Below are positions 1 to 64,000 of a stretch of 64,000 nucleotides of DNA, one piece after another. Positions within the stretch are counted from its first letter, which is position 1. Every line of letters begins with the position of its first letter. The notes beneath the pieces were generated by a model that worked only from the letters and a program-made list of their open reading frames with translations, did no database searches and was not told where the DNA came from. Position numbers and translations under genes: made by a program. The stretch is from contig CP019169.1 of assembly GCA_001953215.1 (NCBI GenBank), positions 2,790,001 to 2,854,000 on the forward strand, in the 5' to 3' direction. Source of the stretch: Betaproteobacteria bacterium GR16-43 (GTDB lineage: Bacteria; Pseudomonadota; Gammaproteobacteria; Burkholderiales; Usitatibacteraceae).

Positions 1-1781
1 GCGGGCGTTCCGTTGATGAGGTTGAAGGGCGTCCCGGTCGTTCGGTAGAGGCGACCGCGGAACTCGCCCGTGGGCTGCCGGCTCGCGTTGGAAGCGACCA
101 GCCATTGGCCGCGGCCGCCCGCGCCGTACGTGAACCAGGTGGCGAAGAGGATATCGCCCTGCTGCGCGAAGTTGACGCCCCATCCCGATTCGGACGGGTT
201 CCACCACAGGTCCTGGTAGTTGGTCGCATGGCTTCGGCTGGCCGCCGTGGCCATGCAAGTCGTCGGCGTGGAGAAGACCTGGCGTGTGATGGCTTTCTGC
301 TGGCTCACGCCGTTCACCGTGTACGCAAAGGTCCCTTGCGACGCGGAGGTGAAGGTCAGCGTGCCGGTGCCCAGCGGAGCGAGCGGCGTGGTGACCGCGG
401 GCTGGCCGTTGATCTGCGCGAGCGGCGTCCCGGTCGCGCGGTAGATCGTTCCCGTGAAGCTTCCGTTCGCCTGCCGCCGGGCATCCGACATCAGGAGCCA
501 CTGGCCCGCGCGATCCGCGTCGTAGGTGAACCAGGTGACGAAGAGGAGATCGTCCTGTTGCACGAGGTTCATGCCCCATCCCGATTCGGCCGCGTTCCAC
601 CACAGGTCCGTGTAGTTCGTCGGAACGGTCGCCGCGGCGTTCAGCGCGAAGGAGGTCTGCGCGCGCGAACCCGAGTTCGACGCTTCCACGAGCCAGGTTC
701 CCGCCGGCGCGGTCGGCTCCAGGGTGAACGACACATACCAGTACGACGCGACGTAGACCTGGTCGATCGGTGCCGTGGTGTAGCGTCCCCACTCGGATCC
801 GTCCGGACGGCGAACGACGAACTCGACGCCCTGCGTCGTGGGCGCGTCGCGCAGCAGGGCCACGAAATACATCTTCTCCCCGGGCGCGAAGGCCGATTTC
901 ACGTTGAGCGTGCCGGCATCCTGCAGCCGTCCGTCGGCCCCGCAGGTCGAGAACACCGGCGGAGCGCTCGCGGTGACGATGCGATTGACCTGCGGCCGGA
1001 GGTAGGCCGGTTGCACGGCCCACCACGACTCGGCATTGCGCGTGTTGCAGGGCCCCGCGAACGGATCGATGAGGACGCGCGCCGCGTCGTAGACCTCGAA
1101 ATGCAGGTGCGGACCGGTGGAGTTTCCGGAGCTGCCGACGTTGCCGAGGAATTCGCCGGTGACCACGCGATCGCCGAGCCCCTTGGCCGTGAGCGACTCC
1201 GATTTCATGTGGCCATACCAGGCGATCGAGCCGTCGTCGTGCTGCACGTAGATCGCGTTCCAGGGGAGGTCGCTCAGCTTGCAATTGCGGTCGAAGTTGC
1301 CGTCCGACTTGAGGACGATGGTGCCCGGCGCCGCGGCCACGATCTCGACCTGCCGTGCGGCCATTACGTTCCACGAGTCGGGCCAAAGCGAGATGTCGGT
1401 GCCGCGATGGTTGTAGCCGCTCGCCTGGTCGTACGTGCGCACGCCGCAGTTGAAATCCTTCACCTTGTCGGGAAAGGCGGGATCCTCGTCCACGAAATTG
1501 GCGATCGTCTCGAAGCCGGGATCGGAGTAGCCGCGCGCGGCGCGCAGCGGCCACTGGAAGCTGGGGCGGGGCCCGGCCTTGGGAATCGCGAGCTTCGCGC
1601 GGGAGGCGTCGATCTCCCGCCAGATGCGCGAGCGTTCCGCCGGCCCGATTTCGTCCTGCGGTCCGACGGGGACGGGCACGACTCCGCTCTCCAGCGGCGA
1701 GATCGTGTCCGCGGCATGGACCGTGACGGCGAATGCGCACGCGGCAAGGGCGGCGAATCCCCAGGGGCGAATCGAGAACAT
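1..1781 (-). CDS. M23 family metallopeptidase with duplicated C-terminal modules (C-terminus beyond window)
   Basis: Secreted or periplasmic zinc endopeptidase expected to cut peptidoglycan cross-links. 593 codons are visible from the ATG at 1781; the frame runs off the left edge, so the C-terminus is missing. Residues 1-23 form a signal peptide ending VHA. The LytM/M23 core lies at about residues 120-232 and carries the family residues: H125 and D129 in HRGTD, H191 in YGHMK, and H225/H227 in HLHFE. A linker or beta domain follows (about 265-385). Then a unit of about 125 residues occurs twice (from about 389 and from 520), each starting with LWWN, ESGWG and an LF-TWFTY motif; the second is cut by the edge. 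It lies 30 bases downstream of the kinase gene on the same strand and may be cotranscribed. The peptidase call is firm; the role of the repeated module is unknown. Confidence 0.9.
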   Translation of the reverse strand, partial: MFSIRPWGFAALAACAFAVTVHAADTISPLESGVVPVPVGPQDEIGPAERSRIWREIDASRAKLAIPKAGPRPSFQWPLRAARGYSDPGFETIANFVDEDPAFPDKVKDFNCGVRTYDQASGYNHRGTDISLWPDSWNVMAARQVEIVAAAPGTIVLKSDGNFDRNCKLSDLPWNAIYVQHDDGSIAWYGHMKSESLTAKGLGDRVVTGEFLGNVGSSGNSTGPHLHFEVYDAARVLIDPFAGPCNTRNAESWWAVQPAYLRPQVNRIVTASAPPVFSTCGADGRLQDAGTLNVKSAFAPGEKMYFVALLRDAPTTQGVEFVVRRPDGSEWGRYTTAPIDQVYVASYWYVSFTLEPTAPAGTWLVEASNSGSRAQTSFALNAAATVPTNYTDLWWNAAESGWGMNLVQQDDLLFVTWFTYDADRAGQWLLMSDARRQANGSFTGTIYRATGTPLAQINGQPAVTTPLAPLGTGTLTFTSASQGTFAYTVNGVSQQKAITRQVFSTPTTCMATAASRSHATNYQDLWWNPSESGWGVNFAQQGDILFATWFTYGAGGRGQWLVASNASRQPTGEFRGRLYRTTGTPFNLINGTP

Positions 1782-1811
1782 GCGCGCAGGATAGCGCAAA
1801 CGCGCGCGGAC

Positions 1812-4184
1812 CTAGCCGTGGTGGCGGATGGCGAGCAGCGCCTGGTTGCGCAGGGCTTTCAGCAGGTTCAGCTCTTCGGGCTCGAAGCGCAGGGTCTCCG
1901 CGTCGTCGGAATCCGCGTAGATGAGCGCGATCGGGCTCTTCTTCACGTGCAGCGGGAAGAGCGTGAGGCCCCTGGTCGCCAGGTTCGCGCGGAACCAGGC
2001 CGGCACGTGCTCCCGGATGCGCTCCGCGTCGATGTCCGCGATGCAGATGTCCACGGCTTCGCCGAGCGCGGCGGAGAAGAGGTCGCGCGATTTCTCCAGC
2101 GGGATGGAGAAGCCGCGTGCCACAAGGTCGGCGGCGTCGGCCCCGAAGCCCAGCCGGCAGCGCAGCGACGTTCCCTTGGTGTCGCGCGTGAAGAAGAGCA
2201 CGCGCTTGAAGCCGATCGCGCGGTAGGCGGTCTCGACGATCATGCGCAGCACGTCGTTCAGGACGAAGTCGCCCGCGAGGGTCTGGGTGATGTCCTGCAC
2301 GCCGGCGGCGAGCAACGCGCGGCGGTTGGCGGCGCGCGCCTTCGAATGAGCCTCCACGACGGTGGCCGTGGTGTCGCGATCGAGGCGCGTCTCGTCGATG
2401 GCGGTGGCGAGCGTGCGGGAGGGCGTGTCGCCCGGCACGATGGCCGGTGGCGTGGACTCCGGGAGCCGTGCGAGCCGCGATCCGCCGAGGCCCAGCGAAG
2501 GCGCGTCGCGGGAGAATTGCTTCTGCGCTTCGTCCAGGGAGTCGGCGAGGATCTTCGAGGTGCTGCCCGTGGCGCGACCGAAGCGGGCGTGCAGCGCCGA
2601 GAGGCGCTTAATGCGGGCGGTCTCGTCGGTGAGCGCGGCGGCATCCGCCATCGCGCAGGCGACCTCCGCGACGATCCGCGCGGGATTCACGTCGTAGGAA
2701 GCGTGGGTGACTTCGGCTTCGCGCACCGTCTGCAGCGATTCGACGATGGTCGCGGGGAAGTTCCACTGGCGGGCCACCGCGATGCCGAGGTCGTCATAGG
2801 TGACACCCAGCACTTCGCGCGCGGCGCGATGCTCGTCGATGCCACGCGCTTCCATGAGGCGCTGGATGGCCTGCGCTTCGTCGTTGAGATAGTAGAGGGC
2901 GAGCAGCCGTCCGAGGCGATGGAACATCGCGCAAACGAAGGACTCCTCGGGACTCGCACCCTGCCCGAGGTTGCGGGCGAACTCGCGTGCGGCGACGCCC
3001 GAGAAATAGGCGGAGGCGATCTCTTCGCGCATCGCGGAAGCCTGGGGCTTGTTCTGCAGGTGCTCGAAGAGCATCAGCGTGAGGGCGACGCTGCGCACCC
3101 CCTCGAAGCCGAGCACGGCCACGGCCCGCGAGACGGTGCCGATGGAGCCGCCGAATTGCGTGTAGAGCGCCGCGTTGACCAGCCGCAGCAGCTTGTTGGT
3201 GAGCGCGAAATCCTTCAGCACGGTATTGCACAACATGCTCGCCGGTTCGCGCTCGCTGGCGAGGAGGCGGTTGATCTCCTGCACCGTGGAGGACAGCGCC
3301 GGGAAGTCGCTCTTGTGGCGCATGCGCCGCAGCAGGAAGTCGACGGTGCCGCCGCCGGAAGCCGGGGCCTGCGCGGGGTCGAGGTAGTCGGCGAGGGCCG
3401 CGATCATCTTCGCCGCGTCGCCATGCCGCTCGGCGGGATCCTTCGCGAGGGCCTTCATCACGAAGGCGTCGAGGCGTTCGTCGACGGCCGGGTTGGACCT
3501 GGACGGCGGCTCGAGCGCCGGGCGCTCCTTGCCCATGAACGCGGGCTTGCCGGTGAGCATTTCGTGGAGCGTGACCGCGAGGGCATAGAGGTCGTTGGAG
3601 GGATGCGCGCGGCGCGACTCCATGTATTCCGGGGCGAGGTAGGGCGGGCTGCCGGTGAGTCCGGCCTCGGGCTCCGCGCTCGCCTGCAGTCGGGCGATGC
3701 CGAAGTCCATCACGCGCGCCACGCCCGCCTCGGTGAGCAGCACGTTGGACGGCTTCAGGTCGCGGTGGATGATGCCCTTGGCGTGCGCGCATTCGAGGCC
3801 GCGCAGCACTTCGAGGGCGATGACCACGGCGCGCGCCGTTTCGAGCGGCACGCCGGTGTCGAGCGCTTCGGCGAGGGTCTTGCCGGAAACGTATTCGAAG
3901 ACGAGGCACGGAGAGCCGCCATCCTCGAGCACGTCGTGCAGGGTCACGATGTTGGGGTGCGAGAGCTGGCTCGCGAGGCGCGCTTCGGCGAGGGCCGCGC
4001 GGCCCCGGCGCTCGCGCGTGGATTCGTCGGCGCCTTCGAGGCGCAGGGTCTTCAGCGCGACCTGGCGGTCGAGGTGCGTGTCGTGCGCGAGGTGCACCGT
4101 GCCCTGCGCGCCCTGGCCGAGGACGCGAAGGACTTCGAAGCGCCCGATGCGGGTGCGGGGAAAGGTCGGCGCGGCGGACGCCAT
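1812..4184 (-). CDS. Ser/Thr protein kinase with HDOD and GAF domains
   Basis: A 790-residue cytoplasmic signalling protein with three modules. Residues 13-270 are a Hanks-type kinase: Gly-rich loop GQGAQGTV (23-30), ATP-binding K45 in VALK, the catalytic loop HRDLKPSN and the DFG motif in DFGIARL. About 300-510 is an HDOD domain, the HD-related output module that lacks the metal-binding HD residues. About 630-790 resembles a GAF sensor domain. No membrane segment is seen, so unlike many bacterial STPKs it has no extracellular sensor and the GAF domain may sense a small molecule. The start codon is ATG; the upstream gap to the MBL gene is about 105 bases and includes a GC-rich palindrome near 4223. 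The substrate cannot be inferred. Kinase and HDOD calls are firm, GAF is moderately sure. Confidence 0.9.
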   Translation of the reverse strand: MASAAPTFPRTRIGRFEVLRVLGQGAQGTVHLAHDTHLDRQVALKTLRLEGADESTRERRGRAALAEARLASQLSHPNIVTLHDVLEDGGSPCLVFEYVSGKTLAEALDTGVPLETARAVVIALEVLRGLECAHAKGIIHRDLKPSNVLLTEAGVARVMDFGIARLQASAEPEAGLTGSPPYLAPEYMESRRAHPSNDLYALAVTLHEMLTGKPAFMGKERPALEPPSRSNPAVDERLDAFVMKALAKDPAERHGDAAKMIAALADYLDPAQAPASGGGTVDFLLRRMRHKSDFPALSSTVQEINRLLASEREPASMLCNTVLKDFALTNKLLRLVNAALYTQFGGSIGTVSRAVAVLGFEGVRSVALTLMLFEHLQNKPQASAMREEIASAYFSGVAAREFARNLGQGASPEESFVCAMFHRLGRLLALYYLNDEAQAIQRLMEARGIDEHRAAREVLGVTYDDLGIAVARQWNFPATIVESLQTVREAEVTHASYDVNPARIVAEVACAMADAAALTDETARIKRLSALHARFGRATGSTSKILADSLDEAQKQFSRDAPSLGLGGSRLARLPESTPPAIVPGDTPSRTLATAIDETRLDRDTTATVVEAHSKARAANRRALLAAGVQDITQTLAGDFVLNDVLRMIVETAYRAIGFKRVLFFTRDTKGTSLRCRLGFGADAADLVARGFSIPLEKSRDLFSAALGEAVDICIADIDAERIREHVPAWFRANLATRGLTLFPLHVKKSPIALIYADSDDAETLRFEPEELNLLKALRNQALLAIRHHG

Positions 4185-4289
4185 GGCAAGTTCCGGAGGC
4201 TCTGGGGGGACGCTGGAATTCTGGGCCCCGGGCCCCGCCGCCGATGCGCCGGATTGGGCGGGATTTCCCCCGCTGAACGTACGATGGAC

Positions 4290-5315
4290 CTAAGCGGCCC
4301 GGAAGCGCCGGATCCCGTCGGGCGCGACGTCGCGAACCACCGCGCCCCGGTGCCAGAGGTAGTGCAGGTGCGCGATCGCCTCGCCCATCGCGAACATGAG
4401 CTGGTGGTCGTCGAGCGCACGCTTGAAGAGCACCGGTAAGACTTCATGCGCGGTCACGGGAGACGCGCAAGCCGCGAGCAATCGGCCGAGGCGCTCTTCG
4501 TGGTGCGCGCGCAATTCGGCGATGCGGCCGTGCAGGCCGCGAAACACGCGGTCATGCGACGGCAAGACCAGCGCATCGGCCGGCAGCGGCAGGAACCGCC
4601 CGATCGAATCGAGGAACAGGGCGAGCGGGTTCGACTCGGGCTGGTTGCCCCACACGCCCACGTTGGTCGTGATGCGCGGCAGGACCTGGTCGCCGGAAAT
4701 GAGGATGTTCAGGTCCGCGCAGTAGAGCGCCGCGTGCTCGGGCGCGTGGCCGAAGACGGTGATCACCTGCCAGTGGTGCGCACCGATCGCGATGCGGTCG
4801 CCGTCCAGCATGCGCCGGTAGCTCGTCGGGATTTCGGGAACCCCGCGGCGGTAGCCGTTGCCCGTGCGCATCCGCTCCGGGAAGCGCGAAGTGTCGAGCC
4901 CGTTGATGCGGAAGAATTCGATCCCGGTCGTCCGGTCGAATCCCGCGGTGTCGTCGTGCGCGGCGTGGCCCGAGAGGAACTCGCCCGTGGTCATCCAGAA
5001 GGCCGCGCCGGTGCGCTTCACGAGCCAGGCGGCGCTCCCGAGGTGGTCGGGGTGGTAGTGGGTCACGACGACGTTGTTCACCGGGCGGCCCTTCAGAGAC
5101 CCGGCGAAGTGGCGATCCCAGAGGTCCCACGTGGCCTGCACGCCGAAGCCCGTGTCCACGAGCGTCCAGCCTTCGCCGTCCTCGATCGCCCACAGGTTGA
5201 TGTGGTCGAGCGCGAACGGCAGGGGCATGCGCAGCCAGAGGATGCCGGGCGCGACCTCGATCGACGCGCCGGGCGCGGGGATCGTCTCGCCGAAGACGTA
5301 CTCGGCGGCGGTCAC
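4290..5315 (-). CDS. Metallo-beta-lactamase-fold hydrolase
   Basis: A 341-residue soluble MBL-superfamily hydrolase. The metal site THYHPDHLG gives H86, H88, D90 and H91; further ligands are likely the His in VFGHAPEH and the Asp in LISGDQVL, and a late His lies in LPSHDRVF. The C-terminal helical region (about 260-341) resembles the LACTB2-like group. The start is GTG at 5315, overlapping the TGA of the upstream cyclase gene as GTGA, which indicates translational coupling. The same frame stays open far upstream, but that part is only the shadow of the cyclase gene. The substrate is unknown: thioesters, RNA or cyclic nucleotides all fall within this superfamily. The position behind a nucleotide cyclase is suggestive only. 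Confidence 0.88.
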   Translation of the reverse strand: MTAAEYVFGETIPAPGASIEVAPGILWLRMPLPFALDHINLWAIEDGEGWTLVDTGFGVQATWDLWDRHFAGSLKGRPVNNVVVTHYHPDHLGSAAWLVKRTGAAFWMTTGEFLSGHAAHDDTAGFDRTTGIEFFRINGLDTSRFPERMRTGNGYRRGVPEIPTSYRRMLDGDRIAIGAHHWQVITVFGHAPEHAALYCADLNILISGDQVLPRITTNVGVWGNQPESNPLALFLDSIGRFLPLPADALVLPSHDRVFRGLHGRIAELRAHHEERLGRLLAACASPVTAHEVLPVLFKRALDDHQLMFAMGEAIAHLHYLWHRGAVVRDVAPDGIRRFRAA

Positions 5316-7543
5316 TTCGTGGTGAACGTGAACACGCCGTCCCAGTTGGGCGGCGGCGGGTTCGTGCGGAAGTGGATGATGCGCTCGAGGTAGAGCTTGT
5401 AGAGCTTCGTCTCGGGATTGGCGTAGGCGAGCGGCTTGATCACGTCCTTGGAATCCTCGAAGCGCTGCTTCCGGTACAGGTCGAGCGCCTTGTGCCACTG
5501 GTCGATCTCCTTCATCAGCGTGTCGCCGATCTCGGAGGCGCGTCCCAGCGGTTCGTAGATCGAGACGCCTTCGGTCTTGCCTTTCACGCGGACCTTGTCC
5601 ATCTCGCGGTACACGTAGCCGTCCACGCTGCTCACGATGTTGCCCGAGACGAGGATCTTCGCGCCGTATTGCTTCGTGAGGCCCTCGAGGCGGGCCGCGA
5701 GGTTCACCGCGTCGCCCAGCACCGTGTACGCGCGCCGGAACGCCGAACCCATGTCGCCCACGTTCATCGGGCCGCAGTTCAGGCCCACGCCGATGTGCAG
5801 GATCGGCCAGCCGCGCTTGATGAAGGACTCGTCCAGGTCGCGGATCTTCTTCTGCATCGCGAGCGCCGTTTCGAGCGCGTGCCGCGCATGCTCGTTGTCC
5901 GGCAGCGGCGCGCCCCAGAACGCCATGATCGCGTCGCCGATGTACTTGTCGATCGTGCCGCGGTGGCTCTGCACCTCCTCGGTCATTGCCGTGAGGTAGG
6001 CGTTCATCATGTCCTTCAGCTGCTCGGCGGTGAGGCCTTCCGAGATCGAGGTGAAGTCGCGCACGTCGGAGAAGAGCACCGTCATCTCGCGCGTCTCGCC
6101 GCGCATCGAATACTCGCCCGGGTTCTTCGACATCTCGGCCACGAGTTCCTTCGGCACGTAGGTGCCGAAGAGACCGGTGATGAGGCGGCGGGAACGCGCC
6201 TCCGAGAAGAAGCCCCAGGCCATGTTGATGAAGTACAGCAGCAACATCATCATCAGCGGCGGCGCCAGCGGCAGCACGTAGTTGTTCGACTGCCACTGGT
6301 AGAAGTTGAAGGCCACGACCGCGCCGCAGAGCACCACCATCACGACCGTGCCGACCACCGCGGACAGGCGCGGCATCAGCACCGCGAAGGGAATGCCGAT
6401 CAGGAACAGCGTCAGCACCGAGATGCCCAGCACTTCGAACGGCCGGTGCTTCATCGACTTGTCGAGGAAGCCTTCGATCAGGTTGGCGTGGATCTCGACG
6501 CCCGGGAAATCCTCGCGCACCGGTGTGGCGCGCAGGTCCAGCAGGCCCTGCGCCGAGGTGCCCACGATGACGATCTTGCCCTTGAGTTCGTCCTTGGGGT
6601 AGGTGCCGCGGATCACGTCCGTGGCGGAGACGTACTTGAACACATCCCGCGCACCCCGGAACGGCACGAGGGCCGTCATGGAGTCGTCCAGCGGAATGGA
6701 GATGCTGCCCAGCTGCAGGTTCTTGATGAAGCCCACGCCGGACTTCACTTCGTTGTTGACCTCGATCGGGACGTTGAGGAGGAAGGTGCGCGTGACCGCC
6801 AGCGCCATCGCCTCGTAGTAGCCCTCGCCGTAGCGCATGAACATGGGCACGCGCCGCGTGGTGCCGTCCTGGTCGAGGGCCGGGTACAGGTGGCCGGCGA
6901 CGGTTGCCGCTTCCTGGAGGATCTTGATGTTGCCGCTATAGCCCTTGGCATTGAAGTGCTTGTAGGCCGTGGGCGGCAGGGCTTCCAGGTTCAGCACCGG
7001 CGCGGGCAGGACGCCCGCCTTGTCCGCCGCCTTGTCGCCCAGGAAGAATCCGAGGACGACCGGGTATTTCGAGACCTGCTCGGCGAAGAGCGCGTCGTAG
7101 TCGAGCGACTTGCGCGAGCGCTCGAGGAAGGCCTGGTAGCCCGGGGTGTCGCGCAGCTCGCCCTTGCCCAGGGCTTCGAGGTTGATCAGGCCCGAGCTGT
7201 TGTCCGCTTCGGGGAATGCGACGTCGAATCCGACGACCTTGATCTGGTAGGTCTCGAAGAGCTCGTGGACCATCTTGGCGAGCTTGTCGCGGCTCCACGG
7301 CCAGCGACCTTCGGCCGCGAGGCTCTTTTCATCGATGTCGAGGATCACGACCTTCTTCGCCGGCAGGTTCGGCATGAACAGCCGCACGCGCGTGTCGTAG
7401 GCGTTCAACTCCATCTGCGTCACGAACCGCAGCGGGACCCACTCCGCTTCGTGCGCGATGAACATGAGGACGACGAGGACGCCGATGCCGACCCGCGCCA
7501 AGCCGATGAGGGAGAAACGGGGAATCCAGCGACCGATCTTCAC
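5312..7543 (-). CDS. CHASE2-domain class III adenylate/guanylate cyclase
   Basis: A 743-residue membrane cyclase making a cyclic nucleotide, probably cAMP, from a nucleoside triphosphate. One N-terminal membrane segment (about residues 10-30) is followed by a periplasmic CHASE2 sensor (about 45-350), three closely spaced membrane segments (about 360-450) and a cytoplasmic class III catalytic domain (about 495-670) with both metal-binding aspartates, in LFSDVRDFTS and in DKYIGDAIMAFWG. The start is GTG at 7543; the frame is open further upstream, but that part overlaps the glycosyltransferase gene by some 146 bases and lacks the character of a signal segment. Its TGA overlaps the GTG of the MBL hydrolase. 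AC versus GC specificity cannot be settled by eye. Confidence 0.9.
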   Translation of the reverse strand: MKIGRWIPRFSLIGLARVGIGVLVVLMFIAHEAEWVPLRFVTQMELNAYDTRVRLFMPNLPAKKVVILDIDEKSLAAEGRWPWSRDKLAKMVHELFETYQIKVVGFDVAFPEADNSSGLINLEALGKGELRDTPGYQAFLERSRKSLDYDALFAEQVSKYPVVLGFFLGDKAADKAGVLPAPVLNLEALPPTAYKHFNAKGYSGNIKILQEAATVAGHLYPALDQDGTTRRVPMFMRYGEGYYEAMALAVTRTFLLNVPIEVNNEVKSGVGFIKNLQLGSISIPLDDSMTALVPFRGARDVFKYVSATDVIRGTYPKDELKGKIVIVGTSAQGLLDLRATPVREDFPGVEIHANLIEGFLDKSMKHRPFEVLGISVLTLFLIGIPFAVLMPRLSAVVGTVVMVVLCGAVVAFNFYQWQSNNYVLPLAPPLMMMLLLYFINMAWGFFSEARSRRLITGLFGTYVPKELVAEMSKNPGEYSMRGETREMTVLFSDVRDFTSISEGLTAEQLKDMMNAYLTAMTEEVQSHRGTIDKYIGDAIMAFWGAPLPDNEHARHALETALAMQKKIRDLDESFIKRGWPILHIGVGLNCGPMNVGDMGSAFRRAYTVLGDAVNLAARLEGLTKQYGAKILVSGNIVSSVDGYVYREMDKVRVKGKTEGVSIYEPLGRASEIGDTLMKEIDQWHKALDLYRKQRFEDSKDVIKPLAYANPETKLYKLYLERIIHFRTNPPPPNWDGVFTFTTK

Positions 7544-7586
7544 GGGATGTGCGGCCTCATTGTTGGGGTGATACGCCCGGTGCTTG

Positions 7587-10133
7587 CTATTGGTTTTCCG
7601 GCCCCGGCAACTCGGCGGAATGATACGCGAACGTCGCTTCGAGCGCCCGCGCGGCGGCCTGTGGCGAGAAGTGGTCGCGGACGTTGTCCAGGCCGCCCCG
7701 GGAAAGCGTGTTCCAGAGGGCCTCGTCCGCATAGGCGCGCGCCACGGCTTCGGCGAAGGCCTCCGGACCCTCGGCGACCAGCACCTCGCGGCCCTCGACG
7801 AGGTGCATGCCCTCGACGGTCATGGGGGTCGCCACCACGGGCAGGCCGTGGCTCATCGCCTCGTTCACCTTGCCCTTCACGCCGGCGCCGTAGCGCAGCG
7901 GCGAGACCGAAAGCCGCATGCGGGCATACCAGGGAGCGAGGTCCGGCACGTAGCCCACGACTTCCAGGCCTTCCTGCGCAAGCTCCTGCACCGTGGGTGG
8001 CGGGTTGCTTCCGATGAGGTAGCTCGTGACCCCCGGCAACAGGCGGCGCAGGTGGGGAAGGATCTCGCGTGCGTAGAACTGCGCGGCATCGACGTTCGGC
8101 GGATGGCGGTAGCCGCCGACGAACAGGATGCCCTCGCGCCCGGCGAAGGGAGCCACGGGACCCGCGGTCTCGTGGATGTTGGTGAGTTGCACGACGTGCG
8201 CCTCCGGGGCCTCTTTCGCAAGCACCTCCTGCTCCACGGGGCTCACGACCCAGGTTACGTCGCTGCGGCGGATGCAGTCGAGCTCCTGCGCGTAGATGGT
8301 CTCGGCGCTGCGCTGCAGCGCGCGGCTGCCTTCCAGCTCGGCCAGGCGGCGCGTGCGCAGGAAATGGAGATCGAGCGTGTCGAGCACGAGCAGCGCCTGC
8401 GGGGCGTGGCGCCGCACGGCCTCGATGAGCGGCGCGGCGACGTAGTAGCGCGCGAGCACGACCATGTCGAACTCGTGGCCGTTCTGCTCGAGGTATTCCT
8501 CGATCGATTGCGTGTGCGGGTAGTGGAGGACCTCCACGCCTTCGCGGGCAAGGTCCCTCGCGTAGGGTTGCCGCTGCTCGAGGTTGTCGGCGACGAAGGT
8601 GACCTTGCAGCCGGCCTCGCGCATCACGCGCAGCAGGCGCCAGGTGCGGACCGATCCGGAATCCTGGTCCGGCGTGAGCATGCAGGCTTCCACGAACAGC
8701 ACGCGCCGGCGCGCGGAGCGGTCACGCTCCAGCCGCGGAAAGAGGCCGTTCACGCGGTGCGAGGCCAGCGTCGAGCGCCACTTCGCATAGAAGCGCTCGC
8801 GGTTCACGACCTGGTGGCGCTTCAGGCCCTGGCCGGCGTCCGTGCCGTGCGAGACGCCCTCGAAGTGCACGACTTCGGCCGCGGGCTGGTAGTAGACCTT
8901 CTTCCCGGCGGCGCGCACCTGGAAGCAAAGGTCCGTGTCCTCGTAGTACGCCGGGGCGAACGTGGCATCGAAGCCCCCCAGCGACCGGAACAAGGCCCGG
9001 GGAATCATCAGCGCCGCGCCCGAGCAATAGTCCGCTTCGCGCAGGTATTCGTACTCGGGCTTCGCCGGATCGTCGCCGCGGCCGTAGTTCCACGCCGAGC
9101 CGTCGCGCCAGACGATGCCGCCGGCCTCCTGCAATCGCCCGTCCGGATACACGAGCTTCGCGCCAACCGCGCCCGCGTCGTCGTGCTTCGCGAAGACATC
9201 GAGCATCGCCTCGAGCGCGCCTTCGCCGGCCACCGCGTCGTTGTTGAGGAACAGCAGGAACTCGCCGTGCGCGAGGTTCGCGCCCTTGTTGCAGTTGCCG
9301 AGGAAGCCGAGGTTCGTCGGGTTGCGCACGAAGCGCACGCCGCGCACGTTGGCGAGGGCCTCGGACGCGGCCACCGGAGCCGCGTCGTCCATGACGATCA
9401 CTTCGAGGGCGAGGCGCTCCGCGTCGCGCGCCAACGCTTTCAGGGCCGTGAACGTGTGCAGGTCCTGGCCGTAGGTCGGGACGATGACCGTGATGCGCGG
9501 CTTCGCGACTTCCGGGAACTGCAGCGTGCCGATCGCCGGTTCGAGGCCGGCACGCGGGTGCAGCCCGGTCGCATGCGGCTGGCGCACGAGCTTGTTGCGA
9601 ACGCGGCGGGCGAGGGCACCGGCGCCTTCCTCGCGCAGGATGTGGCGCGCGAGCGCCAGCCGCGGCGGCAGCAGGCGGGCCTGGTGGCCGAGGCCGCGCA
9701 CATACCGGCTCGCGAGCTTCGCGCGGTGCACCGTGAAGCGCAGTGGCGCCGTCATGCGCCAGAAGGTGCTCTGCTCGAATTCGCGGGCGCGCGCGCGAGC
9801 GGCTTCGACCGCCGCTTCGAGGGCCTTCACGTGTTGTTCGTGGGCGCGGTGCAGCTCGACGAAGTCGGTGCGTTGCCGCGCGATTTCCTCGTTGGCGTTT
9901 ACCAACTGGTCCACCTGAAGGTCGGCTTCGCGCACGCGAACGCCGAGATGCGCGAGCGTCTCGCCATGGCCGCAGTACACGCCCGCCGCGTAGAGGTGGG
10001 TGAGGCTCACCGGACGCGGAGGCTCGGCGGGGCGGTACCAGTGGCGCGCGTCGGGCACCGAAGTGTTCGAGGTCTCGTTGCGTCCCGGCTTGAGCGGCTC
10101 GAGGTACTGGCGGCGATAGAGTTCCGGCGTCAT
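7587..10133 (-). CDS. Two-domain glycosyltransferase (GT2 plus GT4-type)
   Basis: An 848-residue protein that probably adds sugars to a surface polysaccharide or O-antigen. The N-terminal 130 residues include a coiled-coil-like stretch (about 65-125) rich in Glu, Ala and Arg. About 205-440 is a GT2 (GT-A) domain with [19 protein letters not shown] and the LLFLNNDAV motif. About 455-835 is a GT-B domain of the GT4 kind, with [17 protein letters not shown] and a Rossmann half that includes [16 protein letters not shown]. The chosen ATG at 10133 sits one base after the stop of the preceding glycosyltransferase; an in-frame GTG at 10142 is an alternative. The two transferases form a pair in one transcription unit, and the cyclase follows 43 bases later. 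Donor and acceptor sugars cannot be read from the sequence. Confidence 0.9.
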
Positions 10134-10134
10134 C

Positions 10135-12009
10135 TCAATCACCCGTGGCAGCGCGCGCCAACGGCCGCAGTTGCGCGAGGAGCGTGTCGTTGATCGTAGC
10201 CGGCGTGGCGTTCCACGGGAACAGCGTGCCGTCGCGGTGGCCGCGCATGCGCTCCGGGAATGCGCCGAAGTCCGGGGCCAGGATCGGCAGGCCGGAGCGA
10301 AGCGCCACGGTCAGCGTGTACGAGTAACTCTCCGGGACCTGCGAAAGGAACAGGACCGCGTCGGCTCGCTCGAGGGCCAGCAACTCGTCGAGCTTGTCAT
10401 CGGGATACGAACCGGTAATGGACAGCGGTGCCTGGGGCCACCTCGCGAGCGGCCGCCCCACGTGGCCGATCACCTGGAAGTGCAGCGGCAGGCGTCGAGC
10501 CTGCGCGTCCTGCACGCAGGCTTCGAGCACGTCGAGGCCCTTCACGGTCGAGAGCCCGCCCAGCAACGCGATGCGGAACGCAGGCCCCGGCTCGGGCTCG
10601 GGCAGCGATTCGAAGTGCTGCCATTCGTGCACTACGAGCCCCGGGAAGCGTGCGCGGATGCGATCGGCGAGGTCGCGCGACGGTGCGATGACGCGCGCGG
10701 CGCCGTGCAGGAAGCCCGAGAACAGGTTCCGCCACTCGACGATGTCGAGCCCCCAGGCCGAAGGGCGCTTCGCGAGGCAGGCCCGGCATCCCGCCTCGTC
10801 GGGCTCGCCACAGTACCGGCCGTTCTCGTCGGCGAGGTGGTACTGCGGGCAGTATGGGTAGTAGTCGTGCAGGGTCACGTCGTAGGGCAGGCGCAGGCGA
10901 TCGGCGAGGTCCACCGTGGCGCGCGGCAAGCCGTGGAAATGGTGGAAGTGCACGCGCGACACGCCGAGGTGCCGCAGGAGGTTGTCGAGCGCGGCCTCGT
11001 CGCGGCCGGGCTCGAACCACGCCTCGAAACCTTCGTCGGGCCGCATCCAGCGCAGGGCGTAGTTGCCGCCTTCGGTCGGATGCAGCAAGAGGACTTCGGT
11101 TTCGGCCTCGACCAGCTTCGCGAGGGCATCGACGTGCTTCTGGATTCCGCCACCCCAGAGGTGCGAGACGAGCAGCAGCCGCGGCCTCGCCGAGGCGCGC
11201 AGGCGCTCGAGGTCCACGGCCCGGCGGAACGCGCGCGCAGGATCGGATGCGATGAAGGCCTGCACGCGGGGACCGAACTCCGGATAGCGTTGGTCGACGA
11301 TGCGTTGCGCAGCCTCGCGGCGGCTCGTGCCCGAATCGCGGAACGAGACCTCGCCCTGGTGGAAGACGAACGCATCGGCGCACAGGCGGTGGCGAAAGCC
11401 CGCGCGGGTGGCGCGCATGCAGAAATCCACTTCCTCGCCGTAGCCGGTGCCGAACGCCTCTTCGTCGAATACGCCCACCTGGTCGAGGCACTCGCGCCGG
11501 ATGAGCATGCAGAAGCCGACCGCCGTCGGGATCTCCACGCTCGCACCCGCGTTGGCGGAGGCGAAATGGCGGTCCAGCGCCGCGACGGTCATTCCCTCGG
11601 GCAACGGGTTGGAGACGTTCGGGCGCGGGTAGCTGCAGATCGTCGCGTTGTTCGAGAAGGGCGTGACGGTCCCGATGCCGGGCTCGTGGTTCGCGCAGGC
11701 CACGAGGCGGTCGAGCCAGCCGTCGGCTACTTCCGTATCGCTGTTCAGCAGGACCACGTCGCGGTCGGGATCGAGGGCCATGGCCTCGTTCACGGAGGCG
11801 ACGAAGCCGCGGTTCTCAGAGTGCGCCAGCAAGCGGATGCGGCCAGCGCGTTCCAGTTCACGCAGCCACGCGGACAACTCCGGTTCGGGGCTCGCGTCGT
11901 CGACGACAACAATCGCGTGCGCGGTCTTGCAACTCGCCGCGATGACGCTCTCGATGCAGCGGCGCGTCTCGCTCAAGCCACGATAGACGGGGATGACAAC
12001 GTTGACCAA
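10135..12009 (-). CDS. Two-domain glycosyltransferase (GT2 plus GT4-type)
   Basis: A 624-residue protein combining an N-terminal GT2 domain (about 1-250) with a GT-B domain (about 270-620). The GT2 half shows [22 protein letters not shown] and [16 protein letters not shown], typical of rhamnosyl- or related transferases. The second half begins [20 protein letters not shown] and ends with the [12 protein letters not shown] and [17 protein letters not shown] segments of a GT4-like fold. The only suitable start is TTG at 12009, without a good Shine-Dalgarno sequence. A divergent 203-base gap separates it from the oxygenase gene at 12213; I see no clear feature there. It heads the run of minus-strand genes down to 4290. 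It is probably involved in surface-glycan synthesis; specificity is unknown. Confidence 0.88.
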
Positions 12010-12212
12010 GGTTGGCGCGGCATCGGAGGGGAGTGCGACATTTTATCGGAAAATACCCGCCTTCCCTAATAAATCAGCGAGTTAGATCGTGATGTGGTCA
12101 TTGCGGAACTCGGAAGATCTCGCGCAGGTCTACTTCATCGATTGCAGGGGGGCGGGCAACTCAGGCTTGATCCGACGCGCGTTTTTCTCTATTTTCCCTC
12201 GCTGGTGCCCAC

Positions 12213-13205
12213 ATGATCAGACCCGCAGTCATCGCCGACGCCCTGGAGATTCAACACGCCTTCCAGGACGCCAAGCCCTTCCGCCATATCGCGGTCGAGA
12301 ATTTCCTGGAGCCCGCCGTCGCCGACGGCCTGCTCGCGGACTTCCCGCCCTTCGACACGCGCAAAGCCATGAACGAGCACGGCCAGGTGGGCCGCAAGGC
12401 CGTGTTCGAGCACGTAAGCGCCATCAGCCCCGCCTATCGCGAGTTCTACCGCTACATCAACTCGAAGGCCTTCCTCGATGCGATGTCGGAACTCACGGGG
12501 ATCCCCGACCTCATTGCCGACGAGACGCTCTTCGGCGGCGGCACGCACGAGAACCTGGACGGCCAGAGCCTCGACGTCCACGTCGACTTCAACATCGACG
12601 AGCGACGCATGCTGCACCGGCGCGTGAACCTGCTCGTCTACCTCAACAAGGAGTGGGACGAGTCGTGGGGCGGCAACATCGAGCTGCACTCCGACCCGTG
12701 GACCCCGAAGGCGAACCAGGTGAAGTCCTTCCTGCCGCTCTTCAACCGCGCCGTGATCTTCGAGACTAACGAGTACTCCTGGCACGGCTTCAAGCGGATC
12801 GCGCTGCCCGAGGCGAAGAAGGGCCTCTCGCGGAAGTCCTTCTCGATCTACCTGTACACGAAGGATCGTCCGGCCGAGGAAGTGGTGGCGCCGCACACGA
12901 CGTTCTACGTTCCGACGCCGCTCCCTGAACGCATCGCGGAGGGTGCGACGCTGTCGGCGCAGGACGCCAATGAGATCCAGGTGGCGTTGGCGAGCCGCGA
13001 GGGACTGCTGCGGATGTACCAGAAGCTGCTCGTCGACAAGGAGCAGCGCCTGCGCGACTTCATGGGACTCGCATCCGATGAGGACGTCACGATCCCCGCT
13101 TGGTCGCCGCGCTTCTGGCGGCTGCTCATGCTCCTGCACCGGACCGGGCATCGCCTGACGACGATCACCCGCGGGCTCGGCTCGGCCGTCGGGCTCAAGC
13201 GCTAG
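12213..13205 (+). CDS. 2-oxoglutarate/Fe(II)-dependent oxygenase family protein
   Basis: A 330-residue soluble protein of the 2OG-Fe(II) oxygenase superfamily. The iron-binding HxD is visible in LDVHVDFNID at about residues 122-131, and the distal His lies in NEYSWHGFKRI (about 190-200). An N-terminal segment KPFRHIAVENFLEP is typical of prolyl-4-hydroxylase-like members acting on sugars or proteins in glycan loci. The C-terminal third (about 245-330) is helical and not assignable. ATG start in a purine-poor context. It converges on the methyltransferase gene: the two TAG stops share one CTAG at 13202-13205. The substrate is unknown; the surroundings suggest modification of a surface glycan or its nucleotide-sugar precursor. 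Confidence 0.85.
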   Translation: MIRPAVIADALEIQHAFQDAKPFRHIAVENFLEPAVADGLLADFPPFDTRKAMNEHGQVGRKAVFEHVSAISPAYREFYRYINSKAFLDAMSELTGIPDLIADETLFGGGTHENLDGQSLDVHVDFNIDERRMLHRRVNLLVYLNKEWDESWGGNIELHSDPWTPKANQVKSFLPLFNRAVIFETNEYSWHGFKRIALPEAKKGLSRKSFSIYLYTKDRPAEEVVAPHTTFYVPTPLPERIAEGATLSAQDANEIQVALASREGLLRMYQKLLVDKEQRLRDFMGLASDEDVTIPAWSPRFWRLLMLLHRTGHRLTTITRGLGSAVGLKR

Positions 13206-14092
13206 GCGACTTTCTCGATCCAGAAGCTTCCGCCCCCGAAGCTCTTTCCCGAGGGCAGCGCCAACGCGTCCCGGACAAGGTCCGGGTATTTCGAGAAGGC
13301 GTAGAACGAACCGAACAGCGGCCTGAATGTGGTCGAGTACATCAGCAGCGCCTGCAGCAGGTACTGCTCGTTCCAGCTGCGCCCGTCGGTCAACACCCAC
13401 TCCCGGAGATAGTCGTGCGGCAGGAAGATGTCGTGGAAATGGATGCGCACGCCGCGGCGAAGGCGAGGAAGCACGTTGAAGAGGAGGTGATTGACGTCGC
13501 TTCCCGTCTTGGACACGTGCGATGAGTCGATGAAGAGCACGTCGCCCGATTCGAGTTGCTCGAATTCCGAGATCGCGACGTCCTGTACGCGTGCTTCGAT
13601 CAAGCGCTCGATTCCCTTGATGCCATTGCGCAGGAACGGGCGAGGATACGGTTCGATGCACGTCACCTGGCAACGGCCATCGAGGAAGCGGCGGACGACG
13701 TCGGCGATCAGGAGCGATGAATATCCCGAACCCACCTCCACGAGGCGACGCGGCTGCCACGTGCGCAAGAGCACGAAGAGCGTTCGCGAATCGAGCCAGC
13801 CGAACTGGCTGTTGCCGGTGTAGTAGGCATCGAGAGTCGGCGAGTCTTCCAGTTGCTCGGGATAGTCGTAGTCGCGGATGAAACGGGGAAAGTGCTCCGT
13901 GAGGATGCGCTGGTGGCTGTCGTCGTCGAAGTCGATGCCGAGGACCTGCGGCGCCGCGGGCCAGATGCGATCGGAGTCTCGCTCGACCTCCGCGAAGTCG
14001 ACGGTCGGGGAGTAGAAATGGCCATCGGGATATCGGTTTGGCATGGTCGGCGAACTTGCAACTGCGAGACGAGTACGGAATCGTTTGAACAT
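13202..14092 (-). CDS. Class I SAM-dependent methyltransferase
   Basis: A 296-residue cytoplasmic protein with a Rossmann methyltransferase core. The SAM motif is RRLVEVGSGYSSLLIADVV (about residues 115-135), followed by the acidic CIEPYPRP loop and the VLFIDSSHVSKTGSDVNHL segment, which matches the Methyltransf_24 group of sugar and small-molecule methyltransferases. ATG start at 14092. It lies 29 bases downstream of the probable glycosidase-like gene on the same strand and so is probably cotranscribed. It likely methylates a glycan component or a small metabolite; the exact substrate is not deducible. Confidence 0.85.
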   Translation of the reverse strand: MFKRFRTRLAVASSPTMPNRYPDGHFYSPTVDFAEVERDSDRIWPAAPQVLGIDFDDDSHQRILTEHFPRFIRDYDYPEQLEDSPTLDAYYTGNSQFGWLDSRTLFVLLRTWQPRRLVEVGSGYSSLLIADVVRRFLDGRCQVTCIEPYPRPFLRNGIKGIERLIEARVQDVAISEFEQLESGDVLFIDSSHVSKTGSDVNHLLFNVLPRLRRGVRIHFHDIFLPHDYLREWVLTDGRSWNEQYLLQALLMYSTTFRPLFGSFYAFSKYPDLVRDALALPSGKSFGGGSFWIEKVA

Positions 14093-14121
14093 TGCAGTAT
14101 TGTAGTGTGCCCTGCGACGCG

Positions 14122-15717
14122 CTACTCGCGAAGCATTGCCCGAACAGCCTCCAGGTAGGTGCCCGGCTTTCCGTCTTCATCGTAGATCCTCGAGCGGTAC
14201 ACCGTTCCCCAAAGGTTCAGGTCGGTGAGCTCGACTGCGGCGCTTCCCACGTTCTCGATCGAGAAGCGGGCGAAGCCGCTGCGATGGCGGTCCGGGCGGA
14301 ACTCCACCTCGATCCTTCCATCGCGGTCCACATTGAATTCCGTTTCGACCTCGCCATTGGTCACGAGCCGAAGGCTTGTCGCGGCGTCGTGCGTGCGAAA
14401 CGTTGCAGCGAATCGCATCGTTTCGTAGTGGGGTGTTCCCCAACCCACCTTGTCGGGGTGCATCGACTGCGCGATGGTCGCTCCCGGCAACAACCGAACG
14501 AGCCGGGGTTCGGCCGGCGGGCCGAGCTCGACAAGCCCCGAAGACTCCCAGCCCAGCAACTCCCGGAGAAACGCCGCGTTGTACAAGTGGTTCACGCGAT
14601 AGTCGAAGTAGTTCCAGAAGCCGAAGCCGCACGAGTAACGCCTGAGCAATGGGGCAGCGCCAACGAGGTAGTCGCCCATCTCGTCGGGTTGCACGCGCGT
14701 CCACGCATGGAGTTGCGCCGACTCGTCGTGGAAGATGAACTGGTCGAGGAAGTGTCGCGTGTTTCGCCCCTCGTCCGACAGGCGGCGCATGACGTGCTCG
14801 AGGTTGGACAACACCTTCGCGGCGGGCAATACCGTCTCATGATCCTGTGCGTACATCGCCGGAAAGAAGTAGGTTGCACGCATGCCGGTGTCGTCGATAC
14901 GAATGTCGTTTTCGAGCCACTCGTTTTGCCCCCCTAGCTGCAAGCGGTCGAAGTCCACGCGCACTTGCATGGCAAGCCGCGGCCACGCGGCACGTCCGCT
15001 TGCCAACAGGCTGTCCAGCGCTTCGTTCACGAAGTCGTGGTACGTGCGATAGCCCTCGCAATCGTTCGAAGGAATGGGGACGTCGGCCATGCTCGCGAAG
15101 GGTTTCCCGAACATCTCGGAGACCTTCGCGATGTCGAAGCGCGACGCGAGGTAGGCCTGGTAGCCGAGCACGCGCGCAAGCGCCAGGCGCTCCTTCTCCG
15201 TACGGTAGATCATGTGTTCGCGAATCGACGGCATGTCCTCCCAGGAAAAGAAGGCAAATTGAAAACCGTCGAAGGCCTCCGAGATCCGACGGATCTCCCG
15301 CAGGTAGGCCAGCCAACCCCTGCGCACGTCGTGGCGGCTGAAGAGCCCGAGAATGCGCTCGTCGAAGCCTCCCTCGCTCTTGGGGTCACTGTTCCAGGGG
15401 AAGGACACGCGCACGATGAAGCGCAGTCCCGCCTGCTGGGTCATGATCAGCAGTTGGCGGAGGCGATCGAGGTTCACTTCATCGAACGTCGAGGGCACGA
15501 CGGTGCGCTGGAATCCGCGCCAGGGCACCACCACGATGATCGTATTGAAGCCGTCGCCGCGGATTTGCTCCAGGTGCGCCGGAACTTCGGAAAGAATAGC
15601 GCTGTCCCAGAAGTTCAGCGGCTGCGTGCGGCCGAAGTAGTGCACGGCGCGGAGGAATGCGGTCGGTTCGCGCCGCCAGAATGCCCATCTCACGGATCGC
15701 ACAATAGCAAGAAACAT
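14122..15717 (-). CDS. Hypothetical protein, probable TIM-barrel glycoside-hydrolase-like
   Basis: I do not recognise a named family for this 531-residue protein. Its first 390 residues look like a beta/alpha barrel: alternating strands such as FNTIIVVVPWRG and LRFIVRVSFPW followed by amphipathic helices, as in clan GH-A enzymes. Glu residues at strand ends, in FFSWEDMPS and FIFHDESA, are candidates for acid/base and nucleophile. The last 110 residues (AATFRTHDAA onward) look like a beta-sandwich, as in carbohydrate-binding or accessory domains. There is no signal peptide, so the protein appears cytoplasmic or membrane-peripheral. It is followed by the methyltransferase gene on the same strand and sits among glycan genes. 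A role in trimming or sensing a glycan is inference only. Confidence 0.6.
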   Translation of the reverse strand: MFLAIVRSVRWAFWRREPTAFLRAVHYFGRTQPLNFWDSAILSEVPAHLEQIRGDGFNTIIVVVPWRGFQRTVVPSTFDEVNLDRLRQLLIMTQQAGLRFIVRVSFPWNSDPKSEGGFDERILGLFSRHDVRRGWLAYLREIRRISEAFDGFQFAFFSWEDMPSIREHMIYRTEKERLALARVLGYQAYLASRFDIAKVSEMFGKPFASMADVPIPSNDCEGYRTYHDFVNEALDSLLASGRAAWPRLAMQVRVDFDRLQLGGQNEWLENDIRIDDTGMRATYFFPAMYAQDHETVLPAAKVLSNLEHVMRRLSDEGRNTRHFLDQFIFHDESAQLHAWTRVQPDEMGDYLVGAAPLLRRYSCGFGFWNYFDYRVNHLYNAAFLRELLGWESSGLVELGPPAEPRLVRLLPGATIAQSMHPDKVGWGTPHYETMRFAATFRTHDAATSLRLVTNGEVETEFNVDRDGRIEVEFRPDRHRSGFARFSIENVGSAAVELTDLNLWGTVYRSRIYDEDGKPGTYLEAVRAMLRE

Positions 15718-15752
15718 CCATCACCAGAACGCCCGGTTGTGCCGAGGCGATC

Positions 15753-16865
15753 TTGGAATCCTTGCGAGCCCGCGTGACGCGCGAATCGAACAGCTTCGAC
15801 TTTCTTCGCCTGGTGGCCGCCACCTTTGTGCTCGTCAGCCACGGGGCCGGTTTTTGGGACGGGCGCAACGACTGGTTCGCCGATCACACGGGACTCACGA
15901 CCTTGGGCACGGTCGGCGTCGCGATGTTCTTCTCGATCAGCGGCTATTGGGTCACGGCATCATGGTCGAACGCAGCGAGCCCACGAACCTTCATGGCCAA
16001 CCGCGCGCTGCGGATCTTCCCGGGGCTCGCGGCCTGCGTGCTCGTGACGGCGTTCGTGCTCGGGCCGCTGGTGACGACGCTCGACGCGCGCGGATACTTC
16101 ACCTCGCCGCTCACCTGGGCCTACCTCAAGAACGCCGTCCTCGACCTGCAATGGCCCCTTCCAGGGGTGTTCGAGGCGAACGCGATGCCGAAAGCCGTCA
16201 ACGGGTCGCTCTGGACCCTGCCGGTCGAGGTCTTCGCCTATTTCACGCTAGGCGTGCTCGCGCTTGTGAAGGGGCTCGACCGGCGCGTCGCGCCCATCCT
16301 GGCGCTCGCGTTCTTCGTGCTCTACGTCGTCTCGAGCCAGGGCCTGGTTCCCTGGTTGCCTGGCAGGATCCTGACGAGCGTATTGCCCGTGGCCGACACC
16401 GCGAAACTCCTCATGGCGTTCTATATCGGTGCGACGCTGCGGCTGGATTCCGGGCGCTGGGGGCGGCCCTGGATCACGCTGGCGTTGGCCATCGCCGCGA
16501 TCGCGACGTCACGGACCGCCTGGGCGCCTGCCTTTACCATCGCCGCGGTCGCGCACGGCGTGATCCTTCTTGGCCGACATGCGTGGCCGGTCGTTCATCA
16601 CGCGGGGCGCTTCGGCGATTTTTCCTATGGTCTCTATCTCTACGCATATCCGCTGCAGCAAGCCCTTGCCGGTCCCTGGCGTCCGGACGTGGGCGTCGTC
16701 ACCTACCAGTTGATCTCCTTCGCCATGGTTCTTGCCGTCGCGATCGTGTCGTGGTTCGTCGTGGAGAAGCCGGCCTTGCGCCTCAAGCGGCGCACGCTCC
16801 TCCCGGGCGGGCGAGTGCCGACGCGCGACATCCTCCAGCATTCGGCGCAGAGTGTCTCTCGATGA
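15753..16865 (+). CDS. Acyltransferase 3 family membrane protein
   Basis: A 370-residue integral membrane protein of the acyltransferase-3 family, which transfers acetyl or other acyl groups to surface sugars. The family opening is seen at residues 12-30: NSFDFLRLVAATFVLVSHGA, with the conserved Arg and His. Eight to ten hydrophobic segments follow, ending with VVSWFVVEKPALRLKRR, the usual C-terminal signature. The start is TTG at 15753, preceded by an AGG at suitable spacing; a GTG at 15774 is possible. The TGA stop overlaps the ATG of the following hydrolase gene as ATGA. Context suggests O-acetylation of an extracellular glycan. Confidence 0.88.
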   Translation: MESLRARVTRESNSFDFLRLVAATFVLVSHGAGFWDGRNDWFADHTGLTTLGTVGVAMFFSISGYWVTASWSNAASPRTFMANRALRIFPGLAACVLVTAFVLGPLVTTLDARGYFTSPLTWAYLKNAVLDLQWPLPGVFEANAMPKAVNGSLWTLPVEVFAYFTLGVLALVKGLDRRVAPILALAFFVLYVVSSQGLVPWLPGRILTSVLPVADTAKLLMAFYIGATLRLDSGRWGRPWITLALAIAAIATSRTAWAPAFTIAAVAHGVILLGRHAWPVVHHAGRFGDFSYGLYLYAYPLQQALAGPWRPDVGVVTYQLISFAMVLAVAIVSWFVVEKPALRLKRRTLLPGGRVPTRDILQHSAQSVSR

Positions 16866-17896
16866 AGAACGGTCTGCATATCGGCGTTTTGGCTTTCGTC
16901 ATGGCGGGCTGCGCGACGAACCCGATCGGGACGGCGGCGAGGGTGATCGACGATCCGGTCTACGCGAGCCCGCAAAGACTTGTCGAGGTCGAACCGAATC
17001 GCAGGCTCAATCTCCATTGCACCGGCAGCGGTTCTCCCACGGTCGTGTTCGATTCGAGCCTCGCCGCCGAAACGAGCGAGTGGGGGCTGGTGCAACCGGT
17101 GGTCGCCCGGAAGACGCGCGCCTGCTCCTACGACCGGGCGGGGATCGGTTTCAGCGATGCGGCGAATCGTCCGGGTTCGAGCGCCAACATCGTGGACGAC
17201 CTGCACCGGCTCCTCGTCGCGGCCGCGATCGAGCCTCCGTACGTCCTCGTGGGCCACTCCTACGGCGGCATGAACATCAAGTTGTACGCGCACCTGCACA
17301 CATCGGAAGTCGTCGGGATGGTGTTCGTCGATCCTTCGCACGAGGATCAGCGCTCGCGGTACCGGAGGCTGAATCCGAAGCAGCCCACCGAGGCCGAATA
17401 CGACAAGCTGAGGCTCGAGCCGATCCTGGCGAGTCACCGCGAATGCATCGCCGCGGCGCCCGCAGGATTCACGCCGGGTACGCCGCTCTACGGGAAGTGC
17501 GTGGGAGATCCGGATGCGCGCTTCAGCGAGGCGATCAACGCGGCGCACCTGAAGAAGTACGCGCAGGTGGCCTACCAACAAGCGGCGATGAACGAGGAGG
17601 AGGCCATCTATCACGCGAGCGCCGAGCAACTGCGGGCCGCGCGGCGCAGCCTTGGCGACGTGCCGATCATTGTCCTCACGAGCGACACGAGGGGCGTCGC
17701 CAGCACCAATCCGGAACCTCCGAACGATCCGCCGTTCAGGCTCTGGATGGTCCTGCACGACGACATCGCGGCGCTGTCGTCCCGGGGAAGCAATCGGATC
17801 GTTCCCCGCACCGGTCACCTCGTCCACACCGACCAGCCCCAGGCGGTCAGTGACGCGATTTTCGAGGTCCTCTCGATGGTGGCGGGCAAGAAGTAG
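16862..17896 (+). CDS. Alpha/beta-fold hydrolase lipoprotein
   Basis: A 344-residue alpha/beta hydrolase. The N-terminus is a lipoprotein signal with lipobox VMAGC, placing the enzyme in the inner or outer membrane leaflet facing the periplasm. The nucleophile elbow GHSYGG contains the catalytic Ser (about residue 139); the oxyanion region is FDSSLAAET; a candidate catalytic Asp lies in VFVDPSHED or later in VLTSDTRG, and the His in RTGHLVH. The ATG lies within the stop of the acyltransferase gene, so the two are translationally coupled. Possible roles are de-esterification of a glycan or lipid, opposing the acyltransferase; that is inference. The downstream gap holds a short palindrome (17909-17920) but no convincing terminator. 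Confidence 0.85.
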   Translation: MKNGLHIGVLAFVMAGCATNPIGTAARVIDDPVYASPQRLVEVEPNRRLNLHCTGSGSPTVVFDSSLAAETSEWGLVQPVVARKTRACSYDRAGIGFSDAANRPGSSANIVDDLHRLLVAAAIEPPYVLVGHSYGGMNIKLYAHLHTSEVVGMVFVDPSHEDQRSRYRRLNPKQPTEAEYDKLRLEPILASHRECIAAAPAGFTPGTPLYGKCVGDPDARFSEAINAAHLKKYAQVAYQQAAMNEEEAIYHASAEQLRAARRSLGDVPIIVLTSDTRGVASTNPEPPNDPPFRLWMVLHDDIAALSSRGSNRIVPRTGHLVHTDQPQAVSDAIFEVLSMVAGKK

Positions 17897-17963
17897 CGGG
17901 GCGCCGAATGGCCTAGGCCATGCGTTTAGTTGTACGGCGACGCCGGCGCGCCAAGAATCGGGC

Positions 17964-18152
17964 ATGGACATCGCCCTGAATGGCAGCAAGCACGACAGCG
18001 TGAAAGCGAAAGTCGACGCGCCCCGCGACGACAAGAAGCCGGCGGATCCCGGCTTGCTCGCACTGGTGACCTACCTGGCCTCGCTGGAGATCGCGGCGAG
18101 CGCACAGCACCGCGAGAAGCGAGAGCGGCGCCCTTGGGAGGCGCCGTCTTAG
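17964..18152 (+). CDS. Small hypothetical protein (doubtful)
   Basis: A 62-residue frame beginning MDIALNGSKHD and ending with a run of charged residues. Its middle, LLALVTYLASLEIAAS, could form one helix. There is no good ribosome-binding site and no relative that I recognise. A GC-rich hairpin with 7-base arms (18125-18145) overlaps its end and could act as a weak terminator. The reverse strand is also open here, but that frame shows no protein-like pattern. I list it because the hydrolase and the next gene would otherwise be separated by about 480 bases; treat it as uncertain. Confidence 0.3.
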   Translation: MDIALNGSKHDSVKAKVDAPRDDKKPADPGLLALVTYLASLEIAASAQHREKRERRPWEAPS

Positions 18153-18377
18153 TCCAGACGGGCCATCCGTGTCGCCTTCAAATTGCCTTGTGAGAAACAG
18201 GTGCGCCCTGGCATGAGCGAAGCAATCCTCAAGGTGCCCTCGGTGACGATCAGCAATCGGTAGCAGGTGGTCGCGGGCGGCGTCGACCCACATGGAGTAC
18301 GATCTTTAGCACTTGGTCGACAGTCTTAACGTCTTGACTGTGCGGTTCCTCTGCCTCCAAAGTCGCAGACCTTTGAC
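18153..18377. other. Intergenic stretch before the AT-rich cassette
   Basis: 225 bases without a credible gene. Base composition drops from the local GC-rich norm toward its right end. A small inverted repeat, ACAGTC at 18320-18325 and GACTGT at 18336-18341, lies about 40 bases before the first cassette gene and could be an operator. No convincing -35/-10 pair is seen. Confidence 0.4.
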
Positions 18378-18854
18378 ATGCCAAGTCTTCAGACAGCACT
18401 CGGCAACGACATTCCTAACGCCCAAGAAAAGGGCGTGATGACTCCTCAGGAGATTCAGGGTAGAGCCGAGACCTTTCGGCGCGCCTACCCTCGAAGCAAG
18501 GAACGTCTCGCAGCCCCAACTGGTATCTACAACTGTCACGGCTTGGTCTTCGGTGCTCGGCGAACGCAAATCGCAGATGGCCGTTTTGGTATTCGAAGAG
18601 TGCTGATGGAGGATCGCTACAAGAAGGTTGAGGTGAACGATGTTCGCGCCGGTGATGTCGTAATTTTCATTGCGGGAAATGGATCAGTTGAGCATTCGGC
18701 GGTGGTGATCACACCACCCCGAGAATGCCTCGCAGGGTTTCCATTCGTATTTAGCAAGTGGGGCGAATTCCTCGAATACACCCACTACGCCAACGAATGT
18801 CCCTATGAATCCTCCAATCTTGAGTACTACAGAGTCGATTGGGCTGCCCAATGA
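18378..18854 (+). CDS. Hypothetical protein, possible papain-like (NlpC/P60-type) fold
   Basis: A 158-residue protein without signal peptide. Its core reads APTGIYNCHGLVFGARRT, giving a Cys at about residue 53 followed by His-Gly, then GDVVIFIAG with a later SVEHSAVV containing a His at about 110, and a SKWGEFLEYTH segment. The Cys...His order and the GD-V-FI strand are what one sees in NlpC/P60-like papain folds, and the same motif set occurs in a family of small bacterial proteins of unknown function. The ATG at 18378 has no clear ribosome-binding site; an ATG at 18438 is preceded by AAGGG and may be the true start. The stop overlaps the next ATG. The gene is AT-richer than its neighbours. 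Activity is not demonstrated. Confidence 0.65.
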   Translation: MPSLQTALGNDIPNAQEKGVMTPQEIQGRAETFRRAYPRSKERLAAPTGIYNCHGLVFGARRTQIADGRFGIRRVLMEDRYKKVEVNDVRAGDVVIFIAGNGSVEHSAVVITPPRECLAGFPFVFSKWGEFLEYTHYANECPYESSNLEYYRVDWAAQ

Positions 18855-19306
18855 ATTTTGATCTGCTAAGTCGGGAGTCGTTGGCGAATGTCGTCGCAGT
18901 TGCGAACACCCCAGACTACATATATCGACATCTCTCTGGGGATGCTGGTGTGGGAGCATTGGCTGAGCATTCTTCCACTGACGAACTACTAGGTTTCATA
19001 GCGGAGATTGCCGCTAAGGATGACCGTTCGTTCTCGGAACGCTGCCTCGCGTACGCCGCGGCGGTGGCTGTGACGTTGAAGCCAATTGCGGAAGTTGAGA
19101 ACTGGATCAATGGAAACGGATGCCCGGCATTGCGCTGGATTCCTGAGATCATCGAGCTCCAGCGAAGGCTACGGATCGGTGGAACATTTAGCGCAGAGGA
19201 CTGGGTGAGAAAGCCGCTCGTTGTAGTTTCGGGAGATGGTGCCAGTTCGCTGAGGACGTCAAATACTCCCAGTCCCAGAATTTACAGAGGGGACGCAAAT
19301 GATTAG
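18851..19306 (+). CDS. Hypothetical protein in AT-rich cassette
   Basis: A 151-residue protein that I do not recognise. The start MNFDLLSRESLANVV shares four bases (ATGA) with the preceding stop, and its own stop overlaps the next ATG. The first 115 residues look all-helical, with Ala- and Leu-rich helices such as DELLGFIAEIAAK and CLAYAAAVAVTL resembling HEAT-like repeats; the last 35 residues are polar and probably disordered. No signal peptide or membrane segment. Sample lines read only 31-32 G+C per 60 bases, unlike the core genes. The tight overlaps imply coexpression with both neighbours, perhaps as subunits of one complex or an effector/immunity set. Confidence 0.6.
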   Translation: MNFDLLSRESLANVVAVANTPDYIYRHLSGDAGVGALAEHSSTDELLGFIAEIAAKDDRSFSERCLAYAAAVAVTLKPIAEVENWINGNGCPALRWIPEIIELQRRLRIGGTFSAEDWVRKPLVVVSGDGASSLRTSNTPSPRIYRGDAND

Positions 19307-19733
19307 GACGAAGCTCGCCCTGTGTGCGTCTCGAATGATACGAGACGCTCAGGAAAACAAGATCTCCGCCATTGATATTCTCGAGGACATGGAGATCCAA
19401 GGCTTCCCACTGGTTGTGGCAAGGCTGTCGATCATGTGGGTGTTGACGCGAGACGACGGCGATCCCAATAGACTTCCCGGAACCATCTCAATCACTCTTG
19501 ATGCGGCGACGCTGGCCGAATTCCCTATTGAGATCAATTTTCGTGATCTGCCGAGAACAAGATCATTTCTTGTTTTGGCCGGTATGGCTATTCCTGGGCC
19601 AGGTCTGCTCAGATTCTCGTTTAAACGTGACGAGAGTCCGGCCCCCGATGCTGTATATGACGTGATCGTTCGAGGAGTGCCGGCTGTCGTAGATGCGCCT
19701 GCGGGACCGATTTTGGGAAATCTCGCTGTCTGA
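19299..19733 (+). CDS. Hypothetical protein, DUF6941-like
   Basis: A 144-residue protein rich in predicted beta strands. The order ISAIDILEDMEIQGFPLVV, then a VLTRDDGDPNRLPGTISITLD segment, then IPGPGLLRFSF resembles the DUF6941 family of small bacterial proteins of unknown function, but I make this assignment from memory of the pattern only. No catalytic motif is apparent. The ATG at 19299 lies inside the end of the preceding gene (8-base overlap). It is the third gene of the AT-richer cassette; 57 bases separate it from the DUF2971 gene. Confidence 0.6.
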   Translation: MIRTKLALCASRMIRDAQENKISAIDILEDMEIQGFPLVVARLSIMWVLTRDDGDPNRLPGTISITLDAATLAEFPIEINFRDLPRTRSFLVLAGMAIPGPGLLRFSFKRDESPAPDAVYDVIVRGVPAVVDAPAGPILGNLAV

Positions 19734-19790
19734 TCCGACCGTGACGAACTACGGCACGTGGCTTCATAGACGGAAGGTAGAAGAGCTGGC

Positions 19791-20702
19791 GTGAGTCTGG
19801 CAAAGGAGATCGCCGAGGCCATGCACCAGCGGAGCGCCGCTGTACTTGGCGTTCGACGCCTTTATCGTTTTCTTCCTCTCGCGGGAGCGCTCGAAAAACT
19901 CACTCTGCTCTTCCGAGACGGGAAGATGCGAGCTTCGCACCCTCGATATTTCAACGATCCCTACGATTGTCGTCCGTTTTTCGACCCTGAGTGCCTCGAG
20001 CCTGAGGGTGCTCTCGACGGGTTTCAGCGCCTGATGCAAAAGAGTCTGGTGGGGAACCATGAAGCGCTCGCCGCGCTTGAGGCCGACATTCTCAATCTCC
20101 GCGACAGCAAGCAAGCTAGAGTAGATGCCGTTCAATCTTTGAGCAGGGCAGCGCTGAAGCAGATACGCGAAGTCCACCGCGTGATCTGCCTTTGCGACCA
20201 CCTGTCCCCGCTCCTGTGGGCTCATTACGCGAGCGGGCACTCGGGTGTATGTCTCGAGTTCGACGCGACCCAAGAGCCGTTTAGGAATGCGGTAAGAGTG
20301 GAGTACGAGCAGGACTATCCGACACCCGATTTCGCGAACGGCAACGTCGATCAACTCGCACGCATAGGCCTCCTCACAAAGGCAGCGTGGTGGGAATACG
20401 AGAAGGAGTTCCGACTGATTACTGCTGAGATGGATGGATCCTACGCGAGGTCCACCGATGGGTATTTCCCGGTCACGAAGACGGCCACGATTGCCGTCAT
20501 TCTTGGCCAAGCGTGCCCCGGAGCTGACCCGGAAGCGGGGGAGGCAATTCGCCAACTGCTCGAGCAGCACGCGCCAAGCGTGCATCTACGCATGGCGAGC
20601 AGGAACATACGTAGTTTTTCGCTCGACTACCGGCGGATTCACGTTGACGTTCCCCTAGCTAAGCAGATCAAAGGCTATCCCTCGAAGCCTGCGACTACGT
20701 AG
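19791..20702 (+). CDS. DUF2971 domain-containing protein
   Basis: A 303-residue soluble protein. The DUF2971 pattern is clear: LYRFLP near the start, ASHPRYFNDPYDCRPFFDP (about residues 45-65), and the central ICLCDHLSPLLWAHYASGHSGVCLEFD (about 127-155; conserved W-HYA-GH-G-C) followed by VRVEYEQDYP. The biochemical role of the family is not established. The start is taken as GTG 19791; an ATG 30 bases further on is possible. It ends the AT-richer cassette, 132 bases from the 3' end of the convergent tmRNA gene. Its composition is intermediate between cassette and core genes. Confidence 0.8.
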   Translation: MSLAKEIAEAMHQRSAAVLGVRRLYRFLPLAGALEKLTLLFRDGKMRASHPRYFNDPYDCRPFFDPECLEPEGALDGFQRLMQKSLVGNHEALAALEADILNLRDSKQARVDAVQSLSRAALKQIREVHRVICLCDHLSPLLWAHYASGHSGVCLEFDATQEPFRNAVRVEYEQDYPTPDFANGNVDQLARIGLLTKAAWWEYEKEFRLITAEMDGSYARSTDGYFPVTKTATIAVILGQACPGADPEAGEAIRQLLEQHAPSVHLRMASRNIRSFSLDYRRIHVDVPLAKQIKGYPSKPATT

Positions 20703-20780
20703 CTCGAACGCGGTAGCCTCCGTGCCAGTGTGCTGCATTGCAACCGACGTCTAGGGTCGGTTCGAGAGTTCTTCGCTCTG

Positions 20781-20815
20781 GAAAAAGAAACGGCGTCCAC
20801 TTGGACGCCGTTTGA
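20781..20815 (-). terminator. Rho-independent terminator of ssrA
   Basis: Reading on the minus strand, just past the tmRNA 3' end there is a hairpin with 11-base arms (AAACGGCGTCC and its complement) and a 4-base loop, followed by CTTTTTCC. Position and T-run fit termination of ssrA transcription. Confidence 0.85.
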
Positions 20816-20833
20816 GTTTCCCTTGCGGGGAGT

Positions 20834-21204
20834 TGGTGGAGGCGGCGGGAATCGAACCCGCGTCCGCAAGCCGTTCACAAGCAGTTCTACATGCGTAGCC
20901 AGGCCATTTGTATTAACCCGCACCCCGTAGACCGGCGAACTGGATGAAGGCGAGCCGCCTTGGTTTTAGCAGCTCACGAAGCGGCCCCGTGAACGTGCGA
21001 TCTCATGAATATGACTCTGCGGTAGCGGTGAGCTGCTACTCCGGGTCATGAGAACCCCGGTGCAGAGTCCAGCCGGTATTAGGCGGCTAGAGCGAAGCTA
21101 TCGTCGTTGGCGACTATAGTGTTTTGCGGCTGTATTTACGAGGTAACCACGCCTCGGCATGCCCTGCATTGCTTCAGAACCCACGTCGAAACCAGGTCGC
21201 CCCC
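20834..21204 (-). ncRNA. ssrA: tmRNA
   Basis: Transfer-messenger RNA that rescues stalled ribosomes with SmpB. The 3' end reads GGTTCGATTCCCGCCGCC then TCCACCA; its acceptor strand pairs over seven bases with the 5' GGGGGCG that sets the 5' end at 21204. The alanyl-tRNA-like D-arm region GGTTTCGACGTGGGTT follows the 5' end. The tag frame at 21111-21079 is GCC AAC GAC GAT AGC TTC GCT CTA GCC GCC TAA, that is ANDDSFALAA, close to tags of other betaproteobacteria. One-piece form, about 371 nt. The terminator lies 19 bases downstream. The gene neighbours an AT-rich cassette, in keeping with ssrA 3' ends being frequent integration sites. Confidence 0.95.
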
Positions 21205-21244
21205 GGAAATCCGGGGTTGCTGCGGTACTACGTGTTCGATTCTA

Positions 21245-23362
21245 TCAGGTGGGGGTAGTTCCCCCGCTTGCAACCGCCCGGGAGCACAGGTAGTCGGCAA
21301 AGGCCCGGACGGGGCGATCGTCGTCGAAAAGGCGGCCGGAGCGCTCCCGGATGCGTGCTCGGAGGCGTTCTCGCAGGCTCGCATCGCCCAGCAGCGCTTG
21401 CGCGCGCTCGACGTAGCCGTCGGAATCCCTCGCGATGAGCTCCTCCACCCCGAGCATTCGCAGCATGGCGCTCGTCTGCCGGCCCCGCGCGCGATCTCCT
21501 TCGAACGCGAGCACCAAAGCGCCCACGCCCAACGCATCGAGGCTGGTGCCGCCGCCAGAGAAACCCGGTGAATCGAGGACGAGGTCGGCTTCGGCGAGGC
21601 CCGCGACGTAGTCCGCGTAGGCATGGACCGGTTCGAAGTGGACCTGCGAGGCCTGCACGCCGCGCCGCGCGAGTTCGGTCGACAGGCGTTCGGCGAAGCG
21701 CCGCGTGAGCCCGGCTCCGCGATCGAAGAAGACGAGGCGGGCCCGCGTGGTGGCCGCGATGCGAGCCAGCGTTGCGTCGAAGTCCGGAAGCAGTTTCTGC
21801 AGGCTCTGCGCGCAGAGGAGCAGCGGTTCGTTGCCGCGTCGCAGTGCACGCGCCCATCCCGCGTTGCCCGGAGAGGGCGGCGCGTGCGGCTTGGCACCAA
21901 GACCCGGCAGCTGCACAAGGCGTTCGCGATAGTGTGATGCGGCGCCGGCGGGTTCGAGCGCTTCGCCACTCACGAAGTCGTCGATCGACTCGAAGCCCGT
22001 CGTCACCGGATGGCCATAGAGCGCCGCTTGCACGGGCGCGAGTCGAAGCGAGGCCAGCACGCCCTGCGGCGGATCGAGGCCGATGTCGGGATAGACCAGG
22101 ACATCCAGGTCGGCCGCGCGGATCGCCGAGGCGATCTCGCCGGGCGTGGAGCGCATCGCATGGAAATGTTCGACGCCTGCCGCGATGGCTTCGGTCGTCG
22201 CATCGCTCGTGGCACCCGTGTGCCAGGCCCAGCGCTCGAAGTGCGCCGGATCGAGCCCGGTGATGAAGGCGCCGAAGAAACGTGTCACCACATGCGTTCG
22301 CAGGTTGCCGCTCACGAAGCCGACGCGGATGCGTGCGTTCGGGGTATCGCGAATCCGCGGCGGTTCGAGCGGGATCGCTGCGCGAGCGACGCGAGTGACC
22401 ACGTGCGCGAAACGAGCCTGCCGTTCAACATGCTCGCCCGGAAGATAGTGCAGGTTGAACGGCAGGACTCCGAGCGCCGCGGCCAGCGATGCGTCGATCG
22501 TTGCCTTGTCTTCCGGCAATCGCGTGGACTCGAGCGCGGCGAGTCCCGCGTCGAAGCGTTCGAGGGCACGAGCCGCTTCCTGGTTGTCGCACACGAAGAG
22601 GGGAAGGTGCAGCGCCTCCGCCCAGCGCAACTTTTCCCACGCGGGCGCAAGGGCGCGAGCCGAGGCAAAGGCCTGCAGTGCACGTTCGTCGTCACCTGTG
22701 GCCGCGCGCGCCAACGCGAGTTCGAAGTGCACTCCGGCCTCGGCCGCCGAGAAACCCGCCGCGCGTTCGAGCAACGGGACTGCGCCTTCCGCATCGGGCA
22801 TCAGTCGCGCCGCGGTTCCCGCCGCTTCCCACCAGCGGACTTCGTTGGGGGCGAGTCCCGCAGCACGCTCGGCCAGCTTGCGCGCTTCCGCGTGCCGCCC
22901 CGCGTCGAGGGTCGCGAGGGCAAGATTCCCGATCGCACTCGCATCGGAAGGCGCGAGCGTTGCTGCTCGCCGCAGCACGCCCTCGGCTTCTTCGAGTCGG
23001 CCCGCACGGCGCAACAGGTTTCCGAGGTTGCCGAGCACGCGCACGGCATCGGGGTTCGTGGCGAGCGCGCGGCGATACGCGCGCTCGGCGAGTGCGGTTT
23101 CGCCATCCTCGTCCAGCATCAAGCCGAGGTTGAACGCGGCTTCCCAGTAGTCGGGACGCAGGCGCAAGGCATCCACGAATGCGTTGCCCGCTGCTTCGTG
23201 ATCGCCTGTGGCCTTCAGCGCGATCGCGAGGCCGTGGTGCAGCGAAGGGTTACCGGGTTGCAGTGCGACCAGTTGACGGAAGGCGGGGAGGGCTTCGGCC
23301 GGCCGCTTCTCCGCGAGCAATGCCTGCGCCCGGAGCAGCAGGTCCTCGGGCGCCGAGGCCAT
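21245..23362 (-). CDS. TPR protein with O-GlcNAc transferase-like (GT41) domain
   Basis: A 705-residue cytoplasmic protein. Residues 5-230 contain about six tetratricopeptide repeats (for example PDYWEAAFNLGLMLDEDG and AEGVLRRAATLAPSDASA). From about 360 there is a SPINDLY/OGT-type GT-B domain: IRVGFVSGNLRTHVVTRFF, DLDVLVYPDIGLD, LRLAPVQAALYGHPVTTG and the DLVLDSPGFSGGGTSLDAL segment where UDP-sugar binds. Such proteins glycosylate proteins, for instance flagellin or adhesins, or act in glycan pathways. The ATG at 23362 lies five bases after the DUF1501 stop; an upstream in-frame ATG at 23428 would overlap that gene by 62 bases and was not chosen. The target protein is unknown. Confidence 0.88.
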   Translation of the reverse strand: MASAPEDLLLRAQALLAEKRPAEALPAFRQLVALQPGNPSLHHGLAIALKATGDHEAAGNAFVDALRLRPDYWEAAFNLGLMLDEDGETALAERAYRRALATNPDAVRVLGNLGNLLRRAGRLEEAEGVLRRAATLAPSDASAIGNLALATLDAGRHAEARKLAERAAGLAPNEVRWWEAAGTAARLMPDAEGAVPLLERAAGFSAAEAGVHFELALARAATGDDERALQAFASARALAPAWEKLRWAEALHLPLFVCDNQEAARALERFDAGLAALESTRLPEDKATIDASLAAALGVLPFNLHYLPGEHVERQARFAHVVTRVARAAIPLEPPRIRDTPNARIRVGFVSGNLRTHVVTRFFGAFITGLDPAHFERWAWHTGATSDATTEAIAAGVEHFHAMRSTPGEIASAIRAADLDVLVYPDIGLDPPQGVLASLRLAPVQAALYGHPVTTGFESIDDFVSGEALEPAGAASHYRERLVQLPGLGAKPHAPPSPGNAGWARALRRGNEPLLLCAQSLQKLLPDFDATLARIAATTRARLVFFDRGAGLTRRFAERLSTELARRGVQASQVHFEPVHAYADYVAGLAEADLVLDSPGFSGGGTSLDALGVGALVLAFEGDRARGRQTSAMLRMLGVEELIARDSDGYVERAQALLGDASLRERLRARIRERSGRLFDDDRPVRAFADYLCSRAVASGGTTPT

Positions 23363-23366
23363 GCGA

Positions 23367-24539
23367 CTACGCGCGCAATAGGTCGAGCGGCCGGTAGCGG
23401 CGGGCGAAGACGCCGTCGGCGCTGGCACCCCACCACTGCTCGATCACCGTGGTCCAGAGGCTGCGCGTGTCGATCACCGGCGGCGGGCCGCCGATGTTGT
23501 GCACCTTGATCACCGCAGGCGCCTCGCCGAGCAGGCCGCCCTTCACGCGCCCGCCGAGCACGAAATGCGTCGTGCCATGGCCGTGGTGCGTGCCCTTGTC
23601 TTCGTTCTCGACCGGCGCGCGGCCGAACTCGTCGTACGTCGCGACGAGCGTTTCGTCCCAGCGGCCGATCTCGATCAATCCCGCGCGCAGGGCCGCGAGC
23701 CCTTCGGCCAGGCGCTTCAGCGCGTCGCCGTGGTACTTCGCCTGTTCCCAGTGGCAGTCCACCGAATGATGCTTGTCGTCGTCGAGGCCATTCAGCGCGA
23801 GATGGATCACGGGAATCGCACGGTCGCTCGCGGCCAGCTCGACGGCGGCGCGCGCCGACTGGCCGAAGGGATCGGCCGGAAACGCGGTCTTCAGTTCGAG
23901 CATGCGCAGTGCGCCGGCATTCGCCTTCACGGCCGCGGCCCCGCGCGTGTTGGTGCCAATCACGCAGTCGGCGATACGGCGCTTGGCGAGCAGCTCGTGC
24001 GCGTAGTGCACCTGCACCACGCGCTGGCGATCGCCGCGCATCGGACCCATGGGATCGGACTCCCGGATGTCGAGCAGCCCCAAGGCCACCGCATCCGCGA
24101 ACGCCTGCTCGTCGGGCGTGCGTCGCTGCAGCGCGCGCGTGACCCAGCCGTCATTGAGGTATTGATCCGTGTCCGCCGCGGTGAACGCGCGCTCGGCATC
24201 GCGGAAATGCTGCTGCGTGATGTCTTCGAGGCCGATGCCCTGCACGAGCGCCATTTCTTTCGAAGCGAGCAGGGGTGCGAGCGGTGCCAGCGACGGATGG
24301 AATCCGTGGTGCTCGGTCACCTTGAGCACCGCATCGCGCGGGATGGCGATCGTGGGACGCAGCTTGTAGTAGAGCGGCGTGCCGTACGGCACCCACGAGT
24401 TGTAGCCGTCGTTGCCGCCGTAGAGGTACACGAGCACCAGCAGGCGGTTGGCATTCGCGCCCGGGGCGGCGCCGAATGCGGGCGCCGTGGCGGCCAGCGG
24501 CGCCGTTCCCAGGAGCTGCAGGAAATCGCGGCGTTTCAT
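23367..24539 (-). CDS. DUF1501 domain-containing protein, Tat-exported
   Basis: A 390-residue protein of the DUF1501 family (sulfatase/alkaline-phosphatase-like fold). The N-terminus has a twin-arginine signal, MKRRDFLQLLG, with an Ala-rich h-region ending near residue 24, so export of the folded protein to the periplasm is expected. The family opening VLVYLYGGNDGYNSWVPYG is present, as are the C-terminal GTHHGHGTTHFVLGGRV and DTRSLWTTVIEQWWG segments. DUF1501 genes usually pair with a DUF1800 gene; none is present here, and the next gene is the OGT-like protein five bases downstream. The upstream gene gph ends eight bases away. Function is not established. Confidence 0.9.
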   Translation of the reverse strand: MKRRDFLQLLGTAPLAATAPAFGAAPGANANRLLVLVYLYGGNDGYNSWVPYGTPLYYKLRPTIAIPRDAVLKVTEHHGFHPSLAPLAPLLASKEMALVQGIGLEDITQQHFRDAERAFTAADTDQYLNDGWVTRALQRRTPDEQAFADAVALGLLDIRESDPMGPMRGDRQRVVQVHYAHELLAKRRIADCVIGTNTRGAAAVKANAGALRMLELKTAFPADPFGQSARAAVELAASDRAIPVIHLALNGLDDDKHHSVDCHWEQAKYHGDALKRLAEGLAALRAGLIEIGRWDETLVATYDEFGRAPVENEDKGTHHGHGTTHFVLGGRVKGGLLGEAPAVIKVHNIGGPPPVIDTRSLWTTVIEQWWGASADGVFARRYRPLDLLRA

Positions 24540-24546
24540 GGCGTCA

Positions 24547-25209
24547 TCATACGGCGGACAGGCCGAGCCAGGCGCTGAGCGCCGCCGGCGAATCGACGAT
24601 GCCGTCCGCGCCCCAGAACGAAGGCGCCGGGCCGTCCCCGAGATAGCCGTAGCCCGCGACCACGACCTTCATGCCCGCGGCGCGCGCGGCCTGCACGTCG
24701 CGCACGTCGTCGCCCACGTAGAGCGAGTGCATCGGCGCGATGCCGAGCGACGCGGAGGCATGCAGCAAGGGATCGGGAAAGGGTTTCGGTCGTGCACAGG
24801 TGTCGCCACCCACGACCACTTTCGCGCGCGAGAGCACGCCGAGGCCTTCCAGCACCGGGCGCGCGAGGCGCTCGTACTTGTTCGTCACCACGCCCCACGC
24901 GATGCCGCGCGCTTCGAGTTGCTGGAGCAATGCGTCCATGCCGGGGAAGAGCACGGAGTCCACGCACAGGTTCTCGGCGTAGAGGTCGAGGAATTCCTGG
25001 CGCATGCCGCCGAACGCCGGATCGTCGGTGCCGATGCCGAACGCGGCCTTGATCATGCCGCGCGCGCCGTTGGACACCTGCGGCCGCACGGCTTCGACCG
25101 GGACCCTCGGCTTGCCGCGGCTCTCGAGCATGCGATTGACGGTGCGCGCCATGTCGGGCGCCGTGTCGGCGAGCGTGCCGTCGAGGTCGAAGAGGACCGC
25201 CTCAAACAC
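24547..25209 (-). CDS. gph: Phosphoglycolate phosphatase (HAD family)
   Basis: A 220-residue HAD-superfamily phosphatase that converts 2-phosphoglycolate to glycolate, salvaging the product of DNA 3'-end repair and of oxygenation reactions. The DxDxT nucleophile motif is [16 protein letters not shown] at residues 7-22; motif II/III appear as [18 protein letters not shown] and [21 protein letters not shown]. The GTG start at 25209 overlaps the ubiG stop by eight bases. The ubiG-gph order is a well-known proteobacterial arrangement, which supports gph rather than another HAD phosphatase. Confidence 0.88.
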
Positions 25210-25918
25210 GGCAGGCGAGGAGGTAGTTCACGCTGACGTCGCGGCCCAGCGCGTAGACCTTCGTGAGCGGGTTGTACGTCATGCCGGTGAGGTCCGCGGG
25301 TTCGAGCCCCGCGGCGCGACAGTGGGCCGCGAGCTCCGAGGGCGTGATGAACTTCGCGTATTCGTGCGTGCCTTTCGGCAGCAAGCCGAGCACGTACTCC
25401 GCGCCGACGATGGCGTAGAGGAACGACTTGGCATTGCGATGCAGCGTGGAGAAGAAGACGTGCCCACCGGGCTTCGCGAGCTGCGCGCAGGCCCGCACGA
25501 TGCTCGCGGGATCGGGGACGTGCTCGAGCATTTCCATGCACGTGACGACGTCGAACGTGCCCGGGGCTTCCGCGGCGAGCGCCTCGGCCGAGACCAGGCG
25601 ATAGTCCACCGCGCTACCCGATTCGAGCTGGTGCAGCGTCGCGACCTTCAGCGGTTTTTCCGCGAGGTCGATGCCCGTCACCCGCGCACCGCTGGCCGCC
25701 ATCGCTTCGGCGAGGATGCCGCCGCCGCAACCGACGTCGAGCACGCGCTTGCCCGCGAGGCCGCCCGCGAGGCGTTCGATGTGCGCGAGGCGAAGCGGAT
25801 TGATCTCGTGCAGCGGCTTGAACTCGCTCGTGGGATCCCACCAGCGATGCGCGAGCGCGCTGAACTTGGCCAGCTCGGCCGGATCAGCGTTCACGCGGCC
25901 TGGAGTTTGCGTTTCCAC
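25202..25918 (-). CDS. ubiG: Ubiquinone biosynthesis O-methyltransferase
   Basis: A 238-residue SAM-dependent enzyme performing both O-methylations of ubiquinone synthesis. The family N-terminus [28 protein letters not shown] is present, then SAM motif [16 protein letters not shown], and [12 protein letters not shown] and [13 protein letters not shown]. The start is ambiguous: GTG at 25918 has AAGG at good spacing, while GTG at 25894 forms a GTGA overlap with the mtaD stop and would give 230 residues. The same frame is open upstream through mtaD but that is a shadow. Gene order mtaD-ubiG-gph suggests one operon. Confidence 0.93.
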
Positions 25919-27207
25919 GAATGGGCCTTTTCGCGCAGTTCGGTTTCGTCGAGTCCCACCAGCTTGCGTTCCACGAGCCTCGCCTCGCCGCCGACCCAGA
26001 CGTGCGAGACGTGTTCGCGTCCCGCGGCGTAGACGAGGTGCGACAGCGGGTCGTAACAAGGGAGCGTTTCCAGCGAAGAGAGTTCCACCGCGGCAATGTC
26101 GGCCTGCTTGCCGGCGACGAGCGAGCCAATCTCGCGGTCGAGGCCGATCGCGCGCGCGCCGTCCAGCGTGGCCATGCGCAGCGCATCGGAGGCCCTCACG
26201 ACCGCCGCGTCCCCGGAGGACGCCTTGGCCAGCAATGCCGCGGTGCGCATCTCGGTGAAGGCGTCGAGGCGGTTGTTGCTGGCCGCGCCATCGGTGCCGA
26301 AGCCCACGTTCACGCCCTTCGCTCGCATCGCCGCCACGCGGGCGATGCCGCTCGCGAGCTTCAGGTTCGAAGAAGGGCAGTGCGCGACGCTCGAGCCGGC
26401 GCGAGCCAGGAGATCGATCTCCGCGTCGTCGAGATGGACCGCGTGCACGGCGATCAGGCGCCCGGTCACGAGGCCGAGCTTGCGCAGCCGTTCCAGCGGG
26501 CGCACGCCGTGCTTCACCACGTCGGGCCCGATCTCGCCCTGCGTCTCGTGGATGTGCATGTGGATCGGCGCGCCCAGGTCCTCGGAGAGCGTTGCGATGC
26601 GCTTCAGGGTTTCGTCGCCGACCGTGTAGGGCGCGTGCGGCGCGAGCGTGAACGAGAGCAGAGGCTCTCCGCGGAAAGCCTCGCGCACGGCGAGACCCTT
26701 CTCGATGGAGGTGGCGGCGTTCGGCGCATACGCGGTCGGAAAATCGATCGCGACGATGCCGAGGCTCGCCCGCAAGCCTGCACGCACCAACGCGCGCGCC
26801 GTGGCCTCGGGAAACAAATACATGTCGTTCACGCACGTGATGCCGCCGCGCAGCATCTCGGCAGCCGCGAGCAGGCTGCCGTCGTGCACGAACGCATCAC
26901 TCAGGTGCTTGCCCTCGGCGGGCCAGATGTGGTCCTGCAGCCATTGCATCAACGGCAGGTCGTCGGCGATGCCGCGCATCAGGCTCATCGCGGCGTGGCA
27001 GTGGAGGTTCACCAGCCCGGGGATGAGCGCGTGATGGTCGAGCCGCACGACCGACTTCGCTTCGTAGCGTGCGAGCGCATCGGCCGCGGGCAGGACGGCG
27101 ACGATGCGCCCGCGATCGATGGCGACCGCGTGGTCCTGGAGCACCACGCCGGCCGGCTCTACCGGAACGACGTGGGCCGCGATGAGGAGGGAATCGATTC
27201 GCTGCAT
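25891..27207 (-). CDS. mtaD: TRZ/ATZ amidohydrolase, probable 5-methylthioadenosine/S-adenosylhomocysteine deaminase
   Basis: A 438-residue cytoplasmic amidohydrolase likely to deaminate the adenine ring of 5'-methylthioadenosine or S-adenosylhomocysteine. Metal-binding motifs are visible: HxH in [15 protein letters not shown] (about residues 68-82), HIHETQGE, the His in [11 protein letters not shown], and the Asp in [15 protein letters not shown]. The family-typical [19 protein letters not shown] follows the first motif. It sits upstream of ubiG, a SAM-dependent step that yields SAH, so the pairing is sensible. Start ATG at 27207, separated from ompA by a terminator hairpin. Confidence 0.85.
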
Positions 27208-27212
27208 AGGAA

Positions 27213-27241
27213 CAAAAAACCCCGCCGGAGCGGGGTTTTCT
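27213..27241 (-). terminator. Terminator downstream of the OmpA-family gene
   Basis: Inverted repeat AACCCCGC and GCGGGGTT around a short loop, followed on the minus strand by TTTTTTG. It lies between the stop of the OmpA-family gene (27261) and the mtaD start (27207), so mtaD needs its own promoter or read-through. The A-run on the other side makes the hairpin potentially bidirectional. Confidence 0.8.
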
Positions 27242-27260
27242 GACGGATCAGTGAAGCTCG

Positions 27261-27896
27261 TTACTGGCGAACACCCTTGAACTCGATGTCCACGCGACGG
27301 TTCTTCTGGCGGCCTTCGGCGGTCTTGTTGGTCGCGACCGGCTGGCTCTCGCCCTTGCCGATGGTCGTGATCTTCGCCGACGGGATGCCCTTGCTGACCA
27401 TGTAGTCCTTCACGGCCGCGGCGCGGCGCTCGGACAGCTTCTGGTTGTACGCGTCCGTGCCGACGGAGTCGGTATGGCCGGTGGCGATCACCATCTCGAG
27501 GTCGACGCCCTGCAGCTTGGCGACGGCTTCATCGATGCTCTTCTTGCCATCCGGGCGAACGACGGACTTGTCGAAGTCGAACAGCGCGTCGGCCTGGATC
27601 ACGATGGCCTGGCGGACGGACGCGGGTGCCGGACGCGCAGCCGGCGTCGCAGCCGGAGCGGGTGCAGACGGCGCGGCGGGTGCCGCGGGGGCGGTCGGCG
27701 TCGGAGCCGGGGCAGCGGCGGCGGGTTTGCAGTCCGGGTGCTCGATGCCGGAGGACAGGACGCAGGCACCGGAAGCATCGCGAACGGGGGCGCCGCTCGA
27801 ATCGGTGGCGTTCGGAACGCCGCCGGCGAAAGCCGTGCCGGTCAGCGCCAGGGCTGCAGTACCGAGCATCAGCTTCCCAAGCATCGAAATCTTCAT
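27261..27896 (-). CDS. OmpA family peptidoglycan-binding protein
   Basis: A 211-residue exported protein. Signal peptide: MKISMLGKLMLG through TAFA (about 1-24). Residues 62-97 are a Pro/Ala-rich linker. The C-terminal OmpA domain (about 98-210) has LFDFDKSVVRPDGKKSIDE, VIATGHTDSVGTDAYNQKLSERRA and NRRVDIEF, the residues that bind diaminopimelate in peptidoglycan. No beta-barrel is present, so it anchors wall rather than forming a porin. The ATG at 27896 has a GGAG site; the frame is open upstream but without signal-peptide character. It is divergent from gyrA. Confidence 0.93.
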   Translation of the reverse strand: MKISMLGKLMLGTAALALTGTAFAGGVPNATDSSGAPVRDASGACVLSSGIEHPDCKPAAAAPAPTPTAPAAPAAPSAPAPAATPAARPAPASVRQAIVIQADALFDFDKSVVRPDGKKSIDEAVAKLQGVDLEMVIATGHTDSVGTDAYNQKLSERRAAAVKDYMVSKGIPSAKITTIGKGESQPVATNKTAEGRQKNRRVDIEFKGVRQ

Positions 27897-27978
27897 AACG
27901 GAACTCCCAAGAGATTGTGTAGGTGGTTGTTTGCCGCGTGGCTTTTTTGTGGTGCCTGCCGCCAAAAGTGCTCGCGCC

Positions 27979-28008
27979 ATCATACACAAAGGCCTTTTGG
28001 TTCCACAA
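27979..28008 (-). promoter_or_regulatory. Probable sigma-70 promoter of the OmpA-family gene
   Basis: On the minus strand TTGTGG and TATGAT are separated by 18 bases, about 85 bases before the ATG. The -10 matches five of six consensus bases. The rest of the 302-base divergent region 27897-28198 contains no gene; the gyrA promoter must lie in 28009-28198 but no hexamer pair stands out. Confidence 0.55.
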
Positions 28009-28198
28009 CCAATGAGTGTGCTTTTCGCAACACTCCAAGCTTCGCAGTTGTAATTCCGCCACACCCCTTCGGGACCACTCGGCGGGTTGGAAACGGGCTC
28101 GTCCGTATGGTAGGATTGGCGTTTGGTCGGTCCAAAAAATAGCTTAAATAACAAGCACTTAACGGCATCCGCTCTCGCCGGGGATGCATCAGGAACCC

Positions 28199-30887
<2,689 letters not shown>

Positions 30888-30901
<14 letters not shown>

Positions 30902-31988
30902 AGCCGCCGCGAGGATCTTCAACTTCGGCGCCGGCCCGGCCACGATGCCCGTGGAAGTGCTGGAGAAGGCGAAGTGGGAGCTGGTCAACTGGCATGAGGC
31001 CGGCATGTCCGTGATGGAGATGAGCCATCGCGGCAAGGAGTTCGTGGCCATCGCCGCGGAAGCCGAGGCGAGCCTGCGCGAGCTGCTCGCGATTCCCGCC
31101 GGCTATCGCGTGTTGTTCCTGCAGGGCGGGGCCAGCATGCACTTCGCCGGCGTGCCGATGAACCTGCTGCGCGGCAAGACGAAGGCCGACTACGTGAACA
31201 CCGGCGAATGGTCGAAGAAGGCCATCGCCGAGGCGAAGAAGTTCTGCGAGGTGAACGTCGCCGCTTCGAGCGAGGACAAGAACTTCACCTACGTGCCGAA
31301 GCAATCCACGTGGAAGCTCTCGAAGGATGCGGCTTACGTGCACTACTGCTCCAACGAGACCATCGGCGGCCTCGAGTTCCAGTGGACGCCGGACACCGGT
31401 TCCGTGCCGCTGGTCGCCGACATGTCTTCGCACATCCTCTCGCGTCCGCTTGATGTTTCGAAGTACGGCCTGATCTACGCCGGGGCGCAGAAGAACATCG
31501 GCCCCGCGGGGCTGGTCGTGGTCATCGCGCGGGACGACCTGCTGGGGCAGGCGCTGCCCACGACGCCCACGGTGCTCGACTACAAGAAGATGGCCGACGC
31601 CGACTCCATGGTGAACACGCCGCCCACGTTCTCGCTGTACCTCGCCGGCCTCACGTTCAAGTGGCTGTTGGAACGCGGCGGGCTCGCGGCGGTCGAGAAG
31701 GTGAACATCGCCAAGGCGAATCGCCTCTACGACTACATCGACGGCCAGGATTTCTACTCGAACCCGATCGCGAAGGAAGACCGCTCGCGCATGAACGTGC
31801 CGTTCCGCCTGCGCGATGAAAAGCTCGACGCGAAGTTCCTCGAAGGCGCCGAGGCCCGCGGGCTCTCGCAGCTGAAGGGCCACCGCTCGGTGGGCGGGAT
31901 GCGCGCTTCGATCTACAACGCCATGCCGCCCGAGGGCGTGGAGGCGCTCGTCGAGTACATGCAAGAGTTCGCGCGCGCCAACGGCTGA
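30888..31988 (+). CDS. serC: Phosphoserine aminotransferase
   Basis: A 366-residue PLP enzyme converting 3-phosphohydroxypyruvate to phosphoserine (and acting in pyridoxal phosphate synthesis). Family start [20 protein letters not shown], the substrate region [10 protein letters not shown], and the PLP-binding Lys in [13 protein letters not shown] are all present; [14 protein letters not shown] closes the C-terminal domain. The start is ATG 30888 inside the gyrA end; ATG 30879, nine bases upstream, is equally possible. Placed between gyrA and the serA-like gene, as in other betaproteobacteria. Confidence 0.95.
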
Positions 31989-32001
31989 CCGGGGGCTCGC
32001 C

Positions 32002-33189
32002 ATGGCCTACCGAGTCGCCGTCTACAACGCGATCTCCGCGAGCGGGCTCGCGCGCATGGCCTCGCCGCACTACGCGGTGGGCAAGGCGCTCGCCGAGCCC
32101 GACGCCATCCTGCTGCGCTCGCATGCCCTGCAACTCTCCGAGATCCCCGCGACGGTGAAGGCGATCGCCCGCGCCGGAGCGGGCGTGAACAACATCCCGG
32201 TGGACGAGATGAGCCACCGCGGCGTGCCCGTGTTCAATGCGCCGGGCGCGAACGCGAACGCCGTGAAGGAACTCGTGATCGCCGCGATCCTGCTGGCCGC
32301 GCGCAACGTCGTTCCCGCCCTGGGTTACGTGCAGGCGCTGGCCGACACGCCCGATTTCGAGAAGCGCGTGGAGGACGGCAAGAAGCAATTCGCCGGCGTG
32401 GAGATCCGCGGCCGCACGCTCGGCATCATCGGGCTGGGTGCGATCGGCGGGCTCGTCGCCGACACGGCCATTCGCCTCGGTATGAAGGTGCTGGGCTTCG
32501 ATCCCGAGATCACGGTGGACAACGCCTGGCGCCTGCCGGCGTCGGTCAAGCGCGCGGGCTCGATCGAGGATGTGCTGAAGGGCTCGGATTTCGTCACGCT
32601 GCACCTGCCGCTGAACGGGCACACGCGCCACCTCATCGGGCGCGAACGCCTCGCCGTCGCGCGCAAGGGCCTGGTGCTGCTCAACTTCGCGCGCGATGCG
32701 ATCGTCGAGGAAGCCGCGGTGCTGGGCGCGCTCGCCGACAAGCGCGTCGGCGCGTACTTCTGCGATTTCCCCAGCCCGACGTTGCGCGGCCACGCGAACG
32801 TCGTCGCGTTGCCGCACCTCGGAGCCTCGACGGAGGAAGCCGAAGAGAACTGCGCGGTGATGGTGGTCGACCAGTTGAAGGCCTTCCTCGAGGAAGGCAC
32901 GGTGGCCAACGCGGTGAATTTTCCCTCGGTGGAGATGGCGCGCGAATCACCCCATCGCATCGCGATCTCGAACGCCAACGTGCCCAACATGGTCGGCCAG
33001 ATTTCCACTACGATGGCGCAAGCGGGTCTCAACATCCACAACATGGTGAACAAGTCGAAAGGGGAGATGGCGTACACGCTCGTCGACCTCGACAGCGCAG
33101 CCGCGCCTGAAGTCCTCGCCCGGATCGCGAACATCCCGGGTGTCCTCTCGGTTCGCGCGATCCCGCCCATCTCCGGGGCGGCGAAATGA
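32002..33189 (+). CDS. serA: D-3-phosphoglycerate dehydrogenase with ACT domain
   Basis: A 395-residue NAD-dependent dehydrogenase for the first step of serine synthesis. The NAD-binding domain has LGIIGLGAIGGLVADTAIRLG (about residues 137-157), catalytic Arg in NFARDAIV, a catalytic Glu region near EEAAVLGAL, and His in LPHLGASTEEAE. Residues 315-395 form an ACT domain (NVPNMVGQISTTMAQAGLNI), probably for feedback by serine. Compact form without the intervening domain. It is inserted between serC and pheA, where many betaproteobacteria have nothing or another gene. The last codons overlap the pheA ATG. Confidence 0.9.
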   Translation: MAYRVAVYNAISASGLARMASPHYAVGKALAEPDAILLRSHALQLSEIPATVKAIARAGAGVNNIPVDEMSHRGVPVFNAPGANANAVKELVIAAILLAARNVVPALGYVQALADTPDFEKRVEDGKKQFAGVEIRGRTLGIIGLGAIGGLVADTAIRLGMKVLGFDPEITVDNAWRLPASVKRAGSIEDVLKGSDFVTLHLPLNGHTRHLIGRERLAVARKGLVLLNFARDAIVEEAAVLGALADKRVGAYFCDFPSPTLRGHANVVALPHLGASTEEAEENCAVMVVDQLKAFLEEGTVANAVNFPSVEMARESPHRIAISNANVPNMVGQISTTMAQAGLNIHNMVNKSKGEMAYTLVDLDSAAAPEVLARIANIPGVLSVRAIPPISGAAK

Positions 33190-34253
33190 GCACAGAGCTC
33201 GATCGCCTGCGCGAGCAGATCGACCAGATCAACGACCGCATCCTCGAGAGCTTGAACGAGCGCGCCAAGCTCGCCCGCGCCATCGGAACGCTGAAGGTCG
33301 GGCAGGCGTATCGCCCGGAGCGCGAGGCGCAGGTCCTGCGCCGCATCAAGGAGCGCAACCAGGGTCCGCTGTCCGACGAAACGGTGGCGCTCCTCTTCCG
33401 CGAGATCATGTCGGCGTGCCTCGCCATCGAGCGCCCGATCACCGTGGCCTACCTCGGACCCAAGGGCACGTTCAGCGAAACCGCTTCCATGAAGCACTTC
33501 GGCCACGCCGCCGAAGGCCAGCCGACGCCCTCGATCGACGAGGTGTATCGCCGGGTGCAGTCGGGTGAAGCCGACTTCGGCGTGGTCCCCGTGGAGAATT
33601 CCACCGAGGGCGCGGTCGGCCGCTCGCTCGACCTCATGCCTTCCACGCCGCTCAAGGTGTGCGGCGAGGTCCTGATTCCGATCCACCATCACCTCATGGC
33701 GAAGGGCGTGACCGATTCCGCGAAGATCACCCGCGTCTTCTCGCACAGCCAGTCGCTCGCGCAGTGCCACGAGTGGCTGAACACGAACCTGCCGCGCGCC
33801 GAGCGCATCGCCGTGGCGAGCAACGCGGAGGCAGCGCGCCGCGCCGCGGAAGAGCCGGGCGCCGGCGCCGTCGCGGGCGAAGCGGCCGCGCAGCACTATG
33901 GCCTGGGCCTCCTCGCCTCCAACATCGAGGACGAGCCCAACAACACGACGCGCTTCCTCGTCCTCGGGAACTACGAACCCAGGCCCAGCGGCCGCGACAA
34001 GACTTCCCTCGTGCTCTCGGCCAACAACCGCGCCGGCGCCGTCTACGAGATGCTCACGCCGTTCGCCACGCGCGGCGTGTCGATGACCAAGTTCGAGTCG
34101 CGCCCTTCGCGGGTGGCGCTCTGGGACTACCTCTTCTTCGTCGACATCGAGGGCCATCGCGACGACGCGAACGTGGCCGCGGCGCTCGCCGAGGTCGGGA
34201 AGATCGCCGGCTACCTCAAGGTGCTGGGCTCCTATCCCGCCGCCGTGCTCTAG
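33186..34253 (+). CDS. pheA: Bifunctional chorismate mutase/prephenate dehydratase
   Basis: A 355-residue bifunctional enzyme for phenylalanine synthesis. Residues 1-90 are an AroQ chorismate mutase (LDRLREQIDQINDRILESLNERAKLA). About 95-270 is prephenate dehydratase (VAYLGPKGTFSETASMKHFG, VVPVENSTEGAVGRSLDLM, NTTRFLVLG). The C-terminal ACT domain has GVSMTKFESRPSR, the ESRP motif that binds the inhibitor Phe. The ATG overlaps the serA stop as ATGA, and hisC begins at or just after the stop. Confidence 0.97.
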   Translation: MSTELDRLREQIDQINDRILESLNERAKLARAIGTLKVGQAYRPEREAQVLRRIKERNQGPLSDETVALLFREIMSACLAIERPITVAYLGPKGTFSETASMKHFGHAAEGQPTPSIDEVYRRVQSGEADFGVVPVENSTEGAVGRSLDLMPSTPLKVCGEVLIPIHHHLMAKGVTDSAKITRVFSHSQSLAQCHEWLNTNLPRAERIAVASNAEAARRAAEEPGAGAVAGEAAAQHYGLGLLASNIEDEPNNTTRFLVLGNYEPRPSGRDKTSLVLSANNRAGAVYEMLTPFATRGVSMTKFESRPSRVALWDYLFFVDIEGHRDDANVAAALAEVGKIAGYLKVLGSYPAAVL

Positions 34254-34274
34254 ATGGAAGGAACGCGACACCCC

Positions 34275-35381
34275 ATGAGCCTCATCTCGGAACGCGCGCC
34301 CGCGAACGTGCGCGCCATCGCGCCCTACGTGCCAGGCAAGCCCATCGCGGAGACCGCGCGCGAGCTGGGCCTGGCGGAGGCCGACATCCTCAAGATGGCG
34401 TCCAACGAGAACCCGCTCGGCTCCTCGCCCAGGGCGATCGCCGCGATCCACGGTGCGTTGAACGATCTCGCCTATTACCCGGACGGCAGCGGCTACGACC
34501 TGAAGGCGCTGCTCTCGCGCCAGCTCGGCGTGACGCCCGCGAACCTCGTGCTGGGCAACGGCTCGAACGACGTGCTCGAGCTCACCGCGCGCTCCTTCCT
34601 CACGCGCGATGCTTCCGCCGTGTATTCGCGCCACGGATTCATGGTCTATCCGCTCGCCACGCAGGCCATCGGGGCCAACGCCATCGAAGTGCCGACGCGA
34701 GGCTACGACACCGACCTCGATGCGGTCCTCAAGGCGATTCGTCCCGACACGCGCATCGTCTTCGTCGCCAACCCGAACAATCCCACCGGCACCTTCACGC
34801 CCTGGGCGGAACTGGGCGCGTTCGTCGAGCGCGTGTCGCCCGGCGTGCTGGTCGTGATCGACGAGGCCTACGGCGAATACCTCCCGGATGAACTGAAGTC
34901 CCCCGCGGTCGAATGGGTGGCGCGGTTCCCGAACGTCGTGCTGTCGCGCACGCTCTCGAAGGCCTATGGCCTCGCCGGCCTGCGCGTGGGCTACGGCGTG
35001 GCCAGCCCCGAGGTCGCGGACCTCATGAATCGCGTGCGCCAGCCGTTCAACGTGAATCACCTGGCCCTCGTGGCGGCCCATGCGGCGCTGCAGGACCACG
35101 CGTTCATCGAGAAGAGCCGCGCCAACAACGCCGCGGGGCTCGTCCAGCTTTCCGCGGGTTTCGACCGGCTCGGGCTCGCGTACATCCCGACGCGCGCGAA
35201 CTTCATCACCGTGCGCGTCGGCGACGCGGCCGCGGTCTACGCGAAACTCCTCGCGGGCGGCATCATCGTGCGGCCCGTGGCGAACTACGGGATGCCCGAG
35301 CACCTGCGAATCACGGTCGGCTTGCCGGAGCAGAACGCGCGCTTCCTGGCCGCGCTCGAAGCCGCGCTCGCGCGCGGCTAG
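34275..35381 (+). CDS. hisC: Histidinol-phosphate aminotransferase
   Basis: A 368-residue fold-type I PLP enzyme; in this operon it probably serves histidine synthesis and may also transaminate aromatic keto acids. Motifs: [39 protein letters not shown], and the PLP Lys in [19 protein letters not shown]. Start taken as ATG 34275, with GGAAGGA some 12 bases upstream; an ATG at 34254 directly after the pheA TAG is an alternative with no ribosome-binding site. tyrA follows five bases after the stop. Confidence 0.93.
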
Positions 35382-35386
35382 CCCGC

Positions 35387-36277
35387 ATGCGCCGCATCAA
35401 GACCCTCGCGGTCGTCGGCGTGGGCCTCATCGGGGGCTCGTTCGCGCAGGCGATCAAGCGCGCCGACGCGGGCACGACCGTCGTGGGCCACGACCGCGAT
35501 CCCCGCGCCCTCGAACGCGCCATCGAGCTGGGCATCATCGATACCGCCGCGGAATCGGCCTCGGATGCCGCCCGCCAGGCGGATCTCGTCTTCGTCGCGG
35601 TTCCGGTGCGGCAGATCGGCGGCGTGCTGCGCGACATCTCCGCGTCCCTCGGCGCCGAAGCGGTCGTCACCGACGCGGGCAGCACCAAGGCCGAGGTCGT
35701 GCGCATCGCGCGCGACTCGCTGAAGGACCGTTTTGCGCGCTTCGTGCCCGGCCATCCGATCGCGGGACGCGAATCGAGCGGCGTCGATTCGGCGATCCCC
35801 GATCTCTTCCGGGGCGCGCGCGTGGTGCTCACGCCGTCGCCCGAGACGGCGCCCGACGCGATCGAGATCGTGCGCGGCTGCTGGGAAGCCGCGGGCGCGC
35901 GCGTGGCCCAGGTCGCGCCCGAGACGCACGACCAGATCTTCGCCGCGGTGAGCCACCTGCCGCACCTGCTCGCCTTCGCGCTGGTGTCCGAGATCGCCGC
36001 GCGCGACAACGCGCAGGACCTCTTCGGCTTCGCCGCCGGCGGTTTCCGCGACTTCACGCGCATCGCCGGCAGCTCGCCCGAGATGTGGCGCGACATCGCC
36101 CTGCAGAACCGGGACGCGTTGCTGTGGGAGCTCGACCAGTACGGCACGCGGCTGGCCGTCTTCCGCGAATTGATCGAGCGGGGCGACGGCCCGGCGCTCG
36201 AGCGCCTGATGCGCGAGGCGCGCGGCGCCCGCGCGTCGTGGATCGCCAGCACGCGCCGCAGCGCCTCGAGCGAATGA
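35387..36277 (+). CDS. tyrA: Prephenate/arogenate dehydrogenase
   Basis: A 296-residue NAD(P)-dependent TyrA for tyrosine synthesis. Rossmann motif [18 protein letters not shown] at residues 8-25; catalytic His in [28 protein letters not shown] and [16 protein letters not shown] in the dimerisation domain. No chorismate mutase or ACT domain is fused. The ATG at 35387 follows the hisC stop; the TGA overlaps the aroA ATG. Prephenate versus arogenate preference cannot be told. Confidence 0.94.
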
Positions 36278-37590
36278 GCGGATACCTCGACCTGCCGGCG
36301 GTGCGCCGCGCCGCGGGCACGCTCCGCCTTCCCGGCTCGAAGAGCATCTCGAACCGCACGTTGCTGCTCGCCGCGCTCGCCGAGGGCACGACCGAACTCA
36401 CCGCGCTGCTCGATTCCGACGACACGCGCGTGATGCGCGATGCGTTGGGCGCCCTCGGCGTGCGGGTCGACGTGCAGGGCAGCGTCGAACACGTGAAGGT
36501 CACGGGCATCGGAGCGGCCCGGGGCTTTCCGGTGAAGGCCGCGAAGATCTTCCTCGGCAATGCGGGCACCGCATTCCGTCCGCTCACCGCGGCGCTCGCC
36601 TTCGCCGACGGCCACTACGAGCTCTCCGGCGTGCCGCGCATGCACGAGCGCCCGATCGGCGACCTCGTCTCCGGCCTCGCCCCGGCCGGCGTTCGCATCG
36701 AGTACCGCGGCAATGCCGGCTTCCCGCCGCTCGCCATCGCGCCATTCACCGGCCGCGGGCCGTTCCAGTTGCGCGTGCGCGGCGATGTCTCGAGCCAGTT
36801 CCTCTCGGCGCTGCTCATGGCGCTGCCGTGGGCCGGAGGCGGCGCGCGCATCGAGGTCGAAGGCGAACTGATCTCGAAGCCCTACGTGGAGCTCACGCTG
36901 GGCCTGATGCAGCGCTTCGGCGTCACCGTCGGGCGCGAGGGCTGGAGCGCGTTCACGATTCCGGCATCCGCGCGCTATGTTTCTCCCGGCAAGCTCGCGG
37001 TCGAGGGCGATGCCTCGTCGGCGTCGTATTTCCTCGCGGCCGGCACCCTCGCGGGCGGCCCCGTCCGGGTCGAAGGCGTGGGCCGCGCGAGCTTGCAGGG
37101 CGACGTCGCCTTCGCCGACGTGCTCGAGGCCATGGGCGCCAAGGTCACGCGGGGCGACGACTGGATCGAGGCGAGCGGAAGCGCGCCCCTGCGTCCCATC
37201 GACCTCGACATGAACCGCATTCCCGATGCCGCGATGACGGCGGCCGTGGCCGCGCTCTATGCGACCGGCCCGTGCACCTTGCGCAACATCGCGAGCTGGC
37301 GCGTGAAGGAGACCGACCGCATCGCCGCGATGGCCACGGAGTTGCGCAAGCTGGGCGCGAACGTGGAGGAGGGCGCCGACTTCATCCGCGTCTCGGCTCC
37401 CCCGGGTTTCGCCGTGGGCGCCGCGCCGCAAGGCGGTTGCGTCGCGATCGACACCTACGACGACCACCGCATGGCCATGTGCTTCTCGCTCGCCTCCTTC
37501 GGCCCGCGCCCGATCCGCATCAACGACCCGGGCTGTGTCGCCAAGACCTTCCCCGGCTATTTCGCCGCATTCTCGAAGCTCGTTTCCTGA
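36274..37590 (+). CDS. aroA: 3-phosphoshikimate 1-carboxyvinyltransferase (EPSP synthase)
   Basis: A 438-residue shikimate-pathway enzyme joining phosphoenolpyruvate to shikimate 3-phosphate. Signature segments are [20 protein letters not shown] (about residues 18-37), [16 protein letters not shown], and [20 protein letters not shown]. The first Gly-rich motif has the sensitive-type NAGTAFRP order (class I-like). ATGA overlap with tyrA at the start; cmk begins about five bases after the stop. No ACT or fused domain. Confidence 0.96.
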
Positions 37591-37595
37591 AGCCC

Positions 37596-38264
37596 GTGAC
37601 AGCGCCGGTTCCCGTCATCGCGATCGATGGTCCCTCGGCCTCCGGCAAGGGCACGGTAGCCGAGCGCGTCGCACAGGCGCTCGGCTTCCACTACCTCGAC
37701 AGCGGAGCGCTGTATCGCCTGACGGCCCTCGCGGCCCTCCAGCGCGGCGAACCCCTCGACGACGCGCAAAAACTCGCCGGCCGTGCCGCCGCCCTTGAAA
37801 TTGCGTTCCGCGATGGCCGCACCTGGCTCTCCGGGCAGGACGTCACGGAGGCCCTCAGGACCGAGGAGATGGGCGTAGCCGCCTCCCAGGTGGCCGCGCA
37901 CCCCGAAGTCCGGGCCCGCCTGCTGGAGCGCCAGAGGGCCTTCCGGCAGCCTCCGGGCCTGGTGGCCGACGGGCGAGACATGGGCTCCGTGGTGTTCCCG
38001 GACGCCCCTCTGAAGGTGTTCCTGACGGCCGCCGTCGAGACACGGGCCCAACGGAGACATAAGCAGTTGATGGAAAAGGGAATGTATGCAAAAATGCCGG
38101 ACGTCGTGGAGGAATTGCGGAAGCGCGATGCGCGAGACACCAATCGCCCCGTGGCTCCGCTAAAGCATTATTCCGACGCGATTTTTCTCGATACCACGAA
38201 CATTTCGGTCGACGAGGCCGTGGCAAGCGTCCTCGAAGAGTGGAGAAATCGCGCCGCAAGATAG
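37596..38264 (+). CDS. cmk: Cytidylate kinase
   Basis: A 222-residue kinase phosphorylating CMP and dCMP. P-loop GPSASGKGTVAERVA at about 12-26, substrate region LDSGALYRLTALAAL, LVADGRDMGSVVFPDAPLKVFL, and lid RDARDTNRPVAPLKH. The start is GTG 37596, five bases after the aroA stop; no ATG precedes the P-loop. The cmk-rpsA order is conserved in proteobacteria. Confidence 0.95.
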   Translation: MTAPVPVIAIDGPSASGKGTVAERVAQALGFHYLDSGALYRLTALAALQRGEPLDDAQKLAGRAAALEIAFRDGRTWLSGQDVTEALRTEEMGVAASQVAAHPEVRARLLERQRAFRQPPGLVADGRDMGSVVFPDAPLKVFLTAAVETRAQRRHKQLMEKGMYAKMPDVVEELRKRDARDTNRPVAPLKHYSDAIFLDTTNISVDEAVASVLEEWRNRAAR

Positions 38265-38384
38265 TGCTGTATCCTGCACGGCTGGGCAAAAGCCCAAGGG
38301 TGTCAGTGAGTTAGGCCCAAGCGCCACTCCCTGGCTGAGATCAACCGGCCCGCAAGGCCGCCAACCAACCGAAAGTACCTTCCA
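38265..38384 (+). promoter_or_regulatory. Structured leader of rpsA
   Basis: 120 bases between cmk and rpsA. It holds small hairpins (GGGC-AAAA-GCCC at 38283-38294; GGCC-CGCAA-GGCC nearer the ATG) and a TATCCT hexamer near 38276 that could be a -10. There is no Shine-Dalgarno sequence before the rpsA ATG. In E. coli the rpsA leader is also weak in Shine-Dalgarno and folded, which lets S1 repress itself; the same is inferred here. Confidence 0.45.
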
Positions 38385-40091
<1,707 letters not shown>

Positions 40092-40130
40092 GGGGACCCG
40101 GCCATTACTACCAGGGGAGAATCCCAGGCG

Positions 40131-40418
40131 ATGACCAAGTCACAGCTCATAGAGCTGTTGAGCGCGCGTCATGGCCAGCTGGCACCGAAGGACGCCGAGC
40201 TGGCCGTGAAGACGATGCTCGACGCCATGGCGCACACGCTCGCTTCCGGAAACCGCATCGAGATCCGCGGTTTCGGCAGCTTCGGGTTGAATTACCGGCC
40301 GCCACGAGTCGGACGCAACCCGAAGACCGGCGAGAAGGTCCAGGTTCCGCGCAAGTACGTCCCGCATTTCAAGGCGGGCAAGGAATTGCGCGAACGGGTG
40401 GATTTCCACGAGGGGTAA
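40131..40418 (+). CDS. ihfB: Integration host factor subunit beta
   Basis: A 95-residue DNA-bending protein of the HU/IHF family. [17 protein letters not shown] opening, [26 protein letters not shown] beta-arm region with the Pro that intercalates DNA, and C-terminal [14 protein letters not shown]. Position after rpsA is the classic one for ihfB, separating it from ihfA and hupB. ATG is preceded by CCAGG. A strong terminator hairpin follows. Confidence 0.96.
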
Positions 40419-40447
40419 ACGGCCATCATCCCCGGCATGAAACCGGA

Positions 40448-40483
40448 AGCGGCAGGGTAGAATGCGCCCTGCCGCTTTTTTTT
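40448..40483 (+). terminator. Strong terminator after ihfB, with a -10-like hexamer in its loop
   Basis: Perfect 10-base arms AGCGGCAGGG and CCCTGCCGCT with a 9-base loop TAGAATGCG, then eight T. It would end the rpsA-ihfB transcript, 17 bases before the lapA ATG. The loop starts with TAGAAT, one base off the -10 consensus, so a promoter for lapAB may be embedded here; no matching -35 is visible. Confidence 0.85.
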
Positions 40484-40500
40484 CGCCGGCACTTTAAACC

Positions 40501-40809
40501 ATGCAAGTCCTCGTCTGGCTCTTTCGATTCGCGATCGTCCTCGTGCTCGTCTGGTTCGCCGTCAGGAACTCGGGCGAAGTGACCCTGAACGGCTTGCCCG
40601 GCCAGGAGTGGAAGGTCTCGCTCGTGTTCGTCCTGCTCATCGCCTTCGTGGGCGGCGTGGTGATCGGCCTGCTGGCCTGGGTGCCCACCGTCGTCCGCCA
40701 GCGCCGCGAGCTCTCGCGCCTGCGCAAGGCCGCGTCGCAAGCCGAGGTGTTGGGCGCCGTGCCGCCCCCGCCCGCGGATCCGCCGCGCGCGGACGTCCAT
40801 GGAATTTGA
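40501..40809 (+). CDS. lapA: LapA family (DUF1049) membrane protein
   Basis: A 102-residue inner-membrane protein with two membrane segments (about 1-22 and 42-65: VLLIAFVGGVVIGLLAWV) and a short cytoplasmic tail RQRRELSRLRK. LapA works with LapB in controlling LPS synthesis through LpxC turnover. The stop lies 8 bases inside lapB, so the pair is coupled. The preceding ihfB terminator is only 17 bases away. Confidence 0.88.
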   Translation: MQVLVWLFRFAIVLVLVWFAVRNSGEVTLNGLPGQEWKVSLVFVLLIAFVGGVVIGLLAWVPTVVRQRRELSRLRKAASQAEVLGAVPPPPADPPRADVHGI

Positions 40810-42004
40810 GTTCTGGTGGCTCCTGGCCCTGCCGGTGTTCTTCGGCATGGGCTGGATCGCCGCGCGGGTCGACCTGAAGTCGCTGCTGTCGGAGTCGCGC
40901 GCGCTGCCGCGCTCGTACTTCCGCGGCCTGAATTTCCTGCTGAACGAACAGCCCGACCAGGCGATCGAATCGTTCCTGCTGGTGGCGAAGGAGAACCCGC
41001 AGACGGTCGAGCTGCAGTTCGCGCTCGGCAGCCTGTTTCGCCGCCGTGGCGAAGTCGACCGCGCCATCCGCATGCACCAGGACCTCGTGAACCGCGAGGA
41101 CCTTCCGCCCGAGGAGCGCCGCAAGGCGTCCTTCGAACTGGCGGAGGACTACTTCAAGGCGGGGCTCCTCGACCACGCCGAGCAGGTGCTCTCGAAGATG
41201 GCGGAGGCCGACCCGTCCGCCGATGTCCATCGCCAGTTGCTCGACATCTACATCCAGGAGAAGGATTGGGCGAAGGCCGCGGACACGGCGCGCAAGCTCG
41301 AGGTGAGCGCCAAGCGCAACTACCAGAAGGAGATCGCGAACTACAACTGCGAGCTCGCGATCACCGAGCAGGTCCATGGCCGGCGCGAAGGGGCGGATGC
41401 CTTCCTCGACCGGGCCCTCGAAGCGAACCGCAAGTGCGTCCGCGCGAACCTGCTGCGCGGCGAGTGGAAGGCGCGCGAAGGCGACCATGAGGGCGCGATC
41501 GCCGCGTGGAAGAAGGTCGAGGAGCAGGACCCCGCGTATCTCGGCCTCGCCGCCGAGGGCATGCTCGACAGCTTCAAGGCGATGAACAAGCTGGGCGAGG
41601 GCCTCTCGCTGCTGCGCGGCCTGCAGCACCGCTACCCGGGCCTGGACCTGCTCAACGTCGTCTACCAGGCCACCGCGGAACACGAGGGCGACGAAGCCGC
41701 CTGGCGCCTCGTGCGCGAGGAAGTGCGGCGCAACCCGACGCTTCCGGGGCTCGACCGCCTCATCGACGCCGAGCTGCTGCGCGCGCCGGCCGAACGGCGG
41801 CAGGACCTGCAACTGATGAAGAACCTGGTGCACTCGCATGCCCAGGCGCTCTCCGTGTACCTGTGCGGCAACTGCGGCTTCAAGGCGCGCCAGTTCTTCT
41901 GGCAATGCCCCGCATGCGGCGGGTGGGAGACGTTCGCACCGCGGCGCACGGCCGAGCTCGATTCCGCCGGACGCCACCTCGCAAGGATGCAGATTGGACA
42001 ATAA
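40799..42004 (+). CDS. lapB: Lipopolysaccharide assembly protein B
   Basis: A 401-residue protein (YciM) with one N-terminal membrane segment ([20 protein letters not shown]), about nine TPR-like repeats between residues 45 and 350, and a C-terminal rubredoxin-like metal site [21 protein letters not shown] (two CxxC pairs). It recruits FtsH to degrade LpxC and so sets LPS output. Length and architecture match the E. coli protein (389). Its end overlaps the TTG start of pyrF by 11 bases. Confidence 0.95.
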
Positions 42005-42704
42005 ACGCGTCATCGTGCCGCTCGACTTTCCGGACGCGTCGTCGGCGCTCGCCCTTGCGGCGAGGCTCGATCCGCGCCTTTGCCGCGTGAAGGTGGGCAA
42101 GGAACTGTTCGTGGCCGAGGGGCCCGGCGTGGTCTCGCAGCTCCACCAGCGCGGCTTCGAAGTCTTCCTCGACCTCAAGTTCCACGACATCCCCAATACC
42201 GTGGCGGGGGCCTGCAGGTCGGCCGCGCGCATGGGCGTGTGGATGATGAACGTGCACGCGAGCGGGGGCGAAGCGATGCTGCGCGCCGCGCGCGAAGCGG
42301 TCGAATCGGTCACCAAGCCGCCGCTGCTGATCGCCGTGACCGTCCTCACGAGCCTCGACGACGTGTCGCTCGCCCGCGTGGGATACGCGGGCACCGTTCG
42401 CGAGAACGTCGAGAATCTCGCGCGGCTCACGAAGGAATGCGGCCTCGACGGCGTCGTCTGCTCCGCGCAGGAGGCTCCGTGGGTGCGTGCCGCGGCGGGA
42501 AGCTCGTTCACGCTGGTCACGCCGGGCATTCGCCTCGCGACCGACGAGAAGGGCGACCAGGCGCGTACCGTGACGCCGCCCGAAGCCGTGAAGCTCGGTG
42601 CCGACTACCTCGTCATCGGCCGCCCGATCACGCGCGCACCGGATCCGGTGGCGGTGCTCGATGCGATCCGGGCCAGCCTCGGCGAATCGCGGGAGGCCGC
42701 GTGA
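41994..42704 (+). CDS. pyrF: Orotidine 5'-phosphate decarboxylase
   Basis: A 236-residue TIM-barrel enzyme for the last step of UMP synthesis. Catalytic segment [11 protein letters not shown] (about residues 59-69), substrate region ITVLTSLDD, and phosphate loop [21 protein letters not shown]. The start is TTG at 41994, chosen because AAGGA lies six bases upstream and [12 protein letters not shown] is the family N-terminus; no ATG is available. GTGA overlap joins it to ugd. The lapB-pyrF linkage is common in proteobacteria. Confidence 0.93.
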
Positions 42705-44020
42705 AAGTCACCCTGATCGGTACCGGCTACGTGGGCCTCGTGACCGGGGCGTGCCTCGCCGACGTCGGTAACGACGTGCTGTGCTTCGACGTCGACGCGC
42801 GCAAGATCGGCATGCTCGAAGGCGGCGAAATCCCCATCTACGAACCCGGCCTGCGCGAAATCGTGCGCTCGAATGCCGCGGCCGGACGCCTCGCCTTCAC
42901 GACCGACCCGAAGGCGGCCGCGACCCACGGCCGCATCCAGATGATCGCGGTCGGCACGCCGCCGGGCGAAGACGGCTCCGCGGACCTCTCGCATGTCATC
43001 GCGGCGGCACGCGGCATCGCGAAGCACATGGACGCGCCGAAGGTCATCGTCGACAAGTCCACCGTTCCCGTCGGCACCGCGGACAAGGTGCGCGAAGCCA
43101 TCGCCGAGGGCCTGCGCGAGCGCGGCGTGAACATCCCGTTCAGCGTGGTCTCCAACCCGGAGTTCCTCAAGGAGGGCGCCGCGGTCGAGGACTTCATGCG
43201 GCCCGACCGCATCGTGATCGGCGCCGACGACCCCGAGGCGATCGCCGCGCTGCGCGAACTCTACGGCCCGTTCCAGCGCAGCCATGAGCGCCTGCAGGTC
43301 ATGGACGTGCGTTCGGCGGAACTCACCAAGTACGCGGCCAACGCGATGCTCGCCACGCGCATCTCGTTCATGAACGAGCTGGCGTTGCTCGCCGAGAAGC
43401 TGGGCGCGGACATCGAGCACGTGAGGAACGGCATCGGTTCGGACCCGCGCATCGGCTACCACTTCCTTTATCCGGGTACCGGCTACGGCGGATCGTGCTT
43501 CCCGAAGGACGTCACGGCGCTGCTGCGCACCGCGCAGGCCCAGGGGCTCGACCTGAAGGTGGTGCGTGCCGTGGAGGAAGCCAACGAGCGCCAGAAGGGC
43601 GTGCTCGTGGACAAGGTCGTCAAGCGTTTCGGAGAGGACCTGAAAGGCCGGCGCTTCGCGATCTGGGGCCTCGCCTTCAAGCCCAACACCGACGACATGC
43701 GCGAGGCCCCGGCCCTCGTCGTGATCGACGGGCTCCTCGCGCGCGGCGCCTCGGTGACCGCGTTCGATCCGGTCGCGATGGAAGAGGCCGAGCGCATCTA
43801 TGCGGGCGAAAAGCGCGTCACGCTCGCCGGCACCGCGCAGCAAGCCGTGCAAGGCGCGGATGCGTTGCTCATCGTCACGGAGTGGAAGGCGTTCCGCAGC
43901 CCCGATTTCGACGCCCTGAAGGCCGCGCTGAAGGCGCCGGTGATCTTCGACGGCCGCAACCTCTACGACCCGGCCGCCGTGCGTGCGCGGGGATTCGACT
44001 ACTACGCCATCGGACGGTGA
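42701..44020 (+). CDS. ugd: UDP-glucose 6-dehydrogenase
   Basis: A 439-residue NAD-dependent enzyme making UDP-glucuronate, a precursor for capsule, surface polysaccharide and lipid A aminoarabinose. Rossmann motif [19 protein letters not shown] (4-22), central [15 protein letters not shown], and the catalytic Cys in [12 protein letters not shown]-terminal [18 protein letters not shown]. Start GTG 42701, GGGAGG four bases upstream and overlapping the pyrF stop. The arn-type operon at 56.5-63.2 kb would use its product. Confidence 0.95.
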
Positions 44021-44034
44021 AACCCTTGCGGACG

Positions 44035-44976
44035 ATGAATTCCTTGCCCGACTTCACCGCCTGCCGCGTCCTCGTGGCCGGCGACGTGATGCTCGACCGC
44101 TACTGGTTCGGTGACGTGAACCGCATCTCCCCCGAGGCCCCGGTGCCCGTGGTGCTCGTGAACCGAACCGAGGAACGCCCGGGCGGCGCGGCCAACGTGG
44201 CGCGCAACATCACGGCGCTCGGCGGCCGTTGCACGCTGCTCTCCGTCGTCGGCGAAGACGATGCCGGCCGCGCCCTCGAGGATCTCCTGCTGCGCGACCG
44301 CGTGACCGCCTCCCTGCATCGCGACCGCGAGCTCTCGACCACCGTGAAGCTGCGCGTGGTGGGGCACCAGCAGCAGCTCCTGCGCATCGACTTCGAGCGC
44401 GTGCCGAGCCACGAGGTGCTGGCCGCGAAGCTGGACGAATACGAGCGCCTCGTCGACGAAGCCGATGCGGTGGTGCTCTCCGACTACGGCAAGGGCGGCC
44501 TGAAGCACGTGACGCGCATGATCGAGATGGCCAAGGCGCACGGCAAGCCGGTGCTCGTGGATCCGAAGGGGTCCGAGTACAAGCGCTACCGCGGCGCCAC
44601 GCTGCTCACCCCCAACCGCTCGGAGTTCCGCGAGGTGGCCGGACGCTGGAGCGACGAAGCCGATCTCGAGCGCCGCGCCCGCAAGCTGCGCGAGGAGCTG
44701 GCCCTCGACGCGCTGATCGTCACGCGCAGCGAGGAAGGCATGTCGCTCTTCACGAAGGACGAGTCGTATCGCGAGCCCACCGTCGCGCAGGAAGTCTTCG
44801 ACGTGAGCGGCGCCGGCGACACGGTCATCGGCGCGCTGGCGCTCATGGTGGCTGCGGGCGCGAACCTGCACGACGCGATGCGCGTAGCCAACCACGCGGC
44901 GGGCATCGTGGTCGGCAAGCTGGGCACGGCCACGGCGAGCCACGCCGAGCTGGTGAAATCGCTGGAGGCGGCATGA
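44035..44976 (+). CDS. rfaE1: D-glycero-beta-D-manno-heptose-7-phosphate kinase
   Basis: A 313-residue PfkB-family kinase for LPS core heptose synthesis. It corresponds to the first domain of E. coli Hld[42 protein letters not shown], and the catalytic Asp in [15 protein letters not shown]. The nucleotidyltransferase domain is not fused and is not in this window. ATG 44035 chosen; GTG 44017 would overlap the ugd stop. The stop overlaps the hldD ATG. Confidence 0.93.
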
Positions 44977-45980
44977 CCCTCATCGTCACGGGCGCGGCGG
45001 GCTTCGTCGGCGCCAATCTCGTGAAGGCGCTGAACGGCCGCGGCCTCGCCGACATCATCGCGGTGGACAACCTCACGCGCGCCGAGAAGATGCCCAACCT
45101 GGTCGATTGCGAGATCGCCGAGTATTTCGACAAGCTCGATTTCATCGAGCGCATCCGCAACGGCGCCTTCGAAACCGGCATCGACGCGGTGTTCCACCAG
45201 GGCGCCTGCTCCGACACCATGGAGCAGGACGGCCGCTACATGATGGAGAACAACTACCGGTACTCGTGCGACCTCCTCGAGTGGTGCCAGGCGCACGCCA
45301 TCCCGTTCATCTATGCGTCGTCGGCCTCGGTCTATGGCGGCGGCCGCGTCTTCAAGGAATCGCGCGAGCACGAAGCGCCGCTCAACGTGTACGGCTATTC
45401 GAAGTTCCTCTTCGACCAGGCCGTGCGCCGGAAGCTCGGCGGTGCCAGCGCGCAGGTCGCGGGCTTCCGCTACTTCAACGTCTACGGCCCGCGTGAATCG
45501 CACAAGGGGCGCATGGCTTCGGTGGCCTTCCATTTCTTCAACCAGTACCTGAAGGACGGCAAGGTGAAGCTCTTCGAAGGCAGCGGCGGCTACGGCCCCG
45601 GCGAGCAGATCCGCGATTTCGTGTTCGTCGACGACGTCGTGCGCGTGAACCTCTTCTTCCTCGACCATCCGAAGGTCTCCGGCATCTTCAACGTGGGCAG
45701 CGGCAAGGCGCAGAGCTTCAACGACGTGGCCCACGCCACCATCAATGCGGTGCGCAAGGCGCGCGGCGAGGCGCCGCTCGCGATGGAAGCGCTGAAGAAG
45801 GGCGGGATCGTGGAGTACGTCCCGTTCCCCGCGTCGCTCGTCGGCAAGTACCAGAGCTATACGGAGGCCGACATCACGGCGCTGCGCGCGGCCGGCTACA
45901 GGGACGCCTTCCTCGACGTCTCCGCGGGCGTGGGCCGCTATGTCGAGGCGCGCCTGGCCCGGGGCGAAGGCGCGAAGTGA
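44973..45980 (+). CDS. hldD: ADP-L-glycero-D-manno-heptose 6-epimerase
   Basis: A 335-residue short-chain epimerase, last step of the ADP-heptose pathway. NADP site [17 protein letters not shown] at residues 4-20; [12 protein letters not shown]; catalytic YxxxK in [11 protein letters not shown]; substrate region [25 protein letters not shown] overlap with rfaE1. The GTGA junction with the following lipoprotein gene suggests that this gene is part of the same transcript. Confidence 0.96.
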
Positions 45981-46567
45981 CCGAACGCGCCAGCCGCAGC
46001 GGCTTGCTGGCATTGGCCGCGCTGGCGCTGGCGTCCTGCGCGACGGCGCCGGTTTCGAAGGGGCCGGCCGTCGCCGAGTTGCCCCGCGAGATCGCGCTCA
46101 AGAATCCGGGCTTCGAGACGGCGATGCCCGCCAACAGCAGTTGCGCGCCGGGATGGGGCTGCAGTGCGCACTCGGATCTTTCGTCGTTCACCTTCACGCT
46201 CGATGCGACGGGGCCCGCCGAGGGTGCGGCCAGCTTCCGCGTGCAGCGCGTGAAGCGCGAACCGTGGGCGCTGGTCTTGCAAGCCGTCGAGGATGCGAGG
46301 TTGCGAGGCAAGCGGCTGCGTTTCAGCCTTTCCGTGCGCACCGAGGATGTGGCCGAAGGCGCCGGCATCTTCATGGTTGCGCAGAACGCGGGCGGCACGT
46401 CGATCACGCACGACAAGGCCCTCCTGAAGGGCACCACGCCGTGGACCCGCCAGTCCCTCGAGTTCGTCGTGCCCGAGGCGACCCAGATTTTCGAGGTCGG
46501 GGTCACGCTCGAAGGCCCGGGCCGCGTCTGGATCGACGCGGCGCGCCTCGAAATCCTCTCGCCTTGA
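45977..46567 (+). CDS. Hypothetical lipoprotein with carbohydrate-binding-like fold
   Basis: A 196-residue protein with a lipoprotein signal (lipobox LASC at about residues 13-16 of the hydrophobic end, [13 protein letters not shown]). The mature part is beta-rich: NPGFETAMP near the start, [20 protein letters not shown], then [12 protein letters not shown] and [12 protein letters not shown], the order seen in carbohydrate-binding-module-like jelly rolls. GTG start overlaps the hldD stop. No enzyme motif. It may bind LPS or envelope glycan, as its place after heptose genes hints. I do not recognise a named family. Confidence 0.75.
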
Positions 46568-46599
46568 CAGGCAAAAACCCTGTATAATCAGCGGGTTTT
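46564..46599 (+). promoter_or_regulatory. Promoter-like hexamers and hairpin before the comEA-like gene
   Basis: TTGACA (46564-46569) and TATAAT (46583-46588) are both perfect, but only 13 bases apart, too close for ordinary sigma-70 use. TATAAT sits in the loop of AAAACCC (46574-46580) and GGGTTTT (46593-46599), a terminator-like hairpin ending the upstream operon. The hexamer is probably a real -10 with a different -35. Confidence 0.5.
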
Positions 46600-46616
46600 G
46601 GCCAAGGGGGGATTCC

Positions 46617-47501
46617 ATGAAGAAGCTGTTTATGTTTTTTGCCGTGCTGCTCGCGTATGCGGGCCTGGCACTGGCGGGTGTGAACATCAATTCCGCGACG
46701 CAGGAGCAACTCGAGTCGCTGAGCGGCATCGGCCCGGTGAAGGCGCAGGCCATCATCGAGTACCGGAAGAAGAACGGCCCGTTCAAGGCGCTCGAAGACA
46801 TCAAGAAGGTCGATGGCATCGGTGACGCCACGTACGACAAGATCAAGGGCGACATCATGCTGAGCGGCCGCACCGAGCCGGTGAAGTCGGACGCGCCGAA
46901 GGCCGCCGCCGAGCCGAAGAAGGCTGCCGCCGAGCCCAAGAAATCCGAGCCCGCACCGGAGCCGAAGAAGGCCGCCGCACCCGAGCCCAAGAAGCCCGAG
47001 CCCACGCCGGAGCCGAAGAAGGCCGCTGCACCCGAGCCCAAGAAGGCCGAGCCCGCCGCCGATCCGAAGAAGGCCGTAGAGCCGAAGAAAGCCGAACCCG
47101 CGGCCGATCCGAAGAAAGCCGCCGCGGAAAAAGCGGCCGCCGACAAGAAGGCGAAGGAAGACGCTGCCGCCGAGAAGAAGAAAGCCGCGGCCGACAAAGC
47201 CGCGGCCGACAAGAAAGCCGCCGCTGACAAAGCCGCGGCCGACAAGAAAGCCAAGGAAGACGCCGCAGCCGAGAAGAAGAAAGCTGCTGCCGACAAAGCC
47301 GCGGCCGACAAGAAGGCCAAGGAAGACGCCGCCGCTGCTGCCGCTGAGAAGAAGAAGGCCGCCGAACTGAAAAAGGCGGAGGAGAAGAAGGCGCGAGACG
47401 ACGCCAAGAAGGCCGCTGAAGCGAAGAAGCCGGCCGATCCGAAAGCGGAACCGAAGAAGCCCGTCGATCCGCCGAAGGAAGACGACAAGAAGAAGCCCTG
47501 A
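46617..47501 (+). CDS. ComEA-like helix-hairpin-helix protein with long Lys/Ala-rich tail
   Basis: A 294-residue exported protein. Signal peptide 1-20 (ends LALA). Residues 21-82 are a ComEA-type helix-hairpin-helix DNA-binding domain with SGIGPVKAQAIIEYR and VDGIGDATYDKIKGDI. Ordinary ComEA proteins of this class stop there, at about 80-100 residues; here about 210 more residues follow, first EPKKAAAEP-type, then AADKKAKEDAAAEKKK-type repeats, strongly basic and helical. The domain binds DNA during uptake in competent bacteria; the tail may bind DNA or the cell wall. A GGGGGG stretch precedes the ATG. A terminator follows within 20 bases. Confidence 0.85.
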   Translation: MKKLFMFFAVLLAYAGLALAGVNINSATQEQLESLSGIGPVKAQAIIEYRKKNGPFKALEDIKKVDGIGDATYDKIKGDIMLSGRTEPVKSDAPKAAAEPKKAAAEPKKSEPAPEPKKAAAPEPKKPEPTPEPKKAAAPEPKKAEPAADPKKAVEPKKAEPAADPKKAAAEKAAADKKAKEDAAAEKKKAAADKAAADKKAAADKAAADKKAKEDAAAEKKKAAADKAAADKKAKEDAAAAAAEKKKAAELKKAEEKKARDDAKKAAEAKKPADPKAEPKKPVDPPKEDDKKKP

Positions 47502-47519
47502 ACATCGGCTTCCGATCCC

Positions 47520-47546
47520 AAAGCCCCGCCGAGTGCGGGGCTTTTT
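47520..47546 (+). terminator. Terminator of the comEA-like gene
   Basis: Arms AAGCCCCGC and GCGGGGCTT around a short loop (CGAGT), followed by TTTTTC. It separates the comEA-like gene from cysM, whose ATG is about 20 bases further on. Confidence 0.85.
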
Positions 47547-47553
47547 CATTGGC

Positions 47554-47559
47554 TATACT
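47554..47559 (+). promoter_or_regulatory. -10 element immediately before cysM
   Basis: TATACT (47554-47559) ends six bases before the cysM ATG. Transcription would start about at the A of the ATG, so the message would be leaderless; no Shine-Dalgarno precedes the ATG. A -35 would fall inside the preceding terminator and no good match is visible. Confidence 0.45.
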
Positions 47560-47565
47560 CGAACG

Positions 47566-48453
47566 ATGCACGCGACCCTCGAACAATTCGTCGGCAACAC
47601 GCCCCTGGTGCGCCTGCAGCGGCTGCCCGGAAAGACCACCAACGTCCTGCTCGCGAAGCTCGAAGGCAACAACCCCGCGGGCTCCGTGAAGGATCGTCCC
47701 GCGCTCTCGATGATCGTGAACGCCGAGAAGCGCGGGGACATCAAGCCGGGCGATACGCTGATCGAGGCCACGAGCGGCAACACCGGCATCGCGCTCGCGA
47801 TGGTGGCCGCCATGCGGGGCTACAAGATGGTGCTGGTCATGCCCGAGCACCTCTCGATCGAGCGGCGCCAGACGATGGGCGCCTTCGGCGCGCGCTTCGT
47901 GCTCACGCCGGAGAAGGGCGGCATGGAGCTTTCCATCGACACGGCGCGGCGGATGCGCGACGCCGGCGAAGGCATCATCCTCGACCAGTTCGCGAATCCC
48001 GATAACCCGCTCGCGCACTACACCGGCACCGGTCCCGAGATCTGGCGCGATACGCGGGGCTTGGTCACGCATTTCGTGGCCACCATGGGCACCACGGGCA
48101 CGATCATGGGCACCAGCCGCTTCCTGAAGGAGAAGAACCCGGCCATCCAGGTGATCGGCGTGCACCCGGGACCGGGCGCGCAGGTGCCGGGCATCCGCAA
48201 GTGGCCCGAAGCGTACCAGCCGAAGATCTACGACAAGTCTCGAATCGATCGGATCCTCGAGGTCACTCAACCGGAAGCCGAGGAGATGACGCGCCGGCTC
48301 GCGGCCGAGGAGGGCATCTTCGCGGGCATCTCGTCGGGAGGCGGCCTGGCCGCGGCGCTGAAGGTGAGCTCCGAGGTGAAGGATGCCGTGATCGTGCACA
48401 TCGTGTGCGATCGCGGCGACCGCTATCTCTCGACCGGCGTGTTCCCGGCCTAG
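47566..48453 (+). CDS. cysM: Cysteine synthase B
   Basis: A 295-residue fold-type II PLP enzyme making cysteine from O-acetylserine with sulfide or thiosulfate. The PLP Lys is K42 in NNPAGSVKDRPA, TSGNTGIALAMVAAMRGY binds the substrate, and FVATMGTTGTIMGTSRFLKEK carries the phosphate loop. CysM rather than CysK is favoured by the ERRQTMGAFGA and KWPEAYQPKIYDKSRID segments. ATG 47566 chosen; a longer frame from 47533 would lie across the terminator. The exonuclease gene follows at four bases. Confidence 0.94.
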   Translation: MHATLEQFVGNTPLVRLQRLPGKTTNVLLAKLEGNNPAGSVKDRPALSMIVNAEKRGDIKPGDTLIEATSGNTGIALAMVAAMRGYKMVLVMPEHLSIERRQTMGAFGARFVLTPEKGGMELSIDTARRMRDAGEGIILDQFANPDNPLAHYTGTGPEIWRDTRGLVTHFVATMGTTGTIMGTSRFLKEKNPAIQVIGVHPGPGAQVPGIRKWPEAYQPKIYDKSRIDRILEVTQPEAEEMTRRLAAEEGIFAGISSGGGLAAALKVSSEVKDAVIVHIVCDRGDRYLSTGVFPA

Positions 48454-48457
48454 CGCG

Positions 48458-49237
48458 ATGGCGGCCCCGATCCTGGTCTTCGACATCGAGACCGTCCCCG
48501 ACGTCGCGGGGCTGCGCAAGCTCTGGGAGCTCGCGGACACGGTGAGCGACGATGCGGTCGTCGACCTCGTGTCGCAACGCCGGCGCCAGGCGACGGGCAG
48601 CGATTTCCTGCCCACGCACCTGCAGCGCATCGTCGCGATCTCGTGCGTGCTTCGCGCGGGCGCGGAGACGCTGCGGGTCTGGTCGGTGGGCACTCCGGAG
48701 GATGGCGAGCGCGAGCTCGTGAAGCGATTCTTCGAGGGCGTCGACAAGTACGTGCCGACGCTGGTGTCGTGGAACGGCTCGTCGTTCGACCTTCCGGTGC
48801 TCCACTATCGCGCGCTGTTCCACGGCGTCCAGGCGAGCGCGTACTGGGATCTCGGCGAGGAGAACAAGGAATTCAAGTGGAACAACTACATCAGCCGCTG
48901 GCACCTGCGCCACACGGACCTGATGGACGTGCTCGCGGGCTACCAGAACCGGGCCTGGGCGCCGTTGAACGAGATCGCGGTGCTGTGCGGGCTGCCGGGC
49001 AAGCTGGGCATGGACGGCTCGCAGGTGTGGCCCGCATACAAGCGCGGCGAACTCGACGCGATCCGCAACTACTGCGAGACGGACGTCGCCAACACCTACC
49101 TGCTCTACCTGCGCTTCCAGCACATGCGCGGCGCGATGGGGCCCGAGGCGTACGAGCGGGAGGTCGCGCTGTTCAAGACCTTCCTCGCCGCGCAGCCTGC
49201 GCCGCACTGGAAGGAGTTTTCCGCAGCGTGGAAATAA
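48458..49237 (+). CDS. 3'-5' exonuclease, DEDDy family (PolB-like)
   Basis: A 259-residue nuclease of the DnaQ/PolB exonuclease superfamily. Exo I is ILVFDIETVPD (residues 5-15), Exo II is LVSWNGSSFDLPVLHYRAL, and Exo III is YCETDVANTYLLYLRF with the Tyr of the DEDDy type. This group is often annotated as a predicted polysaccharide-biosynthesis or PolB-associated exonuclease; the exact DNA/RNA substrate is not known. ATG start four bases after cysM. The TAA stop lies within the left arm of the 35-base inverted repeat. Confidence 0.88.
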   Translation: MAAPILVFDIETVPDVAGLRKLWELADTVSDDAVVDLVSQRRRQATGSDFLPTHLQRIVAISCVLRAGAETLRVWSVGTPEDGERELVKRFFEGVDKYVPTLVSWNGSSFDLPVLHYRALFHGVQASAYWDLGEENKEFKWNNYISRWHLRHTDLMDVLAGYQNRAWAPLNEIAVLCGLPGKLGMDGSQVWPAYKRGELDAIRNYCETDVANTYLLYLRFQHMRGAMGPEAYEREVALFKTFLAAQPAPHWKEFSAAWK

Positions 49238-49324
49238 TTGGGGTCAGACTCCCATTAAGTTAATTCGGATGCGGCACACCGCATCGAAGGAATTAACTTA
49301 ATGGGAGTCTGACCCCAATTATTT
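49232..49324. repeat. Perfect 35-bp inverted repeat (REP-like hairpin) between convergent genes
   Basis: Left arm 49232-49266 and right arm 49290-49324 are exact reverse complements, 35 bases each, containing GGGGTCAGACTCCC. The 23-base loop holds a second perfect stem, GATGCGG and CCGCATC with CACA between. Both flanking CDSs end inside the outer arms: TAA of the exonuclease at 49235-49237 and TAA of the GNAT gene at 49319-49321. The motif resembles REP elements mobilised by REP-associated tyrosine transposases; no transposase is in the window. It can also act as bidirectional transcription stop. Confidence 0.9.
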
Positions 49325-50437
49325 CTTGAACGGCGAGTGGTCGTTCAACTCGTCGACGTACTCCGCGATGTGCGATCCCTCGCGTGCGAGGTAGTCGTCG
49401 ACGGCGCGCTCGAAGGCGGGATGCGCCAGCCAATGGAATGACCGCGTGACCGACGGCAGGAACCCGCGGGCATGCTTGTGCTCGCCCTGCGCGCCGCCTT
49501 CGAAGAGCGGGATGCGCCGCTCGATGCAGAACTCCATCGCCTGGTAGTAGCACGCCTCGAAGTGCAGCCCGGGGACGTAGTCCATCGCACCCCAGTAGCG
49601 GCCGTAGAACGCCGAAGCCGAGAAGAGGTCCAGCGCCGCGGCGATCGGGAATCCGTCGCGCTCCGCGATCACCAGCAGCACGTTGCCGGGCATGCGCTCG
49701 CCCAGCAGGCCGAAGAACGCGCGATTCAGGTACGGCGTCGAGCGATGCGCGCGGTAGGTGCGGCGGTAGCAGGCCGTGAAGAAGTCCCAGTCCGCGCCCG
49801 TCGCTTCGTGTCCCGTCACGCGGCGAAACGTGACGCCGGCCTCGAAGACCTTGCGGCGCTCCTGCCGGATCTTCTTGCGCTTGTCGTGCGAGAGCGCGCC
49901 GAGGAATTCCTCGAAGTTCGCGTATCCGGGGTTGCGCCAATGGAACTGCACGCCGGTGCGCTCGAGCCATCCACCGGCGCGCAGGACTTCCGCGTCTCGA
50001 TCGTCGGGAAACAGCACGTGCGCGGAGGAAAGCTCCGAATCCTTCGCGAGCTTCAGCATTCCCGCGGCGAGGGCCACGCGGGCGTCGCGGGACTCGGCGA
50101 GGAGGCGAAATCCCGTGGCCGGCGTGAAGGGCACCGCGGCGAGCAGCTTCGGGTAGTACGCCAGCCCATGCTTTTCGTGCGCCTCGGCCCACGCCCAGTC
50201 GAAGACGTACTCGCCGTAGGAATGCCCTTTCACGTAGAGCGGAACGCCGCCCGCGAGCCGTTCGCCGTCCCAGAGCGTGAGGTACTGCGGCGCCCAGCCC
50301 GATTCCGCGGAAGCGCAGCCCGTCACGTGCAAGGCGTCGAGGAATGCGTGCGCCAGAGTGGGGTTGTCGCCGGCGAGGGCGTTCCACTGCGGGGCGGGAA
50401 TGGCGTCGAGGGAGGCGAGGAGGCGAAGCTGCGTCAC
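49319..50437 (-). CDS. GNAT/FemAB-fold peptidogalycan-biosynthesis-like N-acetyltransferase
   Basis: A 372-residue protein of the DUF482/peptidogalycan family, whose members have tandem GNAT-type domains. Typical segments: GVPLYVKGHSYGEYVFDWAWAEAHEKHG near residue 70, ESRDARVALAAGM, the SAHVLFPDD region, and the C-terminal GAQGEHKHARGFLPSVTRSFHWLAHP. Function is not established experimentally. Start taken as GTG 50437; GTG 50461 is possible and would overlap the putative nadE promoter. The stop lies in the inverted repeat 49232-49324. Convergent with the exonuclease gene, divergent from nadE. Confidence 0.85.
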   Translation of the reverse strand: MTQLRLLASLDAIPAPQWNALAGDNPTLAHAFLDALHVTGCASAESGWAPQYLTLWDGERLAGGVPLYVKGHSYGEYVFDWAWAEAHEKHGLAYYPKLLAAVPFTPATGFRLLAESRDARVALAAGMLKLAKDSELSSAHVLFPDDRDAEVLRAGGWLERTGVQFHWRNPGYANFEEFLGALSHDKRKKIRQERRKVFEAGVTFRRVTGHEATGADWDFFTACYRRTYRAHRSTPYLNRAFFGLLGERMPGNVLLVIAERDGFPIAAALDLFSASAFYGRYWGAMDYVPGLHFEACYYQAMEFCIERRIPLFEGGAQGEHKHARGFLPSVTRSFHWLAHPAFERAVDDYLAREGSHIAEYVDELNDHSPFKK

Positions 50438-50463
50438 GGTTCGGAGCGCGGAGGGCGGCACCG

Positions 50464-50469
50464 TATAAT
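50464..50469 (+). promoter_or_regulatory. Probable -10 element of nadE
   Basis: TATAAT 30 bases before the nadE ATG. The -35 about 18 bases upstream reads TTCGGA, a weak match. The element lies within the N-terminal region of the divergent GNAT gene if its longer start is used. Confidence 0.5.
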
Positions 50470-50498
50470 GGCGGACAACTCGAATTCTATCCGCCCGA

Positions 50499-52100
50499 AT
50501 GAAGATCGCCGTCGCCCAGATCAACACGACCGTGGGCGATTTCGCCGGCAACGCGGAGCGCATCCGCGGCGCCATCGACACCGCCCGTGCCCAGGGAGCG
50601 CGCCTCCTCGTCACCCCGGAGCTTTCGCTCGCCGGCTATCCGCCGGAGGACCTCCTGCTCCGGGACGACTTCAACGACCAGTGCGTCTCCGAGCTCCAGA
50701 AGCTCGCCACGTACTGCCTCGACATCGCGGTGGTCGTGGGCCACCCGTACCGGGAGGGGCGCACGCGCTACAACGCGGCTTCGCTGCTGCGCCACGGCCG
50801 GATCGAGCAGATCTACTTCAAGCAGCGCCTGCCCAACTACCAGGTCTTCGACGAGAAGCGCTATTTCGAAGCCGGCAACCGGCCCTGCGTCTTCGAGCTC
50901 GAGGGCCGCAAGGTCGGCCTCACCATCTGCGAGGACCTGTGGTTCCCCGAGCCCGCGGCGCAGGCCAAGGCCGCCGGCGCCGAGATCCTGTTGTCGATCA
51001 ACGCCTCGCCCTACCACCGCAACAAGCTCGCCGAGCGCTACCGCGTGATGGGCGCGCGCGTGAAGGAGACCGGCTTGCCGCTCGTCTACGTGCACTGGGT
51101 GGGCGGGCAGGACGAGCTCGTCTTCGACGGCGCCTCCTTCGCGATGGACAGCGAAGGCGCGCTCACCTACCAGGCCGAGACGTTCCAGGAGTCGGTGGAC
51201 ATCCTCGAGTTCGAGGGCAGCGCCGCCAAGGGCATCATCGCGCCGCCGCTCACGGAAGAGGAGGTCATCTACCGCGCGCTGATGACGGGCGTGCGCGACT
51301 ACGTGCGCAAGAACGGTTTCCCCGGCGTGCTGCTGGGCTTGTCGGGCGGCATCGATTCGGCCCTCGTCCTCGCGATCGCGGTCGACGCGCTGGGCGCCGA
51401 GCAGGTCCACGCGGTGATGATGCCCTCGGACTACACGGCGAACATGAGCCTCGAGGACGCGCGCGAGATGGCGAAGATCCACGGCGTGAAGTACACCGAG
51501 ATCCCGATCAAGCCGATGTTCGAGGCGTTCCGCGCGCAGCTCGTGCCGAATTTCGAGGGCCGACCCGAGGACGCGACCGAGGAAAACCTGCAGTCGCGCA
51601 TCCGCGGCACCCTGTTGATGGCGCTGTCCAACAAGATGGGCGCCATCGTCGTCACCACCGGCAACAAGAGCGAGATGGCCACGGGCTATTGCACGCTCTA
51701 CGGCGACATGGCGGGCGGCTACGCGGTGATCAAGGACATCGTGAAGACCCTGGTCTATCGCCTGTCCAACTGGCGCAATTCCCAGGGGCGCGTCATCCCG
51801 CAGCGCGTGATCGACCGGGCGCCGTCCGCGGAGCTGCGGCCCGACCAGACCGACCAGGACACGCTCCCGCCCTACGAGGTGCTCGACGTGGTCGTCGAGA
51901 AGTTCATGGAGCGCGACATGACCCCCGAGGCGATCGCGAGCCTCGGCTACGACATCGAGGCGGTGCGCCAGGTGATCCGCCTCATCCGCGTGAACGAATA
52001 CAAGCGCCGCCAGGCCCCGCCGGGAGTGCGCATCACGCCGCGCTCGTTCGGCAAGGATTGGCGCTACCCTATAACATCGGGTTTCCGCCCGAAGGCCTAG
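50499..52100 (+). CDS. nadE: Glutamine-dependent NAD+ synthase
   Basis: A 533-residue two-domain enzyme forming NAD+ from deamido-NAD with ammonia from glutamine. The N-terminal nitrilase-type glutaminase has the E41-K108-C144 triad (TPELSL, YFKQRLPNYQVFDE, LTICEDLW). The C-terminal domain has the PP-loop GLSGGIDSALVLAIA, TGNKSEMATGYCTLYGDMAGG and the final APPGVRITPRSFGKDWRYP. ATG start; the glnB gene follows 12 bases after the stop, as in other betaproteobacteria. Confidence 0.97.
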   Translation: MKIAVAQINTTVGDFAGNAERIRGAIDTARAQGARLLVTPELSLAGYPPEDLLLRDDFNDQCVSELQKLATYCLDIAVVVGHPYREGRTRYNAASLLRHGRIEQIYFKQRLPNYQVFDEKRYFEAGNRPCVFELEGRKVGLTICEDLWFPEPAAQAKAAGAEILLSINASPYHRNKLAERYRVMGARVKETGLPLVYVHWVGGQDELVFDGASFAMDSEGALTYQAETFQESVDILEFEGSAAKGIIAPPLTEEEVIYRALMTGVRDYVRKNGFPGVLLGLSGGIDSALVLAIAVDALGAEQVHAVMMPSDYTANMSLEDAREMAKIHGVKYTEIPIKPMFEAFRAQLVPNFEGRPEDATEENLQSRIRGTLLMALSNKMGAIVVTTGNKSEMATGYCTLYGDMAGGYAVIKDIVKTLVYRLSNWRNSQGRVIPQRVIDRAPSAELRPDQTDQDTLPPYEVLDVVVEKFMERDMTPEAIASLGYDIEAVRQVIRLIRVNEYKRRQAPPGVRITPRSFGKDWRYPITSGFRPKA

Positions 52101-52451
<351 letters not shown>

Positions 52452-52511
52452 GCCGCTCCGGGGCCTTCCTGCTATCCTAGGTCGCGCACGGACCAAAAAA
52501 GGCCTACAAGA

Positions 52512-52649
52512 ATGCTTCTCGCCGCTTTCTATGTGTTCGCGATCGCCGCGATCATCCTCCACTACACGGGCCACCTGAAGCGGTGGAACTGCGAGTGGGT
52601 GCTGATCGTGCTCGCCATAGCTGTCTTCCCCGCCGTCCTCTTCCTCTGA
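52512..52649 (+). CDS. Small two-helix membrane protein
   Basis: A 45-residue frame: MLLAAFYVFAIAAIILHYTG forms one hydrophobic segment, a short charged loop HLKRWNCEWV follows, then LIVLAIAVFPAVLFL a second. The pattern of two membrane helices around a basic loop is that of small inner-membrane proteins. It lies 60 bases after glnB with an AAGA-like site nearby. No family is recognised. I accept it because hydrophobicity and the GC3-rich codons both look coding. Confidence 0.55.
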   Translation: MLLAAFYVFAIAAIILHYTGHLKRWNCEWVLIVLAIAVFPAVLFL

Positions 52650-52771
52650 CGCCCGGCGCCCCGCCGAGCGTGTAGGGCGCTTCCTACGCGCCCGCCCGGC
52701 CGCCTCCCGCAGGCAAGCCGTTCGCGATCCGCCATGCTGGTCCTCACTACCCGAGGACCATGGAGATCGCG

Positions 52772-53005
52772 ATGAAACCCACCGTTTCGAAGGACCCGAA
52801 AGGCGAAGGCAGCTATGCCGGCACGCGCCAGTACAACGAGGGCGTGAAGGACCACGTGCAACACCACGACATCGAGAAGGAAGCGCGCGACGCCGAGCCG
52901 CGCACGGCCGCGGAGGCGCAGGAGATGAAGGACGCGGAGCGCGAAGGCGCGAGCCGCTCGAAAGGCGAGGACCCTTCGGTCAGGAAGTCGAAGCCGTCGA
53001 AGTAA
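52772..53005 (+). CDS. Small hydrophilic conserved-type protein
   Basis: A 77-residue charged protein, MKPTVSKDPKGEGSYAGTRQ at the start, then a helix rich in Glu, Ala and Lys, ending in KSKPSK. The GSYAGTRQYNEGVKDHV segment recurs in small proteins of betaproteobacteria of unknown, perhaps stress-related, role. ATG 52772 has GGAG at good spacing; ATG 52760 is also in frame. It converges with mtfA, overlapping its end by 26 bases. Confidence 0.7.
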   Translation: MKPTVSKDPKGEGSYAGTRQYNEGVKDHVQHHDIEKEARDAEPRTAAEAQEMKDAEREGASRSKGEDPSVRKSKPSK

Positions 53006-53804
53006 GGCGCGCCAGCGGATCCTGGCGATAGAACAGCCGGAATTGTTCGTACACCGCCGGGTAGGTGGGTTCGAGCAGTTCCGGGGTTTCGAAGAACGCC
53101 TCCGACGTGACCGCGAAGAACTCTCCGGGCGACTCGGACGCGTAAGGGTCGATGGGCAGCGTATCGAGCGCTTCGCCGTCGTCTTCTTCCGCGAGCGCAT
53201 CGGCTTCGTCGACCATGACGCAGAAATCCGCGTAGGCCTCGCTGAACGCCTTGCGCCAGGCCGCCACGCTCATCCCCGCGTGCAGCGGCGGGAAACCGTT
53301 GGGCTCGCCCTGGCGCATGTCGAGCTTGTGCGCGAACTCGTGGATCACGACGTTGTAGCCCGCGATCCGCGCGTCTTCGTCGCCGGTCATCGCGACGTCT
53401 TCGTACGAGAGCACGACCGGACCGCCGAGCCACGCCTCGCCGGCCATCGGATCGTTGGTGACGTGGACCACGCCGTCCTCGTCCATGACCTCGCGTTCGG
53501 GGGCGAACTGGCTCGGGTAGACGATGATTTCGGTCCAGCCTTCGTACCACTCGATGCCAAGCTCGAGCACCAGGATGCAGGCCTGCGCGGCCACGTGCAC
53601 CTTCATCAGCGGCGTGACTTCGAGGCCATGCGTGCCGGAGAAGTGCTTGCCCGCGAGGAATCGCTCGCAGAGCCCGCGCAGGCGTTCCCGTTCCTCGTCG
53701 TGCAGGCCGCGCATGAAGAGCCACGGTGCGGTGGCGCGCAGCCAGAGCTCCGGCGTGACGGCGATCGCTTCCGCCGCGGGCTTGCCCCGGAGCCAGCCCA
53801 GCAT
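52980..53804 (-). CDS. mtfA: MtfA-like zinc-dependent peptidase
   Basis: A 274-residue protein of the MtfA/DUF980 family. Zinc motif NVVIHEFAHKLDMRQGEPNGFPPL (HExxH at about residues 154-158) with the downstream acidic ligand in the EAYADFCVMVDE segment, and ESPGEFFAVTSEAFFETP near the end. In E. coli MtfA binds the repressor Mlc and thereby affects the glucose PTS; whether a PTS is present here is unknown. The ATG overlaps the stop of the DUF2807 gene as TGATG, so the two are coupled. Confidence 0.88.
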   Translation of the reverse strand: MLGWLRGKPAAEAIAVTPELWLRATAPWLFMRGLHDEERERLRGLCERFLAGKHFSGTHGLEVTPLMKVHVAAQACILVLELGIEWYEGWTEIIVYPSQFAPEREVMDEDGVVHVTNDPMAGEAWLGGPVVLSYEDVAMTGDEDARIAGYNVVIHEFAHKLDMRQGEPNGFPPLHAGMSVAAWRKAFSEAYADFCVMVDEADALAEEDDGEALDTLPIDPYASESPGEFFAVTSEAFFETPELLEPTYPAVYEQFRLFYRQDPLARLTSTASTS

Positions 53805-54541
53805 CAGGAAGGTGAGGCGCCCGCGCGGCGGACTTCGCCCGACCCCACGACCGCCTTTTCGAGCGCGGGATCGCCGTAGTAGCGCACGCTGCCCGAGCCC
53901 GCGACGCTCACGTTCAGCGTTTCGCGCGCCCAGACGCTCGCGTCTCCCGACCCGCCGATGCTGACCTTCGCGCGCTTGCTCTCCAGCTTCGGCGCCTTCA
54001 ACGTGCCCGAGCCGCCGATGGCGACCGTGAGCGCCTCCGCGTGCCCGCCGCCGACCGCGAGGTCCCCGCTGCCGCCGATGCGCACGTTCACCTCGAAGGC
54101 GTTCACGGTGTCGATCGAGACGTTGCCCGAGCCGCCGATCATCACGGCGAGCTTCTGCGCCTTGAGCGGGCCGCTGGCCACGTCGCCCGATCCGGCGACG
54201 GCGAGGCTCTCGAGGTTGCGCACCGTGAGCACGGCCGCGATCTTCGCGTTGCGCACGTTGATGTTGTCGCGCGCGAACTTGAGCTTGAGGGTGCCTTTCT
54301 CGACCACGGTCTCGATCACCAGCATGACGTTGTCGTCCGCGGTGAGCGTGAGGCTTTCCTTGTCTCCCTGGGTGACCTGGAGCTTGCCGGGCAGGGCGAA
54401 CGCCACGCCGGTGAAGCCCGAGACGTTTCGAGTCTCGGTGACGGACCTGCCGGAGCCCGTGAGGCTCTCGGATGCGGCGGTCGCGAAGGGCACGAAAAAG
54501 GCGAGGGCGAGCGGCAGGATGCGGTTCAGCATGCGGTTCAT
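53804..54541 (-). CDS. Head GIN domain (DUF2807) secreted protein
   Basis: A 245-residue exported protein. Signal peptide 1-23 (MNRMLNRILPLALAFFVPFA). The mature part is a DUF2807 beta-helix: repeating turns with GSG at their corners, such as VAGSGDVASGPL, IGGSGNVSID, IGGSGDLAVGG, IGGSGTLKAPK and IGGSGDASVW. Family members are periplasmic or surface adhesin-like; function is unknown. ATG 54541 has AAGGAGG seven bases upstream. It forms a TGATG junction with mtfA. Confidence 0.88.
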   Translation of the reverse strand: MNRMLNRILPLALAFFVPFATAASESLTGSGRSVTETRNVSGFTGVAFALPGKLQVTQGDKESLTLTADDNVMLVIETVVEKGTLKLKFARDNINVRNAKIAAVLTVRNLESLAVAGSGDVASGPLKAQKLAVMIGGSGNVSIDTVNAFEVNVRIGGSGDLAVGGGHAEALTVAIGGSGTLKAPKLESKRAKVSIGGSGDASVWARETLNVSVAGSGSVRYYGDPALEKAVVGSGEVRRAGASPS

Positions 54542-54656
54542 GGGGTGATCCTCCTTGTGCGGTATTGCTGGGACGCGCCGGGAAGTTCCACCGGATTCGA
54601 GCCGTCGTCCGATGTCCCGGGCCCCTCGATACCGCCCGTTCATTCGATCCCCCCGT

Positions 54657-55784
54657 TCATTCGATCCCAAGATCGCGCCGGATGGCCAGGGCCACCTCGA
54701 GCGCGCGTTCGGGCGTCGCCTCGCAGACCGTCACGTGGCCCATCTTGCGCCCGGGCCGGGCCTCGCGCTTGCCATAGAGATGGAGGTGGGCGCCGGGGTG
54801 GCGCAACACCGCCTCCCAGGGCGGCTCGGCGCCGCGCCAGATGTCGCCGAGGAGGTTCACCATCACGGCCGGACTGTGCTGCGACGGGTCGCCCAGCGGC
54901 AGGCCGCACAGCACTCGCACCTGCTGCTCGAACTGCGACGTGCGGCACGCATCGATCGTGTAGTGGCCGCTGTTGTGCGGGCGGGGCGCGACTTCGTTCA
55001 GCAGCAGCTTGCCGCCGACCACGAACATTTCGACGGCGAGAACGCCGACGTAGCGCAGGTCTGCGGCCACGCGGGTGGCGAGCGCGGTCGCCTCGCGGGC
55101 CAGCGCCTCCGGGATGCGCGCCGGGGCGATGGTGATGTCGAGGATGCCGTGCGCATGCTGGTTCTCGGCGACGGGAAACACCGCGACCTCGCCCGAGGCG
55201 CCGCGCGCGAGGATCACCGAGAGCTCGCGCTCGAGGGCCAGGAACTCCTCGAGGATGCAGGGCACGCGCTTCCATTCGCCGAACGTGCGCTCGAGGGCCG
55301 CGCGGCTGTCGATGCGCGCCTGCCCCTTGCCGTCGTAGCCGAAGCGCGCGGTCTTGAGCAGCGCCGGGAGCTTCACGCGCGCGAGGGCGGCGTCGAAGTC
55401 CGCTTCCGTGCGGATCGCGGCCGCCGGGCCGAGCGGAAACCCGCGCTCGGCGAAGAAGCCCTTCTCGCGGGCGCGATCCTGCGCGATGGCGACCGAGTCG
55501 CCGCTCGGGCGTACGACGATGCGCTGGGCCAACGCGTTGAGTGCTTCGGCCGGGGCGTTCTCGAATTCGGTGGTCACCGCGGCGCACGTGCGCGCGAGCT
55601 CGTCGAGGGAGCCCGGGTCGGTGTAGGCCGTGTTCAGGTGCCCGGTCGCGAATTCGGCCGCGGGCGAGAGGGGATCGGGATCGAGCACCGTCACGCGGTA
55701 GCCCAGCGTGCGCGCGGCCACGGTGAACATGCGGCCCAGCTGCCCGCCGCCCAGCAAGCCGAGGGTGGCGCCCGGTGCGATCAC
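54657..55784 (-). CDS. purK: 5-(carboxyamino)imidazole ribonucleotide synthase
   Basis: A 375-residue ATP-grasp enzyme that carboxylates AIR to N5-CAIR in purine synthesis. Start motif [35 protein letters not shown]-grasp segments [34 protein letters not shown], and [21 protein letters not shown] 55784 overlaps the purE stop as GTGA. The frame stays open upstream through purE, but that is a shadow reading. A 16-base tandem duplication lies at the 3' end. Confidence 0.95.
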
Positions 55785-56278
55785 AAGACGTCGGGCAGTT
55801 GCATCGCGGCGACCTGCTCGGCCAGCTTCGCGCGGTACTCGGCGAGCTTGGCGACGAGCGCGGCATCCGTCCCCGCGAGCAGGCTCACGGCGAAGAGGCC
55901 CGCATTGGCCGCGCCCGCTTCGCCGATGGCGAAGGTGGCCACGGGAATGCCGCGCGGCATCTGCACGATGGAGTAGAGCGAATCCTGTCCCGCGAGGTGC
56001 TTGGACGGCACCGGCACGCCCAGCACGGGGATGGTCGTCTTCGAAGCGAGCATGCCCGGCAGGTGGGCCGCGCCGCCCGCGCCGGCGATGATGCACTTCA
56101 ACCCGCGGCCGCGCGCCTGTTCGGCGTAGACGAACATCGAGTCGGGCGTGCGGTGGGCCGAGACGACCTTCGCCTCGTAGGGCACGCCGAAATCCTTCAG
56201 CACGCGCGCGGCGCACTGCATCACGTCCCAGTCGCTCTGGGAACCCATTACGACGCCGACGAGGGGATTCGTTTCCAT
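55781..56278 (-). CDS. purE: N5-carboxyaminoimidazole ribonucleotide mutase
   Basis: A 165-residue octameric mutase converting N5-CAIR to [23 protein letters not shown] (10-28), [38 protein letters not shown] and [23 protein letters not shown] are family hallmarks. ATG start at 56278; purK follows with a GTGA overlap. Upstream lies the 39-base imperfect inverted repeat. Confidence 0.96.
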
Positions 56279-56313
56279 GGATTGTGGTTCTTTAGGGAAA
56301 GGTCAAAGTCAAA

Positions 56314-56455
56314 AGCGATTGAACCGCGGAGGACGCAGAGATCGCAGAGAAACCCCACTCGAATCGTTGCACCTTGGCTCGCGATCTCGACCGCGCATGA
56401 CTGAACAGGTTTGGCTTTTCTCCGCGTTCTCCGCGTCCTCTGCGGTTCAATCGCT
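56314..56455. repeat. Imperfect 39-bp inverted repeat between purE and the epimerase gene
   Basis: Arms 56314-56352 and 56417-56455 are reverse complements with about four mismatches, including AGCGATTGAACCGC and GGACGC. The spacer is 64 bases. The arms are of the widely scattered kind built on CGCAGAGGACGC, reported as dispersed intergenic repeats in many bacterial genomes; a transposition system is not known to me. It lies in the gap of about 185 bases, with no gene inside. Confidence 0.75.
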
Positions 56456-56464
56456 CTTTCTCCA

Positions 56465-57508
56465 TCAGTTCGCCAGCGTCCGCGCCTCGTCCAACTGCCC
56501 GCGGTAAGCATCGAAGATGTTCTTCAGCGCCGTCTTCATGTCCACCTTCGGCGCCCAGCCCAGCTCCTTCTTCGTGTTCTCGATCGAAGGCACGCGGTTC
56601 TTCACGTCCTGGTAGCCCTTGCCGTAGTACTTCCCGGCGCTGGTCTCGACCAGCTTCACCTTCGCGGCGTTCTTCTTGTACTCGGGGTAGGTCTTCGCGA
56701 GCGCCAGCATCATCTCGGCCAGTTCGCGCACCGAGTAGTTGTTCCTGGGATTGCCCACGTTGTAGATGCGCCCGCTCGCCACGCCGTCCTTGTTCTCGAT
56801 GATCTTCATCAACGCGGCGATGCCATCGTCGATATACGTGAATGCTCTCTTCTGAGAGCCTCCATCAACCAGCTGGATGGACTCGCCGCGCACGATGTGG
56901 CCGAGGAATTGCGTGATCACCCGGGAGCTGCCTTCCTTCGCGGTGTGGATGGAGTCCAGGCCCGCGCCGATCCAGTTGAACGGGCGGAACAGCGTGAAGT
57001 CGAGCTGGTCCATCGAGCCGTAGGCGTAGATCACGCGGTCCATCAACTGCTTGGAGCAGGAGTAGATCCAGCGCTGCTTGTCGATCGGCCCCAGCACGAG
57101 GTTGGAGGCATACGGATCGAACGCGTCGTCCTCGCACATCCCGTACACCTCGGACGTCGAGGGGAACAGGATGCGCTTCTTGTACTTCACGCAGCTTCGC
57201 ACGATCGGCAGGTTCGCTTCGAAGTCCAGCTCGAAGACCTTGAGCGGCTCGCGCACGTACGTGGCGGGAGTGGCGATCGCGACCAGCGGCAGGATCACGT
57301 CGCACTTGCGCACGTGGTATTCGATCCACTCCTTGTTGATCGTGATGTCGCCTTCGAAGAAGTGGAAGCGCGGGTCGGCCAGGAGGTCGCCGATGCGGTC
57401 CGAGCTCATGTCCATGCCGTACACGTCCCAGTCCGTGGTGGCCAGGATGCGCTTGGACAGGTGATGGCCGATGAAGCCGTTCACGCCGAGGATGCAGATC
57501 TTTTTCAT
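56465..57508 (-). CDS. arnA: UDP-glucuronate decarboxylase / UDP-4-keto-pentose-forming dehydrogenase (ArnA C-terminal type)
   Basis: A 347-residue short-chain dehydrogenase matching the C-terminal domain of E. coli ArnA, which oxidatively decarboxylates UDP-glucuronate to the UDP-4-keto-pentose. NAD site ILGVNGFIGHHLSKRIL (5-21), the typical GDITINKEWIEYHVRKCDVILPLVAIATPA, STSEVYGMCEDDAFDP, YxxxK in YSCSKQLMDRVIYAYG, and RPFNWIGAGLD. In E. coli this is fused to the formyltransferase; here the two are separate genes, with a channel-like gene between. The ATG overlaps the upstream TGA as ATGA. Confidence 0.88.
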   Translation of the reverse strand: MKKICILGVNGFIGHHLSKRILATTDWDVYGMDMSSDRIGDLLADPRFHFFEGDITINKEWIEYHVRKCDVILPLVAIATPATYVREPLKVFELDFEANLPIVRSCVKYKKRILFPSTSEVYGMCEDDAFDPYASNLVLGPIDKQRWIYSCSKQLMDRVIYAYGSMDQLDFTLFRPFNWIGAGLDSIHTAKEGSSRVITQFLGHIVRGESIQLVDGGSQKRAFTYIDDGIAALMKIIENKDGVASGRIYNVGNPRNNYSVRELAEMMLALAKTYPEYKKNAAKVKLVETSAGKYYGKGYQDVKNRVPSIENTKKELGWAPKVDMKTALKNIFDAYRGQLDEARTLAN

Positions 57509-58170
57509 GGGAAGGGGCGGTCCGAGGAAAGGAGGGCTTCGCGCTCGGCGCCACGCTGTTCCATGCGCCGGCCGATGCGGCCCAGCACGACCATGAGGAT
57601 GAACGCAGTCGTGCCGAAGTAGGGGTTCCAGAACGAGATTCCGATGGCGAGCGCGGCCACGGCCACGATGCTGCCGCAGCGGAAGCGCACGGCCTTCAGC
57701 ACGTAGTGCGGCACCGGCGGGTCGCAGATCTCCGGTTTCGCGGCGAGGTGGTTGATCTGCCAGATGGCGATCAGGGCCATCGCCGCCATGTCGACGGCGT
57801 AGATCACCTGGGCCACGAAGAAGCCGGCATGCTCGCCGACCAGCGACGCGGCGAACGGCAGGAAGCTCGCGAACAGCAGCCCCAGGATGTTGATCCACAG
57901 CAGCTTCACGTCCACGCGCTTCACGAAGTGGAAGGCGCGATGGTGGGAAATCCAGAAGGTCGCCAGGATGAAGAAGCTGATCAGCCACGCGATGAACTTC
58001 GGGATCAGGTGCAGCAGTTCCGCGTGGAAGGCGGCGCGGGTCGTGAATTCGGCGCCATGCGGGAACTTGAGCTCCAGCACGAGGATCGTCATCGCCACGG
58101 CGTAGATGCCGTCGGTGAGCGCCTCAATGCGGTGCTTGTGGAGGAAGCGGGCGGGATGCGTCGGAACCAT
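57505..58170 (-). CDS. TMEM175 family potassium channel-like protein
   Basis: A 221-residue membrane protein of the TMEM175/DUF1211 family, tetrameric potassium-selective channels in studied members. The family opening is RIEALTDGIYAVAMTILVLEL (about residues 14-34); the usual FSD triplet reads LTD here. Five or six membrane segments follow, including FIAWLISFFILATFWISHHRAFHFV. It lies inside the arn operon between the formyltransferase and dehydrogenase genes and is coupled by ATGA to the latter. Why a channel is there is not known; it may maintain membrane potential when surface charge changes. Confidence 0.8.
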   Translation of the reverse strand: MVPTHPARFLHKHRIEALTDGIYAVAMTILVLELKFPHGAEFTTRAAFHAELLHLIPKFIAWLISFFILATFWISHHRAFHFVKRVDVKLLWINILGLLFASFLPFAASLVGEHAGFFVAQVIYAVDMAAMALIAIWQINHLAAKPEICDPPVPHYVLKAVRFRCGSIVAVAALAIGISFWNPYFGTTAFILMVVLGRIGRRMEQRGAEREALLSSDRPFP

Positions 58171-58188
58171 GGTCGGGGGTCGAAGGCG

Positions 58189-59115
58189 CTAGGGGTCCGG
58201 AGCGTGAATCCCCGGGCCCATATTGTCGCAGAACGTCCGCGGCGGCATGGCGCTTCCGTCGTAGTCGAGCTCGAGGATCTCCACCGCGTTTCCGTCCCCC
58301 CCGAAGGCGTACAGGCCGTCGGGCGCGACCACGAGCGCGGAGCGGGCCCCGGAGGCCTTCCCGGGCGCCAGGCGCGTGCGCAGGATGCGGAGCACCTTGC
58401 CCCGGACCGTGGTGAAGGCACCGGGATAGGGCGGGGCCACGGCCCGCACGAGGTCATGGATCGCCCGGGCGGGCTGGGTCCAGTCGATGCGCCCGTCCTC
58501 GGGCTTGCGGCCGCCGAAGTAACTGCCCTGCGAGAGATCCTGGGGCGTGAGGATCGCCGTGCCATCCAGCAGCTTCGACAGGTCGCGCCACAGCAAACCC
58601 GCCGCGGCTGCGGTGACGCGCCGGAATACGTCGATGGCGAGATCGTCCTCGCCGATCGGCACCCTCATCCAGCCGACGATGCGGCCCGCGTCGGGTTTCG
58701 CCACCATCTCGTGCAGCGTGGCGCCGGTCCAGCGCTCGCCCTTCAGGATGGCCCAGTTCACCGGGGCGCGCCCCCGGTACTTCGGCAGCAGCGAGCCGTG
58801 CATGTTGAAGGCGCCGCGCTTCGCCGTGGCGAGCACGGCGGGCGAGAGCATCTTCCGGTAGTAGAACGAGAAGATGAAATCCGGCGCGAGGGCCCGCAGG
58901 CGTTCGACGAATTCCGGGGCGTTCGCGTCGGCGGGCGTCTCGACGGCGACGCCGCGGCGTGTCGCCAGCTCGCGCACGCTGCCGAAGAACACCGTCTCCT
59001 TCGGATCGTCCTCATGGGTGACGACGAGCTTCACATCCACGCCCTCGTCGAGGAGTACGGAAAGGCAGCGCACGCCCACGTCGTGGTAGGCGAAGACGAC
59101 GGCCGTGGCGTTCAT
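58189..59115 (-). CDS. Formyltransferase (ArnA N-terminal type)
   Basis: A 308-residue 10-formyltetrahydrofolate-dependent transferase like the N-terminal domain of ArnA, which formylates UDP-4-amino-arabinose. The catalytic N104, H106 and D142 sit in AFNMHGSLLPKYRGRAPVNW and in KPDAGRIVG, spaced as in E. coli ArnA (N102, H104, D140). Ends with the C-terminal OB-like domain LRILRTRLAPGKASG. ATGA overlap with arnC at the start. Its product would go to ArnC. Confidence 0.88.
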   Translation of the reverse strand: MNATAVVFAYHDVGVRCLSVLLDEGVDVKLVVTHEDDPKETVFFGSVRELATRRGVAVETPADANAPEFVERLRALAPDFIFSFYYRKMLSPAVLATAKRGAFNMHGSLLPKYRGRAPVNWAILKGERWTGATLHEMVAKPDAGRIVGWMRVPIGEDDLAIDVFRRVTAAAAGLLWRDLSKLLDGTAILTPQDLSQGSYFGGRKPEDGRIDWTQPARAIHDLVRAVAPPYPGAFTTVRGKVLRILRTRLAPGKASGARSALVVAPDGLYAFGGDGNAVEILELDYDGSAMPPRTFCDNMGPGIHAPDP

Positions 59116-60056
59116 TCCGTCTTTTCGAGGATCGCCTGGATGAGGTATCGCGGGCGCTCGCGCACTTGCTGGTAGATGCGGCCGACGTATTCGCCGATCA
59201 GGCCCAGGCCGAAGAGCTGCACGCCGATCAGGAAGAACTCCAGGATGTCGCGATCCCAGATCACCTCGAGGCCATAGCTTTCGCCCAGCACGACGCGCTT
59301 CACGATGACCACCACGTACACGATCACCGACAGGATCGACACGAGGATGCCGAAGAGCGAGAAGAGCTGCAGCGGCACGACGGAGAAGCCGGTCACGAGG
59401 TCGAAGTTGAGGCGAATGAGGCGGTACAGCGAATACTTGGACTCGCCCGCGTGGCGTTCCTCGTGCGCGACCTCGATCTCGGTCGGGTTGCGGGAGAACG
59501 AGTAGGCGAGCGCGGGAATGTAGGTGCTGACCTCGCGCGAAGAGCGGATCGCGTCGACGATGGCGCGATCGTAGGCGCGCAGCATGCAGCCCTGGTCCGT
59601 CATGTGGATGTGCGTGAGCCGTTCGCGCAGCCGGTTCATCGCCTTCGAGGCCCAGCGGCGCCAGGCCACGTCCTGGCGCATGCGGCGGATGGAGCCCACG
59701 TAGTCGTGGCCCTCGTCCATCTTGGCGAGCAGGTTGCCGATCTCCTCGGGCGGGTTCTGCAGGTCGGCGTCGAGCGTCACGACGCGCTCGCCGCGCACCT
59801 GCTCGAAGCCGGCCATGATCGCCATGTGCTGGCCGAAGTTGCCGTTGAAGAGCACGACGCGCGTCACGTCCGGGCGCTTCTGGAATTGCTCGCGCAGCAG
59901 CGCGGCCGACTTGTCCGAGCTCCCGTCGTTCACGAACACGATCTCGTAGGGGGTGCCGAGGGCATCGAGCGCCGGGTACAGGCGCGCGAAGAGCGCGGGC
60001 AGCACCGCTTCCTCGTTGTAGACGGGGATCACGACGGAGACGCGGGGCTTGGCCAT
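59112..60056 (-). CDS. arnC: Undecaprenyl-phosphate 4-deoxy-4-formamido-L-arabinose transferase
   Basis: A 314-residue GT2 membrane glycosyltransferase that links the formamido-arabinose to undecaprenyl phosphate. SVVIPVYNEEAVLPALFARL (6-25), VFVNDGSSDKSAAL, and the DXD-type LDADLQNPPEEI; two C-terminal membrane segments (about 228-280). The ArnC signature SIRRMRQDVAWRRWASKAMN is present. Start ATG 60056, one base after the arnB stop. Related GT2 enzymes such as polyprenol glucosyltransferases cannot be wholly excluded. Confidence 0.88.
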   Translation of the reverse strand: MAKPRVSVVIPVYNEEAVLPALFARLYPALDALGTPYEIVFVNDGSSDKSAALLREQFQKRPDVTRVVLFNGNFGQHMAIMAGFEQVRGERVVTLDADLQNPPEEIGNLLAKMDEGHDYVGSIRRMRQDVAWRRWASKAMNRLRERLTHIHMTDQGCMLRAYDRAIVDAIRSSREVSTYIPALAYSFSRNPTEIEVAHEERHAGESKYSLYRLIRLNFDLVTGFSVVPLQLFSLFGILVSILSVIVYVVVIVKRVVLGESYGLEVIWDRDILEFFLIGVQLFGLGLIGEYVGRIYQQVRERPRYLIQAILEKTE

Positions 60057-60057
60057 G

Positions 60058-61197
60058 TCAGGCGGCCTTCCGGCGGAGCAGGCGCGAGAGGGCCGCGCAC
60101 ACGCGCTCCACGTCGGACTCCGTCATCTCGGGATGGAGCGGCAACGTGACGGTCTCGCGCGAGATGCGTTCGGAGTTCGGGAACATGCCTTCCTGGAAGC
60201 CCTTCTGGCGGAAGAGCGAAGTCAGATGGATCGCCTCGTAGGAGATGCCGATGCCGATGCCTTCTTCGCGCATCGCGTCGATGAAGGCCTTGCGCGGCTT
60301 CCCGTACGCGGCGAGCGGCAGGAGAACGGTGAACATGTTCCAGCTGTGGCCGGGATTGTGGCGGGGCGGAAGGCGATCGGGTGTCAGCAGGTCGTCGCCC
60401 TCGAGGCAGCGGAAGTAGTGCATCGCGAGGCGTTCTCGCTGGGCGCACCAGTCGTCGAGGTGTTTCAGCTGCTCGAGTCCGAGTGCCGCGGAGACGTCGG
60501 AGAAGTTGTACTTGGTGCCCGCCTGCTCCACGTCGCGCGTGCCGTCGGGCAGGCGGCGGATGCCGTGGAAGCGAAGCTCGTCGATCGTGGCGATCTCGTT
60601 CGCGGCGTCGAGCACGATCGCGCCGCCCTCGATGGTCGTCATGTTCTTGTTCGGGTGGAAGCTGAACGTGACCAGGTCGCCGGTGGCGCCGACCGCGCGC
60701 CCATCGGGGTAGCGGGAGCCGATGGCCAGTGCCGCGTCCTCGAGGATGCGAACGCCGTGGCGCTTCGCGAAGGCCGCGAGCGCTGCAGGGTCGAGCGGGG
60801 CGTTGTAGTGCGTGGGCAGCAGCAGCTTCGTCCGCGGTGTCACGGCGGACTGGGCCGCGTCGAGGTCGAGGTTGCGCGTGACGAGGTCCACGTCCACGAA
60901 GACCGCCTTGGCGCCGCTGCGCTCGATCAGGTTCCCCGTCACGAAGAAGCTCTGCGCGGGGGCCACGATCTCGTCCCCGGCGCCGATGTGGAGCATCTCG
61001 AGGGCGAGCTGCATCGCGGCCGTGGCGGAAGTCACCGCACGCACGGATCGTCCCCCAAAGCGCTGCGAAAGCGCGGATTCGAACTGCGCCGAGCGCGGGC
61101 CCGTGACGATCCAGCGGCTGCGCAGCGTGTCGGCGACGGCGGCGATCATGGCCTCGTCCATGGCCGGCCGCGCGAAGGGCAGGTCGAGCGGCTTCAC
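60058..61197 (-). CDS. arnB: UDP-4-amino-4-deoxy-L-arabinose aminotransferase
   Basis: A 379-residue PLP aminotransferase of the DegT/DnrJ/EryC1 family. Segments are FARPAMDEAMIAAVADTLRSRWIVTGP, TSATAAMQLALEMLHIGAGDEI, EDAALAIGSRY, and the PLP Lys in FSFHPNKNMTTIEGG (E. coli: SFHAIKN). The GTG start at 61197 overlaps the stop of the EamA-type gene as GTGA. It supplies UDP-Ara4N from the UDP-4-keto-pentose. Confidence 0.9.
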   Translation of the reverse strand: MKPLDLPFARPAMDEAMIAAVADTLRSRWIVTGPRSAQFESALSQRFGGRSVRAVTSATAAMQLALEMLHIGAGDEIVAPAQSFFVTGNLIERSGAKAVFVDVDLVTRNLDLDAAQSAVTPRTKLLLPTHYNAPLDPAALAAFAKRHGVRILEDAALAIGSRYPDGRAVGATGDLVTFSFHPNKNMTTIEGGAIVLDAANEIATIDELRFHGIRRLPDGTRDVEQAGTKYNFSDVSAALGLEQLKHLDDWCAQRERLAMHYFRCLEGDDLLTPDRLPPRHNPGHSWNMFTVLLPLAAYGKPRKAFIDAMREEGIGIGISYEAIHLTSLFRQKGFQEGMFPNSERISRETVTLPLHPEMTESDVERVCAALSRLLRRKAA

Positions 61198-61565
61198 GAG
61201 CGCGCCACCAGGAAGACCCCGACGACGATGAATCCGATGCCGATCAGCTTCTGGATCGCGAGGGATTCGCCGAACAGCATCCAGGCCGCGAACGCGTTCA
61301 CGATGTAGCCGATGGAGAGCATCGGGTAGGCCACGCTGACCGGCACGCGCGAGAGCGCCATGATCCACACGACCACGCTCACCGCGTAGCAGGCCAGGCC
61401 GCCGAGGATGTGCGGGCTCGAGGCGACCTTCACGCCGACCGGCCCCAGGTTCTCCCACGAGAACGCGAACTCGCCGATGCGGTTCGTGCCCGCCTTCAGC
61501 AGGAGCTGGGCGGCTGCGTTGAGCAGCACGCCGGTGAGCACGAGGGAGAAACTGATCGGGTTCAA
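61194..61565 (-). CDS. arnE: EamA/SMR-type membrane protein, ArnE-like
   Basis: A 123-residue four-helix membrane protein of the small multidrug-resistance type, LVLTGVLLNAAAQLLLKAGTN at the start and IGIGFIVVGVFLVARS at the end. In E. coli, ArnE and ArnF together flip undecaprenyl-phosphate-Ara4N to the periplasm. Only one such gene is present, so it may act as a homodimer. The ATG overlaps the arnT stop and the stop overlaps the arnB GTG, tight coupling on both sides. Confidence 0.75.
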   Translation of the reverse strand: MNPISFSLVLTGVLLNAAAQLLLKAGTNRIGEFAFSWENLGPVGVKVASSPHILGGLACYAVSVVVWIMALSRVPVSVAYPMLSIGYIVNAFAAWMLFGESLAIQKLIGIGFIVVGVFLVARS

Positions 61566-63202
61566 GGTTTGCGCACCACGACTCGGCGTTCGTCTGCGTG
61601 GATGAGGATCATCGCCAGTCCCGCGGGCTTCAGGACTTCCTCAAGGAGGCCGGGCTGCATTATAGCGACCGCGCTCCCGGGTCGTTTCCAATCCTCGACG
61701 AACGCCGCGACGGTCGGCAGGGATCGCCGCGGCTCGCTGGCCTGGCCCAGCGCGAACTCGTCCACGTAGTTCACGAGCGTGACCTCGCGCTTCAGGTAGA
61801 ACGGGAAGGTCTGGTCGTAGTAGTTCACGGAGTAGATGCGCGTCGAGGGATCGACCCATTGCCGCGTGACCGCCGCCGCATCCCTGCCCGATTGGCGCGG
61901 CGAGAGCATCTCGTAGCCATCCTCCACGCAGTCGACGAAGACCAGGGTCGCGAGCACCACGATGGCGAGCGGGACCACGCGCTCGCCCTTGCGCAGCAGC
62001 CACGCCGCGCCCGCGATGCCGAGCGAGATCACGAGCCCGCCGGCCACGATGAACGGGCGCGCGGTGCCGTAGAGGTCGCGGGTCCACGCGCTCTTCGCGC
62101 GTTCGGGCGCGCCCCAGCCGATCGCCAGGCCGATCACGATCACCACCACGACCGGCAGGAGGTAGAGCGCGATCCTCCGCGGCTCGGTGCGCGCGAGCCA
62201 GTCGCCGATCACGAGGGCCAGCATCGGGAAGACGGGCAACAGGTAGGCCGGGAGCTTCGAGCCCGAGGCGCTGAAGAACAGGAAGATGAATCCCGCCCAG
62301 AGGAGGGCGAAGCGCCGCCAGGGAAACGAGCGCCGTTCGCGCTCGGCAAGCCAGGATGCCGCGGCCACCGACGGCAGCGTGAACATCCACGGCAGCACGC
62401 CGAAGAAGAGGATGGGGACGAAGTACCACGCCGGCTCCACGCGCCGGTGCTGCGTGGTGAGGAAGCGCTCGAAGTGCTCGTGCACGAAGAAGAAGTGCGC
62501 GAACTCCGGATTGGCCCGCGAGACCATCACGAACCACGGCGCGGCGATGGCGAGGAAGATCGCGATCCCGCGTCCCCATGCGAGGCGCTTCAGCAGCGTC
62601 CAGTCGCGATGCAGGAGGCAGTGGAGAAAGATGGCCGCCGCGGGGAAAACGATCCCGATGAGGCCCTTCGAGAGCACGGCGAGCGCCATGCCGGCCCACG
62701 CCACCCCCATCGCGCGGCGCCGCGTCGGCTCGCTCGTGCCATCGGATTGCGCGTAGAGGAAGCCCGCCAGCGCCACGGTGAGCCAGCACGTGAGGCCCAT
62801 GTCGAGCGTGACGATCACGCCCAGCGCCATGAAGTACGGGCTGGAGAGCAGCACGCCCGTGGCGAGCAACGCGGTCTCGTTGTTCGTGAGGCGGCGCATC
62901 GTGAACCACGTTGCGAAGAGCGTGAGCAGCCCGCAGAACGCCGTGTAGAAGCGCGCGGTGTACTCGTTCTCGCCGAAGAGGCTGAACGAGACCGCGGTCG
63001 CCCAGTACTGCAGCGGCGGCTTCTCGAAGTACTTGAGGCCGTTCAGGCGCGGCGTGATCCAGTCGCCGGAAGCGGCCATCTCGCGCGAAATCTCCGAGTA
63101 GCGGCCCTCGTCGGGATTGGCGAGCGGGCGCTCGAGGGTATCGATGCCGACGACCAGCGCCAGGATCGCGAGCAGGATGAAGAGGCGCCGCCGGCTCGCC
63201 AT
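61562..63202 (-). CDS. arnT: Lipid A 4-amino-L-arabinose transferase (GT83-type)
   Basis: A 546-residue GT-C membrane transferase moving L-Ara4N from undecaprenyl phosphate to lipid A. Early periplasmic motif NPDEGRYSEISREM (about residues 29-42; E. coli DEPRYAEIGREM), then KYFEKPPLQYWATA and about eleven hydrophobic segments. C-terminal portion from about 400 is periplasmic. ATG 63202 is chosen over an ATG at 63229, which would overlap smr. ArnT confers resistance to cationic peptides in relatives. PMT-type mannosyltransferases share the fold. Confidence 0.88.
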   Translation of the reverse strand: MASRRRLFILLAILALVVGIDTLERPLANPDEGRYSEISREMAASGDWITPRLNGLKYFEKPPLQYWATAVSFSLFGENEYTARFYTAFCGLLTLFATWFTMRRLTNNETALLATGVLLSSPYFMALGVIVTLDMGLTCWLTVALAGFLYAQSDGTSEPTRRRAMGVAWAGMALAVLSKGLIGIVFPAAAIFLHCLLHRDWTLLKRLAWGRGIAIFLAIAAPWFVMVSRANPEFAHFFFVHEHFERFLTTQHRRVEPAWYFVPILFFGVLPWMFTLPSVAAASWLAERERRSFPWRRFALLWAGFIFLFFSASGSKLPAYLLPVFPMLALVIGDWLARTEPRRIALYLLPVVVVIVIGLAIGWGAPERAKSAWTRDLYGTARPFIVAGGLVISLGIAGAAWLLRKGERVVPLAIVVLATLVFVDCVEDGYEMLSPRQSGRDAAAVTRQWVDPSTRIYSVNYYDQTFPFYLKREVTLVNYVDEFALGQASEPRRSLPTVAAFVEDWKRPGSAVAIMQPGLLEEVLKPAGLAMILIHADERRVVVRKP

Positions 63203-63206
63203 CGCG

Positions 63207-64000
<794 letters not shown>

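Follow-up and report, generated by a model that had tools for sequence, protein, structure and literature searches.

A probable miniature TIRYT element holds the stop codons of two convergent genes

The palindrome and the genes that end in it

Two convergent genes in the window (the whole 64-kb stretch of DNA analysed here) end within a single palindrome, which raises the question of what this element is and how it came to hold the stop codons of both. The gene on the left encodes a predicted 3'-5' exonuclease (PF10108, E 2e-91; 48458–49237, + strand), and facing it is a FemAB-like/GNAT gene (PF04339 and PF13480; 49319–50614, − strand) with an uncertain start, placed at 50437 by a simple gene caller. 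The latter matches PF04339 FemAB_like (E 5.5e-148) and, overlapping it, the GNAT model PF13480 (E 2e-10); the name GNAT used in the preliminary description is loose without being incorrect.

The whole palindromic element spans 95 bases (49231–49325). It had been described as a perfect 35-bp inverted repeat with an inner perfect 7-bp stem, enclosing the stops of both genes, and all three features hold: the arms are exact from 49232 and gain one more outer G-C pair (49231/49325) to reach 36 bp, and both stops end recognisable Pfam-matched genes. The left arm AAATAATTGGGGTCAGACTCCCATTAAGTTAATTC (49232–49266, +) matches the consensus over 43 class-A pairs considered below, and the right arm (49290–49324, −) is its reverse complement. 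The core GGGGTCAGACTCCC lies at 49240–49253 (+) in the left arm, where it includes GGGGTCAG, which fits the TIRYT TIR motif GGGGWSAS, and at 49303–49316 (−) in the right arm. Between the arms is a 23-base centre containing the inner stem and its 4-base loop, GATGCGG-CACA-CCGCATC (49268–49285). The tails AAATAATT/AATTATTT carry the two TAA stops, that of the exonuclease gene at 49235–49237 (+) and that of the FemAB/GNAT-like gene at 49319–49321 (−) in the opposite tail. No other perfect inverted repeat of at least 16 bp, with copies no more than 300 bp apart, exists in the window, and 20 first-order Markov shuffles of the window produced arms of 15 bp at most. Its RNA fold has a predicted energy of −74.4 kcal/mol (z = −15.39; 0 of 200 shuffles equally good), and a promoter scan of the element returned nothing.

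The repeat family and its transposases

The element belongs to an abundant family. The exact 14-mer core occurs 50 times in forward and 48 times in reverse orientation in the window's own genome (G000, 4.81 Mb), mostly as inverted pairs, against 0/0 for a reversed-pattern control, so the multi-copy, REP-like character proposed earlier is borne out. A 13-mer core is found in 6 of 41 genomes searched, the window's own included, with counts on the two strands of 86/80 in that genome, 43/43 in G002, the closest congener among the genomes compared (exonuclease 91% identical), and 2/2 in G004. An exact-pattern scan of named genomes yielded two single matches, in a Comamonadaceae MAG and a Ramlibacter MAG, and three sub-threshold Rfam matches, driven by the long hairpin, were rejected.

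The 63 elements examined take in every one of the 98 exact 14-mer cores plus another 16 cores matching the 13-mer, or 114 out of 166 for the 13-mer, and consist of 51 inverted pairs and 12 single arms. The arm consensus over 43 class-A pairs is AAATAATTGGGGTCAGACTCCCATTAAGTTAATT. From 6 bases ahead of the core to 15 bases into it, these 43 pairs show only 7 departures, of which 2 affect both arms symmetrically. Variation is greater at the outermost bases: perfect arms of at least 26 bp counted from the outermost base are present in 25 of the 43 pairs, and a mismatch among the first five arm bases in 18. Some class-A pairs (L024, L047 and L052) are 243–333 bp long with other DNA between the arms. 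At L038 (2103–3482) class-A cores lie 1380 bp apart around two convergent ORFs (163 and 241 aa) without a transposase, and both outer genes take their stops from the element arms; a cargo-bearing or composite element is possible there.

The genome contains three Y1 (IS200-like) transposase genes, all with PF01797 above the cut-off and each lying within its own inverted-repeat family: class A (AATAATTGGGGTCAGACTCCCATT), class C (CAATAAAGGGGTCAGACTCCTTTATTG) and class E (AATCGGGGTCAGGGTAGAAATAT). The supposed tie between the element and a Y1 tyrosine transposase is thereby confirmed, a 770-bp class-A copy elsewhere in the genome (4635125–4635894) enclosing a Y1 transposase of 230 residues. The exact TIRs measure 24 bp in this copy (AATAATTGGGGTCAGACTCCCATT), 27 bp in class C and 23–25 bp in class E. 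The Y1 translations contain HVHL and RYIExNPVRAG, which we take to be the HUH and Tyr motifs. With the RAYT model NCBIfam NF047646 (E 8.4e-19) the three transposases score 67.9, 73.7 and 71.9 bits against a cut-off of 80. Against the PDB, phmmer found three Y1 transposases, all weak matches (E 0.13–0.33), and one unrelated protein (E 1), and a search of viral contigs with the transposase found no relative. Class E, the third TIR family with its own Y1 transposase (L009, G000:C1:4161657-4164989), has 63 + 67 matches with up to 2 mismatches, 130 genome-wide. It is often clustered in two or three arms and also adjoins class-A half-elements (L020, L042); its sample here is 15 elements, drawn from 30 loci out of the 130 matches.

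These three transposase and TIR pairs are TIRtron-like. In the excerpted text of Di Nocera et al. 2013 (PMC3733652), the TIRs of TIRYT/TIRtron elements have GGGGWSAS in common, and the likeness extends to a Y1 gene within long TIRs and to dispersed TIR dimers and clusters; the present tails differ in carrying TAA or TGA and in being tightly anchored on stop codons. All five Y1 genes of G002 are likewise flanked by further repeats containing GGGTCAG, as are one of three in G004 (GGGGTCAGACTCC) and the sole one in G005 (GTGTCAGGTAC). No GTCAG-type repeat surrounds the other two Y1 genes of G004 or the single Y1 gene of G001, and Y1 genes without such TIRs in the genus count against a TIRYT reading. 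A further counterpart is TnpAREP subclass 2.1, for which the source is said to be Quentin et al. 2018. According to excerpts of PMC6006769 this subclass probably corresponds to TIRYT, and its TIR consensus GGGG[AT][CG]A[CG] is fitted by GGGGTCAG; it differs in C-terminal HTH domains, which have no Pfam match (E ≤ 1) in the three transposases here, where a weak or divergent HTH is possible.

There is good support for identifying the window element as a miniature TIRYT element, and we consider it probable (roughly 0.8), judging from sequence comparison, that it is a miniature, non-autonomous copy whose own TAAs replaced the stops of both genes at this locus. The Y1 transposase would mobilise such short copies in trans, presumably through recognition of the folded single-stranded arms as hairpins. 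Because the arm tails carry TAA, a copy inserted at or beside a stop codon would supply an in-frame stop and leave the protein nearly unchanged.

The exonuclease/FemAB junction and other orthologous sites

The preliminary description held that insertion probably created or replaced both gene ends and suggested aligning homologues to see whether the proteins were cut or extended. At the element-free junction of G004 the two stops are 7 bases apart, and the ends read AAWV-TAG for the exonuclease and PFRK-TGA for the FemAB/GNAT protein; in the window's genome the ends are AAWK-TAA and PFKK-TAA with the element between. Both stops are now element TAAs, but the proteins end at the corresponding codons without an element in G004; the stop codons were therefore replaced in place and neither protein was cut or extended. 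The element seems to have displaced a few bases between the convergent stops, leaving both as its own TAAs.

Lengthening by an element is instead found in G002 (L062), where the FemAB/GNAT-like gene continues about 6 codons beyond its former end, entering a different element, and terminates SKPGSE-TAG, a six-residue tail that is largely element-coded; the G002 exonuclease keeps an AAWK-like end (DAWK), with its TGA just outside this third element. In G005 another element, with the GTGTCAGGTAC kernel, occupies the same junction and gives TAA to both genes (AAWK, PFRK). G001 has AAWK-TGA for the exonuclease, a longer partner protein and 165 bases between the genes, in which no GTCAG-type palindrome was found. 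The G002 palindrome contains the exact 28-bp inverted repeat of one G002 transposase gene, and the G005 element has GTGTCAGGTAC and part of the inner stretch in common with its own transposase repeats but differs outside the core. Three species thus carry three different palindromes at one junction, two matching transposase repeats of their own genome and the third resembling its own, and independent insertions would be the simplest reading of these sequences.

Gene ends were also compared with G002 orthologues at other loci. A G002 match of at least 55% identity, in some cases weak (L017), was available for 21 of the 31 class-A sides with an element-supplied stop; the stops fall on the same codon in 9 of the 21 and within one codon in 15, with 10 proteins shorter, 2 longer and 9 equal, and the largest loss is 9 residues. 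Of 25 class-A sides with native stops, 4 of which have the stop at least 30 bases away, 16 end at the codon of the G002 orthologue and 23 no more than one codon from it; the outliers are +13 and +66, the latter at a G002 orthologue that runs past the end of its retrieved stretch.

Occupancy was compared with a G002 sample of 80 stretches of 20 kb and one 3.8-kb locus, whose background is raised because the first stretches were chosen near G002's own elements. The GGGTCAG kernel is present at 50 of 186 convergent, 55 of 947 tandem and 11 of 196 divergent G002 junctions of up to 400 bp. G002 is occupied at 14 of 30 alignable orthologous sites, against 105 of 1133 convergent and tandem junctions (p 2e-7), an excess that is due in part to convergent junctions being full of elements; restricted to convergent sites, the comparison shows no significant difference (4 of 8 against 50 of 186; p 0.22). 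Another eight sites were excluded as rearranged or poorly alignable, and at least three of them (L011, L013 and L054:2033) carry a GTCAG-type element in G002. A GTCATTCCCGCGAAGGCGGGAATCC-like intergenic repeat recurs at G002 gene ends orthologous to the class-A sites L014:9543, L035 and L012.

Contact with stop codons and relation to known repeats

Among the 63 elements, 86 sides face gene 3' ends, and the stop lies inside the element on 35 of them (31 class A at −5, 2 class C at −4, one at −2 and one at +21). A native stop starts 8–24 bases ahead of the core on 45 of the 86 sides and farther away on 6, while the 26 sides facing gene starts are spread over 4 to 134 bases; start positions and 5' distances are approximate, gene calling having relied on a simple codon-usage script. 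At least one stop is found within 24 bases of 55 of the 63 elements and none at the other 8. The 51 paired elements lie between convergent (27), tandem (21) or divergent (1) genes or are unclassed (2), and the class-A TAA is given to both genes at 3 of the 27 convergent elements (the window, L038 and L060). AAA is the last codon ahead of the class-A TAA in 23 of 31 cases. The A-rich bases before ATAATT belong to the element rather than to coding context, since sides that face gene starts have the outer AA about as often. No target motif beyond AAATAATT was found on class-A sides, where the element boundary is fuzzy; exact boundary and target are blurred because the aligned flanks of the nearest congener are mostly 75–89% identical.

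Other families reach the stop by different means. On class-E sides a preceding T completes TAA in 4 of 23 cases and an internal TAG serves 3. In G002, family ATGAATGGGG gives TGA on 7 of 17 sides and family AATAAAGGGG TAA on 7 of 44, with a tail-overlapping TGA on 10 of 44. Tails without a stop also occur, AAAACCCGGGTCAG being an example, and in the G002 family AAAACCCGGG, which has a stop-free tail, 8 of 9 stops lie outside and one is at an internal TAG. Taking all G002 families together, the element contains the stop on 25 of 100 3' sides, and the stop is near on 66 and far on 9; an additional 9 sides appear to fall within a called gene.

The conservative reading of this concentration is selection against altered C-termini and against insertions elsewhere, and the alternatives are genuine target choice or some advantage of having a hairpin at the stop. 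In its full form the conservative reading holds that elements insert anywhere, that only gene-end or intergenic copies survive and that stop contact reflects compact junctions, and we give it somewhat less than even odds. Convergent and tandem gaps are indeed short (medians 13 and 14 bp), and losses exceed gains at element-supplied stops, as blind insertion with selection predicts. Compactness does not explain the stop contact, however. In roomy tandem gaps, with at least 45 nt from element to next start, 14 of 18 elements (6 of 7 in the window's own genome, 8 of 11 in G002) lie within 5 nt of the upstream stop, where 2.0 were expected; in 20,000 simulations the maximum was 10 and none reached 14, a stop inside the element being scored as distance 0 and the native gap taken as the gap minus the element. 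Other guard lengths gave 21 of 26 against 2.6 expected and 9 of 11 against 1.1, and 7.6% of randomly chosen intergenic positions have a stop within 12 nt (window and G002 sample). Of the class-A in-element stops, moreover, 31 use the TAA frame and 1 the frame with some 9 added residues, yet the six-residue tail in G002 is tolerated. The small losses and a large part of the frame bias would follow from blind insertion with selection on C-termini. Stop contact in roomy gaps is harder to explain in this way, though targeting or a hairpin benefit would account for it.

A more tentative proposal, which we regard as possible though rather unlikely, is that stop codons are the actual landing site, or the sole retention site, of these TIRYT elements in any gene, that in families with different tails the tail has evolved to finish with a stop in frame (TAA, or in ATGAATGGGG TGA), and that one junction comes to be occupied by different families in sister species. 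If so, the elements would be interchangeable, self-stopping 3'-end cassettes that set the stop and 3' UTR of many convergent pairs, possibly on the scale of the 50 in 186 sampled G002 convergent junctions that carry the kernel.

Retention of the hairpin for control of translation termination or protection of mRNA 3' ends appears unlikely. Its stability of about −74 kcal/mol and the tight distance to the stop beside a loose distance to the next start are consistent with such a role. A related case is that of E. coli REPs close to stop codons, which reportedly goes back to Liang 2015. Excerpts of PMC12306157 state that REPs within 15 nt of the stop stall ribosomes, a placement resembling the present one, although the stop there is the gene's own and here it often belongs to the repeat. 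Against a functional hairpin, 16 of 30 orthologous G002 junctions are without the GGGTCAG kernel, and because orthologous junctions often have no such element the hairpin is dispensable at those genes.

That the element is a classical GTAG REP or REPIN mobilised by a RAYT is quite improbable. It resembles these repeats, and the betaproteobacterial REPs to which it was first likened, in being a multi-copy inverted palindromic doublet at gene 3' ends with a RAYT-like Y1 transposase in the genome. The window element, however, is without GTAG or GTGG in both arms and on both strands, its RAYT scores fall under the cut-off, and its TIRs are long and of the TIRYT type (GGGGWSAS), so it is not a classical REP. 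In the excerpted text of PMC3733652, GTAG REPs near gene 3' ends are already known to have their TAG used as stop, a provision given there for GTAG REPs and not for TIR families; here both tails of a single element supply the stop, as TAA. A bidirectional intrinsic terminator common to the two genes, which a hairpin between convergent genes might suggest, is the least probable alternative, since no terminator-like site was scored in a scan restricted to loops of 3–8, the outer tails AAUUAUUU are not a U-run and 21 of 51 similar elements lie between tandem genes.

Elements of this kind are already known, and what is notable is the anchoring on stops, its exactness and the reuse of one spot in related species. 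In open-licence PMC articles we found no publication on stop-anchored TIR elements: neither TIR families with TAA or TGA tails that supply stops, nor codon-level exactness against orthologues, nor a change of family at one junction, nor the core GGGGTCAGACTCC. A repeat can evidently take over the stop codon and 3' UTR of a gene with the protein hardly altered. REP-like repeats lie at gene 3' ends in many bacteria, where selection or target choice can explain them; several transposase-matched families with differing stop-bearing tails, together with element-free junctions in the genus, make these two readings separable by experiment.

Two other features of the window deserve mention. The gene at 46617–47501 has a long, repetitive tail rich in Ala, Lys and Pro (EPKKAAA...) behind an apparent short N-terminal domain. 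At 18153–21244 lie 3.1 kb in which the codon-usage script called no gene and which contain a 303-aa ORF at 19791–20702 (+); this is perhaps DNA of different codon usage.
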